From assembly GCF_016446285.1 (NCBI RefSeq), contig NZ_CP054140.1, positions 1,903,501-1,967,500 of the forward strand: a stretch of 64,000 nucleotides of DNA, given 5' to 3'. Within the stretch, counting starts at the first letter, position 1; each line of letters opens with the position of its first letter. A program made the translations under genes and the position numbers. Below the pieces are notes generated by a model. The model made no database searches, was not told the DNA's origin, and was given only the letters and a program-made list of their open reading frames with translations. The stretch comes from Desulfobulbus oligotrophicus (GTDB taxonomy: Bacteria > Desulfobacterota > Desulfobulbia > Desulfobulbales > Desulfobulbaceae). Of this stretch, positions 1 through 64,000 are shown piece after piece.

Positions 1-3000
1 AGACCAGTGATCGTCAAAAGCAGAAGAAAGATTCACAGTGTTTTTCAGCCGAGGATTCTGTCTTTGCCTGTACCGAGGCCGGCGGTGAATGTCAACGAGC
101 CTATGTGATAGCCATGACCGATGGTTATGACAACATTACATTTACTATACCTACGGCCATAGGCGGGAACGTTGATAACAACAGCACGTATAATGCCTAT
201 TCGATTTTTCAGGATAAATCCTTTAATACTTTGGCGGATGCGGCCATGTACTTCTATGCCGCGGATCTTGATTCAGGGTTGGCTGACAGTGTGCCGGCCA
301 AGGGCTATGACAATAACCCACGGCAGCACCTGGTAACCTATGCGGTTGCCTTTGGAGTATCCGGCACCTGGGATCCCAACCGGTTTCCTGATTGTTTGTC
401 CTCCTGCAAGACCCCGGGTGTTGACGGGTGCCCACGACTCGATGATCTGAGAAAAGTTGACTGGACAGAGTACACCTCAACATCAGGCAGCTTTACAAAC
501 GCCTGTCCGGAGTGGCGGCAGTTTAATCCTAACTCACTAACAGCAAACCAGGCACGTTATCCGGTTGATGACCTCTACCATGCTGCAGTCAACAGTCGCG
601 GCTCTTTTCTCAATGCCTCTGACCCGCAGGAGCTGGTGTCTGCCATGCAGACCATCAAGGATCTGATCGAAGATCAGACCGGTACCGCCTCCTCGGTATC
701 GATCAATGCCAACAAGGTGGAGGAAGACACCCTGCTTTTCCAGACCACCTATGATTCCAGCGACTGGAGCGGTGATACCCTGGCCAAGTGCCTGGACAGC
801 TCGGGGCTGGTGGCAAGCTGTAGCTTTGTGAGCTGTGAGCTGGGGTGCAGTACTGCCTATACCGGCTGTGTTGCCGCCTGTCCGGAGGGTGGTGGCGACT
901 GTTTGACCACCTGCAAGGAAAACCGAGCCACCTGCATGGCAAGCTGCACCGGGCAGACCTGTGCACAGAGCCATGCCACCTGTTTGGCAGGTTGTACAGA
1001 CTCCAGCTGTCAGGTTGCCTGCAACAATGCCAACAGGGTGTGCGAGCAGCATCCGCCGGAGGTGAAGTGGTCGGCTGCTCAGAAGCTGAACTCCATGAGC
1101 CCGGCAAGCCGTCAGATTATCACGGCAACAGAGGCTGGTGTGGGTGTGGCCTTCCAGTGGGATGAACTGACACCGCTGATGAAAACGCAGCTGAAAGGGA
1201 AAAACCAGCAGGCTGATGAGTATGTTCTCAACTATCTACGCGGTGATGCCACCTATGAGCGACGAAACGACAGCAGTAATTTTCGCAACTTCCGTAACCG
1301 GACAGGTAAGCTCGGTGACTTCATCAGTTCAGAACCCTATCACTACGCCAACAAGACCCTGGGAATTGACTGGGTGATCGTTGGCGGCAATGACGGCATG
1401 TTGCACGTTTTTGACGGGGAGACCGGGGTTGAAGTGTTTGCCTACGCGCCGCAGGCGGTCTTTGAAAACCTGCATCTGCTTGCCCAGGAAACCTATATGG
1501 ACAACCACAAGTTTTTTGTGGATGGGTATGTCACCGTACAGGATTTGGGGAGCCGGGTGATACTGGTCGGTGGTTTAGGCAAAGGCGGTAAAGGGTACTT
1601 TGCCCTTGATCTGACCGCGGCCGCAGCCCATAAGAACGACATTGAAACCAATGCCGAGGACATTGTCCTCTGGGAGTATACCCCGGCATCGTTTCCGTCG
1701 ACCGACACCATCAGAGACAACCTGGGGTACAGTTTCTCCAGGCCGCAGATTGTCAAGTCCAATGCCACTGATGCCGGGTGGATTCTGGTGTTCGGCAACG
1801 GTTATGAGAGTGAAAATATGCGGGCCGTACTCTTTACGGTTGGTTTAAGCACCGACGGTAAAATCCAGTGGACCCGGACAATCGATACAGGTGCCGGTAG
1901 TAACAATGCAGGTTTAAAGCAGTGTAACGGCCTGGCATCTCCGGCCCTGATTCATCCACAGGGCGACCGTAAAAATGATTTTGCCTATGCCGGTGATCTG
2001 CTTGGCAACCTGTGGAAGTTTGATCTGAATGCAACAGATAAAGAGGCTTGGGGTATTTATTTTGAAGACGCCTCCGGAATAAAACAGCCCCTGTTTCGGG
2101 CCCGGAGTGAGACCGGTTATAAGCAACCGATCACCATGCAACCGGTGATCACCTCGGCCTGTCCGTTAAATGCCAAGGGCTATATGATTCTGTTCGGTAC
2201 CGGCCGTATCCTGGATCCGGTCACAGACTTCCCGGACCAGAGCGTTCAGACAGTGTACGGTATCTGGGACTGGTCTGCTGAATGGGCGGACAACCCGCAG
2301 CAGAAGTACCTTGGCCAGTTTGGCGCATACAACACGACGATGGGCGAGTCATGTCTGGCCGCCTGCAGCAGTACCCGTGGTGAGGAGGCCAGCCCCGGCC
2401 CTGGCAGCTGCATCTACCGGTGTGCCGGTGACGCTGACTGTATTGTCGAGTGTCAGCAGGAGCACAGCTCCTGTGTGACAAACTGCGGGGCTGTGCGCAC
2501 TCTTTCCAACATGTCGAACATTGTCGGGAGTGATACCGCCAACTATGTGACCTTGCTGCGCCAGACCCAGGTATGGGCCGGTGGTATCAATTATAACAGC
2601 GATGGGAGTGTGAAAGAGACGGTTTACGGTTCCCTGAACCTGGATGTGTATGACCAGATCGCCCGGGTGATGTCTGACAACCAGATCAACTGGTACCTGC
2701 CCAAGGAAAAAGATGCTTTTGCCGGCAGCACGAACAAGACAGCCAGGCATGTGGGATGGTTTTTTGATTTGCCGGCCAACGGGGAACGGGTGGTGCGTGA
2801 TATGACTGTGGCCAATGGCAAGCTGATCTTCACCAGTACCATCCCGTCGGATTCTCCCTGTGAGAGCGGAGGGATCTCCTTTCACTGGTCGGTTGATGCC
2901 TGTACCGGCAGCAGGCTGGACTCAGCTTTCTTTGATATCAACAGAGACGAGCGCATCAACAGTCATGATTACATCAACATCGGTACCGAGGCCATACCCA

Positions 3001-3182
3001 TCTGGGTTGCTGTGTCAGCCATCGGTGTGCACGGCATCAGCCCGGCAGTGACCGTGGTGGATGTGGTAAAAAATGCCTATGAACGGCTCTATTATCCCGA
3101 TCAGGATGAACTGGAGGCCATGCTTGGTAATGTGCACGGCACACCGATCATCTACTGGCGGGATTTGGAGTGGAAAGACTGA
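1..3182 (+). CDS. pilY1: PilY1-type pilus tip adhesin / biogenesis factor, 5' end outside the window
   Basis: The frame is open from base 3, before the first possible start (GTG 105), so the gene begins upstream. The first visible residues (AYVIAMTDGY) fit the end of a von Willebrand A domain. The C-terminal half is a PilC/PilY1 beta-propeller (for example WVIVGGNDGMLHVFDGETG near 1369-1424 and GGLGKGGKGYFALDL near 1570-1610). Near 2934-2970 there is a DxNxDxxIN calcium-loop motif like that of dockerins or PilY1 proteins. Two cysteine-rich insertions lie at about 790-1045 and 2349-2490. PilY1 proteins sit at the type IV pilus tip and act in adhesion and retraction control. The secreted protein and FimT-like pilin that follow support a minor-pilin cluster. 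The family call is firm; the role of the cysteine insertions is unknown. Confidence 0.9.
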   Translation, partial: TSDRQKQKKDSQCFSAEDSVFACTEAGGECQRAYVIAMTDGYDNITFTIPTAIGGNVDNNSTYNAYSIFQDKSFNTLADAAMYFYAADLDSGLADSVPAKGYDNNPRQHLVTYAVAFGVSGTWDPNRFPDCLSSCKTPGVDGCPRLDDLRKVDWTEYTSTSGSFTNACPEWRQFNPNSLTANQARYPVDDLYHAAVNSRGSFLNASDPQELVSAMQTIKDLIEDQTGTASSVSINANKVEEDTLLFQTTYDSSDWSGDTLAKCLDSSGLVASCSFVSCELGCSTAYTGCVAACPEGGGDCLTTCKENRATCMASCTGQTCAQSHATCLAGCTDSSCQVACNNANRVCEQHPPEVKWSAAQKLNSMSPASRQIITATEAGVGVAFQWDELTPLMKTQLKGKNQQADEYVLNYLRGDATYERRNDSSNFRNFRNRTGKLGDFISSEPYHYANKTLGIDWVIVGGNDGMLHVFDGETGVEVFAYAPQAVFENLHLLAQETYMDNHKFFVDGYVTVQDLGSRVILVGGLGKGGKGYFALDLTAAAAHKNDIETNAEDIVLWEYTPASFPSTDTIRDNLGYSFSRPQIVKSNATDAGWILVFGNGYESENMRAVLFTVGLSTDGKIQWTRTIDTGAGSNNAGLKQCNGLASPALIHPQGDRKNDFAYAGDLLGNLWKFDLNATDKEAWGIYFEDASGIKQPLFRARSETGYKQPITMQPVITSACPLNAKGYMILFGTGRILDPVTDFPDQSVQTVYGIWDWSAEWADNPQQKYLGQFGAYNTTMGESCLAACSSTRGEEASPGPGSCIYRCAGDADCIVECQQEHSSCVTNCGAVRTLSNMSNIVGSDTANYVTLLRQTQVWAGGINYNSDGSVKETVYGSLNLDVYDQIARVMSDNQINWYLPKEKDAFAGSTNKTARHVGWFFDLPANGERVVRDMTVANGKLIFTSTIPSDSPCESGGISFHWSVDACTGSRLDSAFFDINRDERINSHDYINIGTEAIPIWVAVSAIGVHGISPAVTVVDVVKNAYERLYYPDQDELEAMLGNVHGTPIIYWRDLEWKD

Positions 3183-3200
3183 TTGACCAGGAGAAGAATG

Positions 3201-3635
3201 ATGAGACCACAACAGTGGATAGTTACAATAGTTGCCTGTGTCCTGTTGTTGGGACAGGTTGTCCTGGCACAGGCGGAGATGCGCCGGGATGGACACGGCG
3301 ACACGGTGTATCCGGGTGCTGATGAGTATGAGGGGGTTTTTGTACATACTCACGGGCAATCCGATGACAGCCCGCGGACAGTTGTCATTGATGACAGCAT
3401 TTTTATGGTGCACAGTGGGGCAATCTTCCGGAATGCCCACGGCGGGCCCATCTCCCTGGAGGACTTTAAGCCGCAAACCCCGGTCGGATTTTTTGCACTC
3501 GGCACTCTTTTGACAAAGATGTGGGTGCTGGGTGAACCGGCGGTGGAAAAGAAAGCTGATGACACCGCCGGTGGGACAGGCCGGAAAGAAGATGCTTCGT
3601 TTTTTCGCGATGACAAAGGTGTCTGGAGAAATTAG
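3201..3635 (+). CDS. Small secreted protein of the pilus cluster, function unknown
   Basis: The frame is open from TTG 3183, but AGGAG at 3189-3193 is best spaced for ATG 3201 (ATG 3198 is the alternative). The N-terminus (MRPQQWIVTIVACVLLLG, then VVLAQA) is a clear Sec signal peptide with probable cleavage after AQA. The mature part is short and polar, without cysteines. It contains a stretch resembling a short beta domain (VVIDDSIFMVHSGAIFRN). The gene starts about 18 nt after pilY1 and ends about 50 nt before a pilin gene, so it is probably co-transcribed. I do not recognise a family; a pilus-assembly accessory role is inferred only from position. Confidence 0.7.
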   Translation: MRPQQWIVTIVACVLLLGQVVLAQAEMRRDGHGDTVYPGADEYEGVFVHTHGQSDDSPRTVVIDDSIFMVHSGAIFRNAHGGPISLEDFKPQTPVGFFALGTLLTKMWVLGEPAVEKKADDTAGGTGRKEDASFFRDDKGVWRN

Positions 3636-3686
3636 CAGGTTGGGCAGGAAGGCTCGAAACCTCTTTACCCGCAAAGGAAGGCAGGT

Positions 3687-4148
3687 ATGAAACAGTCAAC
3701 CAGCCGGGGCTTCACCCTGGTGGAGCTCATGGTGACCATGGCCATCATCGGCATTCTGAGTGCCATTGCCATCCCCAACATGATCGGTTGGCGGACCGAA
3801 CGGATGTTGCGCGGTGCGATCAACAACCTCCAGGCCGATATGCAGCTGGCACGAATGCGGGCTATCCGGGAAGGCGAGGTGGTGGCGGTGCTCTTTGAAT
3901 CGGCTACCCGTTCGTACCGGATCTTTGTGGACAAGAACAATAACTGGCTTGTGGATGCAGATGAACCGGAGCTGCGGCATGTGACATTGCCGACCAATGT
4001 GACAATATCCAAGTGTACCTTTGCCTCGAACCGTACCCGGTTTAGGCCGAACGGCATGCCGTCGGTGATCGGCACTGTTACGCTGAAGAACAAGGCCGGT
4101 GAACTTGCTCTTGTTGTCAACCGTGTGGGGAGGTTGCGTACAGAGTAG
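3687..4148 (+). CDS. Type IV pilus minor pilin / pseudopilin, GspH/FimT family
   Basis: The 153-residue product begins with a type III prepilin leader, MKQSTSRG|FTLVELMVTMAIIG. The prepilin peptidase site lies between G8 and F9, and Glu at mature position 5 is present. The hydrophobic N-terminal helix is followed by NNLQADMQLARMRAIREG, which is typical of the GspH/FimT domain, and by a small beta-rich C-terminal region. The spacing to the preceding gene is about 50 nt. Together with PilY1 just upstream this looks like the tail of a fimT/pilVWX/pilY1 minor pilin cluster, whose products would prime pilus assembly. The family call is strong; the exact orthologue (FimT or FimU) is not decided. 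Confidence 0.9.
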   Translation: MKQSTSRGFTLVELMVTMAIIGILSAIAIPNMIGWRTERMLRGAINNLQADMQLARMRAIREGEVVAVLFESATRSYRIFVDKNNNWLVDADEPELRHVTLPTNVTISKCTFASNRTRFRPNGMPSVIGTVTLKNKAGELALVVNRVGRLRTE

Positions 4149-4197
4149 GAGAATACCGTGGTCGCCCCTGAAATATGGCATGGAAAATCAACTTTTT

Positions 4198-4231
4198 CAC
4201 CCCTGATCACCGCTGTGACAGGGGTGTTTTT
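4198..4231 (+). terminator. Intrinsic terminator after the pilin cluster
   Basis: Arms CACCCCTG (4198-4205) and CAGGGGTG (4219-4226) are perfect complements around a 13-nt loop and are followed by TTTTTG. It lies about 50 nt after the pilin stop codon and separates the pilus cluster from sat. Confidence 0.8.
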
Positions 4232-4307
4232 GTCTATAAATATATGGGTATCTATGCAAACGATGGGTCTCATCATTTTTGCTGATTATTTTCATGAGTT
4301 TTTTTTC

Positions 4308-4336
4308 TTGACTTCCGGGGTACTTCCTTATAAATA
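4308..4336 (+). promoter_or_regulatory. Candidate sigma-70 promoter of sat
   Basis: TTGACT (4308-4313) and TAAATA (4331-4336) are separated by 17 nt; an overlapping TATAAA begins at 4329 with a shorter spacer. The surroundings are AT-rich, as expected for a strongly expressed gene. A start near 4343 would give a leader of about 100 nt that contains the two hairpins described below. Confidence 0.45.
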
Positions 4337-4342
4337 TCTTGT

Positions 4343-4397
4343 AAACTGAATGAAGGTTCAGTTTTTTGCCCAGGGAGTAATCCGGTTTTTAACCGGA
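4343..4397 (+). promoter_or_regulatory. Structured sat leader: two hairpins, the first terminator-like
   Basis: The first hairpin pairs AAACTGAA (4343-4350) with TTCAGTTT (4357-4364) around a 6-nt loop and merges into a run of six T (4362-4367), so it resembles a weak intrinsic terminator or attenuator. The second pairs TCCGGTT (4381-4387) with AACCGGA (4391-4397) around TTT. Both lie between the proposed promoter and the sat ribosome-binding site. No known riboswitch class is recognised; an RNA-stabilising role is equally possible. Confidence 0.4.
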
Positions 4398-4449
4398 ATT
4401 AAAGTAGGTTTAATATTCTCACCAGAATACAACCAGAGAGGAAAAAAGA

Positions 4450-5730
4450 ATGAGTTCAAAATTGGTAGCACCCCACGGTGGTAAAGGTCTTGTGTGTGCC
4501 TTGCTTGAAGGTGCCGAGCGTGAAGCGGAGTTGAAAAAAGCTGCAGGCCTGAAGCAGGTAGAAGTGACTGATCGCGCCAAAGGCGACCTGATCATGATGG
4601 GTATCGGCGGTTTTTCTCCGCTCTCTGGATTTATGACCAAAGCTGACTGGAAGGGTGTTTGTGAGAATTTCCAGATGGCAGACGGTACGTTCTGGCCGGT
4701 ACCGATCACCCTGGATGTTTCCACAGAAGATGCTGCCGGTATCAATGTCGGCGATGAGATTGCCCTTGTCAACAAAGGCAAGACATACGCCACCATGAAG
4801 ATCACCGAGAAGTTCGAGATGACTGAAGCTGATAAACGCTGGGAGTGCGAGAAGGTCTTTAAGGGCCAGGGCGAAGAGTCAGCGGATGATAAATTCTGGG
4901 AGATCGCACCTGAAGACCACCCCGGCGTTATCATGGTAATGAACCAGAAGGAATTCAACCTGGCAGGCCCGGTTAAAGTACTGTCCGAAGGTGAGTATCC
5001 TGCCGAGTATCCCGGCATCTACCTGAAACCTGTTGAGGTTCGCGCCATGTTTGACGAGCGTGGCTGGGCAAACGTTGCCGCCCTGCAGCTGCGTAACCCC
5101 ATGCACCGTTCCCATGAGTTTCTTGCCAAGATCGCCATTGAGGTGTGTGACGGTGTGCTGATTCACAGCCTGATCGGTAACCTGAAGCCTGGTGACATTC
5201 CTGCTGACACCCGTATCGAGGCCATCAAAATTCTGATTGACCACTACTTTGTGAAAGAGCATGTCATCAATGCCGGTTATCCGCTGGATATGCGCTATGC
5301 CGGTCCGCGTGAAGGTCTGCTCCATGCTACCTTCCGTCAGAACTACGGTGTCAACAACATGCTGATCGGTCGTGACCATGCCGGCGTGGGTGACTTTTAC
5401 GGCCTGTTCGAAGCACAGGAGATCTTTGATCGCATTCCCAAAACCGGTGATCCCGGCAAGGATCTGCAGTGCAAGCCGATGAAGATCGACTGGACATTCT
5501 ACTGCCATAAGTGCGATGGTATGGCCTCTCTGCGTACCTGCCCGCACAGTAAGGAAGATCGTGTTATCCTGTCCGGAACAAAACTCCGCAAGGCCCTGTC
5601 CGAAGGCGCCCCGGTAGTTGACCACTTTGGTCGTGACGAGGTTCTTGTTCTGCTTCGCAAGTACTACGCCGGTCTCACCGAGAAGGTTGAAGTGAAGATG
5701 CAGAGCCACGCTGCAGGTAGCGCAATGTAA
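4450..5730 (+). CDS. sat: Sulfate adenylyltransferase (ATP sulfurylase), dissimilatory type
   Basis: The 426-residue enzyme catalyses sulfate + ATP to adenylylsulfate (APS) + pyrophosphate, the activation step of dissimilatory sulfate reduction in the cytoplasm. Diagnostic motifs are [11 protein letters not shown] (the QxRNPxHxxHE nucleotide-binding motif), GNLKPGD, GRDHAG and ILSGTKLR. A metal site typical of prokaryotic Sat is visible as [17 protein letters not shown]. The start is set by GAGAGGA about 7 nt upstream. The gene stands alone between two terminators; aprAB, qmoABC and pyrophosphatase genes are not in the window. It is the strongest physiological marker here. Confidence 0.97.
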
Positions 5731-5757
5731 GTTCTGATCGTATTGACTCCGGTTCTG

Positions 5758-5793
5758 AAAGGAGATGTCGCATTGGCGGCATCTCCTTTTTTT
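5758..5793 (+). terminator. Intrinsic terminator of sat
   Basis: A 10-bp stem pairs GGAGATGTCG (5761-5770) with CGGCATCTCC (5777-5786), with one T-G wobble, a CATTGG loop and seven T residues at 5787-5793. It follows the sat stop codon by about 30 nt. Confidence 0.92.
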
Positions 5794-5862
5794 GTTACAG
5801 TAAAGGGGCTGTGAGCAGGACCGATACAGGACGATACTCGATATCAGAGGAAGGAAAAAGAT

Positions 5863-6942
5863 ATGGTGAAGCAGACGATAGAGGTTGGACTTGGTGAGCG
5901 GAGTTATCCGATCGCCATTGGTCCCGGAGTTTTGAGTCAAATCGGCGGTCTGCTGAAAACAGCGGGCATTGCCGGACGATACGGAATAATCAGTGACGAT
6001 CGGGTGGCTGCACTCTATGGCAACACTGTGCTGGCGGCCCTTGTAGAAAACGGTGTGCGCGCTGATCTTTTTACCTTTCCTCACGGAGAGGCGAGCAAGT
6101 GTTTACAGACAGTGGAGGAGTTGGCCGGCAGACTTGCAGCCTCTGGTTTTGATCGTACCTCCGGACTTATTGCCCTTGGTGGTGGTGTTGTCGGCGATAT
6201 CACCGGATTTCTGGCATCCATTTACATGCGCGGCATTCCCTTTGTACAGATTCCAACCAGCCTGCTCGCCCAGGTCGACAGTTCGGTGGGCGGAAAAACC
6301 GGTGTTGATCTTACTCAGGGAAAGAACCTGATCGGCACCTTTTACCAGCCGCGTGCGGTCTATATTGACACCGAGGTCTTGCAGACCCTGCCGGAAGAGG
6401 AGTTTCTGGGGGGGATGGCCGAGGTCATTAAGTACGGGGCCTCAATCGATGCTGATTTTTTCCATTGGCTGCGTGAACAGCGTGATGCGATTGTGGCGCT
6501 TGATCCTGCGGTGATTGTCCCGATGATCCGGCGTTGCTGTGAAATGAAGGCGGCAGTGGTGGAACAGGATGAACAGGAGAGCGGTCTGCGCCGGATCCTG
6601 AATTTCGGGCATACCATCGGTCATGCTGTTGAAGCGGTTTCCGGCTACGCGTTGAACCATGGTTTTGCCGTTGCCATCGGCATGCGTGCGGTTGCCGAGC
6701 TGGCGGTTCGCAGCGGCCGTGCCTCGTCAGCAACGGCTGAGCAGATTGAGGCACTGTTGCATCTCTACGGCCTGCCGGTGGCAATACCTGCTCAATACGA
6801 TCGTGCAGCACTGCGGCAGTTCATGCGTGCAGACAAAAAGGCCAGCAATGGCCGCCTTGTCTTTGTACTGCCTGTTGCCCTTGGCAAGGTCGATATAACC
6901 GACCGGATCGATGAAGCAGCACTTGATGCCGTGTTGGCATAG
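5863..6942 (+). CDS. aroB: 3-dehydroquinate synthase
   Basis: The 359-residue cytoplasmic enzyme converts DAHP to 3-dehydroquinate, the second step of the shikimate pathway, using NAD and a divalent metal. Signature blocks are GGGVVGD (residues 106-112, nucleotide binding), PTSLLAQVDSSVGGKTG (131-147), the metal-site motif HTIGHAVE near 250, and RADKK near 325. Length and order match the family. The start is supported by GAGGAAGG upstream. No other shikimate genes are adjacent, and the gene is followed by 243 nt before the next large frame. Confidence 0.96.
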   Translation: MVKQTIEVGLGERSYPIAIGPGVLSQIGGLLKTAGIAGRYGIISDDRVAALYGNTVLAALVENGVRADLFTFPHGEASKCLQTVEELAGRLAASGFDRTSGLIALGGGVVGDITGFLASIYMRGIPFVQIPTSLLAQVDSSVGGKTGVDLTQGKNLIGTFYQPRAVYIDTEVLQTLPEEEFLGGMAEVIKYGASIDADFFHWLREQRDAIVALDPAVIVPMIRRCCEMKAAVVEQDEQESGLRRILNFGHTIGHAVEAVSGYALNHGFAVAIGMRAVAELAVRSGRASSATAEQIEALLHLYGLPVAIPAQYDRAALRQFMRADKKASNGRLVFVLPVALGKVDITDRIDEAALDAVLA

Positions 6943-7093
6943 AACCGTATCCAGCGGTCAACGGTCCTGCATACACTGGTTGGCGGCACGGTTATTGTGG
7001 AGTTGTCCTGTGCTGTCGGGCCGGTTATCGGCACGTAAGCATCCATGTTGCTCTGCTGTCTGTGACGCATCTTTTATTGTAAGAAAAGAAACG

Positions 7094-7189
7094 ATGTCCG
7101 CAGTGCATCACCTGTTTGTGCCCAAAAGCAAAGAAGAACATTCCATTGATCTGCTGACGAACAATCCGCCGGTGAGGGAGGGGATATGA
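7094..7189 (+). CDS. Possible 31-codon leader ORF overlapping the PFK-2-like gene
   Basis: ATG 7094 opens a 31-codon frame (MSAVHHLFVPKSKEEHSIDL, then LTNNPPVREGI). Its TGA overlaps the ATG of the next gene in an ATGA arrangement at 7186-7189. The upstream AAGAAAAGAAACG is a weak ribosome-binding site. It could be a translationally coupled leader peptide or chance. No family is recognised. Confidence 0.2.
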   Translation: MSAVHHLFVPKSKEEHSIDLLTNNPPVREGI

Positions 7190-8427
7190 AACGAAAGCTG
7201 GTGATTGTGATGATGGGATTACCGGCCCGCGGTAAATCAACCATGGCGCGCAAACTCGGGCGCACGCTTGAACTTGACGGGGTCCGCGTACGGATCTTCA
7301 ACAATGGTGAATTGCGGCGGCGTCTTGACAGCGGTACTGATACCTCTTCTGCTGCATTCTTTTCACCTGCCAACATCCAGGGGGTTGAGATGCGGGAGCG
7401 GATCGCCCAGATGAATATCGAGGCGGCACAGACGTTCTTCAGTGAAGGCGGCGAGGTTGCGATCATGGATGCCAGCAACGTGACCAGACGCCGTCGGCAG
7501 CATGTTGCCGACTCGTTTCCCGGGGTGCCGCTGTGTTATATCGAATGCCTCAACGCCGACGAAGAGGCGCTGGAGGCTAATCTGGAACGTAAGGTCCGCT
7601 TGAAGGAATTTCAGCACCTGACCCATGATCAGGCTCTGGAGAGCTTTATTCAGCGCATCCGCTCTTATGAATCGATTTACGAACCCCTTGACGCTGAGAC
7701 CAACCGTATTGTTGTTGACTCCTTTGAATCCTGTATCCTGCAGGAGCACATCACCGATGTGTTGCCGTATTACGACCGGATCCGTGATATTCTCACCACC
7801 CGGGTCGTTCGCAACCTCTTTCTGGTCCGACACGGTGAAACCCTGTTTAATCAGGAGGATCGCATTGGTGGCGATTCGGATCTGACCGGCAAGGGACGTG
7901 AACAGGCAAATGCCCTGGCCGAACATTTTGCCACGGTGCGTATCCCTATTATTTTTACCAGCAACTATAAGCGGACACTGCAGACCGCCACACCGATAGC
8001 CGAGCGACAGCACCCCTGTTCAATTATTGCTCTGCCGGAATTCAATGAGATTTACGCCGGGCAGTGTGAAGGCATGACCTATGAGGAGGTTCGGCAACAG
8101 ATGCCGGATGTGGCGAAAGAACGGGGCCGCAACAAGTACAGCTATGTCTATCCGGATGGAGAGGGGTACATGACCATGGAGGAACGGGTGCTGCGCGGCC
8201 TGAAAAAGGTATTTTTCCTGAACAACTACAGTGAAAATATCATGATCGTCGGTCACCGTGCGGTCAACCGGGTGATCTTATCCTGTTTTTTATCCCGCCA
8301 GGAAGAGGAGATCCCGTACATCTATATGCCGCAGGACCGTTATTATCATATCCAGATAGATCCGCATAAACGGATCTTTGAGCTCATTGCGTACCGAAGT
8401 ATCGTTTCAGGCGGTATCAGCTGGTAA
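7186..8427 (+). CDS. Bifunctional 6-phosphofructo-2-kinase / fructose-2,6-bisphosphatase-like protein
   Basis: The 413-residue protein has two domains. Residues 1-205 are a P-loop kinase of the 6PF2K family: Walker A GLPARGKST at 11-19, DASNVT at 95-100, and the RIRSYESIYEPL block near 157-168. Residues 206-413 are a histidine-phosphatase domain with RHGET (215-219), a second-half GHR (356-358) and an acidic residue within EFNEIYAGQCEG. This domain order matches eukaryotic PFK-2/FBPase-2, which makes and degrades the regulator fructose 2,6-bisphosphate. GGGAGGGG precedes the ATG. The domain call is firm. Whether the bacterial protein handles fructose 2,6-bisphosphate or another phosphorylated substrate is not shown by the sequence. 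Confidence 0.85.
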   Translation: MKRKLVIVMMGLPARGKSTMARKLGRTLELDGVRVRIFNNGELRRRLDSGTDTSSAAFFSPANIQGVEMRERIAQMNIEAAQTFFSEGGEVAIMDASNVTRRRRQHVADSFPGVPLCYIECLNADEEALEANLERKVRLKEFQHLTHDQALESFIQRIRSYESIYEPLDAETNRIVVDSFESCILQEHITDVLPYYDRIRDILTTRVVRNLFLVRHGETLFNQEDRIGGDSDLTGKGREQANALAEHFATVRIPIIFTSNYKRTLQTATPIAERQHPCSIIALPEFNEIYAGQCEGMTYEEVRQQMPDVAKERGRNKYSYVYPDGEGYMTMEERVLRGLKKVFFLNNYSENIMIVGHRAVNRVILSCFLSRQEEEIPYIYMPQDRYYHIQIDPHKRIFELIAYRSIVSGGISW

Positions 8428-8458
8428 GGGTATTGATAAGCCGGCCGAGACGGCCGTG

Positions 8459-8809
8459 TCACTGCAGGGTGATGGTGTCATCCTGTGTGTACCCGTGACG
8501 AACACCGTGTTTCCTTTCCTTTTCAAGGAGATGGTTTCTGGCCTCTTCTTCAGAGATACCCATGTGTTTCGCCAGATCGTAAAGGGTATAGCAGGGATCA
8601 CCGTCCGGACTGAATCCGCGCGGTTTAAGATCTGGAAACTGTTCGCTGGTTGCGTGCCCGCCGGCCTGTTGAAGGAGTTCTTTGATTTCCGGCGGTCCGT
8701 AAATCAACAGCCATTCCACTGCAGAAGCCCATATTTCACTGTCCACAGTCGGATGCGCCAGGATTGCCATGGCCGATTCCACTGTCCATTCTGACTGAAA
8801 TGTCGTCAT
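8459..8809 (-). CDS. Conserved-looking hypothetical protein, 116 aa, with a helix-turn-helix-like segment
   Basis: The start codon at 8809 is preceded by GAGAGGGA at good spacing. The protein is rich in W and acidic residues at the N-terminus. Near residues 74-95 it has YTLYDLAKHMGISEEEARNH, which resembles a winged or tri-helical DNA-binding motif. It is convergent with the PFK-2-like gene and divergent from the SPFH gene. I do not recognise the family; the HTH-like reading is an inference from residue pattern. Confidence 0.6.
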   Translation of the reverse strand: MTTFQSEWTVESAMAILAHPTVDSEIWASAVEWLLIYGPPEIKELLQQAGGHATSEQFPDLKPRGFSPDGDPCYTLYDLAKHMGISEEEARNHLLEKERKHGVRHGYTQDDTITLQ

Positions 8810-8915
8810 CTTGTTGTCCCTCTCTGCTTGAGAATAGCAGCGCCGGTTGTTTCAGCAGCTGTGGAGCACTGTTTCCTGCCGGATGTGCTTTTTGGCTGCA
8901 AAGATCTCTTTGTCT

Positions 8916-8944
8916 TTGGTACTTGGCGCTGTCTTCACTATAAT
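8916..8944 (+). promoter_or_regulatory. Sigma-70-type promoter of the SPFH/zinc-ribbon gene
   Basis: TTGGTA (8916-8921) and a perfect TATAAT (8939-8944) are separated by exactly 17 nt. The start codon at 8989 would give a leader of about 38 nt containing AGGAG at 8977-8981. Confidence 0.65.
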
Positions 8945-8988
8945 ACAAACAATTATGACAACAACCTCTTCTCGGCAGGAGCATCTTT

Positions 8989-10119
8989 ATGGGGGCAGAT
9001 AATGTTATTTTGCTGGAAGCCCTGGAATGGTTCGATGAGAGCGGTGAGGAGCTGCTGCATCGTGTACCGGAACAGGGATCCGGTGAAATTAAATTCGGCG
9101 CGCAACTCACCGTACGTGAGAGTCAGGCTGCGGTCCTTTTTTATAAAGGTCGGGCCTGTACTGTTTTCGGGCCGGGCCGGCATACGCTCAAAACCGGCAA
9201 CATCCCTCTTCTGACCAAGATCCTCTCCGCACCTTGGGGAATGGTCAGTCCGCTCAGAGCCGAGGTGTTTTTTGTTAATCTCAAGGTATTTACCGATCTG
9301 AAATGGGGGACCCGCGACCCCATCGCCTTTCGCGACGCTGAGCTGGGTCTGGTCCGACTGCGCGCCCACGGTGTGTTTAACCTTCGCGTTGTGCAGCCGC
9401 TTTTGCTGATCAACAATCTGGCCGGAACCATGGGACGGTATACCACTGATCAGATAGAAGACTATCTGCGCGAGGTGATTGTTTCCCGGTTCAACGATTA
9501 CCTGGGAAAACATCTCCACTCGCTGTTTGACCTGCCGGGTAGATTTGACGATATTGCAGACGGTTTGCAGAAGCGACTGGTACAGGACTTTACCCGTTTC
9601 GGGCTGTCTTTAGCCGGTTTTTATATTACCTCCATAACCCCGCCGACGGAAGTGCAGCAGGCCATTGACGATCGATCCAGATTGAGTGTTATTACAGATA
9701 TGGACGCCTTTGTCCGGATGAAGGCCGCCATGGCCATGGAAAAGGCGGCAACAGGCGGCGGTGAGGCCGGGGCTGGTTTAGGGCTGGGATTGGGAATGAT
9801 GATGCCTGCGATGCTTGGCGGCATGCAGACCGGCGGAGGTGCTGTTGCAGCCGGTGGCTCAAGGGTACAGGAGACTGTTTGTGAAGGTTGTGATAACAGA
9901 GTTCCGGCTGATGCCCGTTTTTGTCCTTACTGCGGTCATCAGCAGGTCCGCAGACACTACTGTCGCAACTGCGGCAATGATCTGAGTGCAGGAGCACAGT
10001 TTTGCCCCCGGTGCGGTTATCCTGTGGATGAGGATAGGGAGCTCATCTGCTCGCAATGTCAGAAAGTCAATGTGGCCCGGGCAAGTTTTTGCAACGGGTG
10101 CGGCGGCAAACTGGCCTGA
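8989..10119 (+). CDS. SPFH-domain protein (virion-core-like/YdjI group) with three C-terminal zinc ribbons
   Basis: The 376-residue protein carries an SPFH/Band-7-like domain over roughly residues 25-245; FGPGRHTL and the FYITSITPP block near 205-225 are typical. A glycine/methionine-rich linker at about 258-290 follows. Three CxxC-x(10-12)-CxxC zinc ribbons begin near residues 298, 324 and 354. No signal peptide or obvious transmembrane helix is seen. The architecture matches the SPFH group annotated as virion core protein-like, to which Bacillus YdjI belongs; members are thought to associate with membranes and stress systems. It has its own strong promoter, and a second zinc-ribbon protein follows 43 nt downstream. 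Cellular role here is inferred. Confidence 0.82.
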   Translation: MGADNVILLEALEWFDESGEELLHRVPEQGSGEIKFGAQLTVRESQAAVLFYKGRACTVFGPGRHTLKTGNIPLLTKILSAPWGMVSPLRAEVFFVNLKVFTDLKWGTRDPIAFRDAELGLVRLRAHGVFNLRVVQPLLLINNLAGTMGRYTTDQIEDYLREVIVSRFNDYLGKHLHSLFDLPGRFDDIADGLQKRLVQDFTRFGLSLAGFYITSITPPTEVQQAIDDRSRLSVITDMDAFVRMKAAMAMEKAATGGGEAGAGLGLGLGMMMPAMLGGMQTGGGAVAAGGSRVQETVCEGCDNRVPADARFCPYCGHQQVRRHYCRNCGNDLSAGAQFCPRCGYPVDEDRELICSQCQKVNVARASFCNGCGGKLA

Positions 10120-10162
10120 TTGGTATGGCCTGTTTTTTCATGCCGACTGAACGGTTGCTGCA

Positions 10163-11401
10163 ATGAAATTGCTGGTTAAACAGGATTGCCCGCAGTGCGG
10201 GGCCCCGGTTGAACTGACCGAAGCAGAGTCTGTACTGTACTGCGGATCGTGCGGGATACGGAGCATGGTGCAGAGTAACAGTCCACCCCGTTATGTCCTG
10301 CCAATGGCGGGAGATGCCTCATCAGCCGGGCTGCTGCTGGCTCCCTATGTGCGGTTTAAAGGAACCATCTATCTGGTGACCGAGTCCGGAATCGATCACC
10401 GGGTGATTGATACAACCCGGGTGGCCAGCTCGGCACTGGGGTTGCCGCCGTCTTTAGGGGTGCGTCCACAGGCTATGCGCCTGCAGAGGATCGATCCTGC
10501 CGCAGAGAACCTGTTTCTCACGCAGACACTCAAGGCAAGTGCCATTTTAGAAAAAGCCGCTGCCGTGGGCAACCTCGTTCCCCAGATCGGCCAACAGTTT
10601 CTGCACCGTGCCTATATCGGCGAACATCTCAGTTATATTTACCTGCCGCTTGTTATTAAGCACTGTGGTCTGCACGACGGGGTGACAGGGGATAGACTGT
10701 GTGATCTGGTTGACTTCATCAGCGGTGATCTGGCCAATCGACGATATGATGATGGCTGGCAGGTTCGTTTTGTGGCGACACTCTGTCCGCAGTGCGGGGC
10801 CGGGCTTGAGGGAAGTAGTGACTGTCAGGTTATGACCTGTCCCAACTGTCATTCAGCCTGGGGAGTGACCCCGAAGCAGCTGGTGCGTCTTGATTGGCAG
10901 ATGCAGGCCGGTGACAGCGCCACGAAACTCTTTTTACCATTCTGGAAGATATCCACCCATATTCCGGTACTTAATATTTACAGCTTTGCCGACTTTGTTG
11001 AGCGCACTAACCAGCCGTTTCTCCCCAGACCGCAATGGCGGAGCAGGGTGATGAGTGTGTGGGTGCCGGCGATTCGTTTACGACCGAAAGTGTTTCTTCT
11101 GGCCGGACGACAGGCAACACTCGGCCAGTGGCGGCTCAGACCAGTGACAGCAAAACTGCAACCGAACTTTTTTCCTGCAACCTTACCGTTTTCCGAAGCC
11201 CGGCAGGCGGTTAAGCTGATGTTGGCCGCATCCACTGCAAGCCCCAGACGCATCTTTCCGATGCTGCCCTACACCCGGCTGACAGAGATGACAGCACAAC
11301 TGATCTATCTTCCCTTTACCGAACTGGGCTGTGACTGGGTGCAACCGCACACCGGCGTGACCATCGGCAAGAATATTCTGAAATTCGGTCGGACTCTCTA
11401 G
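10163..11401 (+). CDS. Zinc-ribbon protein of unknown function, partner of the SPFH gene
   Basis: The 412-residue protein has an N-terminal zinc ribbon (CPQCG to CGSCG, residues about 9-30) and an internal one (CPQCG to CPNCH, about 208-230). Between and after them are mixed alpha/beta regions with no motif I recognise. There is no signal peptide and no clear transmembrane segment. It starts 43 nt after the SPFH gene, which also carries zinc ribbons, so the two are probably co-transcribed and may interact. Function is unknown; adaptor or membrane-protein quality-control roles would be speculation. Confidence 0.75.
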   Translation: MKLLVKQDCPQCGAPVELTEAESVLYCGSCGIRSMVQSNSPPRYVLPMAGDASSAGLLLAPYVRFKGTIYLVTESGIDHRVIDTTRVASSALGLPPSLGVRPQAMRLQRIDPAAENLFLTQTLKASAILEKAAAVGNLVPQIGQQFLHRAYIGEHLSYIYLPLVIKHCGLHDGVTGDRLCDLVDFISGDLANRRYDDGWQVRFVATLCPQCGAGLEGSSDCQVMTCPNCHSAWGVTPKQLVRLDWQMQAGDSATKLFLPFWKISTHIPVLNIYSFADFVERTNQPFLPRPQWRSRVMSVWVPAIRLRPKVFLLAGRQATLGQWRLRPVTAKLQPNFFPATLPFSEARQAVKLMLAASTASPRRIFPMLPYTRLTEMTAQLIYLPFTELGCDWVQPHTGVTIGKNILKFGRTL

Positions 11402-11403
11402 TT

Positions 11404-11432
11404 TTGACAGCGGTCTGTTCCGGTGGTATAGG
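11404..11432 (+). promoter_or_regulatory. Candidate sigma-70 promoter of the deaminase/radical SAM pair
   Basis: A perfect TTGACA (11404-11409) and TATAGG (11427-11432) are separated by 17 nt, just after the stop codon of the zinc-ribbon gene. The -10 element lies in the palindrome-like GGTATAGGTATACC. It would give the downstream pair independent expression. Confidence 0.5.
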
Positions 11433-11492
11433 TATACCTCTGTATCACGTCTCTGGGAGCATTCTTCTCTTTTTTGCTGTCAACACCTTGTT

Positions 11493-12014
11493 ATGATGAG
11501 CGAACACGAACAGTTCATGCGGGTTGCCCTGGATGAGGCCCGGCACGCCCTTGCTGCCGGCGAGTTTCCCGTCGGTTGTGTCATGACCATTGACAGGCGT
11601 ATTGTTGCCCAGGGCAGGCGACATCACAGTCAGGGTGAGCGTTGCAATGAAATCGATCATGCGGAGATGCTGACTTTACGACAGCTGATTGCCGGGCATC
11701 CTGAACTCGACCTCAGCACCGTGACAGTCTACACAACCCTGGAGCCCTGTCTCATGTGCTATACCACCATGCTGCTGTCGGGAATCCGTACCTTTGTGTG
11801 GGCGTATGAGGATGTTATGGGAGGAGGCGTCAATCTGCCGCTCTACATGCTGAACAGCCTGTATGCACAGATGAAGGTGTATCTGTATGATCGGGTGTTG
11901 CGCCGGGAAAGTGTCCGACTTTTTCAGGAATTTTTTCGAACCGGTTCGTACTGGCAGGACAGTCTCCTGGCGAGATACACCCTGGCCCAGGATGTGGAGG
12001 CCGAACAGCCATGA
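11493..12014 (+). CDS. Nucleoside/nucleotide deaminase, cytidine-deaminase superfamily (TadA/guanine-deaminase-like)
   Basis: The 173-residue protein has the zinc-dependent deaminase signature: DHAEM (residues about 54-58, metal His and catalytic Glu) and TLEPCLMC (about 82-89, the PCxxC pair). These deaminases act on adenosine in tRNA, guanine or other bases. The active-site order and short length fit the TadA-like branch. However, the C-terminal part (SLYAQMKVYLYDRVLRRESV and on) differs from ordinary TadA, so the substrate is uncertain. The start is ATG 11493 or 11496. Its TGA overlaps the next ATG (ATGA, 12011-12014), implying translational coupling with a radical SAM protein. Confidence 0.8.
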   Translation: MMSEHEQFMRVALDEARHALAAGEFPVGCVMTIDRRIVAQGRRHHSQGERCNEIDHAEMLTLRQLIAGHPELDLSTVTVYTTLEPCLMCYTTMLLSGIRTFVWAYEDVMGGGVNLPLYMLNSLYAQMKVYLYDRVLRRESVRLFQEFFRTGSYWQDSLLARYTLAQDVEAEQP

Positions 12015-13042
12015 ACGTTGCATCGCCTGCAACGGCGCGTACAGTCGGGTTTAAACATGGGGAGCGCAACGTATTTTTTCATCTCCTCACAGCCTGTAAT
12101 CTGAGCTGCCGTCACTGTTACATCAACCCTGATCAGCATGGTACCCAGACGCTTTCCTTGGAAACGGTGCGGCAGTGGTTACGACTTTTTGCCAGGTCGG
12201 AACAGGAGACAAACCTTATACTTCTGGGCGGTGAACCCACCCTGCACCCGGAGCTGCCGGCGATCATCAGGGCTGCCAAGAACCTGCGCTATGCGGTAAC
12301 CGTTGATACGAACGGTTATCTTTTTCACGACCTGCTCAACCGGGTGACCCCTGATGAACTGGATTACTTGAGCTTCAGCCTTGACGGACCGGATGCGGCA
12401 ACCAACGACCCGATCCGGGGAGAGGGTGTTTTTGACCGGTGTACGGCGAATATCCGCAGGGCGGTGGCTGCCGGTTTCAACACCAGCCTTATTTACACGG
12501 TTTCCAGCCTCAATGTTGAACAACTGCCCCAGATGCCGGCGTTACTGTCCGATTTGGGCGTCCACCGTTTTTTCATCCAGGTGATCGGTCTGCGAGGCAG
12601 TTCAGCAACACCGCAGTCCGAGGCAGCGACACACTGGCAGGTCGAACCGCAGCAGTGGCTGGAGATTATTCCTCAGGTAGCCGCAGAAGCAGCACAGCGG
12701 GGAATTCATGTGGTCTTTCCCAAGGTATTTCTTGACCCTGGTGAACAGTTTCAATGTGCAGGGATTGTGTCTGAAAATTATTTTATTTTCCCCAACGGTC
12801 GCGTGTATCGTTGCCCCCTGTGTGAAGATTATCCAATCCACAGTGCCGTCATCGAAAACAATCGTCTGGTCCCCTGCGATGGTCTGACTGAGGAGCGTTT
12901 CTTCCAGCTGACTATTCCAGAGGGTTGTGTCATGAACAGGCTGCTGCAACCGGGAAATATCAGTTACCATAGTGACGGTACCCCGGTGCATTGTATCTCC
13001 TGTTGTTTGCTCAAACAGGAGATATTGCCTGTCTCTTCCTGA
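12011..13042 (+). CDS. Radical SAM protein with extra C-terminal cysteines
   Basis: The 343-residue protein has CNLSCRHC (about 30-37), the CxxxCxxC motif that binds the SAM-cleaving 4Fe-4S cluster. It is followed by GGEPTLHPEL and by SFSLDGPD, typical of the MoaA/PqqE-like radical SAM TIM barrel. Further cysteines (FQC near 250, YRCPLCEDY near 270, HCISCC near 330) suggest a SPASM-like auxiliary cluster. The start overlaps the deaminase stop by 4 nt. The substrate is unknown: SPASM proteins often modify peptides, while the deaminase partner suggests a nucleoside or pterin. No precursor peptide gene was recognised nearby. Confidence 0.85.
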   Translation: MNVASPATARTVGFKHGERNVFFHLLTACNLSCRHCYINPDQHGTQTLSLETVRQWLRLFARSEQETNLILLGGEPTLHPELPAIIRAAKNLRYAVTVDTNGYLFHDLLNRVTPDELDYLSFSLDGPDAATNDPIRGEGVFDRCTANIRRAVAAGFNTSLIYTVSSLNVEQLPQMPALLSDLGVHRFFIQVIGLRGSSATPQSEAATHWQVEPQQWLEIIPQVAAEAAQRGIHVVFPKVFLDPGEQFQCAGIVSENYFIFPNGRVYRCPLCEDYPIHSAVIENNRLVPCDGLTEERFFQLTIPEGCVMNRLLQPGNISYHSDGTPVHCISCCLLKQEILPVSS

Positions 13043-13324
13043 ATGCCCCAGTCGGATCGTCAAGGCAGCTTGCCGAGTAAAGCCGGTCAGGCCGATCTGT
13101 ACGTTTTCTGCTCTATTCCCATCAGACACCTCGCAAGGCACAGTCCGTATCAGCGTCAATGGTTTTGAGCTGATATATTAGGCAGTTATGGACCAGTCCC
13201 CGTCCACAGAGGAGGTGCGTCCGCTCACCCCGAAGATCGCATCAGCATCCGCTTGCCCTGGATTATGGACCCTTTGCTTCGGCAAGGATAAAGGTGCGAG
13301 CCATCGGCCTGAGAGGGATTGGTG

Positions 13325-14224
13325 TTACCGGGACGGTTTTTTTCGGACAGCCAGCGCAACATTTGCAGCAAAGAGCAGGGCGGCGCCCAGCCATCCGGTT
13401 GCGGTAAGTGGTGGATCGGCAACCAGAAACGGACCGAGAAAGGCGGCAATGAGAATACGGCTTGAGGAGATGACCGCGCCTTCGACTGCGGTGACGTAGA
13501 GAAAACCGTAGGTTAACAGGTACTGTCCAAGAATTCCCGCAATCGAACAGGTCAGCAGAAAGAAGAGATCCAGCGGTCTGGGCAGAAAGATCGTCCCGTG
13601 GAGAAAGGGAAGAATACAGAGAGCTCCCAAACCGAACATGTAGAAGAGAATGGTCTGCGCATCGTGGAATTGTCGGCTGAGATTGAGATAGATGATCGAG
13701 ACCCCGGCAAACAGACCGGAAAGAAGTCCCCAGTAGTTGTTCCAGTCCAGTGTTGTGCCTGCTGGATCGAGAATGAGCCAGATGCCCAGAGAGGCAAGGC
13801 CGACGATACCCAGCGCCACGGTATCGCGTTGATCCCGGAGTGTGATCCATGAAAAGATCGCGACAAAAACAGGATAGGTCATGTTGAGGATATTGGCACT
13901 GGCAAGCGAGGAGACATCAACTGCTTTGTAAAAACAGAGGACTGCCAGAGCATTGGTCACAGTACGGCCGAAAATATAATGGACATGGTTGCAGCTTGGC
14001 CGATGCCCCTTGAGGACAAACACTGTTCCTACCAGCACAAAGCCGAGAACAAAGCGGGCAAAGGTGTAGTAGGTGGCGCTTATGGTTACATAAGAGCGAC
14101 CCCAGCTGATAATGGCTGTGGCCAGATAAAAGAAGACGGCAGAGCCGAAAACAGCCAGCCAGCCAAGGAGTTGCCGGTGTCGAGCCAGATCGGCCTGTCG
14201 GGTTTGGGAAGCGGGCACAGCCAT
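13325..14224 (-). CDS. Drug/metabolite transporter (DMT) superfamily permease, EamA type
   Basis: About 299 residues from ATG 14224, with roughly ten transmembrane helices in two EamA repeats (for example LLGWLAVFGSAVFFYLATAI at the start and GWLGAALLFAANVALAVRK at the end). Such proteins sit in the inner membrane and export small metabolites; the substrate cannot be predicted. The frame is open up to ATG 14320, which would overlap tatC by 59 nt and add 32 non-hydrophobic residues. I chose 14224 because the hydrophobic repeat begins just after it. It is probably read from the same transcript as tatBC. Confidence 0.82.
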   Translation of the reverse strand: MAVPASQTRQADLARHRQLLGWLAVFGSAVFFYLATAIISWGRSYVTISATYYTFARFVLGFVLVGTVFVLKGHRPSCNHVHYIFGRTVTNALAVLCFYKAVDVSSLASANILNMTYPVFVAIFSWITLRDQRDTVALGIVGLASLGIWLILDPAGTTLDWNNYWGLLSGLFAGVSIIYLNLSRQFHDAQTILFYMFGLGALCILPFLHGTIFLPRPLDLFFLLTCSIAGILGQYLLTYGFLYVTAVEGAVISSSRILIAAFLGPFLVADPPLTATGWLGAALLFAANVALAVRKKPSR

Positions 14225-14261
14225 AAAACAGAGGCAATCCTTGCAAAGAGCGGGCAGTTCT

Positions 14262-15008
14262 TCAGGCGGTTGAGGATGAGTTGTGCTGCTGCTTCTTCCC
14301 GCCGAAGACACGACCGGCAAGGATGCCCATCTCGTAGAGCCCGAACAGTGGAAAGGAGAGCAGCGCGGTGGCGGTTACTTCGCCGGTGGTCAGCAGAAAA
14401 GAAAGAATGACAATGGCTAAGTAAAAGGGGAGCCGTTTAGTGCGGAAATGATCGGGCTGCAGAAGGCCGGCTCGAATCGCCATGACCATGAGAAAGGGGA
14501 TCTGGAAGGCAATGCCGAAGGCCAGCATCATCCTGATGGTGAAGGTCAGGTACATGCCGATCTTCAGCATGGGAACAAGGTTGGTGGAAGTGTAACTCAT
14601 AAAGTAGTGCAGCATGCGCGGCAGGGCGACAAAAAAGGCAAAGAGAGTGCCCCCGGCAAACAGCAGGGTTGCCCAGAGAGTGATTGTTCGCACCATGCGT
14701 TTTTCATTGTCCAGAAGTCCGGGTGAGATGAAGAGCCAGAGTTCATACAGTAAAAAAGGAAAACTGACAGCCAGACCTGTCAGTAAAGAGAGTTTCAGAT
14801 AGCTGAGAAAGGCATCGGTCAGCTTTGTGTACACCAGCTTGCCGAGCTGCGGATATGCCTCATACAGCGGCCGCATACACCAGGAGGCAATGGTATCTTT
14901 AAACAGATAGGCGATAATACTGGCCAGTGTAAGGATAAGACAGGAGCGGATAAGCCGTTTGCGCAGCTCTTGATGGTGAGGCCGGAATTGATCCAGAATG
15001 CCGATCAT
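14262..15008 (-). CDS. tatC: Twin-arginine translocase subunit TatC
   Basis: The 248-residue inner-membrane protein has six transmembrane helices and the TatC signatures: ELRKRLI near the N-terminus, LSYLKLSLLTGLAVSFPFLLY, the FISPGLLDNEKR loop, and IPFLMVM. TatC recognises the twin-arginine signal of folded, often cofactor-bearing exported proteins. The start overlaps the tatB stop by 4 nt (ATGA), so the two are translated together. Length matches the family. Confidence 0.96.
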   Translation of the reverse strand: MIGILDQFRPHHQELRKRLIRSCLILTLASIIAYLFKDTIASWCMRPLYEAYPQLGKLVYTKLTDAFLSYLKLSLLTGLAVSFPFLLYELWLFISPGLLDNEKRMVRTITLWATLLFAGGTLFAFFVALPRMLHYFMSYTSTNLVPMLKIGMYLTFTIRMMLAFGIAFQIPFLMVMAIRAGLLQPDHFRTKRLPFYLAIVILSFLLTTGEVTATALLSFPLFGLYEMGILAGRVFGGKKQQHNSSSTA

Positions 15009-15469
15009 TGCCGATTGTCCGGCTCAGGAGCCGGTTGTTCGTCAGGTGAGTCTGAGGAGGTGGGGTCGGCTTCACTGACTTCCGGAGTGGTTTGGTCTGT
15101 TGCAGCTGTGTCGTTAAGGATCTGACTGTCAGTATGAAACTCGGCTTCGATGGCGCGCGCTTCAGGTTCCGGATCAATATCCAGAGGCTCATCGTTCGGA
15201 TCAGAAGAGGTGTCTGGCTGCCATACTGAAGGATCAACACCGATCATCTTTCCTCGCAGTTCGTCGGCGGTCTTGCGCAGTTCATCCTGTACCGAGTTCA
15301 GTGACTCACTTTCTTTGGTCAGTTCTTCCCGAACCTGATGCAGTGTCTTTTTTAAATCCATCAGGCCCTTGGCCATTGATTTGGCCAGCCCGGGTAACTT
15401 GTCCGGACCAACCACAATCAGGGCAACAGCAAAGATCACAATCATTTCCGGGAGGCCGATACCAAACAT
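15005..15469 (-). CDS. tatB: Twin-arginine translocase subunit TatB (TatA/B family)
   Basis: The 154-residue protein begins with MFGIGLPEMIVIFAVALIVV, the single TatA/B membrane helix with the conserved acidic residue. The GPDKLP hinge and an amphipathic helix (LAKSMAKGLMDLKKTLHQVREE) follow, then a long acidic tail rich in D, E, P, S and T. The PE in place of the polar residue of TatA and the long tail favour TatB. It lies 90 nt after ygbA on the same strand and overlaps tatC. The assignment to TatB over TatA is likely but not absolute. Confidence 0.88.
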   Translation of the reverse strand: MFGIGLPEMIVIFAVALIVVGPDKLPGLAKSMAKGLMDLKKTLHQVREELTKESESLNSVQDELRKTADELRGKMIGVDPSVWQPDTSSDPNDEPLDIDPEPEARAIEAEFHTDSQILNDTAATDQTTPEVSEADPTSSDSPDEQPAPEPDNRQ

Positions 15470-15559
15470 GGACGATTACCGGGGGTGAGTTAAGGGAGTA
15501 GCATGTTTCAGGGAAGTAGCAACTCTACGAGATTTGCCGTAAGGTGTCAAGACGCTGCG

Positions 15560-15931
15560 CTATTCTCTTGACTGCGGTTTATAGAGTCCGTCGAGGAAAT
15601 GACGCAGTGTTAAAAGTGGATGCAACAGGAGCATGCGTGGCCCGGAAAAGCGCATAACTTCTCTGATCTGTCTGCCCTGAGCCGGTGCATAGCAGTGGAT
15701 CCGGCACTTGCCGCAGGTGGGCTTGCATTTCTGGAAAGGGCAGTGTTGCAACCGTCTGTATGCATAGTTCAGAAGGGCCTGACATTGCGGACATAACTGT
15801 GATGAGCCGCCATGATGCGCTGTACAGAATAACGAAAGCATGGCCTTTACTGTTGTGGCTTCACGTTGTAATCGTCGGGAAGAAAAATGTGTGGCTGTCG
15901 GCTGGTTGTCCGGCACTGGATGTTGTTTCAT
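15560..15931 (-). CDS. ygbA: YgbA family protein (nitrous oxide-stimulated promoter family)
   Basis: The 123-residue protein contains the conserved cysteine/histidine pattern of YgbA: CTAHHG, LCPQCQALLNYAYRRLQHCP, KPTCGKCRIHCY and VMRFSGPRMLLLHP. In enteric bacteria ygbA is induced by nitric oxide and belongs to the NsrR regulon; its biochemical role is not settled, but the cysteines suggest metal or Fe-S binding. Here it lies divergently beside nrfHA, the nitrite reductase genes, which supports a nitrosative-stress role. The start has no clear ribosome-binding site. Confidence 0.88.
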   Translation of the reverse strand: MKQHPVPDNQPTATHFSSRRLQREATTVKAMLSLFCTAHHGGSSQLCPQCQALLNYAYRRLQHCPFQKCKPTCGKCRIHCYAPAQGRQIREVMRFSGPRMLLLHPLLTLRHFLDGLYKPQSRE

Positions 15932-16338
15932 TGTTTTTCAGGAAGACGGGATAGAGATTGTAAAGTTTGCGGTGCTGAGAGACTGTAGTAGTGTTGTACT
16001 TGCATCACGTTGGTCCTGTATTTTTTTAAGGCATGCAGCAGAATAGCTGTCTGCAGCCGGCATTGACCATGACAGAAGAGGGCCAAAATCAGTCCGGGTC
16101 TGGTTAAAGTTTCTGTCTGCCACTGCTTTTAGTCCCTTTGCTCTTTATGGAAAATAGTGTAAAGAATCAGAAAATAAGAGCTAAAAGTTTTATTTCAAGG
16201 GAGCCGGATCGTTCGGCGCTAAATAGCAGAAGGAGGTGAGCAAACAGACAGACAGTGCGAGGAGGAGTGCAGGAGCACCTGCACAGAACCGGAAACACGG
16301 CAACAAGGTGAACGTTGCCGGTAAAAACAGGGTGGCCT
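15932..16338. other. Divergent regulatory region between ygbA and nrfHA
   Basis: This 407-nt stretch separates two divergent genes and must hold both promoters. It is AT-rich in the part near nrfH (about 16100-16210). I looked for a clean FNR/CRP-type or NsrR-type palindrome and found none I can defend. No ORF is convincing. Confidence 0.5.
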
Positions 16339-16851
16339 ATGAAATATCTCGCTATTTTTGCTGTGATTGTGGCTGTTGGCGTGTTTGCCAACCTTGTCCA
16401 TGAGTCACAAGCACTCTCCTATCTATCGAGTGATCCTCAGGTTTGCATCAACTGCCATCCCATGAACATCCACTACGATACCTGGCAACACAGTTCCCAC
16501 CGAGACAAAGCCATCTGCGTGGATTGCCACCTGCCCCGTGATAGTTTTATCAACAAGATGATCGCCAAGGCCAGAGACGGGTACAATCACTCCGTGGCCA
16601 TGACCTTCAAAACGTACGGTTATAACCTGCGTGTCAGCGATGATGCGGCCAGGAGAATTCAAGAAAACTGTATCTCCTGCCACAGTGAAGTCGTCTCTGA
16701 GATGATGGCCAACAGTGCGCTCTATGATAAGGTCGCGGACAGCAGTGTGCAGATGGGGCGAAGGTGTTGGGAGTGTCATCGGGAGACACCCCATGGTAGA
16801 ATGCGCAACATTACAGGATCACAGAACAATTTCACTGCCCAGGTATTTTAA
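16339..16851 (+). CDS. nrfH: Cytochrome c nitrite reductase small subunit NrfH (tetrahaem quinol dehydrogenase)
   Basis: The 170-residue NapC/NirT-family cytochrome anchors NrfA to the periplasmic face and passes electrons from menaquinol. It has an N-terminal membrane anchor (MKYLAIFAVIVAVGVFANLV) and four CxxCH haem sites: CINCH 36-40, CVDCH 60-64, CISCH 111-115 and CWECH 143-147. The PMNIHYDTWQHSSH stretch after haem 1 is typical of NrfH. ATG 16339 is chosen; the upstream TTG 16315 would only add residues before the anchor. nrfA follows after 23 nt. Confidence 0.96.
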   Translation: MKYLAIFAVIVAVGVFANLVHESQALSYLSSDPQVCINCHPMNIHYDTWQHSSHRDKAICVDCHLPRDSFINKMIAKARDGYNHSVAMTFKTYGYNLRVSDDAARRIQENCISCHSEVVSEMMANSALYDKVADSSVQMGRRCWECHRETPHGRMRNITGSQNNFTAQVF

Positions 16852-16874
16852 GGATTTAAATCAGGAGAAAATGC

Positions 16875-18399
16875 ATGAAAAAGTCATCAATTGTCTTCAC
16901 CCTGAGTGTGTTGGCCATTGTGCCGATGGTGCTGCTGACATTGTCCATCCGGGAAAACAAGGCTGATCAGCAGGTGATAGACGCTGTGCCGGTTATTAAG
17001 GATGGTGAGACACGAGCTTCCGAGTGGGGAAAACATTATCCCCGTGAGTACGACAGCTACATGCAGACCAGAAAAAGTGATGAGATCGCCGACGTGCTTG
17101 AAGAAGATTCCGCCCTGGTGGTGATGTGGGCCGGGTATGCCTTTTCCAAGGACTATAATAAGCCGCGGGGGCATTACTATGCTATTGAAGATAACATCAA
17201 CACCCTGCGGACCGGGGCACCGGTTGACGATAAAACCGGACCTCAGCCAACTGCCTGCTGGACCTGTAAGTCGCCGGATGTACCCCGTCTGATGAAGAGG
17301 GACGGTGAGCTGGAGTACTTTACAGGCAAATGGGCAAAGTATGGAGATGAGGTTGTCAACACCGTCGGTTGTGGTGATTGCCATGACAACAAAACCATGA
17401 AGTTGACCCTGACCCGTGATTACCTGAAGCGGGCACTTGATGCAGAAGGTCGGCTGAAGGTTGCCGATGTCACCCATCAGGATATGCGTTCATTAGTCTG
17501 TGCCCAGTGTCATTCCGAATACTACTTCAAGAAAACCGAATGGGAAGACAAGGGTGAGCAGAAAACAGCACTGGTTGTGACCTTTCCCTGGAACAAGGGG
17601 ATCAGTGCTGAAAAAATTGAGGAGTACTATGACAGCTATGGTTTCAGCGACTGGACCCATCAGTTGAGTAAAACACCCATGCTGAAAGCGCAGCATCCGG
17701 ATTATGAAACATTCACGACAGGTATCCATTACCGGAACGGGTTGAGTTGTGCTGACTGCCATATGCCCTATGTTCGGGAAGGTGGTGTTAAGTACACCAG
17801 CGGAAGGTGGTGTTAAGTACACCAGCCATAACGTCAGAAGCCCCCTTGAGACCATTGCCAACACCTGTCTGAACTGCCACAAGGGGACGGAACAGGAGTT
17901 TCGGGAACTGGTGGAGTTGAAGCTGGATCGTAAAAACGAACTCGCCAGGGCGGCAACCGATGTGCTGGCCAAGGCGCACCTTGAAGCGGCTAAGGCTTTG
18001 AGCCTTGGAGCAACCGAAGAGGAAATGAAGGCTGCACAGCAGGATATCCGTCATGGTCAGTGGCGATGGGATTTTGCTGTTGCCAGTCATGGCGGCTTTT
18101 TCCACGCTCCGGAAGAAACACTGCGGGTGCTGGCTGGAGCAATCAACAAGGGACAGAATGCTCGTTTGAAACTACGGGTTGTTCTGGCCAAGTATGGTGC
18201 TGCAGACTATGAGGCTCCGGATTTCTCCACAAAGGAAAAGGCACAGGAGCTCATCGGCTTGGATTTAAAGAAGATGGCGGAGGAAAAAAATACCTTTTTG
18301 AATACCCTGAAACAGGAGTGGTTTAAGAAGGCGGAAGAGAAAGGATTGTTTGATCCGGACTCCCGTAAAGATATGGTACTGAAAACCTCCTATAATTAA
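16875..18399 (+). pseudogene. nrfA: Cytochrome c nitrite reductase NrfA, frameshifted by a 25-bp tandem duplication
   Basis: NrfA reduces nitrite to ammonium in the periplasm with five haems. The first frame (16875-17816, 313 aa) has a signal anchor, the special active-site haem CWTCK (128-132), and CGDCH (166-170), CAQCH (209-213) and CADCH (292-296). The fifth haem site CLNCHKG and the C-terminal helical domain are in a different frame that runs to 18399. The frames are split by an exact direct duplication of 25 nt (17777-17801 and 17802-17826), which introduces a stop at 17814-17816. Removing one copy gives an uninterrupted 499-residue protein reading CADCHMPYVREGGVKYTSHN, the normal length and sequence for NrfA. 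This is either a real, readily reversible mutation or an assembly error. Confidence 0.93.
17777..17826 (+). repeat. Exact 25-bp tandem duplication inside nrfA
   Basis: Two adjacent identical 25-nt units, each beginning GGAAGGTGGTGTTAAG and ending ACCAGC, occupy 17777-17801 and 17802-17826. Because 25 is not a multiple of three the extra copy shifts the reading frame. Flanking bases do not extend the identity, so the unit is exactly 25 nt. Confidence 0.97.
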
Positions 18400-18424
18400 T
18401 TTCAGATAACCCGTTGTTCATACC

Positions 18425-18471
18425 GGCTCCTCAAAGCTGCTTTTCCGGCAGTTTTGGGGAGCTCTTTTTTT
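18425..18471 (+). terminator. Intrinsic terminator of nrfHA
   Basis: An imperfect 15-16 bp stem pairs GGCTCCTCAAAGCTGC (18425-18440) with GCAGTTTTGGGGAGC (18448-18462) and is followed by CTC and seven T residues (18465-18471). It ends the nrfHA transcript 50 nt before the purA promoter. Confidence 0.85.
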
Positions 18472-18514
18472 AGTAGCCGCGTAGGGTTGTCACAGCGGTT
18501 CCCGAGCATCTCGT

Positions 18515-18543
18515 TTGACTTTCTTGTTTGTTTCTGCTACACT
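18515..18543 (+). promoter_or_regulatory. Sigma-70-type promoter of purA and the downstream run
   Basis: TTGACT (18515-18520) and TACACT (18538-18543) are separated by 17 nt, each differing little from consensus. Expected transcription start is near 18550, 80 nt before purA. Confidence 0.68.
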
Positions 18544-18618
18544 AAAAAGGTTGTGTGCCGGTAAAAAAGACTGAGGATTGTCGGGCTGTACCGTGGTGCC
18601 CGGAGACGCTATTTTTGA

Positions 18619-19944
<1,326 letters not shown>

Positions 19945-20065
19945 TACTCACTCCAGGGACTTGTCAAATTCAGGATCATGATTATGTAAATTACCGGTCG
20001 GGTTTTTGTTGTGACTCTTGATGGTTACCTGCATCAAGGCGACAAAACGGTGCCCGGCGTTCTGC

Positions 20066-20094
20066 TCCCGGAGACAAATTGCTCCGGGATTTTT
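20066..20094 (+). terminator. Terminator-like hairpin immediately upstream of rpoZ
   Basis: TCCCGGAG (20066-20073) pairs perfectly with CTCCGGGA (20082-20089) around an 8-nt loop and is followed by five T (20090-20094). It ends only 16 nt before the rpoZ start codon, so it could terminate purA transcripts or attenuate rpoZ-dnaJ expression. Confidence 0.6.
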
Positions 20095-20110
20095 CATGGA
20101 GATAAACAGC

Positions 20111-20377
20111 ATGGCTCGCATTACTGTAGAAGATTGTTTGGAAAAAGTCGGTGATGACAACAGGTTTGCTCTTATTCATCTGGCGGTGGAGCGCATTCGC
20201 CAGCATCGCAAGGGGGAACCTTTTCTGGTTACCGGTAAAAACAAAGAGGTTGTCATGACGCTTCGGGAGATTGCCGCCGGCAAGGTGACATTTGATAATA
20301 TTCATGAACTCTCCAGAAAGCCCAAGGCCGAACAGGTGATTGAGCCGGAAGCCGTGGATGAAGAGGATGAAGAATAG
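20111..20377 (+). CDS. rpoZ: RNA polymerase omega subunit
   Basis: The 88-residue protein begins MARITVEDCLEKVGDDNRFA, the conserved omega N-terminus, followed by LIHLAVERIRQ and VMTLREIAAGKVTF. Omega assists assembly of core polymerase and forms part of a ppGpp site in proteobacteria. The frame is open further upstream, but ATG 20111 is fixed by homology and by GGAGA in front of it. The C-terminus is strongly acidic (EAVDEEDEE). dnaJ follows after 22 nt. Confidence 0.95.
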   Translation: MARITVEDCLEKVGDDNRFALIHLAVERIRQHRKGEPFLVTGKNKEVVMTLREIAAGKVTFDNIHELSRKPKAEQVIEPEAVDEEDEE

Positions 20378-20399
20378 CCTTAAGAGATTGTAACTGATC

Positions 20400-21554
20400 A
20401 TGAGTAAAAGCTACTATGAAATTTTAGGCGTCAGTAAGGACGCGTCTGCAGAAGCGATAAAAAAGGCATATCGCAAGTTGGCGATGAAACATCATCCTGA
20501 TCGTAACCAGGGTGACAGCAATAGCGAAGAGAAGTTCAAAGAAGCTGCCGAGGCCTACGAGGTGCTCAGCGATCTGCAAAAACGGCGTATTTACGATACC
20601 TATGGTAAAGAAGGGCTGCTGAACAGCGGGTATAGCGGACCCGGCAGTAGTGAAGATATCTTTTCCCATATCAACGACCTGTTCGGTGACCTGTTCGGTT
20701 TCGGAGGCGGGCGGGGAAGACGTCGCGATCCTTCTGCACCTGTGCACGGCGAAGACCTTCGTTACGATATTCGCATTTCTTTCATGGAAGCTGTGCACGG
20801 GATACATCGACAGGTTGAACTCACCAAAAAAGAAACCTGCTGGACCTGCGAAGGCAGTGGATCACGGCCCGGACACAAACCTCAGACCTGTCCCACCTGT
20901 CAGGGGCATGGTCAGGTGATGCGTTCTCAGGGGTTTTTCCAGGTGACAACCACTTGTCCTCAGTGTCACGGGCAAGGACAGATCATCACGGATCCCTGTA
21001 CTGACTGCCAGGGGGAGGGTTTGATCAACCGCAGTAAAAAGGTCAGTATCCGAATTCCGGCCGGGGTTGACACCGGTTCCCGTATGCGCCTTGCCGGAGA
21101 AGGCGAGGGAGGGCGTCGTGGTGGACAGTCAGGTGATCTCTATGTGGTGATTCATGTTGATGGTCACGAACATTTTCAACGGGACGGCCAGACCATCTAT
21201 CTTCGTTTTCCAGTTTCCATGGTGCAGGCTGCGCTGGGGTGTGAGGCGGAAGTACCCACCATTCATGGCAGTACAATGTTGAAGATTCCCGCTGGAACCC
21301 AATCCGGCACACGGTTTACCCTGCGCGGCGATGGAGTCGCCAGTTTGCGTGGCGGTGCTAAAGGTGACATGGTGGTTGAGGCACAGGTGAAAACCCCGAC
21401 CAAACTGACCAAAGAACAAAAAGAACTGCTTCGCGAGTTTGAGAAACTGAGTAAAGAACACGAAGGGGATGGCTTTTTTTCACGGCTTTTCCATGGCCAT
21501 GTCGGCAAGCAGAAAAAAAAGAACGTTGATCAGGAAAAGGTGGCAAATGCCTGA
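20400..21554 (+). CDS. dnaJ: Chaperone protein DnaJ
   Basis: The 384-residue type I J-protein has a J domain with the HPD triad (KHHPDRN near 31-37), a G/F-rich linker ([12 protein letters not shown]), and a zinc-binding domain with four CxxCxGxG repeats ([32 protein letters not shown]). A substrate-binding C-terminal domain follows. It delivers unfolded proteins to DnaK and stimulates its ATPase. dnaK and grpE are not adjacent. It overlaps the moaC start by 8 nt, so the two are likely translationally coupled. Confidence 0.96.
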
Positions 21555-22044
21555 ACAGTTGACCCATTTTGACGGTCATGGTAACGCTCGGATGGTTAAT
21601 GTGGGTGACAAGGCGGCAACTGTTCGACGCGCGACTGCTGCAGGGGCTGTCACCATGTCACGACAGGTCTATGACATGGTTCGGCAGGGAACGGCCAAGA
21701 AAGGAGATGTTCTGGGAGTGGCTCGTATTGCCGGGATAATGGCGGCTAAAAAAGTTGACCAGTTGGTGCCTCTTTGCCACCCGCTGAACATCACCGGAGT
21801 GGATATTGCCTTCTCGTTCAGTGATGCGGATACGGCTGTTGCAATCGAGGCAACGGTATCCGTCAACGGCACGACAGGCGTGGAAATGGAAGCACTGACA
21901 GCGGTGTCAGTCGCGGCGCTCACCATCTATGACATGTGCAAAGCGGTTGATAAAACCATGGTCATCACTGACATCCGTTTACTGCACAAGAGCGGCGGCA
22001 AGAGTGGGGATTTCGTCAGGTCTTTCACCTCTGTACCACTATGA
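21547..22044 (+). CDS. moaC: Cyclic pyranopterin monophosphate synthase MoaC
   Basis: The 165-residue enzyme acts with MoaA to convert GTP to cyclic pyranopterin monophosphate, the first step of molybdenum cofactor synthesis. Conserved motifs are [22 protein letters not shown] (active-site H), [26 protein letters not shown] and SGGKSGD. ATG 21547 is chosen because the family starts with a short segment before the [13 protein letters not shown] block; the frame is open upstream inside dnaJ. Molybdoenzymes such as formate dehydrogenases are the likely clients but none is in the window. Confidence 0.95.
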
Positions 22045-22080
22045 GCCGGAACACGAGAACCACCTCGTTGGAGAGTGAAT

Positions 22081-22443
22081 ATGGATGAACAAAATCTGTT
22101 GCGTTTTAAAGAGCTGCTTGAAGGGATGAAGGTCGAGATCAGCTCTGATGTGGAACAGACCTTGAATGAGATGACAAGCCAGCTGGGAAATATACCTGAT
22201 CCTACTGATCGTGCCAGTATTGAGTCCGACCGCAATTTTGAATTGCGTATACGAGGGCGGGAGCTCAGACTCATGGATAAGATTGAAGAGGCACTTGCCA
22301 GGATCGATGATGGGACGTACGGGATTTGCGCCAGTTGCGGTTGTGAAATTGCCTTGAAAAGGTTGGAGGCAAGACCGGTGGCCAAGTTTTGCATTGATTG
22401 CAAGTCCCGGCAGGAACAGCAAGAAAAAGAACAGGGAAGATAG
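22081..22443 (+). CDS. dksA: DksA/TraR family zinc-finger transcription factor
   Basis: The 120-residue protein has an N-terminal coiled coil with acidic tip residues (DPTDRASIESDRN) and a four-cysteine zinc finger CASC-x17-CIDC near 85-108. DksA-type proteins enter the RNA polymerase secondary channel and, with ppGpp, retune promoters on starvation. GGAG at 22069-22072 fits ATG 22081 better than GTG 22075. It is shorter than E. coli DksA (151 aa) and may be one of several paralogues. The co-location with rpoZ, the other part of the ppGpp response, is notable. Confidence 0.9.
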   Translation: MDEQNLLRFKELLEGMKVEISSDVEQTLNEMTSQLGNIPDPTDRASIESDRNFELRIRGRELRLMDKIEEALARIDDGTYGICASCGCEIALKRLEARPVAKFCIDCKSRQEQQEKEQGR

Positions 22444-22452
22444 GCCGATTTT

Positions 22453-23451
22453 ATGCCTGAATTACGAAAAGACCCGATCCTCGGTCGATGGATCATTATT
22501 GCAGAAGAGCGAGGAAAACGTCCCACCGACTTCCTGGTAGAAGAGTCCAAGGTCAAGGGGGGCTTTTGTCCCCTCTGTCCCGGGAACGAAAAAACCACTC
22601 CTGATGAGGTGCTGGTGTATGGAAGGCAGTGGGGGGACCCTAACTCTTCAGGGTGGAAACTGCGGGTGGTTCCCAACAAGTATCCGGCCCTGATTATCGA
22701 AGGTAATCTCGACAAACAGGGAGAGGGTCTTTACGACCGCATGAACGGTATCGGCGCCCATGAAGTCATCATCGAAACACCGAATCATGACGATCGTTTT
22801 ACCTACTTGCCGCCGCAGGATATGCTGCTGACGTTTCTGGCTTTTCGCGATCGAATTCTTGATCTGGCGAAAGACAGTCGTTTTAACTATGTTGTGGCGT
22901 TTAAAAACTATGGGAAGGCGGCCGGAGCATCACTTGAGCATTCGCACTCCCAGTTAGTGGCCCTGCCTATTTTACCGCGGATGGTGACTGCTGAACTTGA
23001 GGGCAGTCTTTCCTATTACAAGTACAAGGACAGGTGTATTTTCTGTGATATCATTCGTCAGGAGATGCAACAGAACATTCGCCTGGTCTGTGAAAATGAC
23101 CACTTTGTAACGCTGACTCCTTTTGCGCCACGTTCACCCTTTGAAATGTGGATTCTGCCCAAACGTCACCACTCCTCATTTGTGGCACAGGACGACCGTT
23201 CCCTGATCGCCCTGGCGGAAATTTTTTCTGAAACCCTGCGTCGGCTGGATGCATGTATTCCCCATGCACCCTATAACTTTGTGCTCCATACCCAACCGTT
23301 ACGTTCCGGTTCGCTCGACTATTATCACTGGCATTTTGAAATTGTTCCCAAATTGACGTCCATTGCCGGTTTTGAATGGGGTACCGGATTTTATATTAAT
23401 CCCATGCCACCGGAGGACACCTGCCGATTTCTTCGGGAAGTTACACTGTGA
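22453..23451 (+). CDS. galT: Galactose-1-phosphate uridylyltransferase (GalT, HIT superfamily)
   Basis: The 332-residue protein has the GalT layout: a zinc site (CPLCPGNE near 40-46), RVVPNKYPAL, GAHEVIIETPNHD, the nucleophile motif HSHSQL near 163-168, a second zinc-ligand region (CIFCDII) and YYHWHFEIVPKL near the C-terminus. It exchanges UMP between UDP-glucose and hexose-1-phosphate. No galK/galE lies nearby, so the physiological sugar may differ; some family members act on ADP-glucose. It follows dksA after 9 nt and a response regulator begins 9 nt after it. Confidence 0.9.
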   Translation: MPELRKDPILGRWIIIAEERGKRPTDFLVEESKVKGGFCPLCPGNEKTTPDEVLVYGRQWGDPNSSGWKLRVVPNKYPALIIEGNLDKQGEGLYDRMNGIGAHEVIIETPNHDDRFTYLPPQDMLLTFLAFRDRILDLAKDSRFNYVVAFKNYGKAAGASLEHSHSQLVALPILPRMVTAELEGSLSYYKYKDRCIFCDIIRQEMQQNIRLVCENDHFVTLTPFAPRSPFEMWILPKRHHSSFVAQDDRSLIALAEIFSETLRRLDACIPHAPYNFVLHTQPLRSGSLDYYHWHFEIVPKLTSIAGFEWGTGFYINPMPPEDTCRFLREVTL

Positions 23452-23460
23452 GTGATTACC

Positions 23461-23817
23461 ATGGAAAAGAAACGAATTCTGTTGGTCGATGATGAAGAGA
23501 GTATACAGCTTCTCTACCGTGAGGAGTTTGAAGAGGAGGGATATATTGTAGACTCTGCCTTGAACGGCACTGAGGCACTGGAAAAATTCCGAGCCAATCT
23601 GCCTGATCTGGTGGTGCTGGATATCAATATGCCCGGGATGAACGGGATTGAAGTTCTGCGACAGATGAAAGAGATAAAAGCTGATATGCCCGTTATTCTG
23701 AACTCCGCCTATCAGGAGTACAAACAGGATTTCGGTAGTTGGGCTTCAGAGGCCTATGTTGTCAAATCCGCCAATATGGATGAGTTGAAGGCAACCGTTC
23801 GTAAATATCTCTCCTGA
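23461..23817 (+). CDS. Single-domain response regulator (CheY-like receiver)
   Basis: The 118-residue receiver has the acidic pocket DDEE (10-13), the phospho-acceptor Asp54 in VVLDINMPG, Ser82 in the Thr/Ser position (NSAY) and Lys102. There is no output domain, so it must act by protein interaction or in a phosphorelay. No kinase is adjacent; the hybrid kinase at 46925 is far away. ATG 23461 is chosen; the frame is open from GTG 23452, directly after galT. Confidence 0.88.
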   Translation: MEKKRILLVDDEESIQLLYREEFEEEGYIVDSALNGTEALEKFRANLPDLVVLDINMPGMNGIEVLRQMKEIKADMPVILNSAYQEYKQDFGSWASEAYVVKSANMDELKATVRKYLS

Positions 23818-23884
23818 AGATGATCGGTCCGATGGCCACCGGAAGTGCCGTTTTCTGCTCATTTTTCCCACCCCGCCACTCTGC

Positions 23885-24688
23885 ATGAAAGATATCCAGA
23901 GCCTTCACGATTCACGTCGGATTGATATCCGCAAGGTGGGCGTGAAGTCGGTCACCTATCCGATAATAGTCCTTGATAAGGCCTGCACCACACAGTCTAC
24001 GCTTGCGCGGATGAACATGTATGTGAACCTGCCTCATCATTTCAAGGGGACGCACATGAGTCGTTTTATTGAGATTCTCAATCGATTTCATGGTCGATTC
24101 AATCTGAAGATGTTCCGTTCTATTCTTGAAGAGATGAAAAACAGGCTTGATGCCGAGGCTGCGCATCTGGAAATGGCTTTTCCTTACTTCTGTACAGCTG
24201 GAACAATGCAGTCGGCACCTGGCATGGAACGTTATGATTGCCGGTTGCATGGTTCGCTGGCTTCGGATTTTGATCTTGTCGTGGAGGTTGAAGTACCGGT
24301 TCGTCTTTCCTCGCAGGGATGTCATGAGAACACAGCAGATATAGCGGGTGTCTGGGGTGATGTGACGGTTGCGGTCCGAATGAAGCATTTTCTTTGGATC
24401 GAGGATCTTATTGCCCTGGTGGGTCAGGGGGTGGACTCTCAGATGGCACAGACCAGAACAGTCGAATCCATGTGCCGGTGTGTAAGCGCGGTTTTACAGA
24501 GGACGGACTCGTTTCAATGGTACAAAGTTGTTGTGAAAAATCGAACCACCGGTTATTCAACATTTGCCTCCTATGAGTGGCCGGAACAGACGCTGTCACG
24601 GTTTGATGCCGTCGAAGAGACGTGCTGCCGTGGTGAGTTTTCACCGGCAGGGTTTTTCTGCCCGCATACTCTCCCAATTAACCTCTAA
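23885..24688 (+). CDS. FolE2/MptA-family protein (GTP cyclohydrolase IB-like), signature motif divergent
   Basis: The N-terminal half is clearly FolE2: IRKVGVKSVTYPIIVLD, then VNLPHHFKGTHMSRFIEIL near 47-65, and HLEMAFPYF near 94-102. FolE2 opens GTP for folate or 7-deazaguanine synthesis. At residues 136-165, where the family has the LCPCSK...GAHNQR metal/active-site block, this protein reads VEVPVRLSSQGCHENTADIA. The later block around a conserved Glu (KRPDEK...TE) appears deleted (GQGVDSQMAQTRTVESMCRC). I checked the other frames there and found no hidden motif, so it is not a simple frameshift. It may be an enzyme with a changed site or a non-catalytic paralogue. Confidence 0.75.
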   Translation: MKDIQSLHDSRRIDIRKVGVKSVTYPIIVLDKACTTQSTLARMNMYVNLPHHFKGTHMSRFIEILNRFHGRFNLKMFRSILEEMKNRLDAEAAHLEMAFPYFCTAGTMQSAPGMERYDCRLHGSLASDFDLVVEVEVPVRLSSQGCHENTADIAGVWGDVTVAVRMKHFLWIEDLIALVGQGVDSQMAQTRTVESMCRCVSAVLQRTDSFQWYKVVVKNRTTGYSTFASYEWPEQTLSRFDAVEETCCRGEFSPAGFFCPHTLPINL

Positions 24689-24700
24689 AAGTTGACTGCC

Positions 24701-26773
24701 ATGAGCGAACTTCTTTTTGAAATCGGAACAGAAGAAATTCCAGCGGGGTACATTCAACCAGCCCTTGATACGCTGGCCACTGCCGCGGCCGATAAACTGT
24801 CTGACCTGGGCCTTGCCTTTGGCACCATTCAGACCTTCGGTACCCCCAGAAGATTGACGCTTACGGTGACCGGCCTGCAGTCTCGTCAACCTGATCGTTC
24901 TGTCGAACATCTTGGTCCGTCGAAGAAGGCAGCCGTCGACGCAGAGGGGAGATGGACCCGGGCTGCGGAAGGTTTTGCCCGTTCACATGGTGTTGAACCG
25001 GATCAGTTACAGATCGTTATCACACCCAAGGGTGAGTATTTGCAGGTGGTGGAGGATGTGCAGGGACAGGAGACCGCTGTCTTGTTACCGGCACTGCTGG
25101 AATCGCTCGTTCACGGGTTGGTCTTTCCCAAGTCCATGCGTTGGGCCGATTACAATCTCACCTTTGCCCGGCCTATCCAGTGGCTGCTGGCTCTGCATGA
25201 TGGAGTGGTGTTGCCGATGACCATCGGCGGTGTGACCAGCGGCAATACGACCCGTGGCCATCGGTTCATGGCTCCGCAGGCAGTTCCTGTCACTGGTATT
25301 GAGAACTACCTTCGTACGCTGGCTGAATGCTTTGTGATTGCCGAGCCGGCTGAACGTAAGGCCATGGTTGTGGAAGCGGTTAAAAAGGTTGTTGTCGCTA
25401 CAGCCGGAACCAGTGCACAACCGGTTTTGCATGAGGGATTGCTGGACACAGTGACAAATCTGGTGGAGCTGCCCTGTGCTGTTTGCGGCCGTTTTGATCA
25501 GAAGTTTTTACAGCTGCCCGAAGAAGCCCTGATCACTTCCATGCGTGAGCATCAGAAGTACTTTCCGGTGGTCGATCAGGACGGCAAATTGCTTCCCCTT
25601 TTTGTGGCAGTGAATAACACCAGAGTGACAGACCAGGAACTAGCCACCAGTGGTCATGAACGGGTACTGCGAGCACGTCTTGAAGATGGCCTGTTCTTTT
25701 TTAATGAAGATCGCAAACGACCGCTGATTGATCGGTGTGCAGAGTTACACGGTATTGTTTTCCAGAATAAACTCGGGACAATGCAGGATAAAAGTGAACG
25801 TATCAGCCGCATGGCGGGTTTGCTGGCCGCTCAAATCGCACCGGAGCTCTATGACGATGCGGTGCGCGCCGCTACCTTGGCCAAGGCGGACCTGCTGACT
25901 GCCATGGTTGGAGAGTTTCCTACCTTGCAGGGGATTATGGGACGAGTTTATGCGTTGCATGATGGAGAAAAACCAACAGTTGCCCTGGCAGTTGAAGAGC
26001 ATTATCTACCGCTTCGTGCCGGAGGCAAGGTTCCCCATTCTCTGCTTGGAGCCATTGTCGGTATTGCCGATCGTCTGGACACACTTGCAGGGTATTTTGC
26101 CATTGGTGAGAAGCCGACCGGCAATAAAGATGTCTTTGGTCTGAGAAGGCAGGCGATCGGCCTTATCGGCATTGTGCGTGAACGCAATCTCACCATCTCT
26201 TTACACGAGTTTGTCACCGCCGCTTTACTCGGTTATGGTGATCTTGTCAGTCAGGATGTGCAGATTGTTGATGAGGTGATTTCTTTTATTCAGCATCGTT
26301 TTGAAAATGACCTCATCGCTTCGGATTGTGCGCAGGAGGTGGTTGAGGCGGCAACTGTTGCCGGATTTGATGAACTGACCGACTGTTTAAAGCGCATCGA
26401 TGCGTTAAATGAAATTTACAGACAAGGCAGTTTTCGGGTCCTGGCCGGTTCTTTTAAGCGTATTAACAATATTATCAAGGACAACAGGCAAACAGCCGTT
26501 GATGAGGCGCTGTTGACAGAGCCTGCTGAACGGGCACTGTATGCGGCCCTTGTAACTGCGCATGAAAAAGCATCACCTCTTCTTGAGCAACAGCTGTACT
26601 ATCAGGCCTTGCTGGAAATGCTGATCATAAAGGAGCCTGTTGATCAGTTTTTTGATAGCGTGATGGTGATGGTTGAGGATATTGATGTCCGTCAGAACCG
26701 TTTGAATCTGCTCAGTGCTTTAAGAGCACTGGTGCTCCGGGTGGGGGATATTTCTAGGATGCATGTGGAGTAA
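24701..26773 (+). CDS. glyS: Glycyl-tRNA synthetase beta subunit
   Basis: The 690-residue protein begins LLFEIGTEEIPAGYIQPAL, the hallmark of GlyS. Further conserved blocks are FPKSMRWAD, TRGHRFMAPQ, SMREHQKYFPV, GVFGLRRQA-like DVFGLRRQAIGL and NRLNLLSALR. It works with the alpha subunit (GlyQ) in an alpha2-beta2 enzyme charging tRNA-Gly. ATG 24701 is chosen over TTG 24692. glyQ, usually immediately upstream, is absent; the FolE2-like gene sits there instead. Confidence 0.96.
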   Translation: MSELLFEIGTEEIPAGYIQPALDTLATAAADKLSDLGLAFGTIQTFGTPRRLTLTVTGLQSRQPDRSVEHLGPSKKAAVDAEGRWTRAAEGFARSHGVEPDQLQIVITPKGEYLQVVEDVQGQETAVLLPALLESLVHGLVFPKSMRWADYNLTFARPIQWLLALHDGVVLPMTIGGVTSGNTTRGHRFMAPQAVPVTGIENYLRTLAECFVIAEPAERKAMVVEAVKKVVVATAGTSAQPVLHEGLLDTVTNLVELPCAVCGRFDQKFLQLPEEALITSMREHQKYFPVVDQDGKLLPLFVAVNNTRVTDQELATSGHERVLRARLEDGLFFFNEDRKRPLIDRCAELHGIVFQNKLGTMQDKSERISRMAGLLAAQIAPELYDDAVRAATLAKADLLTAMVGEFPTLQGIMGRVYALHDGEKPTVALAVEEHYLPLRAGGKVPHSLLGAIVGIADRLDTLAGYFAIGEKPTGNKDVFGLRRQAIGLIGIVRERNLTISLHEFVTAALLGYGDLVSQDVQIVDEVISFIQHRFENDLIASDCAQEVVEAATVAGFDELTDCLKRIDALNEIYRQGSFRVLAGSFKRINNIIKDNRQTAVDEALLTEPAERALYAALVTAHEKASPLLEQQLYYQALLEMLIIKEPVDQFFDSVMVMVEDIDVRQNRLNLLSALRALVLRVGDISRMHVE

Positions 26774-26812
26774 TATCTTAGTCCTTTTTTGTATCGTTAG
26801 TAAAAAACAGAA

Positions 26813-26857
26813 GAGAAACATCAAAGGCCGTCCATTGGACGGCCTTTGATGTTTCTC
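26813..26857. terminator. Perfect 45-nt inverted repeat, bidirectional terminator
   Basis: A perfect palindrome with 22-bp arms and a single central T spans 26813-26857 (core AAAGGCCGTCCA-T-TGGACGGCCTTT). The outer arms are A-rich on the left and T-rich on the right. It lies between convergent glyS and ccsA, as expected for a two-way intrinsic terminator. Confidence 0.82.
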
Positions 26858-27130
26858 CGGTGTTTTTCACCTGTTTGTTGTGACCATCAATGCCGCCCCG
26901 GACTCTTTCGTTCCCAGGGAGAAAGGGGAGGCGGCGCGTGACAAAAACGAATGGCCGGTGGAGGTGAATCAGCACATTTTATGCAAAGTACATTTTTTTA
27001 TGCAGGCACTCATCATTGGGAAAAGATTTTTAAGGCCCGCACCTCTGCCGCATGAGCCTCTGTTCAGCAAGTGCAGACTTTCATCTTTTTCCCTGTCAGG
27101 TATCAGCTGTAACCAGAAAGGTCGTGCCGA

Positions 27131-27979
27131 TCATACAGAACCGTAACTGTGCAGTCCTGAGAGAAGAAAGTTGACACCAAAATAGGTGAAGCCGACTGCA
27201 AAGAGCCCCAGGATTGCGAGCCACGCTATTCGTTGCCCCCGCCAGCCCCGAGTAAAGCGTGCATGCAGTGTCAGAGCATAGAGAAACCAGGTGATGATCG
27301 ACCAGGTTTCTTTCGGATCCCAGCTCCAATAGGTACCCCAGGCCTCATTTGCCCAGATGGCTCCGGTAATAATGCCGGCCGACAACCACAGAAAACCGAA
27401 GACGATATTTTTGTACGTGAGGGTATCGAGCACCTGTAAATTCGGCAGGGAGCTTGCTGCATTTTTCGATTGCTGTTTTGCCTCTGCAGCTGCCCTGAAC
27501 AAGTACAGGACACCAAGTCCGCCGGCCACGGTGAACGCCGCATAGCCCACAAAACAGGTGACCACGTGGGCAATCAGCCAGTTTGATTGCAGAGCAGGGA
27601 TCAGGGGGGTGATCTGGTCATCGATACGATTGGATAAAGAGGCATAGGCCATGGCCAGGGCTGCAAAGGGAATGACAAAGGCACCGACAACACGCGTTTT
27701 GAACCGGTATTCCAGGACTAAGTATAAACCGGCGATACACCAGGCAAAAAAGACCAGTGATTCATACATATTGGTCAGAGGGGCGTGACCGATACCCATC
27801 TGATACGATTCATGCCAGCGCAGAGCGAGTGCTGCGGTTTGAGTGGTCACACCGGCCAAGGTGACCAGCATGCCGATTTGCCCGAGTCGTTCTGTGCGAA
27901 AGATGAGTAAACCCAGATAAAAAACAGCGGCCAGAAGATAGGCGATCATGGTGATGCCGAAAAGAAGAGAACTGTCCAT
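27131..27979 (-). CDS. ccsA: Cytochrome c maturation protein CcsA/ResC (system II haem export and ligation)
   Basis: The 282-residue integral membrane protein has about eight helices and the periplasmic tryptophan-rich WWD haem-handling motif (WGTYWSWDPKETWS near 210-223). Conserved histidines occur in NWLIAHV and in TLHAR. With ResB it forms the system II synthase that attaches haem to CxxCH proteins outside the cytoplasmic membrane. resB lies just upstream (45 nt). The NrfHA cytochromes in this window are obvious clients. Confidence 0.94.
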   Translation of the reverse strand: MDSSLLFGITMIAYLLAAVFYLGLLIFRTERLGQIGMLVTLAGVTTQTAALALRWHESYQMGIGHAPLTNMYESLVFFAWCIAGLYLVLEYRFKTRVVGAFVIPFAALAMAYASLSNRIDDQITPLIPALQSNWLIAHVVTCFVGYAAFTVAGGLGVLYLFRAAAEAKQQSKNAASSLPNLQVLDTLTYKNIVFGFLWLSAGIITGAIWANEAWGTYWSWDPKETWSIITWFLYALTLHARFTRGWRGQRIAWLAILGLFAVGFTYFGVNFLLSGLHSYGSV

Positions 27980-28024
27980 AATGATTTAAACGAGCATAAT
28001 TTCCAGGAGAGATACGTCTTGCAT

Positions 28025-29377
28025 TTATTTCTTTGACTCTTCAATCAGTTCAAAGAGTTTTGCTTCAAAACCCACCTTGTTTTTATTGGCCTCACCAGCG
28101 AAAAGAATACGGCTTGCCTGTCCATCTTCTTGAATGAAGACATAAATTTTCCTATGGGATAGAAAAAAAGCAACGTAGAGGCCGACAAGCATCAACAGAC
28201 AACCGCTGTAGACCAGCCAGACTCCCGGGTCTTTGGTTGCCTGGAGGCCGGAGGCGTAGCGTTGACTGATCGTCAGCAGGTAGGTTCCGGAAGGCCGTTG
28301 GATGACGGTTTCCTGATCGGTGTCAACCCAGAAAACAGCAGGGTCACCCTGATTGTCAGTAAACCAGATTTTCAGCCGCCGGGTGATCTCACCCTGGCTT
28401 TCCCTGTTAATAATACCGTAGCTGACACCGGCTTCGGACCATTCCAGTTGAGTGGCAGGGACAATGACAGCGGCTGTTGCCATGTTACTCTCTTTTTTCT
28501 GCAGGATCACCCGATAATTCTGATAGGGTTGGTAGTTTGACTGATAAAATGTAACGCCTTTATAGGTTAAAGGTTTGTTCACCTCTATGTCGGCTGTCTG
28601 CACGACCTGCCCATTTTCTGCAATTGAAGCACGAGTACGGTAGGTTTTCGGCATCCCGTTGGGATAGTGTTCGATGGTGAAGGTGTCGCATCGCAGCTGA
28701 AAACCTAAACCCACCTGTTTCCCGGTTTTGAAGGTCGTGACATGATCGGTACTTTCACCCTCAGGAAGCATGATGGAGCCTTTGAAGGCAAACTGCGGGT
28801 CTCGCAGCAGTTTGCGTGCGACAACCGATGAGCCGAACAGGGCACCGACAAGAATAAGCAGAATTGAACCGTGGACGATATACACACCAAAACGCGTCCA
28901 GCCGCCTCGATCGGCAACGGTGAGATAGGATGCGCCGATGTTTTTGCTGCGAGGCTGCCAGCCCTTGTTTTTTAAGATGGTCAGGACACGACTGTTTGCG
29001 GCTTCCGGTGAGATGGGTAGCTGTATCTCTTTTTTTATCGGGAGATGCTGGAGTCGATCCGGCGAAACAGTCAGACTGTCCCGGCGGAGAATGCGGAAAA
29101 CCTGGGGGATGCGTTCCATGCTGCAGACGATCAGGTTAACAGCAAAGAGGGATAAAAGGAAAAGAAACCACCAGGAATTGTACATATCGGTAATATCAAG
29201 AAGTTGGAAAAACTGGGCGGTTTTTTGTCCATACCTCTCAATATAGAAGGCGCGGGGACTGTTCTGCGGAATCAGAGTACCGATGATCGAGGTTGATGCC
29301 AGTAAAAAGAGCAGAAACAGGGCAAGCTGTACGGAGGCGAACAGGCTGGTAAAGGAATTTTTTTTAAGGGAGTTCAT
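28025..29377 (-). CDS. resB: Cytochrome c maturation protein ResB/Ccs1
   Basis: The 450-residue protein has the ResB layout: three N-terminal membrane helices (LALFLLFLLASTSIIGTLIP; WWFLFLLSLFAVNLIVC; FGVYIVHGSILLILVGALFG), a large periplasmic domain with GVTFYQSNYQPY, and a final helix (LVYSGCLLMLVGLYVAFFL). IPQNSPRAFYIERYG is a typical family block. It partners CcsA in haem delivery. It is the first gene of the two-gene minus-strand unit; 258 nt separate it from glcF upstream. Confidence 0.94.
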   Translation of the reverse strand: MNSLKKNSFTSLFASVQLALFLLFLLASTSIIGTLIPQNSPRAFYIERYGQKTAQFFQLLDITDMYNSWWFLFLLSLFAVNLIVCSMERIPQVFRILRRDSLTVSPDRLQHLPIKKEIQLPISPEAANSRVLTILKNKGWQPRSKNIGASYLTVADRGGWTRFGVYIVHGSILLILVGALFGSSVVARKLLRDPQFAFKGSIMLPEGESTDHVTTFKTGKQVGLGFQLRCDTFTIEHYPNGMPKTYRTRASIAENGQVVQTADIEVNKPLTYKGVTFYQSNYQPYQNYRVILQKKESNMATAAVIVPATQLEWSEAGVSYGIINRESQGEITRRLKIWFTDNQGDPAVFWVDTDQETVIQRPSGTYLLTISQRYASGLQATKDPGVWLVYSGCLLMLVGLYVAFFLSHRKIYVFIQEDGQASRILFAGEANKNKVGFEAKLFELIEESKK

Positions 29378-29635
29378 GAAAAAATGGTGTGCAAAGAGAG
29401 CTTAACATAGTCGCAAGGTTAGTGACAGGTTCTCCTGTGCAGGAGGGCATTCCTTCTTATCATGCCCCTGTGCATCTGGCAACCGTCAAAAGGATCCGAC
29501 AGGAAAAGATGACACGATGTGGTGTTTTGGGAAAACGGGTGTCCCGGATCAGCACGGAGGTTCCTGGGGGCATCGGTGCTGAATCAGTTGCCGGCCTTCT
29601 CTGATCAGAACAGATGGCGATGGAACACAGCGTAT

Positions 29636-30895
29636 TCATTTTGGTTGCTCGGTTAAGGCCTGGTGGATGAGCTCCAGGGTGTGTACGACCTGAATGGACA
29701 GACCTGCACGGTTGACAATATCCTGCAGTTGCAGGATGCATCCGGGACAGCTGCTGGCAATAAGGGATGCACCACTTGTTTTGATGCCGTTTAGCTTACG
29801 GTCGCCGATTGCTCGACTTACATCCGGATGGGTCACGGCAAATGTACCGCCAAGACCGCAACAGAGTCCGGCGTCTTCCATGTCAACGAACTCCACCTGG
29901 GGCAACGCCTGCAGCAGTTCGCGTGGTTCGCGGGTTACACCGGCACTGCGAAGATGACACGGGTCGTGATAGGTGACCCGGGGACGCTGTGGCCATCGCG
30001 GCAGGGCGGCAAGCCGGTCTGTGAGCCCCTGCTGGTGGAGGAATACATGGATGTCGACCAGCTCGGCGGCTGATGGCGAAAAGTCGCCGGCCGGATGTGC
30101 ATGCAGCATTCCATGACAGGAGGCACAGGCAGTGAGAATGAGTTTGGTTGTATGATCGGTAAAAGCGGCAGTATTGGTCTGGTGCAGGGTTGTCAGGAGA
30201 TGACTGTTGCCCGAAGAACAGGCCGGCATCCCGCAGCACCCCTGTGCTTTGGGTGTGAAGACAGAATAACCCAGGTGATGAGGCAATCTGACAAGCAGTT
30301 CTCCTACCTCAGGGTACAGGTAGGTGAGGGCACATCCGGCAAAAATACCCACCGTGTCTTTTCCGGGTTCGCCTTCCAGAAACTCCGGGATCCGGTCAAA
30401 AAGTGAACGTCGTGGAATGGGCGGCAGGCTTCGCATCTTCAGTGACTCAGGAGCAAAACGCAGACGCAGACCACTGGTTTCCGGAATCGTGGCAAACAGA
30501 AGAGGAGAGAGCAGACTGGCTCCCTTGCTGAGCGTTTTGAGCAGGGTCTTTGAACCGGTCACTGCCGCCACACCCTTACCCAGCGGTGATAGACCATGAT
30601 CAGTGGTGATCTGTCGTCGTACAGCACCGACGATGGCATCAGTGGGTACCTGATTGGGACACTTCATGACACAGGAACCGCACAGCAGGCAGAGACTCAT
30701 CTCTTTGCGCATCTTATCGTCGAGTTCTGCCGTACCGGCGAGAAGTGCGGCGGCAAGAACGATTTTACCGCGGGCAACCGATCCTTCCCGACCGGTTTCC
30801 ATGTACACCGGACAGTGTGCCTGACAGGCGCCGCAACGTACGCACTGGTTGATTGTCTCTTGAAAGTCTTCCAGGGTTTTCAAATTGGTAGTCAA
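29636..30895 (-). CDS. glcF: GlcF-type iron-sulfur subunit of a 2-hydroxyacid (glycolate/D-lactate) oxidase
   Basis: The 419-residue protein has two 4Fe-4S motifs near the N-terminus (CVRCGACQAHCPVY and CLLCGSCVMKCPNQ) and two CCG domains (GCCGMPACSSG; DPCHL, CCGLGGTF and CPGC). These bind further clusters in GlcF/HdrB-like proteins. It would accept electrons from the FAD subunit encoded just upstream and pass them to the quinone pool or another acceptor. The gap to glcD is only a few nucleotides. The substrate (glycolate or D-lactate) is not fixed by sequence. Confidence 0.92.
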   Translation of the reverse strand: MTTNLKTLEDFQETINQCVRCGACQAHCPVYMETGREGSVARGKIVLAAALLAGTAELDDKMRKEMSLCLLCGSCVMKCPNQVPTDAIVGAVRRQITTDHGLSPLGKGVAAVTGSKTLLKTLSKGASLLSPLLFATIPETSGLRLRFAPESLKMRSLPPIPRRSLFDRIPEFLEGEPGKDTVGIFAGCALTYLYPEVGELLVRLPHHLGYSVFTPKAQGCCGMPACSSGNSHLLTTLHQTNTAAFTDHTTKLILTACASCHGMLHAHPAGDFSPSAAELVDIHVFLHQQGLTDRLAALPRWPQRPRVTYHDPCHLRSAGVTREPRELLQALPQVEFVDMEDAGLCCGLGGTFAVTHPDVSRAIGDRKLNGIKTSGASLIASSCPGCILQLQDIVNRAGLSIQVVHTLELIHQALTEQPK

Positions 30896-30901
30896 CAGTA
30901 T

Positions 30902-32338
30902 TTATGATGGGCCATGATAAACCTGAGGAGTGGTCTCAGGAAAGATCTTGCCCGGATTCATGATATTATTCGGATCAAGGGCCTGTTTGATGGCCTGCAT
31001 CGTTGTCAGGGTTGCCGGATCAAGCTCCATGCCGATGTAGGCGGCCTTGGCAGTGCCAATGCCGTGTTCGCCGCTGACAGAGCCGTTGAGCTGAACCGTG
31101 GTGCGAAAGATGTCGTTTAATGCCTGGGTAACCTTTGCCTCCATGCCCGGCTGATCAAGATCCACCATGACATTGACATGGATGTTACCGTCACCGGCAT
31201 GGCCGAAGTTAACGATCGGTACCCCGTACCGCTGACTGATGGCATCCAGAGCACGGATCATCTCCGGGACACGGGAACGGGGGACAACAATATCTTCGTT
31301 GAATTTGTGCGGGTTCAGTCGTCGTAAACTGGGGCTCACGCTCCGTCGCACCTTCCAGATCGCCTCTGCCTCTGCCGGGGTTTCCGCAATCCGGGTTGCC
31401 ACAACATCAAGTGGTTGCACAATTTCGCCAATGGTGTGTATCTGTTCATCAAGAAAACGACGAGCACCGTCAACCTCAATGATCAGTATGGCCCGGCAGT
31501 CGGGTGGAAGATCAATCGGTGTCGCCTGGCGGACACAGTCTATGGCCGTATGGTCCATAAATTCGAGAGTGGCAGGGATGATTCTGCCGCGGATAATGGC
31601 CGAAACCGCCTGTGCCGCACCATCGATGGTTGCAAACGCCACCAGCATGGTTTTGCGGGCCTCAGGTTTAGGTAGCAGGCGGAGAATGATTTGGGTGGCG
31701 ATTCCCAGAGTTCCCTCTGAGCCGACAAACAGACGAGTCAGGTCATAGCCCACCACATTTTTCATGGTTCGGCCACCGGTATGGATGATGCTTCCCGTGG
31801 GAGTCACCACCTCCAGTCCCAGGACATAATCGCGGGTAACTCCATACTTCAGACAGCGCGGCCCCCCGGCACATTCGGCGATATTACCGCCCAGGGTTGA
31901 AAAGTCTCTGGAAGCCGGATCAGGCGGATAGAACAGGCCGTACCGCTCCACCTCCCTTTGCAGATGACCGGTAACAACGCCCGGTTCCACAACCGCGATG
32001 AGGTTGTCGGTGTCGATTTCCAGGATACGGTTCATGCGCGAAAGTGCCAGGACAATACCTCCGTGCACAGGGAGGCTTCCCCCTGTAAAGCCGCTGCCCG
32101 CACCCCGGGGAATGATCGGGATCCGCTCCTGGTTGGCAAGTCGGACAATCTGACTGATCTCCTCGGTGCTGCCGGGGTGGGCGACCAGATCGGGCATGTG
32201 CTGCTGCTGGGTTGCATCAAAGGAGTAGGTAATCAAGTCTGTGGTGTCAGTGGAGGCATTGGCTGTGCCGACAATGGCGGCTACTTTTGCCAGGAGACTG
32301 TTGAGGCGGTGACTGTTTTTTGCTGAGGGAGCTGTCAT
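30902..32338 (-). CDS. glcD: GlcD-type FAD-linked 2-hydroxyacid oxidase/dehydrogenase
   Basis: A 478-residue flavoprotein from ATG 32338 with a PCMH-type FAD domain (PIIPRGAGSGFTGGSLPVHG, VEPGVVTGHL, DFSTLGGNIAECAGG, GSEGTLGI) and the C-terminal oxidase domain (FNEDIVVPRSRV, NFGHAGDGNIHVN, GEHGIG). It oxidises D-lactate or glycolate to the 2-oxoacid. The frame is open to 32422, but ATG 32338 overlaps the stop of the preceding channel gene by 4 nt (ATGA) and starts right before the conserved region. It is coupled to glcF downstream. Confidence 0.93.
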   Translation of the reverse strand: MTAPSAKNSHRLNSLLAKVAAIVGTANASTDTTDLITYSFDATQQQHMPDLVAHPGSTEEISQIVRLANQERIPIIPRGAGSGFTGGSLPVHGGIVLALSRMNRILEIDTDNLIAVVEPGVVTGHLQREVERYGLFYPPDPASRDFSTLGGNIAECAGGPRCLKYGVTRDYVLGLEVVTPTGSIIHTGGRTMKNVVGYDLTRLFVGSEGTLGIATQIILRLLPKPEARKTMLVAFATIDGAAQAVSAIIRGRIIPATLEFMDHTAIDCVRQATPIDLPPDCRAILIIEVDGARRFLDEQIHTIGEIVQPLDVVATRIAETPAEAEAIWKVRRSVSPSLRRLNPHKFNEDIVVPRSRVPEMIRALDAISQRYGVPIVNFGHAGDGNIHVNVMVDLDQPGMEAKVTQALNDIFRTTVQLNGSVSGEHGIGTAKAAYIGMELDPATLTTMQAIKQALDPNNIMNPGKIFPETTPQVYHGPS

Positions 32339-34212
32339 GTTGTCTTGTTCCCCGGTTCGTGAACGGTGAGTTGCGGGAAAGGCAGCTCCCAGTTGTTGAT
32401 GTTGCAGCAGTCCACAGCCCATTTCGTCAGGGTTCGTTCTATCTTTCGGTACGATGGGGCCTGGTTTCCCTTGAAAGCGGCTATAATGGCAATATCAAGA
32501 GAAGAGGGGCTGATCTGAAGAAAGTCTACAGCCAGACTGAGACAGTCCTCGGCATAGCCGTGTTCCTCCAGCCGACGCTGAAGAAAGGCGGTGAATGTAT
32601 CCAGCACCGTGGTGGTAATGATGGCCTGCAGGGCATGGGAGAGGCCCACAACAACCTGGATGGTGAAGGTGTCTGATAAATTTGCCGGTGCTTTACTCAG
32701 AAAATCAGCTGTCCGATAGGTGATGTGACGACCTCCCGCCTCAACCACTTCCACCTGTTCATGGGAAAGAGCGGTTACCCTGGCAAACGGTTTACCGTCA
32801 AGAGCGACCCAGTCCCCCTTTTTACAGGGAAACCACGACTCATCATGGCGATAGGGCCGAGAGATCAACCCGGTCATATCAGCGATGGGGATGCGCAGGT
32901 GTATACCGAGTGTAGGGTTGTACAGTGTGCACAAGACATTGATCGCCTCCACCCGCCATGGTATCCCTTGGTACATCATCCTCTCACCCTCGCGGATCGA
33001 TCCCATGTTAAGGATCATCTGCACCTGTCGCCACATCTTGGGTAGGGTCTGCCGAATTGCCCATATCAGGGCGACGGTGAAGATGATGGCTGCGCTCAGC
33101 AGGAACCAGTCTTCAGCAATGTACAGAACAAAGAGCAGACCGCTGATCGCACAGGCAATGGATAGGATCCGCAGTACGATGTCGAGTATACGGATGTGCA
33201 TTGGCCGTTGTTCTTTCTTTGCTCCGGGAAGCAGAGAAAACAGCAGCTGGGTAAAGAGCCGAAAGGCGGCAAGGATACCGATAACGGTCAGAAAAGCGAT
33301 AAAAAGAAACCAGCCGCGGTTGCGGAAAAACTCACGTATGGAATCTTTGGATGTTGTCAGAAAAGAGGCATCGTTATCTTCAAGCTTAGCCAGTTCCCGT
33401 TGGGCCATATCCCGCTTGCTGCTGACCCGTTTTTCCATGTTTTGCCAGGCCGGCATAAGCTCGCCAAGACCTTCTTTTACACCATGATTCTTGGCTTCAG
33501 CGGCCAGACGGCTGAGCTTACCGACAGCACGCCGTGTTGTGGCCAGCTGTTTATCGTAGTTGGCAATACTCTCTTTGAGTTCGGATTTCATCCGAGCACG
33601 TGCTGTCAGCTGTTTGAGCTCTTTGATACTTGGTTCAAGGAGTGTGGCCAGTTCATCCTTCCAGCTGAACGTTGTCTCTTTGCCGGCTAAGAAAAGTTCG
33701 GGCTCAGCTCCAGTGGCAATGCGTTCAAAATCTGTATTTATATCGGAGAGTTCTTTGTCAATCTTGTTCAACTCCTCCTGTAAACTCTCTTTTTCTGTCT
33801 TTGAGGTGCTTATTTTTTGTCTTTTTGTCAGATCAGCGATCTGTTCCTGAAGATGTTTTTGCGTCTCGACCAGAGAGGCAAGCATGTTCAGCACATCTGT
33901 CGAGCTCTCTTCGTGCGCCTGTTGGTTTAATTCTTTCAGCAAGGCCGATTCGATGGTAGCCTGCGGTGGCGATTTTTCGCGAGTTGCGGACGACTCGGCT
34001 TTGTTGGCCTCTGCAGATAAAGAGGCAGAGACAGCTGGTGAAGAGGGGTGTGTGTTTTTTTCCTGCTCACGGACGAGATGGGTTGGCAGGATCACAAGGG
34101 GACGGATAGCCGGAATAGACTGGGGTTGTGTTTGGTTTTCGGCCAGTCCGTTTGCTGTCGGCAGCGTGACGACAAGGCAGAGCAGGAGAAGATAAAAGAG
34201 ACTGCTTTTCAT
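32335..34212 (-). CDS. Large MscS-like mechanosensitive channel-family membrane protein
   Basis: About 625 residues from ATG 34212. A signal peptide (MKSSLFYLLLLCLVVTLPTANGLA) is followed by a long coiled-coil periplasmic region (about 90-300; LQEQIADLTKRQ, then EELNKIDKELSDINTDFERI). Several membrane helices follow (WFLFIAFLTVIGILAAFRL; LSIACAISGLLFVLYIA; LSAAIIFTVALIWAI). A C-terminal soluble part resembles the MscS beta domain (KKGDWVALDGKPFARVTALSHEQVEVV). This fits large MscK-like channels that protect against hypo-osmotic shock. It is 3' to pdxH and overlaps glcD. The MscS link is an inference from layout, not a strong motif. Confidence 0.65.
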   Translation of the reverse strand: MKSSLFYLLLLCLVVTLPTANGLAENQTQPQSIPAIRPLVILPTHLVREQEKNTHPSSPAVSASLSAEANKAESSATREKSPPQATIESALLKELNQQAHEESSTDVLNMLASLVETQKHLQEQIADLTKRQKISTSKTEKESLQEELNKIDKELSDINTDFERIATGAEPELFLAGKETTFSWKDELATLLEPSIKELKQLTARARMKSELKESIANYDKQLATTRRAVGKLSRLAAEAKNHGVKEGLGELMPAWQNMEKRVSSKRDMAQRELAKLEDNDASFLTTSKDSIREFFRNRGWFLFIAFLTVIGILAAFRLFTQLLFSLLPGAKKEQRPMHIRILDIVLRILSIACAISGLLFVLYIAEDWFLLSAAIIFTVALIWAIRQTLPKMWRQVQMILNMGSIREGERMMYQGIPWRVEAINVLCTLYNPTLGIHLRIPIADMTGLISRPYRHDESWFPCKKGDWVALDGKPFARVTALSHEQVEVVEAGGRHITYRTADFLSKAPANLSDTFTIQVVVGLSHALQAIITTTVLDTFTAFLQRRLEEHGYAEDCLSLAVDFLQISPSSLDIAIIAAFKGNQAPSYRKIERTLTKWAVDCCNINNWELPFPQLTVHEPGNKTT

Positions 34213-34261
34213 GATATCAGGCAGGTTGGGTTGTTTTTCAGGAGTGCTGGTGCAGGTACGG

Positions 34262-34897
34262 TCAGGGCGCCAGCCGTTCGATGCGCCAGCCTTCTTCTTC
34301 ACGTGTGTAGAGGAAGCGGTCGTGGAGTCTGCTGGTTTGCCCCTGCCAGAACTCGATGCTTGTCGGCTGCACCCGGTACCCTCCCCAGAAATCCGGGAGA
34401 GGGATTTTTCCTTGCAGAAATTTGTTTTTCATCTGCTCCAGTTCCATCATCAGTAACCGCCGGGAAGACAGGATGGAGCTTTGTCTGGAGATCCAGGCCC
34501 CGAGTTGGCTGTTGCGAGGTCTGGTGGCAAAGTATTGGGCGGATTCGGCAACACTGATCTTTGCGGCAGTGCCGGTGACTGTTACCTGGCGGGCCTGCTG
34601 TATCCAGGGAAACAGAAGGGCAACCTGACTGTTTTCGCTGATCTGCACAGCTTTGCGGCTGCCGTAGTTGGTGAAGAAGACGAATCCATTGCGATCAAAC
34701 AACTTCAGCAGGACGGTACGCAGGGTTGGTTGTCCATCTGCGCCCACCGTGGAAAGGACCATGGCATTTGGTTCCGGCAGTCCGGCTGCGCAGGCCTCGT
34801 GAAACCAGTCTTCAAACTGATCGAATGGATCAGCAGCCAGTGTTTCCCGGCTAAGCACCGGATTCCTGTAGTCTTTACGCAACCCTTTGATATCCAT
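34262..34897 (-). CDS. pdxH: Pyridoxamine 5'-phosphate oxidase
   Basis: The 211-residue FMN enzyme oxidises pyridoxamine or pyridoxine 5'-phosphate to pyridoxal 5'-phosphate. Family blocks are DPFDQFEDWFHEA, PNAMVLSTV, LRTVLLKLFDRNGFVFFTNY, SRKAVQI, RQVTVTGTA, SRPRN-like ATRPRNSQLGAWIS and WGGYRVQP with WQGQTSRLHDR at the end. AAGGAGA precedes the ATG. The enzyme uses oxygen in textbook cases, so its presence in an anaerobe suggests oxygen tolerance or an alternative acceptor. Confidence 0.95.
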   Translation of the reverse strand: MDIKGLRKDYRNPVLSRETLAADPFDQFEDWFHEACAAGLPEPNAMVLSTVGADGQPTLRTVLLKLFDRNGFVFFTNYGSRKAVQISENSQVALLFPWIQQARQVTVTGTAAKISVAESAQYFATRPRNSQLGAWISRQSSILSSRRLLMMELEQMKNKFLQGKIPLPDFWGGYRVQPTSIEFWQGQTSRLHDRFLYTREEEGWRIERLAP

Positions 34898-34924
34898 TTT
34901 TCTCCTTATCAGTGTATCGTCGGC

Positions 34925-34953
34925 AAGATAAGGCGGACCAGGATTGAGGTCAA
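34925..34953 (-). promoter_or_regulatory. Candidate sigma-70 promoter of the pdxH-mscS-glcDF unit
   Basis: On the minus strand TTGACC (34953-34948) and TATCTT (34930-34925) are 17 nt apart, ending 27 nt before the pdxH start. Confidence 0.5.
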
Positions 34954-34987
34954 CTACTTCCTGCAGGTTGCCTGTTTTGTTGCGAAG

Positions 34988-35812
34988 TTACCCGCCGATC
35001 ATCACTTCGGTTATCGCCGGGAGTGCAGAGGCACTCGGCTGCCGGACAAAGAACCCGCGACCGTCTTGTTCGGCCAGCCGGGCAAAGGGGTTGGTTTCGA
35101 TGTTCACATCGATGATTATCCCTCCGGCACGGTGCACCTCATTGGCCACCTGGTTGGGAAGGTTGGTCGCACCTGCAGTACCGACAACAATGAGCAGTGT
35201 GGTCTCCCGGGCGGCTTTAAGTGAACTGTAAAAATGGTAGTGATGTTCGTTGTAGCTTTCGTCAAACAGCAGAATATGGGGGCGTGAACGGGCTCCACAG
35301 TGCGGACAGCGAAGGAGCTCATGATCGGAGGGAGTCAGGCTCTCTTCTTTTGTTTTCGGCTGCACACCCGGAGGGATCTCGTAGATCGTATCCGTGCACT
35401 CCAGAGAACATCGCATGTGAAAGACATTGCCGTGAATCTGAAAGGTGCGGGCCGGTGTGTTGCCGGCTCTGAGATGCAGACCATCAACATTCTGCGTGAT
35501 CAGCGTAAAACGGTCTCCAAAGTGATGCTCCATGTCCACCAGGGCCTGATGCCCCGGGTTCGGTTCAGCAGCTGCACAGACGCCCATCCGGTACAGATAC
35601 CATTTCCACACCTCATCAGGCTGGTGGGTGAACATCCGGAAGGTTGCCATCTCCTGCGGCTGATAAACCGTTGAGCCCACTGTCCAGTATCCTTCCGGAC
35701 CGCGAAAGGTGGGTATACCGCTTTCTGCGGAAATACCTGCACCGGTGAGAACGGTGATCCTTCCTGAGCCTTTTGCCACTGTTTGTAAGAGGGTATGCAT
35801 TGCCTCGGGCAT
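34988..35812 (-). CDS. SIR2-family NAD-dependent protein deacylase (sirtuin)
   Basis: A 274-residue sirtuin from ATG 35812, which has GGGAGGA directly upstream; the frame is open to 35851 without a ribosome-binding site. Motifs are TGAGISAESGIPTFRGP (NAD), TQNVDGLHLRAG, the catalytic His in IHGNVFHMRC, zinc cysteines (CSLEC and CPHCG) and GTAGATNLPN in the NAD fold. Family members remove acyl groups from lysines and give nicotinamide and O-acyl-ADP-ribose. The gene is divergent from the Tyr-rich lipoprotein gene. Confidence 0.93.
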   Translation of the reverse strand: MPEAMHTLLQTVAKGSGRITVLTGAGISAESGIPTFRGPEGYWTVGSTVYQPQEMATFRMFTHQPDEVWKWYLYRMGVCAAAEPNPGHQALVDMEHHFGDRFTLITQNVDGLHLRAGNTPARTFQIHGNVFHMRCSLECTDTIYEIPPGVQPKTKEESLTPSDHELLRCPHCGARSRPHILLFDESYNEHHYHFYSSLKAARETTLLIVVGTAGATNLPNQVANEVHRAGGIIIDVNIETNPFARLAEQDGRGFFVRQPSASALPAITEVMIGG

Positions 35813-36044
35813 GTCGAATCCTCCCTTATCGCTGATGGTTATCGTCGGCATGGCGAACAGTTTTCAAATATCCTGTTGTTGCACAGTAGCTTCTATTAAG
35901 TACAGGTTGCCAACTTTTTCAAGTACATTACATTGTGGTCTGTTTCTGGCTGATCATTCTTTTGGCGGAGGACAGGGGTGGGTTTTGCCGGTTGCCTGTG
36001 CTATAGTACACATGTCATAAGACTGAAAAACGAGGAGGTGCCCA

Positions 36045-36359
36045 ATGAATTACCGCCTGTTGTTTTTAGTTGCTCTTGTTACGTTCTGCGGTGGGTGTGT
36101 GGCCTATTCTCCTTATCCCTACTCGTATGGATATGATCCCTATGGGGCCGGTTCGTACTCGTATTCATATCCGTACTCGTCCCCGTCCGGACCCTACAGT
36201 TACGGATACGGGGTGTACACTTCCCCACCGTATCGGCCGCCGGTGTACTATGCTCCTGCATGGCCTGTTATTTATCCCAATATCTCTTTAAGTTTCGGAA
36301 GCTCTCATTACCGCCACCGGGGTGGGCCTTCCTGGCATCGTCACCGCCATCGGCGTTGA
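36045..36359 (+). CDS. Small Tyr/Pro/Ser-rich putative lipoprotein
   Basis: The 104-residue product has a perfect ribosome-binding site (AGGAGGTG) and an N-terminal signal MNYRLLFLVALVTFCGGC with a likely lipobox cysteine at residue 18. The mature part is low complexity: Tyr/Ser/Pro/Gly repeats (YPYSYGYDPYG, SYSYSYPYSSPSG) and a basic His/Arg-rich C-terminus (HRHRHRR). A TATAGT at 36002-36007 could be the -10 element. Such short Tyr-rich lipoproteins are common in Desulfobacterota and have no known function. Confidence 0.7.
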   Translation: MNYRLLFLVALVTFCGGCVAYSPYPYSYGYDPYGAGSYSYSYPYSSPSGPYSYGYGVYTSPPYRPPVYYAPAWPVIYPNISLSFGSSHYRHRGGPSWHRHRHRR

Positions 36360-36659
36360 TGCATTCTTTTTATCTTCCCATGCGCAGAGCTTAAGCCGCA
36401 ACCATCAGGCTGCCCCAATGTGCAGACCTGTACTGGTGCGGCTGTGGAGGCTCTCATGATTGAAGCGAACGTTACCGGAGTTACAGGTCTGTCGGCTGTT
36501 GGTTGATGGCCGGTGTGGCGTCGAGCTGTGGCCCGGGGAAAGGATCAGGGCGACTGTCAGGGGGACGGTGAGAAAGGTGCTGGTGGTCGTAGAGTCCGGC
36601 TGCGCAGCCGCCCGTGCCTTCTGCTGCCGGCAGGACGTCCGTGGCCCGGTTTGAGGGGG
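36360..36659. other. Intergenic region between convergent genes, no gene seen
   Basis: About 300 nt between the lipoprotein and terC. It is GC-rich toward terC and contains a 14-nt perfect palindrome CGGCTGCGCAGCCG (36597-36610). The short ORFs present have no coding signature. No T-run marks a clear terminator. Confidence 0.5.
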
Positions 36660-37424
36660 TCAGGCCGGTGGTTCTTCTTGCCGGTCGAGTGTATCTGCCG
36701 GATACAGATGCACGGGAGCAGTGCTCTTTCGCAGCCGCAGGTTGAGCATCTCAACAACAAATGAAAAGGCCATGGCAAAGTAGAGATACCCTTTCGGCAG
36801 CTCATGACCAGTACCTTCAGCCACCAGGGCAACCCCGACCAGGACGAGAAAGGAAAGGGCAAGCATTTTAACGGTTGGGTGGCGGTCGACAAATTCGCCG
36901 ATCGACCCGGCAGCAACCATCATTACGCCAATGGCAATGACGATGGCTGTGATCATCACCCACAGGTGATCGGCAAGACCGACCGCGGTGATCACCGAAT
37001 CAAGAGAGAAGATAATATCAATAACAGCAATCTGCAGGATAACAAGTACCAGGTGTGATGCAAGCTGACGGGGTCCATGACGCATTTCACCGCCTTCAAG
37101 GCTGTTGTGGATCTCCACCACCGCCTTGTAGATAAGAAAGAGACCGCCGCCCAGTAGCACCAGATCACGACCGGAAACCGGATGTTGCATGATGACAAAC
37201 AGCGGTGCCACCAGTCGAGCCAGCCAGACAACCGACATCAGGAGAAGAATGCGGGTTCCCAATGCGGCCAGCAGGCCGAATTGGCGGGCGGCCTTCCGGT
37301 CCTTTTCAGGCAGTTTACCGGCGAGCAGGGTAATGAAGATGATGTTGTCGATGCCAAGGACGATTTCAAGAACTGTCAGGGTGACAAGAGAGCTCCAGAT
37401 GTTGATATCCCAGATCCATTCCAT
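36660..37424 (-). CDS. TerC-family integral membrane protein
   Basis: The 254-residue protein has about seven helices and the TerC motifs: LEIVLGIDNIIFI near 19-31, a second conserved acidic pair in VIDIIFSLDSVITAVG near 136-151, and SFVVEMLN. TerC/YgdQ-like proteins are implicated in metal (for example manganese) export and tellurite resistance. It stands alone on the minus strand. Substrate is not predictable. Confidence 0.9.
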   Translation of the reverse strand: MEWIWDINIWSSLVTLTVLEIVLGIDNIIFITLLAGKLPEKDRKAARQFGLLAALGTRILLLMSVVWLARLVAPLFVIMQHPVSGRDLVLLGGGLFLIYKAVVEIHNSLEGGEMRHGPRQLASHLVLVILQIAVIDIIFSLDSVITAVGLADHLWVMITAIVIAIGVMMVAAGSIGEFVDRHPTVKMLALSFLVLVGVALVAEGTGHELPKGYLYFAMAFSFVVEMLNLRLRKSTAPVHLYPADTLDRQEEPPA

Positions 37425-37512
37425 AAGGCGTTACTGTTGTCGGTTTGGGGAGTGCTGTTGCGTGAAAAATAAATGACGGGTTTTATCTGATGCTGTGCAG
37501 ATAAGGGGCAGG

Positions 37513-38700
37513 TCAGGCGTCAATGGCAGGTGAGCCGGTGCTTCCCTGGCCATCGGTATCTCTGAATCGGATGGCATGCCCAAAGACATAGGTGCAAACC
37601 GGAACACCGAGAATCAGTCCCCACACACCGAAGAGTTTACCGCCAATGGTCAGGATGAAGAGAATGATGACGGAGTTGATACGCATATACGATCCGTAAA
37701 TCCTCGGGTTCAGGATATACCCTTCAATCAGATGGATGATTATGATCAGCAGGATGGCCAGCAACATGGTCTGCAGGCCCTGGGTTTGCAGAGCAATCAG
37801 GCAGATGGGGATGGAGCTGATGAACACGCCGATAACCGGAAAAAAACTGCAGAAGAAAACGATCATCGACAGGAAGGCCAGATGTTCTCCTAACCCGAGC
37901 AGACTTATACCAACGGCTGTTAAGATGGAGTTGATGATCGCAATGATCAGTTGGGCTTCCAGCGCCTTGCCAAGGACCAGCGAAAAATCACGGATATTCG
38001 GGGTCACGCTCTGATAAATAAACCGGAGTTTGGTTGATTCCAGAGAATGCACGCTGGTGCCCAGGTTCGCAAGATCAAGGACAATCAGAAAGGAAAAGAG
38101 CAGGGAAAGGAGAAAGGCCGATGCCACTGAGGCTATTTTACCGCCGATGTTGCCCAGCGTCCCCAGAACATGGCTGAGATTTTGAGGGCCGCCGGGTGCG
38201 TCTGCATCACCCAGGCGAAGAAGCTGCTGCAGCATCGTGGCCGTAGGTGAGTGTTTCAATGTTCTTTTCTCAGTTTCTTCATCGCTGCTCGTACCGCTGA
38301 TTTCCGGGAAAATTTCCCCTAAAAGAGGGTAGCGGGCCGTTAAGGTAAATATTTCCTGATCCACCCTGGTAAGATAGGTGGTGAACTGACTGACAAAGAC
38401 CTCTGTCTGTTTTTTTACCTTTGGAACCAGAAAAATACCGGCCGCAGTTATGACACTTAAGATAACAAGGGCGACCAGCAGAACCCGGAGTATTCTGTTT
38501 TTAATGTAGGGTGCCAGCCGATTAACGCTCTGTGCCTGGATGTACGAGAAGACAAAGGTCAGGAAAAGGAGGAGGAAAAAGGACCGGAGCAGGTAGATAA
38601 CGCCAAACAACATTCCCCAGACCATGAGGGCGGCAACATGCGGCAGAATCTGATTCCAGGGTTGGGGCAGGGAATGGAAGAGGGAGTTGTTCTGTTGCAT
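37513..38700 (-). CDS. AI-2E family (PerM/YdiK-like) membrane transporter
   Basis: A 395-residue protein from ATG 38700 (TTG 38724 is possible). It has the AI-2E transporter pattern: two N-terminal helices, a soluble region (about 100-210), then multiple helices with GxG-type loops (LIAIINSILTAVGISLLGLG; FLSMIVFFCSFFPVIGVFISSIP; HLIEGYILNPRIYGSYMRIN). Members export autoinducer-2 or act as Na+/H+ antiporters. The gene starts about 20 nt after coaD ends. Confidence 0.88.
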   Translation of the reverse strand: MQQNNSLFHSLPQPWNQILPHVAALMVWGMLFGVIYLLRSFFLLLFLTFVFSYIQAQSVNRLAPYIKNRILRVLLVALVILSVITAAGIFLVPKVKKQTEVFVSQFTTYLTRVDQEIFTLTARYPLLGEIFPEISGTSSDEETEKRTLKHSPTATMLQQLLRLGDADAPGGPQNLSHVLGTLGNIGGKIASVASAFLLSLLFSFLIVLDLANLGTSVHSLESTKLRFIYQSVTPNIRDFSLVLGKALEAQLIIAIINSILTAVGISLLGLGEHLAFLSMIVFFCSFFPVIGVFISSIPICLIALQTQGLQTMLLAILLIIIIHLIEGYILNPRIYGSYMRINSVIILFILTIGGKLFGVWGLILGVPVCTYVFGHAIRFRDTDGQGSTGSPAIDA

Positions 38701-38720
38701 TGTCACCCAGCTGGTGGTGG

Positions 38721-39251
38721 TCAAATTTTTTCCAGCATTTCTCTGTGAGGAAGTTGGATGTGGATTCCTCCGAACTTGCTCAGCATCTTGTAATAGACCA
38801 TATCCGGAACATACTCACGGACAATCTGTTCCCAATCATCTGACCCGACCAGGCCCTTGATCAGACTGGAGCTGACCTCCACCAGATTACGGGGTGACAT
38901 CATGAAGAGGGTTTGGATCTTGTCGGTCATATTCCCGTTCACGTAGCGCATGCCCCGTTCGTACGTATAATCTTTTTCATTACGAATACCTCTCAGGATG
39001 CAGTCGACACCTATTGACTCAGCATATTTGACCAGGAATTTATTTTGAAAATGGACAACTGTGATATGAGGAAATCGGGAACAGAGTTCCTCAAGCATCT
39101 CTATGCGTTCATCCAGAGTAAAACAGTACTTTTTTGCAGAATTTTCACCAATGGCAACGTAAAATCTGGAAAACAGACGTGCTCCCTGTTCAATCATCCA
39201 TAAATGGCCGTTGGTCGGTGGGTCGAAGCTGCCGGCATAGATACCCTTCAT
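38721..39251 (-). CDS. coaD: Pantetheine-phosphate adenylyltransferase
   Basis: The 176-residue protein belongs to the nucleotidyltransferase fold: GIYAGSFDPPTNGHL at residues 3-17 with the TxGH signature, FTLDERIEML, ILRGIRNEKDYTYERGM near 85-101 and VEVSSSLIKGLV near 123-134. It transfers AMP from ATP to 4'-phosphopantetheine, the penultimate step of CoA synthesis. It is somewhat longer and more divergent than E. coli CoaD. coaX, another CoA-pathway gene, is about 5 kb away on the plus strand. Confidence 0.9.
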   Translation of the reverse strand: MKGIYAGSFDPPTNGHLWMIEQGARLFSRFYVAIGENSAKKYCFTLDERIEMLEELCSRFPHITVVHFQNKFLVKYAESIGVDCILRGIRNEKDYTYERGMRYVNGNMTDKIQTLFMMSPRNLVEVSSSLIKGLVGSDDWEQIVREYVPDMVYYKMLSKFGGIHIQLPHREMLEKI

Positions 39252-39827
39252 AAAAGATCCTGTCGCATGGCTTGTGGGTGATCGGTATTATCGCTTTGTT
39301 CGTCACGTGGAGCATCTGTGCTACAGTGGCTCGCAGGAGATGCTGACCGTTTGCTGAGCAGTAAGAGCCGGAGCTCGACAGTGTGCTGATCCATAACGGT
39401 CTGCCGATATGACGAATGAGCGTCCTTCGATACTGCCCTGCTATAGCAAACGCCTCTATTCCGCGTCAATAATATATTGCAGATCCTGAGAGCCGGCTAT
39501 ATTTTCGGTGGTCTCTCCCATACATTTTAAAAAACGTACTGGGCGGAGAAAGAGTGCAAGCCGGCCCTGTTGCCGACCGGTCCTCAGACTGGACACAGCA
39601 CCGGCAGGCAGGTCGCTTGATCACGGTGCAGGCCTCTTATGATTTTTGAAAAAGACCCGTCTCCGCAGGTCTTGTGCTGTCATACAGTTCCAATGGTCGG
39701 ATTGCAGTCAAAAGGACGCCAGCAGACGGATCCGGGCCGTCTGTGGAGGGAGGCGGGATAGTGCATCGGTATCTTTTATTTTTTCCGGAGCAGTGGTCAG
39801 GAAAATACAGGGACGGTTGCAGTGGTG
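39252..39827. other. Long intergenic region upstream of coaD, no confident gene
   Basis: This 576-nt stretch separates parC from coaD, both on the minus strand, and should hold the coaD promoter. It contains a CAGACGG/CCGTCTG hairpin near 39725-39750 without a T-run. A minus-strand frame of 73 codons (39469-39248) overlaps coaD by 4 nt but is compositionally unconvincing. No tRNA or known small RNA was recognised. Confidence 0.5.
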
Positions 39828-41852
39828 TCAGCTTTTATCCGGCTTCTTCTGGTTTGTTTCCGTCAAGCCCGGCAACTCCTGCGGAACAGGGGCCGGTTTT
39901 TTCGGTGTGCCGGTGATATCGGTGATTCTGCGCACGATCCGGTTTGTCAGTCTTTTGCCCTTGGCACCTGCTCCTTTGATCAGCACGTCATTGAAATCAA
40001 GTTCAATACTGTTGTGTTTTGCCCGTGCCGAAGGCACCAGAGCAGCCCGTATCCGCAGTCCCTCTTCCCCGTCAAGACGCAGCAGCAGGATGGTGGAGCG
40101 TTTGTCGGCCTCAAAGAGTCGATACTCGCGGTTCAGAATGAATTTGGGCATGGTGAAACGTTTGGCATAGGTCAGGTTTTCCGGTCCATGCCGGTAGATA
40201 AGGTTAAACAGCAGGTCATCCTTAACCACACCAAACCAGTACAGCTCTGAGCCGACGAACAACTTGTCCGTCACATTGACCACCTTATACAGACCGTCTT
40301 TGAAGATAAGGAGAAGTCGGTCATATTCCGAGCAGGCGCACTCCATGTCGTTCACCGTGCCTTCGGCCCTGACCTTATGACCAAGAAAGCCGGAATCCCG
40401 GTGGTAGCCAACCGTGAGATTGGAGAGGGCCGCTGCCCTGGCATCGACCTCATCAAAGCGGCGCAGTTCACTGCGGCGCGGAAACTGTTCCCCATAGCGT
40501 GTCAGCAGATCTTCCAGGTAAGCGATGGTAAAGCGGATCATATCGCTTAAGGAGTGCTGGATTTCTGCGATCTGTTTTTCAATATCCCGCAACTCTTTCT
40601 GCTGGCGGTTGATATCGTAGCGGGAGATACGGCGGATTTTGATCTCCAGAAGCCGCTCAATATCCTCAGTGGTGATTTTTCGCCGCAGTTCTTCGGTATA
40701 GGGTGCAAGGCACTGCCGGATGCTGGAGATAATCGCCTTGTAGTTTGTTTTTTCCTCGATCTCCTTGTACAATCTCTCTTCAATGAAGATCTGCTCCAGC
40801 TTGCGGGCATGCCATTTTTCTTCCATTCTGCCCAGTTCAATACGCAGCTCCTTTTCCAGATTGGCTTTGAGCAGATCAGTGTTACGTCGCAGCACCTCTT
40901 CAACTTCACGCTGACAGGGCATGTTGTCTTCAATGGTCACCAGGTTCGGTGATATGCTCATCTCGCAGTTTGTAAAGGCATACAGGGCATCGATGGTTTC
41001 CTCGGCAAGCACTCCGCGGGCCAGCTTGATCTCAACCTCAACTTTTCCGGCTGTGTAATCATTGATGGAGGCGATTTTGAGTTTGTTTGCCTTGGCCGCT
41101 TTTTCAACGGATTCGATGAGGTTTTGCGTGGTGGTTGTATAGGGGAGCTCAGTAACAACAATGGTTCGTGCGTCCAGCTGTGTCAGTCGGGCCCGACAGC
41201 GCAGTCGGCCGTTACCATGGTTGTAGTCGGATACATCGATAATGCCGCCGCGGGGAAAGTCCGGATACAGGGTGAAATCCTTGCCGCGCAGGCAGGCGAT
41301 TTGCGCATGCAGGAGTTCGTTGAAGTTATGCGGCATGATCCTGGTGGCCATACCCACGGCAATACCTTCAGCACCGAGCAGCAACAGCAGCGGAATTTTG
41401 GCGGGCAGCCGCACCGGCTCCTGCATGCGGCCGTCGTAGGAGTCGACAAATTCGGTCAGATCCTTGTTGAACAGGGTTTCACGGGCCAGGGGTGACAGGC
41501 GGCACTCGATGTAACGGGGGGCTGAGGCCTGGTCGCCGGTGAAGATATTACCGAAGTTGCCCTGGCGTTCGATGAGATAGTCCTTGTTGGCCAGGTTGAC
41601 CAGGGCGTCGAAAATTGATTGATCACCGTGCGGGTGGAGCTTCATGGTTTCGCCAACCACGTTTGCCACCTTATGGAATCGACCGTCATCCATGTTGGCA
41701 AGTGTCTGCAGGATCCGGCGCTGAACAGGCTTGAGACCGTCATCAGCATCAGGGATTGCACGTTCACGGATAACGTAGGAGGTATAATCAAGGAAATTGC
41801 TGTCAAACAGCTGGTGCAGTTTACCTCGCGGGGTGTCGGTGGTCTCGTTCAT
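39828..41852 (-). CDS. parC: DNA topoisomerase IV subunit A (ParC-like)
   Basis: The 674-residue type IIA subunit has YVIRERAIPDADDGLKPVQRRIL near 26-48, KLHPHGDQSIFDALVN, and the catalytic tyrosine in ASAPRYIECRLS near 120-131. It has a long coiled-coil region with conserved EIKIRRISRYD, and a reduced C-terminal domain. It cleaves and rejoins DNA to decatenate chromosomes. It overlaps parE by 4 nt (ATGA). The short C-terminal region and overall sequence are unlike E. coli ParC or GyrA and closer in style to the Bacteroidetes/Chlorobi-type enzyme. Confidence 0.92.
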   Translation of the reverse strand: MNETTDTPRGKLHQLFDSNFLDYTSYVIRERAIPDADDGLKPVQRRILQTLANMDDGRFHKVANVVGETMKLHPHGDQSIFDALVNLANKDYLIERQGNFGNIFTGDQASAPRYIECRLSPLARETLFNKDLTEFVDSYDGRMQEPVRLPAKIPLLLLLGAEGIAVGMATRIMPHNFNELLHAQIACLRGKDFTLYPDFPRGGIIDVSDYNHGNGRLRCRARLTQLDARTIVVTELPYTTTTQNLIESVEKAAKANKLKIASINDYTAGKVEVEIKLARGVLAEETIDALYAFTNCEMSISPNLVTIEDNMPCQREVEEVLRRNTDLLKANLEKELRIELGRMEEKWHARKLEQIFIEERLYKEIEEKTNYKAIISSIRQCLAPYTEELRRKITTEDIERLLEIKIRRISRYDINRQQKELRDIEKQIAEIQHSLSDMIRFTIAYLEDLLTRYGEQFPRRSELRRFDEVDARAAALSNLTVGYHRDSGFLGHKVRAEGTVNDMECACSEYDRLLLIFKDGLYKVVNVTDKLFVGSELYWFGVVKDDLLFNLIYRHGPENLTYAKRFTMPKFILNREYRLFEADKRSTILLLRLDGEEGLRIRAALVPSARAKHNSIELDFNDVLIKGAGAKGKRLTNRIVRRITDITGTPKKPAPVPQELPGLTETNQKKPDKS

Positions 41853-43681
41853 ACCGGCCTGACGATCAGATGGTCCATGATGTACTGTTTACGCTCCGGG
41901 GTATTTTTGCCCATGTAGAAACGGAGCACCTTGCCGACCTCACTTAAGGAATCGATCCGCACCTGTTTTAAACGCATGTCCGGGCCGATGAACTGCCTGA
42001 ATTCCGGCGGCGAGATTTCACCCAGCCCTTTGAAGCGGGTGGTCTCAATGGCGCGGTCGCCTTTTCCTTTGGCCTTGAGTGCCACCATGGCCTCATCTAT
42101 GTCCTGATCCGTGTAGCAGTAAAATGTTTTCTGTTTGTTGCGGACACGAAAGATCGGTGTTTCCAGAATGTACACCCGTTCCTGTTTGATCAGCAATTCA
42201 AAGTAATGGAGAAAGAAGGTCAGCAACAGGTTGCGGATGTGCAGACCGTCGATGTCGGCATCAGTCGCCAGGATCACCTTATCGTAGCGCAGATTGGTCA
42301 TGGACTCCTCAATGTCCAGAGCCTGCATCAGTGAGTACATCTCCTCATTTTTATAGAGGACATCCAATCGCTGATCCAGAACATTCATAGGTTTTCCCTT
42401 GAGACTGAACACCGCCTGTGTCAGGGGATCGCGGGCACTGACGATGGATCCGGCCGCAGACTGTCCTTCGGTGATGAACAGCATGTTTTCACGACCGGGT
42501 TTTGAGGGACGGCCACGGGAGGGATGGTACTTGCAGTCCTTTAACTGAGGGATTTTAAAAGCGATCTTTTTCGCTTTGGCCTTGGCATCACGTCGAACTG
42601 ATTGCAGTTCCCGGCGGACCCGCTCGTTGCGCTGCACCTTGTCAACAAAGATCTCAGCAGCTTCCGGAAACTTGTAGAGATGCGTGGCCACCGCATCCTT
42701 CACGGCATTGACGATGCCGGCACGGATATCCGTGTTGCCGAGTTTGTTTTTGGTTTGAGATTCAAAGATCGGTTCCTGAACCTTGACGGCAAGGGTACCG
42801 ACAATGCCGTCGCGGACATCAAGACCGCTGAATTTTTTTCCGGTAAACTCGTTGACACCCTTAAGGATGCCTTCACGAAAGGCGGAGAGATGCGTGCCGC
42901 CTTCACTGGTATAGGTGCCGTTGACAAAAGAGAAGTAGGATTCACCGTAGTCATCGGTGTGGGTGAAGGCGAATTCCAGTGTCTTGTCGGCAAAATGGAT
43001 GGGCGGATAGATCCCCTCATCATTGATCTCGTGATCGAGCAGGTCAAGAAGACCATGCTTCGACAGATAGAGTGCACCATCCAGCGACAGGGTTAAACCG
43101 GCGTTGAGATAAGCGTATCGCCAGAGCCGCTGGTCGATATACTGCTGATCAAAACGGTAGTCAGGAAAGAGATCCGGGTCGGGCAGAAACTCAACCAGTG
43201 TCCCGTTTTTTTCGTTGGTTTTGCCCTCTTCCTCCCCCTGCAGCAGCCCATGGGCAAACCAGGCGGTTTTATGGCGGCCATCGCGAAAGGCAGTGACAAC
43301 AAACCGGGTGGAGAGTGCGTTGACCGCCTTGGTACCGACACCGTTGAGGCCGACGGAAAACTGAAAGACTTCGGTGTTGTACTTCGCACCGGTGTTGATA
43401 ACTGAGACGCACTCCACCACCTTGCCTAAAGGGATACCACGGCCGTAATCCCGTACTCTGCAGACCCCGTCGTCACCGATGTGGATATCGATCCGCTTGC
43501 CGAACCCCATGATATACTCGTCAACAGCATTGTCCACGATCTCCTTGAGCAGAATGTAGATGCCGTCGTCCGGATGGGAGCCGTCACCCAGTCGGCCGAT
43601 ATACATACCCGGTCGTTTACGGATATGTTCAAGGGAACTGAGCGTCTTAATTTTAGATTCGTCGTACTGATGATCGGTCAT
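41849..43681 (-). CDS. parE: DNA topoisomerase IV subunit B (ParE-like)
   Basis: About 610 residues from ATG 43681 (43690 is possible). The GHKL ATPase has HIRKRPGMYIGRLGDGS, ILLKEIVDNAVDEY, VRDYGRGIPLGK and GLNGVGTKAVNALS. The TOPRIM domain has FITEGQSAAGS and LATDADIDGLHIRN, and the protein ends with IETTRFKGLGEIS. It supplies ATP hydrolysis and binds metal for the cleavage reaction with ParC. The GDGSHPDDGIYILLKE stretch matches the Bacteroidetes-type ParE variant. Confidence 0.93.
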   Translation of the reverse strand: MTDHQYDESKIKTLSSLEHIRKRPGMYIGRLGDGSHPDDGIYILLKEIVDNAVDEYIMGFGKRIDIHIGDDGVCRVRDYGRGIPLGKVVECVSVINTGAKYNTEVFQFSVGLNGVGTKAVNALSTRFVVTAFRDGRHKTAWFAHGLLQGEEEGKTNEKNGTLVEFLPDPDLFPDYRFDQQYIDQRLWRYAYLNAGLTLSLDGALYLSKHGLLDLLDHEINDEGIYPPIHFADKTLEFAFTHTDDYGESYFSFVNGTYTSEGGTHLSAFREGILKGVNEFTGKKFSGLDVRDGIVGTLAVKVQEPIFESQTKNKLGNTDIRAGIVNAVKDAVATHLYKFPEAAEIFVDKVQRNERVRRELQSVRRDAKAKAKKIAFKIPQLKDCKYHPSRGRPSKPGRENMLFITEGQSAAGSIVSARDPLTQAVFSLKGKPMNVLDQRLDVLYKNEEMYSLMQALDIEESMTNLRYDKVILATDADIDGLHIRNLLLTFFLHYFELLIKQERVYILETPIFRVRNKQKTFYCYTDQDIDEAMVALKAKGKGDRAIETTRFKGLGEISPPEFRQFIGPDMRLKQVRIDSLSEVGKVLRFYMGKNTPERKQYIMDHLIVRPV

Positions 43682-43814
43682 GGTACACATTTTTATCGTG
43701 CGGCTTTGCCGGCACGGATGGAGCGGGATAAAGACAGCTGACTGCCAGTATATCGAAGCGGCCGATCTCTGAGCGGGGACTTGCCGATCGTGGTCATAAC
43801 AGGGACGGCCCGGG

Positions 43815-44024
43815 CTATTCCATCATATGGATCCGTTCGCAATCCGGGCAGATCCAGGTCGGGCCGTTGCTCATGCCCCACCTGTTTTCTGCAAAACATT
43901 CGGGGCAGATCTGAAATCCGCAGCCGCAGTTCCAGCAGAACGGTTTTTCCTGCTTGCAGCAATGACAACAAAACTCTTTTTTTCGTCGCCGACTGCGTGC
44001 TGATGTTCGGGGGCGATGTTCCAT
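43815..44024 (-). CDS. Small cysteine-rich zinc-ribbon protein, unknown function
   Basis: A 69-residue protein from ATG 44024. After a basic N-terminus it has CCHCCKQEKPFCWNCGCGFQICPECF and WICPDCERIH, arranged as three to four CxxC knuckles. The start lies 6 nt after the cutA stop (a GTG 44033 would overlap it), so it is likely co-transcribed with cutA. The regular CxxC spacing suggests a real metal-binding protein; no family name is certain. Confidence 0.65.
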   Translation of the reverse strand: MEHRPRTSARSRRRKKEFCCHCCKQEKPFCWNCGCGFQICPECFAENRWGMSNGPTWICPDCERIHMME

Positions 44025-44029
44025 ACGAA

Positions 44030-44368
44030 TCACTCCGGGGCAGGCCGCAGTTCCTGTTCGAGCCAGTCCAGGTATTCACTGCCGCCGTCGATAACCGGCG
44101 AAGCCAGAATTTCGGGTACCTCATATGGATGCAGGGTTTTGATTGTACGGTACAGTGCGGGAAAGAGATCGCGTCGTGATTTGATCAGACAGACCTGTTC
44201 TTCCCCCTGTTCGATGACCCCTTGCCAACGGTAGACAGATGTGCAGTGACTGATCTGGACGCAGGCGGCCAGGCGGTCTTTTACAAGACGGGCGGCCAGC
44301 TGCTCAGCACTGTCTCGATCGGGTAGTGTGGTGACCACTTGTATATAGGGTGTCAACTTTTTCTCCAT
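44030..44368 (-). CDS. cutA: Divalent-cation tolerance protein CutA
   Basis: The 112-residue protein has the CutA fold pattern: VVTTLPDRDSAEQLAARLVKDRLAACVQI, YRWQGVIEQGEEQVCLIKS, and HPYEVPEILASPVIDGGSEYLDWL. It forms a ferredoxin-like trimer that binds copper and resembles PII proteins. Its role in metal tolerance is not well established. It is divergent from coaX. Confidence 0.94.
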   Translation of the reverse strand: MEKKLTPYIQVVTTLPDRDSAEQLAARLVKDRLAACVQISHCTSVYRWQGVIEQGEEQVCLIKSRRDLFPALYRTIKTLHPYEVPEILASPVIDGGSEYLDWLEQELRPAPE

Positions 44369-44493
44369 AAAAATAACCTATCCAGGTTGTTTCAGCCAGG
44401 TGACTCTGGATAAATCGATCAAATTAGTCTATCTTACCAGCGCTTTTTAAAAAAACAAACTTTCCGTTTTCTCATTAACCCGGGTAGGTACCT

Positions 44494-45294
44494 ATGCTTT
44501 TTGCTGTGGATGTCGGCAACTCTCATACAGTCAGCGGGATTTTTGAAAAAGGGCGGTTGACAGGCGATTGGCGTCTGCAATCCCGCCGGGATCGTACCGC
44601 TGATGAGCTGGCAATTCGTTATCATGGACTTTTTCAGATGGCCGGCATTGACCCGAATCGGATCACCGGCTTCATTGTTGCCTCAGTGGTACCGGTTTTA
44701 GAAACGAGCTGGCTTAATTTTGCCCGCAGTTACCTCACCAAATTGCGTCAACCGCCCCTGGCGGTCACGCATACCCTTAAACTGGGGATGGAGGTGGCCA
44801 CGGAAAATCCCTCTGAGGTTGGCGCCGATCGACTTGTGAACGCGGTGGCTGCCTGGGAGCGGTATCATGTTCCCCTGATTGTCATTGATTTTGGTACAGC
44901 CATTACCTTTGACTGTGTGAACAGCGTGCCGGCCTATGTCGGCGGCACGATTCATCCGGGTATCGGCATCTCTCTGGATGCCCTGGCCACCCGTACCGCC
45001 AAGCTCCCCCGGCTGGATATCGACGTCACCCCGGAACATCCCATCGGTACCACGACGGAAAAGGCCATTCACAGCGGTATGCTCTACGGTTTTGGTGGTC
45101 TGATTGACAGAATGGTGGAGGTGTTAAGCCGTCAGCTGACACCGGATCAGGACCGTGCCAGGACCATTGCCACTGGTGGCATGGCCGAATTGATCAAGCC
45201 GTATACCTATACCATCGACGAGATCGATCCGCAACTCACTCTCACCGGTCTGGAATGGATCTATCGCCTTAACTGTGCAGGGAAGAATGACTGA
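44494..45294 (+). CDS. coaX: Type III pantothenate kinase
   Basis: The 266-residue ASKHA-fold kinase phosphorylates pantothenate, the first step of CoA synthesis. Motifs are FAVDVGNSHTVSGIF (phosphate 1), NPSEVGADRLVNAVAA, IVIDFGTAITFDCV (phosphate 2) and GGTIHPGI, with an adenosine-site ATGGMAELI near the end. Length is normal. It overlaps the next gene by 8 nt, so the two are probably translationally coupled. birA, often adjacent, is absent. Confidence 0.95.
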   Translation: MLFAVDVGNSHTVSGIFEKGRLTGDWRLQSRRDRTADELAIRYHGLFQMAGIDPNRITGFIVASVVPVLETSWLNFARSYLTKLRQPPLAVTHTLKLGMEVATENPSEVGADRLVNAVAAWERYHVPLIVIDFGTAITFDCVNSVPAYVGGTIHPGIGISLDALATRTAKLPRLDIDVTPEHPIGTTTEKAIHSGMLYGFGGLIDRMVEVLSRQLTPDQDRARTIATGGMAELIKPYTYTIDEIDPQLTLTGLEWIYRLNCAGKND

Positions 45295-46222
45295 GCGTCT
45301 GCTTGTACCGCCCAGGCTGCGACGAGGTGATACCATCGGCCTCTTTTGCCCGGCCGGCCCGGTGCGGGATATCAGGCGACTGCACGCCGGCATTAAACTG
45401 ATTAAAGAGCAGGGGTTTGAGGTTAAACTGTGTGGTGCCCATGGACCATCCAGCGGTTATCTGGCTGACAGCGACGAGCAGAGAGTCGCCGGCCTGCATC
45501 GTCTGTGGCATGATGAGGAGGTAAAGGCACTGCTGGCCATCCGCGGCGGTTATGGATGCCTGCGGATCGTTGCCCGGTTGGACTGGGATCTGCTGCGGCG
45601 GCACCCTAAGTTCCTCATCGGCTTCAGTGATGTGACCGTCTTGCTCAGCGCCCTGGGCCAGCAGGCCGGGCTTGTCACGCTCCATGGACCGATGGTGACC
45701 ACATTGTCTGACAGCGGCGAAGAGGGAATACACTCTTTGTTTGGTCTGCTGACCGGACGCTTTGAAGAGCATCTCCGCTGTCAGGGGGTAGAAATTTTAC
45801 GGGAAGGCATGGGGCAGGGGCGGCTGATCGGCGGTAATCTGACAACCCTGGTCCACCTGCTCGGCACCCCATGGGAAAGCAGCTGGGATGGATGTGTGCT
45901 GGTGATTGAGGATACCGGTGAGTCCATGTATCGGATTGACCGGATGCTGACCCAACTGGCCCTGGCCGGTCGCCTGGAAGGGTTGGCCGGTCTTCTGCTG
46001 GGTGAGTTTGATGGCGGCGGTGATACGACGGCTGACCTGCGATTACAGGAAGCTGTCTGGTCACGGGTGCTGGAGCTTGCTCCGGCCGGCTACCCTGTCT
46101 GGGCCGGTTTCCCTGTGGGACACGGGAAGCGGAATCTGGCTCTGCCCCTGGGGATGGAGGTTGTGATGGATTCCAGTAATGCCTCGCTTCACCTCTTAAC
46201 GGGTTCGGTGGTCTTTGGCTAG
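45287..46222 (+). CDS. LD-carboxypeptidase, peptidase family S66
   Basis: A 311-residue protein from ATG 45287. Family S66 residues are visible: the nucleophile Ser in LIGFSDVTVLL, the catalytic Glu in VIEDTGESMYRIDRML, and His in GFPVGHGKRNLALPLG. These enzymes trim the terminal D-alanine from murein tetrapeptides in the cytoplasm during cell-wall recycling. AGGGAAG gives the ribosome-binding site. A GTG at 45275 would lengthen the overlap with coaX. Confidence 0.92.
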   Translation: MTERLLVPPRLRRGDTIGLFCPAGPVRDIRRLHAGIKLIKEQGFEVKLCGAHGPSSGYLADSDEQRVAGLHRLWHDEEVKALLAIRGGYGCLRIVARLDWDLLRRHPKFLIGFSDVTVLLSALGQQAGLVTLHGPMVTTLSDSGEEGIHSLFGLLTGRFEEHLRCQGVEILREGMGQGRLIGGNLTTLVHLLGTPWESSWDGCVLVIEDTGESMYRIDRMLTQLALAGRLEGLAGLLLGEFDGGGDTTADLRLQEAVWSRVLELAPAGYPVWAGFPVGHGKRNLALPLGMEVVMDSSNASLHLLTGSVVFG

Positions 46223-46237
46223 GAAGATGGTGCATAC

Positions 46238-46894
46238 ATGCTGAAGCGTTTGGTTGTAACTTTTCTTGCTGCAGCAGCACTGCTGACGGGTATTCTGCTC
46301 AGTGCAGCACCGTTGTTGCTGCTCCGGTCCCAGGTGGATGCGCCGACCATGCTGATGATGTTCTGTCTGTGGATTGCCGCGGCTCTTGGTATCGGGCTTG
46401 TCCTGTTGAACAAGATGCTGAAAAGCATCTGGTTTTTTCGCGGCACAGGTGAGCCGGTTCCTCTTGATCAACTGCGACAGAAGCTGTTGGCTGTCAATGC
46501 CATGGCCTGTCCGGTGAGTGTGCTGGGAAAACGTCGCACCCTCATCTTTACCTGGCGGTACCATGATAAGCGGTGGTGCGAACTGTTGAGCCGGCTCGGC
46601 ATCAGGCACCTTTATGAGCTGCGCTGTTTTTTTGATGCGGATACCCGTACGGTTCTGCTGGTTGATCGCAGCCGGACGGTGGATTTTCTCATCTGTCCGG
46701 AGCGGGTGAAGACCGGACGGCCTTGTTTACCTCTTCCTTTGCTGACAGCGCCGGCAAAGCAGCCCACCACTATCGACTGGTATGACACTGTTGCCGAGTA
46801 TGAGTACCATGTTCACCGCCGTGAAATAAAGGTGCCTGTCCTGGGCACGATCCTGGCCAACGGCTGGCACGCCCGTCTGTGTCTGTGGCGATGA
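46238..46894 (+). CDS. Two-helix membrane protein of unknown function
   Basis: The 218-residue protein has two N-terminal membrane helices (VVTFLAAAALLTGILLSAAPLLLL and MLMMFCLWIAAALGIGLVLL). A basic soluble domain (YHDKRWCELLSRLGIRHLYELRCFFD, and VLLVDRSRTVDFLI) follows. I do not recognise a family. It starts 15 nt after the carboxypeptidase gene and ends 30 nt before the hybrid kinase gene, so it is part of the same run. Confidence 0.7.
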   Translation: MLKRLVVTFLAAAALLTGILLSAAPLLLLRSQVDAPTMLMMFCLWIAAALGIGLVLLNKMLKSIWFFRGTGEPVPLDQLRQKLLAVNAMACPVSVLGKRRTLIFTWRYHDKRWCELLSRLGIRHLYELRCFFDADTRTVLLVDRSRTVDFLICPERVKTGRPCLPLPLLTAPAKQPTTIDWYDTVAEYEYHVHRREIKVPVLGTILANGWHARLCLWR

Positions 46895-46924
46895 CCGAAC
46901 CGGGATGCTGAGTTGAAGCCGTCG

Positions 46925-49813
46925 ATGCCTATGCGCCTGTTCCGCTTTTTTTCGCCGAAGAGTGCTTTTCGTTCTCTGTCTTCCGACAGGAAGAGTGCCG
47001 GCAAAGCAGCCCTGTTCTATCTGATGGCGGCAGGTGCCTGGGTTTGGCTTACCAACAGGGTCATCGATCAGTTGGTGATGGATGCACAGCGTAAGGTCTG
47101 GGGACAGGCTGCTCAGGAATGGGCACTGATTATCTTGACATCTGCGGTCCTGTTCATGCTGCTTCGGCAAAGACAAACCCGATCTGATCAGGAAAGCAAT
47201 TGGTCAAGCATAGATCCATTGGATTTCAACAAGCTCGCCCAGATGGTTCCTGTTGGCAGGGCTGTTGTACGTGAGCAGATCATCATGAGCGCCAATGCCC
47301 ATCTCTGCGGTTTGACCGGCTATGCACAGGAAGAACTGATCGGTATGGACAGTCACCTGCTCTATGCCGATGCCTCTGAAGCAGATCTGGAAAAAGATCT
47401 GCAGCCGAGCAGGGGACAATCCACCGGTACTGTCGCCACCAGCTGGGTCCGAAAGGATGGAGTGATAGTTCCTGTCCGTCTCCATGTGGCTCTGTTGAAC
47501 CCTGATAATCCTGCCGCAGGATCTCTCTTTACCGTGACTGATATGAACGTCTCCAGGCTGATGGAGCAGGTTCTGGAGCAACAGAAAGAACTGTATCTCT
47601 TTTTTGTTCAATCAGCTGAAGACGGTATTCTGCTCTGTGACCGTACCGGCACTGTTCTTCAGGCCAATCAGACCATGTGCAACTTCCTTCGTCTTACGCA
47701 GGGCGAGCTGGTCGGTAAACAGATCACAGCATTTTTTCGGATCATGGCTGATGAAAAGGTCCGACCGTTCTGCCATGATTTTGTGCAACAGGGACAAACA
47801 GTCGAGGTTGAGTGGCTCCTGACGACCACCGGTGATGTGGAGCGATCCCTGGATGCGCGGGTCGTGGCGATGTCCGATGGCACGTACCTGGTCATCTTTC
47901 ATGATGTGACCGAGCGGAAGGCCGTTGAGAAGGCCCTGCGGGAGAGTGAGAAGAAATTCACACTCGCCTTTGCAACCAGTCCCGATGCGATCATTATCAA
48001 TCGCCTGGTTGATGGTGTCCTTGTTGAAACCAACAAGAGCTTTACGGCACTGACCGGATACTCCTGCGCAGAGGTTGTCGGCCTCTCACCTGTGCAACTG
48101 AATCTCTGGCGTGATCCGGCTGAGCGGGATCGTTTGATCAAACAGCTGTATGCTCAGGGGTATTGCGAAAATATGGAGGCCGGCTTTCGGCGCAAAGACG
48201 GCAGCTATGGTATCGGATCGGTGAGCTCACGATTGCTCGAACTCAACGATGTTCTGCATGTTGTGTCAATTGTTCGTGATATTACAAGACGCAAACAGAC
48301 AGAGATCGATCTGGAGCGACTGAAGGTGGCCATTGAACAGGCAGGGGAGGTTGTGGTCATCACCGAGGTGGATGGCAGTATTGTGTATGCTAATCCGGCT
48401 TTTTCAGAGGTAACAGGTTATGCCAGAGAGGAGGTGCTGGGTAAAAATCCCCGGATTTTGAAAAGCGGGGAACATGACAGGACATTTTACAGGGAGCTCT
48501 GGCGTGTTATCAGTAGCGGGAATACCTGGAGCGGCCGGATAGTCAACAGGAAGAAAGACGGCTCCCTGTACACGGAAGAGGCGACGATTTCACCGATCTT
48601 TGATCAGCAGGGCAGTATTGTCAACTACGTGGCCATCAAGCGGGATATTACCGCTCAACTGCAACTGGAAGCCCAGTATCTGCACGCCCAGAAGATGGAG
48701 TCCATAGGCCGGCTTACAAGCGGGGTTGCGCACGATTTCAATAACATTTTAACGGTGATCGTCGGCTACTGCGAGATGGCCATGACCAGGGCCGATGCCG
48801 GGCTGCCGATGGCCGGAGAACTGGAAGAGATCCACAAGGCTGCGCTGCGCTCCGCAGATATTGTCCATCAGCTCCGGACCTTTTCCCGTAACCAGCCAAT
48901 TGCTCCAAAGCCCATTGACCTGAACGAGACAGTGACCGGGATGCTGACCATGCTGCAGCGGTCCATCGGCGATGATATAGAGCTGATCTGGGTACCGGAA
49001 AAGGATCTGCCGATCATCAAGATGGATCCCAGCCAACTTGACCAGATCTTAGTGAATCTCTGTGTCAATGCCCGCGATGCGGTCCATGGTTCCGGTACGA
49101 TCACCCTTCGCACCCGTTCTGTTGATCTGAACGCCTCTTTTTGCACCGAACGCGAGGGGATTATACCCGGCAGGTATGTGGTCGTCCAGGTGATCGATAC
49201 TGGTTGTGGTATTGCGGAGGAGTTGCGGGACCAGATATTTGAGCCGTTTTTTACAACCAAGGGGTCGCTCGGTACCGGTCTGGGACTTTCCACTGTCTAT
49301 GGTATTGTCAAGCAGAATAACGGGTATGTGGATGTACACGGCGAGCCGGGAAAGGGGACAACCTTTCTTGTTTACTTACCGGTACATGACAACGATCCTG
49401 TGACCGTGGAGGTGAAAGAGCGCAATGTACCGTCCCTGGGGTTCGGAGAGACGATTCTTTTGGTCGAGGATGACTCCTCGGTGCTTGCCCTTGGTCAGTT
49501 CATGCTGGAGAGTCTGGGGTATCGGGTGCTGACGGCCACAACGCCGGGTGAGGCCATGCAGCTGGCCGAACATAATGGGACCGGCTTTGATCTTCTTGTG
49601 ACAGATCTCGTTCTGCCGGTCATGAGCGGTAAGGAGCTGGCGGATCGGTTAGTGGGCCGATATCCCGGTCTTAAGGTGGTTTTCATGTCCGCCTGCCCTG
49701 TTGAGGCTGCCGGTCACGACCTGGGGCTTGGCGATGATGAGTGTTTTTTGCAAAAACCTTTTTCACTGACCACCATGGCCGACAGCGTCAAATCGGCATT
49801 GACCGCAGATTGA
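46925..49813 (+). CDS. Membrane hybrid histidine kinase with PAS domains and a receiver
   Basis: A 962-residue protein from ATG 46925. Two helices near residues 27-82 (YLMAAGAWVWLTNRV; ALIILTSAVLFMLLR) are followed by four PAS/PAC-like modules (for example LCGLTGYAQEELIG; VTGYAREEVLGKNPRIL with the following PAC YVAIKRDITA). The HisKA box has the phospho-acceptor His603 in GVAHDFNNILT. Then come the ATPase (LVNLCVNARDAV, DTGCGIAEE, GTGLGLSTVYGIV) and a C-terminal receiver (LLVEDDSS, LVTDLVLPVMSG, LQKPF). It would autophosphorylate and relay to its own receiver. The signal is unknown and no partner regulator is adjacent. Convergent with comM. Confidence 0.93.
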   Translation: MPMRLFRFFSPKSAFRSLSSDRKSAGKAALFYLMAAGAWVWLTNRVIDQLVMDAQRKVWGQAAQEWALIILTSAVLFMLLRQRQTRSDQESNWSSIDPLDFNKLAQMVPVGRAVVREQIIMSANAHLCGLTGYAQEELIGMDSHLLYADASEADLEKDLQPSRGQSTGTVATSWVRKDGVIVPVRLHVALLNPDNPAAGSLFTVTDMNVSRLMEQVLEQQKELYLFFVQSAEDGILLCDRTGTVLQANQTMCNFLRLTQGELVGKQITAFFRIMADEKVRPFCHDFVQQGQTVEVEWLLTTTGDVERSLDARVVAMSDGTYLVIFHDVTERKAVEKALRESEKKFTLAFATSPDAIIINRLVDGVLVETNKSFTALTGYSCAEVVGLSPVQLNLWRDPAERDRLIKQLYAQGYCENMEAGFRRKDGSYGIGSVSSRLLELNDVLHVVSIVRDITRRKQTEIDLERLKVAIEQAGEVVVITEVDGSIVYANPAFSEVTGYAREEVLGKNPRILKSGEHDRTFYRELWRVISSGNTWSGRIVNRKKDGSLYTEEATISPIFDQQGSIVNYVAIKRDITAQLQLEAQYLHAQKMESIGRLTSGVAHDFNNILTVIVGYCEMAMTRADAGLPMAGELEEIHKAALRSADIVHQLRTFSRNQPIAPKPIDLNETVTGMLTMLQRSIGDDIELIWVPEKDLPIIKMDPSQLDQILVNLCVNARDAVHGSGTITLRTRSVDLNASFCTEREGIIPGRYVVVQVIDTGCGIAEELRDQIFEPFFTTKGSLGTGLGLSTVYGIVKQNNGYVDVHGEPGKGTTFLVYLPVHDNDPVTVEVKERNVPSLGFGETILLVEDDSSVLALGQFMLESLGYRVLTATTPGEAMQLAEHNGTGFDLLVTDLVLPVMSGKELADRLVGRYPGLKVVFMSACPVEAAGHDLGLGDDECFLQKPFSLTTMADSVKSALTAD

Positions 49814-49832
49814 GAACCTTCAGCGTGTTTTT

Positions 49833-51362
49833 TTAAAGTTCGAACTGAAGACGACGGTACTGCACCGCCTCAGCCACATGGGCTGTCTGCAAGGTTTTCG
49901 CCCCATCCAGATCAGCAATGGTCCGGGCAATCTTGAGAATCCGGTGGTAGGCACGGGCGGAAAGACCCAGACGCTGGATAGCCTGGTTGAGCAGTTCAGC
50001 TGATCCGGTATCGAGCCGGCAGAACCGTTTGACGTCTTTGCTGCTCATCTGGGCATTACAGTGGAGTGCAGCAGAGCCTGCAAATCGTTGCTGCTGGCGG
50101 GATCTGGCCTGATTGACCCTTTCTCTGATGCATGCTGACGACTCGCCGGTCGGTTGGCCGATCAGCTCTTTGACAGGAACCGAGGGCACCTCGATATGCA
50201 TGTCAATGCGATCCAGCAGCGGGCCGGATAAGCGGCTCCGATAACGGTGGATCTGCGGGGGTGTGCAGGTACAGCTGCGGAACTGGTCGCCGAGAAATCC
50301 GCACGGACAGGGATTCATCGCTGCCACCAGCATGAAGCGCGCCGGGAAACTCAAGCTGCTTGCTGCACGTGCTATGGTTACAGCCCCGTCCTCCAAGGGC
50401 TGGCGGAGCACTTCCAGAACGTGTTTTTTAAATTCCGGCAGTTCGTCGAGAAACAGTACGCCGTTATGGGCAAGGGAGACCTCACCGGGACGGGGGATCT
50501 GACCGCCGCCGATCAGACCGGCATCGGAGACGGTGTGGTGCGGTGAACGGAAAGGCCGTGTTACCAGCAGCGGTGTTTTTTCCGGGAGCACACCGGCGAT
50601 GGAGAACACCTTGGTGGTTTCAATGGCCTCTGCAAGTGTGAGATCCGGGAGGATAGTGGGCAGACGTCGGGCCATCATGGTCTTGCCGGTTCCCGGAGTG
50701 CCGCTGAGCAGAATATTATGGCCGCCGCTGGCAGCGATCTCCAGGGCCCGTTTGGCATAGTCTTGACCTTTGACATCGGCAAAGTCAACGGGATAGTGAT
50801 TCTTACCGGCAAAAAGGGTAACCGGATCAACGGTGACCGGAACAGGTGAGATGTGTCCGGTGAGTACCTCCACGGCCTGGTCAAGCCGCTCGATACCGTA
50901 GACGTCAAGACCCTGGACAATGGCTGCTTCAGCCGCGTTTTCAGCCGGAAGGAGAAAACGGTTCACTCCCGCCTCGTGGATGGCCAGGGCCATGGGAAGG
51001 ATACCGGGAATAGGGCGAAGAGAGCCATCTAAAGACAGTTCGCCGATGATCGCTGTCTGTTCGAGCTTATCACCGGGTATTATCCCGGCTGCCGCCAGAA
51101 TACCCAGGGCAATGGGCAGGTCGTAGCCGGTGCCTTCTTTTTTTACTGCTGCCGGTGCCAGATTGACGGTGATCCGTCGCTGCGGGAATTCATAACCGGC
51201 ATTTTTAATGGCCGCCCGTACTCGATCCTTGGCCTCGCGCACCGCCCCCTCGGCCAGGCCGACTGTAGAAAAAGAGGGGAGTCCCTGGGCAAGATCAACC
51301 TCTACCTGTACAGGAAAACCGTCAACTCCAAAGACGGAACAGCTGATCACTGTGGCAAGCAT
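49833..51362 (-). CDS. comM: YifB/ComM family Mg-chelatase-like AAA+ ATPase
   Basis: The 509-residue protein has an N-terminal Lon-like domain ([33 protein letters not shown]), and an AAA+ core with Walker [32 protein letters not shown] and Walker [13 protein letters not shown]-terminal Mg-chelatase-type block ([18 protein letters not shown]) follows. ComM orthologues promote branch migration during natural transformation. The start is fused to the trmN6-like stop (TAATG). Confidence 0.95.
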
Positions 51363-52210
51363 TATGTCTCCTCATACAGTGCCTGCATGGCAGCAGAATA
51401 GGTGCTGTCGCGGCCGGTGTATATAAAAAATGGGGCGAGCAGTTCAAGCTGTTCCCCGCCGTTTTTCACAGCTTCGACCACTATCAGACAGGCATTGGCA
51501 GCCTGCGGATGGGAGTAGACCGGCTGGAGCCTTTTGGGGGTGAGACGGTGACTGTGCAGGGCTGCAAACAGGGCGTTGCAACGGCGGGCCGGATAGATGA
51601 AGACGACCTTGCCCCGGTTTTTCACGGCAAAGGCCGAGGCCCGGGCAAAATCGTTGATATTGCCCCGGAGCTCGTGGCGGGCGGAGGCAGCCTGCCTGTT
51701 TTGGTTGAGACGGCCGGTGTGTTGTTGGCGGTACGGCGGGTTGCTGACAACGAGATCGTATGACTCCGGCCTTAGTACTGAACCCGGTGCCCGCAGGTCT
51801 CCCCGCAGGATGGCGCAACGTTGTTCATAGCCGTTCTGTCTGATATTGGCTGTAGCCAGATCAGCCAGTTCAGCTTGCACTTCCAGGCCGTCAACCAGGA
51901 TGTGAGGATGACGGTAAGCCAGGATCAGGCTGATAACACCACAACCGCAACCAAGATCAAGAACCCGCTGTCCTTTTTTGGGAACAGAGGAGTGGGCGAC
52001 AAGGACCGCATCCACAGAGAAACGGTACCCGTTTCGGTGCTGTCGGCAGATAAGCCGACCGGCAAAGAGACTGTCATCGGTTACTTCGTCAGCAACAGGA
52101 GAGGTGGCGGACACGGCGTGATGGCCGGTCTGCTGAATTTCACTGCCGCACAAAACTGGCAGAGACGGGGTATTTGTGGTAGAGAGGGCAGTCTTTGGTA
52201 ATGCTGTCAT
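51362..52210 (-). CDS. tRNA1(Val) adenine-N6 methyltransferase-like protein (TrmN6/YfiC family)
   Basis: The 282-residue class I SAM methyltransferase has [13 protein letters not shown] (typical YfiC block), the SAM-binding motif [12 protein letters not shown] and the target-site motif [10 protein letters not shown]-terminal domain has [19 protein letters not shown]. Family members methylate A37 of tRNA1(Val). The first about 45 residues are not conserved-looking and a later start is possible. It overlaps comM by a single base. Confidence 0.85.
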
Positions 52211-52320
52211 GGCAATAAAATAACACGTTTGTTCTCATTTGACGACGCCTGTCTGCAGGCTGCCGGCCGGCGGCGGCTAGGAGACCAGCATGACATCTTT
52301 TGGAAGGGAGATCGAGATCT

Positions 52321-52689
52321 ATGGATATTTTTATTCAAACCCACTTTTCCGGAGGTCATCATCTTCGGGCCTACCCGGGGAACTGTGAAAATCCCCATGG
52401 CCATAACTGGCATGTCAAGGTGACGGTACGTGCTGCACAGCTGGATAAACTCGGCATGGGTATTGATTTCAGGCAGTTGAAAAAGGCGGTCAATGCAGTG
52501 GTGGACGAGCTCGACCATCGCGATCTGAACGAACTTCCCGCCTTTCAGGCAGTCAATCCCTCTTCAGAGCACATTGCCATGTATCTTTTTCAGCGTCTGC
52601 AGGAACCGTTGCAGAGTGAACGGTATCGGCTGTACAGTGTTGAAGTACGGGAGACCGAATCCACAGGAGTTATCTACTACGGTGACTGA
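52321..52689 (+). CDS. queD: 6-carboxy-5,6,7,8-tetrahydropterin synthase QueD
   Basis: A 122-residue protein from ATG 52321, preceded by AGGGAGA. It has the zinc histidines (HFSGGHHLR and HGHNWHV), the active-site Cys in GNCENPHGH, DFRQLKKAV, and ELDHRDLNE with the catalytic His. The tail reads RETESTGVIYYGD. It converts dihydroneopterin triphosphate to carboxytetrahydropterin in queuosine synthesis. It overlaps queE by 8 nt. Confidence 0.94.
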   Translation: MDIFIQTHFSGGHHLRAYPGNCENPHGHNWHVKVTVRAAQLDKLGMGIDFRQLKKAVNAVVDELDHRDLNELPAFQAVNPSSEHIAMYLFQRLQEPLQSERYRLYSVEVRETESTGVIYYGD

Positions 52690-53350
52690 GACACTGCGGG
52701 TCTGCGAGCTTTTTTACTCGATCCAGGGTGAGTCCACCCGGGCTGGCCTGCCCTGCCTTTTTATTCGCCTGGCCGGTTGCAATCTCAGGTGTTCATACTG
52801 TGATGCCTCGTACACCTGGCAGGAGGAGGGGCACCTGATGCAGGTGGCCGAACTTCTGGCCTGGGTTGATGCAACTCCCGGAGTCATGGTGGAGGTCACC
52901 GGTGGCGAGCCGATGAGTCAGCCGGGAACTGTGCCGCTGATGCGATCATTGCTCGCAGCGGGACGATCGGTTTTGCTTGAAACCAACGGCAGCCTGTGTC
53001 TTGAAAAGGTGCCCGATGGGGTTGGCATTATTATGGATGTGAAGTGCCCTGGTTCGGGTATGGCGGCCTCCGGCCTGGCGGAAAACATCGGTGTTTTACA
53101 GCAACGACAGCTACGCGGATGCCGGGATGAGGTCAAATTCGTGCTCAGCTCAGCAGATGATTTTCATTGGGCGCGTACATACGTGGAGACACACCGACTG
53201 CCTTCTTTTCTGCCGGTCCTGTTTTCACCGGTACAGTCGCAATTTCCGCCTGCTGCCCTGGCTGAACTGCTGCTTGCCTCCCGGCTTAATGTGCGCCTGC
53301 AGGTACAACTGCACACCCTGCTGTGGCCGGGTCTGACCAGGGGTGTTTGA
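52682..53350 (+). CDS. queE: 7-carboxy-7-deazaguanine synthase QueE (radical SAM)
   Basis: A 222-residue protein from GTG 52682 (the frame is open upstream). It begins CELFYSIQGESTRAG, typical of QueE, with RLAGCNLRCSYCDASYTW carrying the CxxxCxxC radical SAM motif. VTGGEPMSQP follows near residue 80 and the LLETNGS block after it. It converts carboxytetrahydropterin to 7-carboxy-7-deazaguanine. queC and queF are not in the window. The start is set by synteny with queD (8-nt overlap) and lacks a strong ribosome-binding site. Confidence 0.92.
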   Translation: MTETLRVCELFYSIQGESTRAGLPCLFIRLAGCNLRCSYCDASYTWQEEGHLMQVAELLAWVDATPGVMVEVTGGEPMSQPGTVPLMRSLLAAGRSVLLETNGSLCLEKVPDGVGIIMDVKCPGSGMAASGLAENIGVLQQRQLRGCRDEVKFVLSSADDFHWARTYVETHRLPSFLPVLFSPVQSQFPPAALAELLLASRLNVRLQVQLHTLLWPGLTRGV

Positions 53351-53446
53351 AGAGACAGAAAATGCTTCCGCTTGCGGCTGTTTCCCCCTATACTTTCAGC
53401 AAGGTCTCATCCCAATATTTTTCTTTTACTGTTTGAGGAAATCCGC

Positions 53447-54724
53447 ATGCCTGCAGTGGAAACCACCTGCGTTGGAATTATCGGCCTCGGCTATGTCGGT
53501 CTGCCGCTGGCCGTGGAATTCAGTAAAAAACGACCAACCATCGGTTTTGATTTAAAGACTGATCGTATTGAAGAGTTGCGCCGTGCTGTTGATGTTACCC
53601 GCGAGGTAAGCACCGAAGAGTTGCAACAGGCGGGTGAACTGTACTTTACCAGTGATGTCGAAGAGCTGCGTCGGTGCAGTGTGTATATCGTGGCCGTCCC
53701 GACACCGATCGATTCCAATAAACGACCTGACCTGACGCCGCTGACCAGGGCATCTAAAACCGTGGCCACAGTGCTTGAAGATGGTGATGTGGTGATTTAC
53801 GAGTCCACTGTCTATCCCGGTGCCACTGAAGAGGTCTGTGTACCGATTCTGGAACGGGATTCAGGGCTGGTCTTTAACCGTGATTTTTTTGTCGGCTACA
53901 GCCCGGAACGAGTCAATCCCGGTGATCGCCAGCACCGGTTGCCGACCATTGTCAAGGTCACCTCCGGATCAACTCCTGAAATTGCCGACTTTGTTGACGC
54001 CCTGTACGGTCAGATCATCACTGCCGGCACGTTCAAGGCCGGTTCCATCCGGGTGGCTGAGGCGGCCAAGGTCATTGAGAACACACAGCGCGACGTCAAT
54101 ATTGCCCTGGTCAATGAGTTGGCCCTGATCTTTAACCGTCTGGGCATTGACACTCTGGAGGTGTTACAGGCAGCCGGTACCAAGTGGAACTTCCTGCCGT
54201 TCCGCCCCGGACTGGTCGGCGGACACTGCATCGGCGTGGATCCCTACTACCTCACGCATAAGGCGCAGGAGGTCGGGTACCATCCGGAGATGATCCTGGC
54301 CGGTCGACGGCTCAATGACGATATGGGGCGCTACATTGCCTCGGAAACGGTCAAGTTGATGCTCAGGCGACGCATCCACGTGGCTGATTCCCAGATCCTC
54401 ATCCTTGGACTCACCTTTAAGGAGAACTGCCCGGATCTGCGCAATACCCGGGTTATCGACATCATTGAAGAGTTACACTCCTTTGGAGCACAGGTTGAGG
54501 TCTATGATCCATGGGTGGATCAGGAAGAGGCCCGTCGTCTGTACGGCGTTACCATGGTCGATTCTCTTCGTGAAGGCCGCTACGATGCGGTTATCCTGGC
54601 GGTGGCCCACCAGGAGTTTGTCGCCATGACACCGGCAGCTGTGCGTAATCTCTGTAAACCCTCTGCCATTATCTACGATGTTAAACATACCCTGCCAGCC
54701 GAAGTGATTGACGGCAGCCTCTAG
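53447..54724 (+). CDS. UDP-N-acetyl-hexosamine / UDP-sugar 6-dehydrogenase (TviB/WbpO-like)
   Basis: A 425-residue NAD-dependent dehydrogenase from ATG 53447, which has GAGGAA in front. Motifs: the Rossmann [51 protein letters not shown], and the catalytic cysteine in [19 protein letters not shown]. The C-terminal block is [21 protein letters not shown]. The [21 protein letters not shown] stretch is typical of the TviB/WbpO group that oxidises UDP-GlcNAc or UDP-GalNAc for capsule or O-antigen. No other polysaccharide gene is adjacent. Confidence 0.9.
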
Positions 54725-54734
54725 CTGCAGCTCG

Positions 54735-54768
54735 TTGGGTGCAGATGTCTGTACGCATCAGCACCCAA
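54735..54768. other. Hairpin between convergent genes, terminator-like without T-run
   Basis: TTGGGTG (54735-54741) pairs with CACCCAA (54762-54768), with an inner GATG/CATC stem. It sits between the UDP-sugar dehydrogenase and the minus-strand FMN protein. There is no U-tract on either strand, so termination is only possible. Confidence 0.35.
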
Positions 54769-54849
54769 GGCTCTCCGGTTCAGGAAGACTGCTGCCCAGG
54801 GCCTCCTGAGCGTAGGATCAGGGGGCGAACAGCGTTTTTCCGTCTGTCT

Positions 54850-55221
54850 TTACAGGGTCTGGGTGACGGATTCGATGGTGATGACCAGGACCGCACGCAA
54901 CCAGGTAAACTTTGCCTTCATACCGTCAAAATCCGGGCCGGAGGTGACAAAGGAGCCCTGCCCTCGAATTAAAAAACCAGTACCCGGTCCATGCAGGCCG
55001 CTCACTTCACGGCTTCCCAGGGTGAGCAGTACCTTGGGATTGCTGCTGATGTTTGCCTCTGTTGTGTGCATACGGCCGGCAGGGATGAGCAGGCGCTGGT
55101 CTGCCGACAGGGTGAGGTAACTGTTCCAGGTGTTGACCAGGTGTGGTTCATCTTTTCCCTGTGTGGCAATGGCGACCACACCTTCATTCTGCATAACTTT
55201 CAGCAACGGTTCCGGTAGCAT
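54850..55221 (-). CDS. Pyridoxamine 5'-phosphate oxidase-like FMN-binding protein
   Basis: A 123-residue protein from ATG 55221, with AGGAGAG at the right distance; the frame is open to 55368 but the extra residues look non-coding. It reads LLKVMQNEGVVAIATQGKDEPHLVNTWNSYLTL, LLIPAGRMHTTEANI, KVLLTLGSREV and GTGFLIRGQGSFV, a small split-barrel flavin fold. Partners and substrate are unknown. It is downstream of the DUF2157-like membrane gene on the same strand. Confidence 0.82.
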   Translation of the reverse strand: MLPEPLLKVMQNEGVVAIATQGKDEPHLVNTWNSYLTLSADQRLLIPAGRMHTTEANISSNPKVLLTLGSREVSGLHGPGTGFLIRGQGSFVTSGPDFDGMKAKFTWLRAVLVITIESVTQTL

Positions 55222-55256
55222 CTTTATCTCTCCTGTCCATGTACTTTTTGATGTGA

Positions 55257-56435
55257 CTAACAGTTGGTCCTGGTTGTGTCTGTTTTCGCGTCGGTATCGC
55301 CGGGTGTTGTGTGATCGTGCCTTATTCCCAGGTTCCAGATCGCTTCGGCACGACTGCCTATGTACCAAAAACTGAGAGCAAGCACTGTAAAAAAGGCCGC
55401 TTTATGGATGGTATCCCAAAAATATTCAAAGTAGCGTGTATACAGATTTATACATAAGAATGTCAGGCCAAAGCCGCGGAGAACAGCATCATCTTTTTTC
55501 AGGCCGTACCAGACAGCAGCGATTGAAGCGGCACCGAAAAGCAGAGACCAATGAAAAAGTTCATACTGTTGCACCTGCTGCCATTGCCTCATATCACCGT
55601 AGTTGCCGAAAATAGACATGATCCACAGGGCAATGAACAGGTGCAGCAGGCCGATGACCTTTGTTTGCGGTGACATGGAGAGGATGCGCGTTTTGAGTGT
55701 TTTATCGTTTTTGTCAGAGGCGATATTTTGTCCTTCTATTCCGGCAATGGCCAGGATGGCACCAAAGAGAACAAAACGTAGCGGATAGTTCATGCCTAAA
55801 AAGTACGCCCCATAACCGGAGACGTAGCCGGTTTCTGTCCCCATCCAGCCACTCAACGACAGCAGTCCAAACACCCAGACAAGCGCCGATGGAAACCAGA
55901 GGCCGAGCAGCGCATAGAGGACGGAGGCGATGAGAAACAGCAAAGAGAAGTGGCCGCTGCCTGTATCCACGGCCACACCAAGATAAAAGACAGCCCCGGC
56001 CAGGGTCAAGACACCGAGGAAAAAGACGGCTTCATTGCTGTAGACCCGGTGGGGGTACTTTTTTCGTAAAAACAGGCCATACTGAAAGAGACCGGCTGCT
56101 GCAACTGCAAAAAATGCACACTTGCCGATTGCCGGTGCCTTGAAGATGCGCATCAGAAGCTCTGCAAGCACCTTGTCGGCTGCAACTGCGCCAGCTGCAA
56201 TCACCAGGCAGACGATGGCAATGGAAAAGGCGTAGCGGGCGGTCTTTTGCCAATCAAAGGTGGCAATGGTAAGCGATGCCCTCAGCTGATGGCCGGTGGC
56301 CGCATCAATGACACCGTTATCCTGCCACTGGGCAACTGTACGCATCACAATGCTGTGCTGCTTTCGTGTCAGCACAATGTGGGGTTGCGGTTCTGTTTTT
56401 TTCATTGTTTTTCCGGTACGTTCGTTTTTTGTCAT
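55257..56435 (-). CDS. Multi-helix membrane protein related to DUF2157 proteins
   Basis: A 392-residue protein from ATG 56435 (MKKTEP at 56405 is possible, with GGAAA upstream). A short cytoplasmic segment is followed by about ten hydrophobic helices (for example ARYAFSIAIVCLVIAAGAVAA; LFGAILAIAGIEG; LLHLFIALWIMSIFG). The N-terminal region with helical DNGVIDAATGHQLRASL pattern resembles DUF2157. Function unknown. The C-terminus is polar and rich in T and D. Confidence 0.72.
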   Translation of the reverse strand: MTKNERTGKTMKKTEPQPHIVLTRKQHSIVMRTVAQWQDNGVIDAATGHQLRASLTIATFDWQKTARYAFSIAIVCLVIAAGAVAADKVLAELLMRIFKAPAIGKCAFFAVAAAGLFQYGLFLRKKYPHRVYSNEAVFFLGVLTLAGAVFYLGVAVDTGSGHFSLLFLIASVLYALLGLWFPSALVWVFGLLSLSGWMGTETGYVSGYGAYFLGMNYPLRFVLFGAILAIAGIEGQNIASDKNDKTLKTRILSMSPQTKVIGLLHLFIALWIMSIFGNYGDMRQWQQVQQYELFHWSLLFGAASIAAVWYGLKKDDAVLRGFGLTFLCINLYTRYFEYFWDTIHKAAFFTVLALSFWYIGSRAEAIWNLGIRHDHTTPGDTDAKTDTTRTNC

Positions 56436-56792
56436 GGAGCAATTTTCCGGCAGAGCTACTGCAGGCCGTTTAGCACTTTATTGCCTGGACCGCAATATAC
56501 TCTGCCATCAACGTTCTCTGCAGCCACGACCGGTCATCTCCATCGTGTATTTTATGCAGGCGTGTTGCAGTGAGTAAAGTTCAAAAATGATGGCCGGGCA
56601 TTCTGGAACAAGTCGTCTTTAAATGGCATAACCTGCTGCAGGTACAGACGGGCAACGCATCTGTTTGTTTCCAGTTGGTTGCCCATTGATCGGAATATGT
56701 CGGTCATAAATCGACTTGACCCTCTCTATCGTACCTGTTACGAAAAAGATAAATCATCTTTATCATTCATCTGCAACAGAGGAGGAACGCTT
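56436..56792. other. Divergent intergenic region, holds the asparaginase promoter
   Basis: This 357-nt stretch separates the DUF2157-like gene from the asparaginase gene. A candidate promoter is described separately. No convincing small gene was seen; the frame upstream of the asparaginase start is open but unsupported. Confidence 0.5.
56716..56744 (+). promoter_or_regulatory. Candidate promoter of the asparaginase gene
   Basis: TTGACC (56716-56721) and TACGAA (56739-56744) are 17 nt apart. The -35 is good and the -10 is poor (3 of 6), so this is tentative. Confidence 0.3.
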
Positions 56793-57866
56793 ATGAAGCG
56801 AGCATCAATCAGAGCGTTGAGGTGTCATCTGACTGTCATCGTCATGGCTTTCAGTCTGTTTCTTTCGCCGCTGTCCGCTTGGGCGGAGCTGCCGGTGGTG
56901 GTGCTTATTGCCACAGGAGGAACCATTGCCATGAAGATTGATCCAGTCAAAAAGGCACCGGTGCCCGCTATCTCCGGGGAAGATCTTCTGACCACCGTGC
57001 CTGAGATTGCCGAGTTTGCCCGTATCGAAGTGCAGAACCTGTCAAATGTACCGTCCGATTACATGGACGCAGCACGCTGGATAGAGCTGCAGAAGGCTGT
57101 GGTTGCCACCCTTGCCCGACCTGAGGTGGCTGGAGTGATTGTCTCTCACGGTACAGACACCCTTGAAGAGACTGCCTACTTTCTTGATCTCTCGGTTGCC
57201 GGCGACAAACCCGTTGTACTGATCGGGGCACAGCGGAACGCTTCGGAAAAAGATTTTGACGGGCCGCGGAATCTGCTGAATGCTGCCCGGATCTGTGTCT
57301 CACCTGATGCTACAAACAAAGGAGCCATGATTGCACTGAACAACCAGATCAATGCTGCCCGGGATGTGACTAAAACACACACTTCAGATGTGGAGACCTT
57401 CAAGTCCGGTGATTTTGGGTTCCTCGGAGTGGTGGACAACGATCAGGTGCTCTTTTATCGTGCTCCTCTGCGCAGACAGCACATTCCACTGACCAGGGAC
57501 GAGCTTTCGTATGTGGAGATTGTGCCCATGTATGGCGGTGCCGACGGCAGGCTGATCAGGGCAGCGGTGGATGGAGGAGCCAAAGGCATTGTCATTGAAG
57601 CCCTTGGCTGGGGCAACGTCAATATTCCCATGTATGAGGCAATTAAAGAGGCCATTGCAAAAGATGTGGTTGTGGTTATTTCCACACGGGTTCCCAATGG
57701 CAGGGTGCTCCCTGTGTATGGATTCCAGGGAGGCGGCAGCACGCTGAAAGAGGTGGGTGCTGTTTTTGCCGATAACCTGAGCCCGCAAAAGGCAAGAATT
57801 CTTCTTTTACTTGCGCTGCAGGAGCCCCTGAAAGTAGAGCAACTGCAGGCCTACTATGATCGATAG
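56793..57866 (+). CDS. ansB: Exported type II L-asparaginase
   Basis: A 357-residue protein from ATG 56793 (AGGAGGAA in front). The N-terminal signal peptide (LTVIVMAFSLFLSPLSAWA) sends it to the periplasm. The catalytic threonines are in VLIATGGTIAM and VSHGTDTLEETAYFL, and NVPSDYMD and YGGADG follow. It hydrolyses asparagine to aspartate and ammonia. The frame is open further upstream, but only ATG 56793 places the signal peptide at the N-terminus. It is followed by a terminator. Confidence 0.94.
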   Translation: MKRASIRALRCHLTVIVMAFSLFLSPLSAWAELPVVVLIATGGTIAMKIDPVKKAPVPAISGEDLLTTVPEIAEFARIEVQNLSNVPSDYMDAARWIELQKAVVATLARPEVAGVIVSHGTDTLEETAYFLDLSVAGDKPVVLIGAQRNASEKDFDGPRNLLNAARICVSPDATNKGAMIALNNQINAARDVTKTHTSDVETFKSGDFGFLGVVDNDQVLFYRAPLRRQHIPLTRDELSYVEIVPMYGGADGRLIRAAVDGGAKGIVIEALGWGNVNIPMYEAIKEAIAKDVVVVISTRVPNGRVLPVYGFQGGGSTLKEVGAVFADNLSPQKARILLLLALQEPLKVEQLQAYYDR

Positions 57867-57884
57867 GTTCTGTTGCGATAAACA

Positions 57885-57930
57885 AACCCCGCAGTCAGGG
57901 TAAAGAACTGATCTGTGGGCGGGGTTCTTT
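57885..57930 (+). terminator. Intrinsic terminator of the asparaginase gene
   Basis: AACCCCGC (57885-57892) pairs with GCGGGGTT (57919-57926), with inner complementarity (TCAG/CTGA) and a TTCTTTG tail. Confidence 0.7.
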
Positions 57931-58067
57931 GTCCTTATCACAACCGACCTGTTGACCATTTTGCAGAGAACATGCAGTAGACTTGACAACCATTTTTATA
58001 ACGGAACCAAAGGGAAACAGACCTCCAGCTGTCTGCATCAGTTAAACTCTCTCCAGAGCATCAGACA

Positions 58068-58757
58068 ATGCATCGTTTTTTCTACCTTTTATCGGCGTGT
58101 TTTTGCAGCGGAGTTCTGTTCACAGCACCTCCATTGGTTTGGAGCGCGAAACAACCGGGGATTGTCAAAGATCCTGCAGCCACCACAAAACCTGCTACTA
58201 CCACAAAACCTGCGACCACCACGAAAAAGACAACCAGTGCCGGTGCAGGGAGATCCAGCAGTTCCAGCTACAGTAACGAGGAGTTTGGTTTTTCTTTCAG
58301 TTATCCTGCAACATGGGTTGTGCTGCCTGGAGCCATTCCTGACGAACAGGTGAGGGTGGTCAACCAGGAGGAGTACCCTGTTGCGGAGTGCGCGTTGATT
58401 GTGAAGCGCTTTCCCAGGGCGGCAAACGCCGGACAGGGTGATATTGATCAGATATTCATCACGCCACCGACCACGGCCGAACTTGAAGAGGTGTTGGGCG
58501 AGGGTGGTGATACGATCAAGGTGACCAGGGCCGACAGCGGTCATCTGCATAAACGGCCGGCACACGTTGGTCGAGTTCATTATAAAATTAATACCAATGT
58601 CTATGCTTCAGGCCTGGTTGTCATGACCGCAACACCCGGTTTGACCTGGACTCTGTCGTGTAGCGGGTTGGGCGAAACCCCGGCGGTTGCTGAAAAGAAT
58701 TTTCAGTTTTGGCAAGACGCTGTCAATAAACTTGTTGCATCGTTCATTTTTAAATAA
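58068..58757 (+). CDS. Secreted protein with a Thr/Lys/Pro repeat linker
   Basis: The 229-residue product has a signal peptide (MHRFFYLLSACFCSGVLF, cleavage near WSA). An intrinsically disordered linker at about 35-70 contains TTKPATTTKPATTTKK and a poly-Ser stretch. A folded domain then begins EEFGFSFSYPATWVVLP, the usual start of PsbP-like/periplasmic lipid-binding-type domains. No catalytic motif is seen. An 18-nt DNA period underlies the linker. The function is unknown. Confidence 0.65.
   Translation: MHRFFYLLSACFCSGVLFTAPPLVWSAKQPGIVKDPAATTKPATTTKPATTTKKTTSAGAGRSSSSSYSNEEFGFSFSYPATWVVLPGAIPDEQVRVVNQEEYPVAECALIVKRFPRAANAGQGDIDQIFITPPTTAELEEVLGEGGDTIKVTRADSGHLHKRPAHVGRVHYKINTNVYASGLVVMTATPGLTWTLSCSGLGETPAVAEKNFQFWQDAVNKLVASFIFK
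58182..58213 (+). repeat. Short 18-nt-period DNA repeat encoding TTKPA units
   Basis: The 14-mer ACCACAAAACCTGC occurs at 58182-58195 and 58200-58213, 18 nt apart, and degenerates at 58216. It encodes the TTKPAT repeats of the linker. Confidence 0.8.
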
Positions 58758-58939
58758 TCGGTGATCATACTTCTGCGTATACCTTCAGCCGGGGGACCTT
58801 CTTGCTGTTGAGAACAGGGAGAGGGGCCTGGGTGGGGGTGACGCTCCAGCAACCGGGGGAGCAATATATTTCCGGTTGCAAGATAAGCGCCGGGTGGTTG
58901 GAAGGAAGACTTCTTGTTGCTGACGAATGAGGTTTTTTT

Positions 58940-60184
58940 ATGTGCAGTGTGTTTAGACAATGTTTTTTCTTGGTACTTCTGGGTTTGTTATCGGTTGATC
59001 CGCAGACGGTGCATGCCGCTAAAACCATGAAGCTTCATCCAGCAACACCCCAGCCTTCCCGTTTTGTCGTCCGGGGCACTTCCCTGTTTGATCTGCACCA
59101 TCCAGACCGCCCTGTTTTTTTCAAAGGTATGGGATATTCCCCGTTTTTGCCGGGCGAGACACCGGTTTTAGGAGATCCGCCCGGAAATGATGACCGGTAT
59201 GTTCAGCATCTGGCCCTGATGACAGACATGAACGTCAACTACATCCATATCTTTCCCCGGCTGATGCCGACGAAATTTTTCGAGGCCCTGGACAAAACCG
59301 ACCTTGTTTACGGTCAGGATATATGGATATGGGCCTATGAGGAAGATTTTCTGGCCCCTGCCTTTCAAGAGAAAACGTTCAATGACATTAAGGAGGTAAT
59401 CGATCATACCTACCGGGCAGGCCGTCCGGATCGGTTGGTCCTTTTTTCCATAGGTGATGAGCTGCAGGCCAAATGTGTTGAGTCCACCAACGCTCGCCAT
59501 CCCAAGGTCCGTGATTACAGGGGAAAGCATCTGACCGTCACCAATCGTACCGCCACCGAAGTGGCCATGGCTCAACTGGTGGACAGGGCCATGGACTATG
59601 AACTGAGCCGTTATGGCCGTCGTCATCTGTACTGCCATACCAGTTGGACGCATATCGGGCCGATTGCCGATCGATCCGATCTCGAAGTCTCCACTGCGGA
59701 CATTCTGGTGCCGGACATGGGTGATCTGATGTGCCTCAACGTCTACACCTATGCCAACGGAGTTCGCACCTCACCGCCGGGCTCTGTAACCGGTTCCACC
59801 TATCAGGGGTATCTTGAACAACTGGCCAGAGAGTCGCAACAGCCCATTCTTATTACCCAGGCGGGGCTGTCAACCTCACCCTTTGAACCAAAGCCCTGGG
59901 TTCCGGGGTTTGGCGGCCATGCGATCAAAGATGTGCCGAAAACGTTTCGCTCGATATGGCAGGATATTCGTACGGCCAAGGGCAGTGAACAGTACAGTGG
60001 ACTGGTATTTTTTGAACTGCACGATGAGTGGTGGAAGAGCGCCAAGGGACCGGAGCAGGCCATGCATCAGGACGTCGATGATCCGGAACAGTGGTTTGGT
60101 GTTTACAGCGTGGGGAAGGGAAACACCTTGAAGGCCAAAGGATCGATTCCGGCAACAGTTGCTGAACTGTTTGGCGAAGATTAA
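58940..60184 (+). CDS. Secreted putative glycoside hydrolase-like TIM-barrel protein
   Basis: The 414-residue protein has a signal peptide (MCSVFRQCFFLVLLGLLSVD, cleavage near VHAA). RPVFFKGMGYSPFLPG and the following beta/alpha pattern fit clan GH-A hydrolases. A candidate acid/base Glu lies in LVLFSIGDELQAKC and a candidate nucleophile Glu in SGLVFFELHDEWW. I could not assign a family number. The start is ATG 58940, without a strong ribosome-binding site. It is followed by a strong terminator. Confidence 0.55.
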   Translation: MCSVFRQCFFLVLLGLLSVDPQTVHAAKTMKLHPATPQPSRFVVRGTSLFDLHHPDRPVFFKGMGYSPFLPGETPVLGDPPGNDDRYVQHLALMTDMNVNYIHIFPRLMPTKFFEALDKTDLVYGQDIWIWAYEEDFLAPAFQEKTFNDIKEVIDHTYRAGRPDRLVLFSIGDELQAKCVESTNARHPKVRDYRGKHLTVTNRTATEVAMAQLVDRAMDYELSRYGRRHLYCHTSWTHIGPIADRSDLEVSTADILVPDMGDLMCLNVYTYANGVRTSPPGSVTGSTYQGYLEQLARESQQPILITQAGLSTSPFEPKPWVPGFGGHAIKDVPKTFRSIWQDIRTAKGSEQYSGLVFFELHDEWWKSAKGPEQAMHQDVDDPEQWFGVYSVGKGNTLKAKGSIPATVAELFGED

Positions 60185-60211
60185 AAGTCACAACCGAAAT
60201 TCCCTGGTGCA

Positions 60212-60246
60212 GCGTGCCTGGTGATCGACCGGGCACGCTTTTTTTT
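60212..60246 (+). terminator. Intrinsic terminator of the glycoside hydrolase-like gene
   Basis: GCGTGCC (60212-60218) pairs with GGCACGC (60232-60238) and is extended by GGT/ACC inside. Eight T residues follow at 60239-60246. It also overlaps the stop of the convergent TauE gene (60245). Confidence 0.9.
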
Positions 60247-61171
60247 ATGCAAAAAATTCCAGGATGTATTTGAGAGCCGTACCAGCCATGATGATAACGA
60301 GCATCCACTTGATCACTCCGGCTGGGACGAATTTCTGGCAGCGGGCTCCCAGGTACATCCCTGCCATACCTCCCAGACCGAAAAGGAGCCCCAGGAACCA
60401 GTCCGGTGCCACTGATAGATGAGGATAGAAGGGAGCAATGGCTGTATAAAAGGCCACTCCAGCCACTGAAGTAACAAAGGTCCCCATGAGGGCGGCACCG
60501 GCAATCGTGTAAACGGGCAGTTTGAAAAAGGTGACAAGAAAGGGGGCGATGATCGCACCGCCGCCAATGCCGTAGATCCCGCCGATGATCCCAACGATGA
60601 AGCAAAGTAAAAAAACACCGGCTACCGGCAGAGTGTAGGTTTCGCCCTGATAGGTATATGCGATCCTTTGCAGGGTGCACCCGGTGACAGTAACTGTTGC
60701 CGGCGATCCGCGGGTCACGGTGGCTGTGGAGGTACCTTCAGGTGCATTGGCGGGACCAGGTTGAGCTGCATGCCGGGAGACAGACAGGTCTCTGACCATT
60801 TTACCGGCAATGTAGAGGAGGACGGCGGCGGCGAACAGTTTGAAGCTGTGTGGATCACGAAGGCCGGTGACCCGGACAAGGGCGCCGATGAGTACCCCGG
60901 GCAGCGTGCCGAGAACCACGGCCCATGCCAGAGGCCAGACCATTCGCCCCTCTTTGCAGTAGCGATAAATTCCCGAAGGAATGGCTACAATATTATAGAC
61001 TTGGTTGGTTGCACTGACGGAAGGGTGAGTGTACCCCAGTACAGACATCTGAAAGGGGAGAAGCAGGAAGGCTCCGGAAATACCGCCCATGGAGGTGAAG
61101 AAGGAGACGGCACAGGCCACCAGCGGTGGAATCCAGGGGTCAGTGGTAACACCTGAGACGGCAAACAGCAT
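60245..61171 (-). CDS. TauE/SafE family anion exporter (sulfite/sulfonate-type)
   Basis: The 308-residue inner-membrane protein has about eight helices in two repeats: PPLVACAVSFFTSMGGISGAFLLLPF (first repeat) and IVGIIGGIYGIGGGAIIAPFLV (second). Both carry the G-rich motif of the family. The two halves are joined by a long hydrophilic stretch (about 135-185) rich in T, A and P that ends TYQGETYTLP. Members export sulfite, sulfoacetate or related anions, fitting a sulfur-metabolising host, but the substrate is inferred. It stands alone. Confidence 0.88.
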   Translation of the reverse strand: MLFAVSGVTTDPWIPPLVACAVSFFTSMGGISGAFLLLPFQMSVLGYTHPSVSATNQVYNIVAIPSGIYRYCKEGRMVWPLAWAVVLGTLPGVLIGALVRVTGLRDPHSFKLFAAAVLLYIAGKMVRDLSVSRHAAQPGPANAPEGTSTATVTRGSPATVTVTGCTLQRIAYTYQGETYTLPVAGVFLLCFIVGIIGGIYGIGGGAIIAPFLVTFFKLPVYTIAGAALMGTFVTSVAGVAFYTAIAPFYPHLSVAPDWFLGLLFGLGGMAGMYLGARCQKFVPAGVIKWMLVIIMAGTALKYILEFFA

Positions 61172-61697
61172 GATGATGCCCTGAAGAGTAATTGATCCAG
61201 ACAGTTAGTGCTCATCTGTAACCGTATTGTTCTGAAATATCAAGACGGTTTGCACTGGCTCATCCTCGTAGAGATGGAGGGTGAATGTCGTCGACTTTCC
61301 CCTGCTGTACTTTTCCTGTTAGCGTGTTTTTTATGTAGCCGTCCTTTGGACTTTTCTAAAAAAAGAATGTGCTTTTATGCACTGTTTATAGTTTTGCAGG
61401 GTGGATGCGATTTCCACCAATCTCTGCCCTGTCCCCTGTACTCACTGTTTTGCCATGGTCTGTGAGGGATCTTGACGGGCAGGGTGGTTGATCGGGTGAA
61501 AGAAAAAGAGACAGTGGCATGAAAAGTCCGGCGGTGTCTTTAGTTTTTGGTTGTCCGTCATGATTGCAGCTTGACACTTGCCGGGTTTTTCGGTTTATTC
61601 ATTGCTTTGCGCCCGGCATCCTGCGGATCATGGCGGTGCCTGAACAGGTTGCTGTGCAACCACGCTCCATATTCAATTTCCACTATAGGCAAAGACT
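61172..61697. other. Divergent intergenic region between tauE and the kor operon
   Basis: This 526-nt stretch holds a candidate kor promoter (see 61571-61599). A frame at 61208-61465 has no coding signature. No hairpin with a T-run or known RNA was recognised. Confidence 0.5.
61571..61599 (+). promoter_or_regulatory. Candidate sigma-70 promoter of the kor operon
   Basis: A perfect TTGACA (61571-61576) and TTTATT (61594-61599) are 17 nt apart, about 100 nt upstream of the first gene. Confidence 0.5.
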
Positions 61698-61973
61698 ATG
61701 ACATTTTGGCGAGTACCCCTTGATGCCCAGGAGATTCAGGTCACCAGGGGGATGGTCACCATCATTGAAGATCGCTGCAAAGGGTGCGGCTACTGTATCG
61801 AGTTCTGCCCCAGGCACATTCTGCAGTTCAGCGGGCATTTCAATCGTAAGGGGTACCATCCACCGGTGGTCACGAAGTCGGAGGAGTGTGTCAACTGTCA
61901 TTTTTGTGAAATTATCTGTCCGGAGTTCGCTATTTTTTCGGTTGAATTTGAGCCGGACACCGCCAAAAGTTAA
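61698..61973 (+). CDS. korD: 2-oxoacid:ferredoxin oxidoreductase delta-like ferredoxin subunit (KorD/OorD)
   Basis: The 91-residue protein carries two 4Fe-4S motifs, CKGCGYCIEFCPRH and CVNCHFCEIICPE. The order upstream of the alpha and beta genes matches KorDAB/OorDAB. It passes electrons from the TPP enzyme to ferredoxin. The gap to korA is 24 nt. Confidence 0.9.
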   Translation: MTFWRVPLDAQEIQVTRGMVTIIEDRCKGCGYCIEFCPRHILQFSGHFNRKGYHPPVVTKSEECVNCHFCEIICPEFAIFSVEFEPDTAKS

Positions 61974-61997
61974 CATTTGTCTGTATAAGAGTGTCTT

Positions 61998-63143
61998 ATG
62001 AAATCCACTGTGCTTACCGGTGAACATTATATGACCGGCGATGAAGCCTGTGCTGAGGGGGCGATCGCTGCCGGTTGCCGGTTTTTTGGAGCCTATCCGA
62101 TCACTCCGGCCACTGAAATTGCCGAATGCATGGCGGTCCGACTGCCCGATGTGGGCGGTACCTTTATTCAGATGGAGGATGAGATCGCCGCGATTGCCTC
62201 AATCCTGGGTGCCGCCTGGACCGGGGTGAAGGCGATGACGGCAACTTCAGGGCCGGGGTTCAGCCTGATGATGGAGAACCTCGGTCTGGCAGTGTGTACG
62301 GAAACACCCTGTGTGCTGGTCAATGTGCAGCGCACCGGTCCTTCCACCGGGTTGCCGACTATGACCGGTCAGGCTGATATGATGCAGGCCCGATGGGGTT
62401 CCCACGGCGATTATGAACTGATTGCCCTGGCACCGTCTTCGCCGCAGGACTGCTTCTATCACACTATCCGCGCCTTCAATCTCAGCGAGAAGTACCGGGT
62501 GCCGGTGCTGGTCATGGCTGATGAGATTGTCGGTCATATGAGTGAAAAGGTCATTATCCCGGAAGCCGATAAAATCAAGCTGGTGGATCGGCCCAGGCCC
62601 CGTGGGCGCAAGGACCGGTTCAAACTCTATGCGCCCGGCCCCAACGGGGTGGCACCAATGCCTGCCATCGGCGATGGGTACAATATCCATGTGACCGGTC
62701 TGACCCATGACGAGCGCGGTTATCCGTCAATGACCGTTGAGACCCAGGAAGAGATGATGACCCGGATCAAAAACAAGATCCGCCATAACCTTGACGATAT
62801 TATTACCACTGAAGAGTATCGGATGGAAGATGCTGACATTGTTCTTGTCAGTTACGGTATTTCGGTGCGCACCGCGCTGGCGGCGGTGGATCGGGCCCGG
62901 GAGATGGGGTACCGGGCCGGCTTGTTACAGCTGGTCTCGGTCTGGCCTTTCCCGGAGGCGCTGATCCGCGAGATAGCAACGCGGGTCAGGGGCTTTATCA
63001 CTGTTGAGATCAATCTCGGCCAGGTGCATTACGAGGTCGAGCGTTGCGCCGGCGGGCAGGCCAAGGCTCTGCTGGTCGGCAGTGCCGGTGGTAAGATCAT
63101 CCATCCGGACAAGGTACTGGAGTGTATCCAGAAGGAGTTTTAA
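61998..63143 (+). CDS. korA: 2-oxoacid:ferredoxin oxidoreductase alpha subunit (KorA/OorA)
   Basis: The 381-residue subunit has GAYPITPATEIAECMA near 31-46, MEDEIAAIASILGAAWTG, and MTATSGPGFSLMMENLG. The C-terminal part has VSYGISVRTALAAVD and a VEINLGQVHYEVE block. It is typical of 2-oxoglutarate (or related) oxidoreductases that make acyl-CoA and reduced ferredoxin in anaerobes. Exact 2-oxoacid specificity cannot be read from sequence. Confidence 0.93.
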   Translation: MKSTVLTGEHYMTGDEACAEGAIAAGCRFFGAYPITPATEIAECMAVRLPDVGGTFIQMEDEIAAIASILGAAWTGVKAMTATSGPGFSLMMENLGLAVCTETPCVLVNVQRTGPSTGLPTMTGQADMMQARWGSHGDYELIALAPSSPQDCFYHTIRAFNLSEKYRVPVLVMADEIVGHMSEKVIIPEADKIKLVDRPRPRGRKDRFKLYAPGPNGVAPMPAIGDGYNIHVTGLTHDERGYPSMTVETQEEMMTRIKNKIRHNLDDIITTEEYRMEDADIVLVSYGISVRTALAAVDRAREMGYRAGLLQLVSVWPFPEALIREIATRVRGFITVEINLGQVHYEVERCAGGQAKALLVGSAGGKIIHPDKVLECIQKEF

Positions 63144-63147
63144 ACCC

Positions 63148-63996
63148 ATGACCACTAATCCGAAAAAGATAACCAGACAGCCGGACCATCCGCTCGATGA
63201 TCTGATCCGTACTGACCGCATCCCTCATATCTGGTGTCCGGGTTGCGGTATCGGTACCGCCTTTTCTTCATGTCTCAGCGCGATCAAGGCCACGGAAATC
63301 CCGTACAACATGTTTACCATGGTCTCGGGCATCGGTTGTTCGGCACGTGGAGCCGGGTATATCAAGCTGGACAGTTTTCATACGACCCATGGCCGGGCCA
63401 TTCCCTTTGCCAGCGGCATTAAAATGGCCAGACCGGATCTGAAGGTGATCGTGTTTTCCGGTGACGGCGACCTGTTTGCCATCGGTGGTAACCACTTTAT
63501 CCATGCGGCCAGACGAAATATGGATCTCACCGTCATCTGTGTCAACAATCTGACCTATGGTATGACCGGAGGGCAGGTAGCGGCCACCACCCCCAATATG
63601 GCAAAGTCAACGACCACCCCTTTGGGGAATCCGGATTCACCCTTTAATCTACCGCTTTTAGCCTATGCTTCCGGCGCCTCCTATGTTGCCCGCTGGACAA
63701 TTCTCCACAGTCGCGAACTGACGTCGTCAATCAAAGAGGCCATTACCCGTAAAGGGTTTTCATTCATTGAGGTGCTGTCGCCATGTCCGATCAACTACGG
63801 CCGTCGGAATAAAGAAAAACCGATCGACACCCTCAAGCTGTATCAGGAACGCACCATCATCAAGAACGGTGCTGATCCGATCGGGGCGGATATCGATTTT
63901 ACCAAAGGAGTGGTGATCGGTACCTTCATCAATGCGGATCGCTCCACCTGTGACGATCGTTATACGGCAATTCATCGTCCCTGCAGCGACGATTGA
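63148..63996 (+). CDS. korB: 2-oxoacid:ferredoxin oxidoreductase beta subunit (KorB/OorB)
   Basis: A 282-residue subunit from ATG 63148. It has IWCPGCGIGTAFSSCL, VSGIGCSARGAGY, FHTTHGRAIPFASGIKM and the TPP/Mg motif FSGDGDLFAIGGNHFIHAARRN followed by CVNNLTYGMTGGQ. It is complete and ends 4 nt before the window edge. A gamma subunit gene likely follows outside the window. Confidence 0.94.
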   Translation: MTTNPKKITRQPDHPLDDLIRTDRIPHIWCPGCGIGTAFSSCLSAIKATEIPYNMFTMVSGIGCSARGAGYIKLDSFHTTHGRAIPFASGIKMARPDLKVIVFSGDGDLFAIGGNHFIHAARRNMDLTVICVNNLTYGMTGGQVAATTPNMAKSTTTPLGNPDSPFNLPLLAYASGASYVARWTILHSRELTSSIKEAITRKGFSFIEVLSPCPINYGRRNKEKPIDTLKLYQERTIIKNGADPIGADIDFTKGVVIGTFINADRSTCDDRYTAIHRPCSDD

Positions 63997-64000
63997 TCCC

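Follow-up and report, generated by a model that had tools for sequence, protein, structure and literature searches.

A FolE2 homologue of Desulfobulbales without its active-site residues, and a reciprocally decayed partner with which it probably forms a heteromeric GTP cyclohydrolase IB

The genome of Desulfobulbus oligotrophicus encodes two homologues of the GTP cyclohydrolase IB FolE2 (PF02649, NF010200; PDB 3d2o, 5k95, 2r5r and 8g6c), which have decayed in opposite halves of the protein. One of them, termed here protein A, is encoded in the window, that is, the whole 64,000-nucleotide stretch of DNA that was analysed; the other, protein B, lies outside it. It is probable that these reciprocally decayed FolE2 copies work only together, as a hetero-oligomeric GTP cyclohydrolase IB. 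Such a pair would be a variation on an enzyme already known, with no new kind of chemistry.

Protein A is encoded at 23885..24688 (+ strand, like its modules and motifs given below) in a frame of 267 amino acids that begins with ATG and has zero internal stops. It matches the Pfam family of FolE2 (PF02649, GCHY-1) with 138.8 bits, above the cut-off of 25, and an E-value of 3.2e-40; the match joins residues 1-186 to positions 1-199 only of the 260 in the profile. PF02649 is matched alone, and no match to PF01227 (FolE) was found in A. Against the equivalogs, the score falls below the cut-off, both for FolE2 (NF010200, 112 bits, cut-off 215) and for MptA (TIGR00294, 36.3 bits, cut-off 220). The sequence-only reading had recognised FolE2 in the first half of the protein, and this is upheld by the profile match as well as by the conservation of the N-half, in which the KGTHMSRF motif is kept.

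The N-terminal T-fold module (23924..24265, about residues 14-127) is the conserved one, its limits being taken from the AlphaFold2 secondary structure and its conservation from the identity by half. It carries the KGTHMSRF motif (24044..24067, residues 54-61), a type of motif present in all three PDB FolE2 sequences matched; in 5k95, a GCYH-IB structure with 8-oxo-GTP, it takes up positions 56-63 of the sequence index. The C-terminal T-fold module (24266..24595, about residues 128-237) keeps its fold in the model and has lost the active-site residues. LCPCSK and GAHNQR are both absent from the A of the window; the site of the erased segment spans 24299..24355 (residues 139-157) and holds the A-specific residues G155 and W157. 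In an alignment with 66 intact FolE2s, S143 and G145 replace the two Cys, and A154 stands in place of the GAHNQR His. There are also two deletion points. The first, after residue 184 (24434..24439), removes the LKRxDEKxxTE segment with Neisseria Glu201; the second, after residue 222 (24548..24553), removes the Ile-His of ESIHNH with Neisseria His246. By Neisseria numbering, as obtained by aligning to 3d2o, all of Cys147, His159, Glu201, Glu243 and His246, which we take to be the metal and catalytic residues of FolE2, are missing. The C-terminal tail (24596..24685, residues 238-267) varies among A proteins and is mostly of low model confidence, with mean pLDDT values of 47, 45 and 52 in the blocks from residue 241.

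This state is shared by all A proteins read. Among 57 A proteins, that of the window included, KGTHMSR is present in all, while the patterns LCPxSK, GAHNQR and HNHxA occur in none, and every one is a single open frame of 225-286 amino acids. As the motif state is identical across the 57, the defect is due neither to chance nor to sequencing error; a frameshift or assembly error was rejected on the same ground. The earlier observation that the LCPCSK/GAHNQR site is gone without any frameshift applies to all 57. With the metal and catalytic residues missing, A alone is very probably no GTP cyclohydrolase, in line with the earlier suggestion that it may be non-catalytic.

It had also been suggested that A relies on another metal arrangement, supplied by Cys146/His147, or has a new activity. 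Cys146 is outside the six commonest letters of its column in the A alignment, the sixth being found in 5 of 57 proteins, and His147 is kept in 4 of 57. A replacement metal site at this place is therefore unlikely, and the two residues were rejected as alternative ligands. Beyond residue 130, the 57 A proteins share no Cys or His at a frequency of 80% or more. More broadly, it is quite improbable that A has an enzymatic activity of its own or some other metal arrangement. Such an activity would fit the fixation of Gly155 (55/57) and Trp157 (56/57) at the dead positions, as well as the occurrence of A in some genomes where B went undetected; however, it is the ordinary FolE2 N-half that is constrained, which also tells against an unrelated new activity, and the mirror-image decay of B would have no explanation.

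The window genome is a single contig of 3.10 Mb and encodes exactly two PF02649 proteins, A and B. The earlier proposal to check the genome for another folE or folE2 has a positive answer for folE2, as B belongs to FolE2 as well and shows the opposite defect, and a negative one for FolE (PF01227), which was not found in this genome. The picture of A as an isolated oddity is thereby superseded. B is encoded at G000:C1:951471-952220 (- strand; 249 amino acids); the two genes are unlinked, being about 975 kb apart, and the identity between the proteins, as reported with their alignment, is 23%. In B, LCPCSK, GAHNQR and ESIHNH are all in place, IESCVDVM stands at the position of KGTHMSRF, and the protein starts about 12 residues late. 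Its score against NF010200 is 209.4 bits, just under the cut-off of 215. In the B family, GAHNQR is present in 52/52 proteins and KGTHMSR in 0/52; the metal and catalytic residues are found in 52/52 and are combined with KGTHMSRF in one chain in 0/52. B loci, compared in three genomes, also have gene neighbours in common.

The reciprocity was measured by aligning A and B with the 66 intact FolE2s, which come from 40 families and 54 genera of the phylum. Columns at least 95% invariant in the intact proteins served as the base, and a column was counted as lost when kept in less than 90% of a group. Of the 72 invariant columns, A has lost 36, B has lost 18, and none is lost in both. With the N-half taken up to residue 120 of the protein at locus L113, 17 columns of the N-half are kept by A only and 33 of the C-half by B only, 18 are kept by both, and the remainder are three N-half columns kept by B only and one C-half column kept by A only. 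Hence, none of the FolE2 columns invariant at the 95% cut-off is missing from the A/B pair. The difference from FolE2 is that the 66 intact copies keep both halves in one protein, whereas A and B split them. Over nine combinations of cut-offs, 0 to 8 columns of 60 to 92 are lost in both, the highest figure (8/92) coming from the loosest set (90% invariant, 90% kept). The hypergeometric P for such low overlap ranges from 2.2e-7 to 6.5e-4 over the nine sets, although the columns are clustered; when the columns are shifted circularly, which preserves the clustering, 1 to 10 of 59-91 shifts reach an overlap this low. Because of this clustering, the main strength of the result is the identity of the split residues and not the P value.

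At Neisseria Cys147, His159, Glu201, Glu243 and His246, B has the residue in 52/52 proteins each, and A in 5, 0, 1, 0 and 0 of 57. The N-motif residues Lys54, His57 and Arg60 are found in 57/57 A proteins each, and in 2, 0 and 1 of 52 B proteins. Glu216 is common to both groups (56/57 in A, 52/52 in B). These counts bear on a rival explanation, which we consider unlikely, that B alone is the working enzyme with a rewired N-half and that A is a non-catalytic regulator or scaffold binding it. Pseudoenzyme regulators are common, and the C-half metal and catalytic residues are all kept in B. The His57 position is, moreover, under constraint in B, being Cys in 47 of 52 proteins (Cys45 of B); this fixed Cys could mark a rewired site and leaves room for a self-sufficient B. 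Nevertheless, Lys54, Gly55, Met58, Arg60 and Glu63, each kept in 64-66 of the 66 intact proteins, are lost in B with no invariant substitute, the commonest being Val for Met58 in 36/52. The same five residues are kept in 54-57 of 57 A proteins, which is beyond the need of a scaffold.

The two halves also differ in their overall conservation. The mean pairwise identity of the N-half and C-half is 0.611 and 0.604 in the intact proteins (n=66), 0.737 and 0.387 in A (n=57), and 0.498 and 0.687 in B. Between two A proteins, the N-half is always more conserved than the C-half; between two B proteins, this is so in 0.2% of pairs. Each of the two proteins is constrained as FolE2 is in one half and relaxed in the other. 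It could be argued from the fast evolution of its C-half that A is a functionless, decaying relic and that B and other enzymes suffice. This is hardly credible, since A exceeds the intact FolE2s in the conservation of its N-half (a comparison of sets that differ in breadth), the frames are all open and the gene order around A is kept; a relic gene was judged unlikely from the conservation and the gene order.

In trees built from subsets (33/66 intact, 19/57 A, 18/52 B and two proteins of genus g9), A forms one group with SH-aLRT support of 100, and B forms one group with support of 99-100. Both stems are long, and no sister grouping of A with B is resolved in these subset trees.

A was used as the query against 75 genomes drawn from the window's genus, family and order. 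A strong A-like match together with a second, weaker match was found in 62 of them, an A-like match only in eight (G006, G020, G025, G045, G051, G055, G059, G067), the weaker kind only in three (G003, G033, G044), and a single match of another kind in two (G030, G040). The sequences read comprise 57 of the 70 A matches, 52 of the 65 weaker ones and the two others. All 52 weaker matches read are B, including 49/49 read as the second match of the 62 genomes; KGTHMSR and GAHNQR are both present in 2/2 of the other kind. The sequences of both A and B were obtained for 43 genomes, which span 13 families and 26 genera, and since the motif split is the same throughout, the A/B state is old and stable and no accident of one genome. 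Both are present in 6/6 single-contig genomes (G000, G001, G014, G018, G027, G049), and the arrangement prevails among the genomes sampled from the order. Among the named organisms that carry A are Desulfobulbus, Ca. Electrothrix gigas, Desulfocapsa sulfexigens and Desulfofustis, the last three of which are placed in Desulfobulbales. Among the best 80 named loci, 15 are A-type, 63 are intact FolE2 and two are intact with variant motifs.

Outside the order, the usual state is a complete gene. In a sample of 158 genomes of the phylum, PF02649 was matched in 136 and not matched in 22. Seven of the 136 belong to the order of the window and have two or three matches each; of the 129 others, 126 hold a full-length copy (from profile position 1-3 to 259-260). 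The three exceptions are contig-edge fragments in G119 and G148, and an MptA-like protein alone in G205.

FolE (PF01227) was found in 0/107 genomes of the order. In the same 107-genome survey, a strong B-like match, with the first profile positions missing, occurs in 97 genomes and a full gene in three; a second PF02649 match of any sort accompanies the B-like one in 96 of the 97, the exception being G232. No B-type match was found in the remaining seven (G051, G055, G059, G067, G245, G257, G260), which are draft assemblies in 160-350 contigs. That the first four carry A is known from its sequence or from a match over its span; G245, G257 and G260 are labelled as carrying A from match counts and E-values only, among the matches listed. 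In G055, the conserved B flank reaches the contig end where B would begin. In G067, one flank likewise ends at a contig end, and the other (C42, L299) continues over about 3.1 kb in which B is absent; the same holds in G059 for some 900 bases past the flank (C196, L297). As these flanks of the sister genomes G067 and G059 continue without B, B may truly have been lost there with A retained. G055, G059 and G067 each also hold an MptA-like protein. Separately, at G272:C40:65112-65960, a 494-amino-acid frame matches PF02649 with 216.8 bits (profile 3-260), in a genome of the order that also has a B-type match.

Genus g9, of the same family as the window genome, offers the opposite case. Each of its three draft genomes (3/3; 92-95% complete) has a single PF02649 protein, which is a full FolE2 with every motif present. 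The dnaJ-moaC-dksA-galT-regulator block is found in 3/3, and A does not follow within the roughly 4 kb that were read; in G030, the full FolE2 gene is on another contig, beside prfC (label by eye). In a whole-length tree, two g9 proteins group with the intact F_L181 (support 91), apart from A and B. Since g9, without A and B, carries one intact FolE2, the A/B pair and the single intact gene look interchangeable. Near the full FolE2 of g9, at L289 (G030:C53:9000-14781), a TIR-type-like frame was seen by eye.

The fold of A was predicted with AlphaFold2 from an alignment with 34 relatives (14 A-type, 20 intact), giving a pLDDT of 81.3 and a pTM of 0.76; the baseline model, of the intact FolE2 of Geomonas silvestris (L219), has a pLDDT of 86.6. 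The prediction consists of two strand-strand-helix-helix-strand-strand modules (residues 17-125 and 129-232), and KGTHMSRF opens the first helix in the N-module. Foldseek returned 2r5r, 5k95, 3d2o and 8g6c first, with a TM of about 0.7 over about 240 columns. In VIA-align, the GCYH-IB structures scored Z 21-22 (2r5r, Z 21.8 over 218 residues), followed by uricases with Z of about 14-15 and 3-9% identity to A. As the model and its fold matches amount to the complete two-module T-fold of FolE2, the C-module of A is predicted to be still folded even though its active-site residues are gone.

A FolE2 chain is made of two T-fold modules, and in Neisseria FolE2 the active site probably lies between chains, as in uricase. 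In the latter enzyme, Thr57 and Asp58 come from one protomer, and Arg176, Val227 and Gln228 from the other. PMC7792999 describes the uricase ligand as sitting between two protomers and hydrogen bonded to Thr57, Asp58, Arg176, Val227 and Gln228. Urate oxidase, the next best fold match to the A model after FolE2, differs in that it catalyses an unrelated reaction and has four sites, each from two protomers of one kind. A between-chain site carried over from it to FolE2 by analogy would suit A and B well. The N-module of A, with KGTHMSRF, would face the C-module of B, with the metal and catalytic residues Cys132, His144, Glu186 and His231, to give one live site, and the N-module of B with the C-module of A, having lost both sides, would give a dead one. 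Once A/B pairing was set, the dead site would be free to decay from both sides. Reciprocal decay is the trace expected of such a half-of-sites heteromer, because the paired dead site would escape constraint. Were the site formed within a chain, neither A nor B could work, despite the lack of FolE across the order and the queD of the window genome.

Heteromers of an enzyme with a pseudoenzyme are known to arise from gene duplication, one paralogue losing its catalytic residues and working with the other. A and B differ from these in that neither is intact, the damage lying in opposite halves of a single fold. The genes of many heteromers are linked, unlike those of A and B. A literature search over titles and the starts of abstracts, with most subscription papers outside its scope, returned no report of a heteromeric or pseudoenzyme FolE2 pair. 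At the dead site, the stretch from G155 to W157 of A (window 24347-24355) and the Cys for His57 in B perhaps line a re-used pocket. That an order-wide obligate heteromer puts its dead site to new use in this way, for instance as a regulatory pocket from Gly155/Trp157 of A and Cys45 of B, is a tentative idea and rather doubtful.

The queD gene (PTPS family; 52300..52689, + strand) is the sole PTPS-family match of the genome and consumes the product of a GTP cyclohydrolase. It is followed by a queE-like, radical-SAM-like frame at 52574-53350 (by eye). The worry over their supply would be answered by the heteromer, since A and B together keep the whole set of columns invariant at 95%. A further rival, that the A/B heteromer catalyses another reaction or makes a product other than 7,8-dihydroneopterin triphosphate, is very improbable. 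A third PF02649 match, with an MptA-like span, is present in many genomes of the order, so that pterin chemistry may be divided among enzymes; still, the combined A/B site is that of FolE2 without change, and the only PF02649 proteins of the window genome are these two, with no FolE found, and yet it has queD. MptA, the archaeal-type GTP cyclohydrolase, belongs to the same Pfam family as A. In the order, the MptA-like proteins are encoded by a gene separate from that of A, and they combine an RGIHMSR N-motif with a C-half Cys/His site in one chain. RGIHMSR was present in 7/7 MptA-like proteins read from the order and the phylum (L157-L160, L268-L270), along with CPCTQ, HSQRS and ESIH.

If the heteromer is real, it is a clean case of mutual dependence in which the two copies of a single-gene enzyme have each lost the opposite half. 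Annotation would tend to call B a FolE2, or to leave it just under the cut-off, and to call A an odd FolE2; it would then miss that folate and queuosine synthesis in these bacteria depend on both. The pair makes the between-chain FolE2 site directly testable and would offer a natural half-of-sites enzyme. Knowing which chain supplies which residues would be useful, as FolE2 has been named a possible drug target (PMC1971073).

The gene order around A is kept across the 15 named A loci. Directly upstream of A is a single-domain response regulator (23452..23817, + strand), preceded by galT (22453..23451, + strand), and directly downstream is glyS, for the glycyl-tRNA synthetase beta chain (24692..26773, + strand), all three labelled by eye. 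The regulator and galT are each found in 14/15 of these loci, the contig of the fifteenth beginning at A; glyS is likewise found in 14/15, the exception being L187, where about 8 kb downstream of A do not show it. Further upstream, purA, dnaJ, moaC (a molybdopterin gene, labelled by eye) and dksA are present in most of the 15. No folate or queuosine gene linked to A was seen at the A loci. At non-A FolE2 loci, any other gene of this neighbour set occurs in 5/65. Within the conserved gene order, the window encodes at 22075-22443 a DksA-like protein in which a four-Cys finger was recognised by eye.
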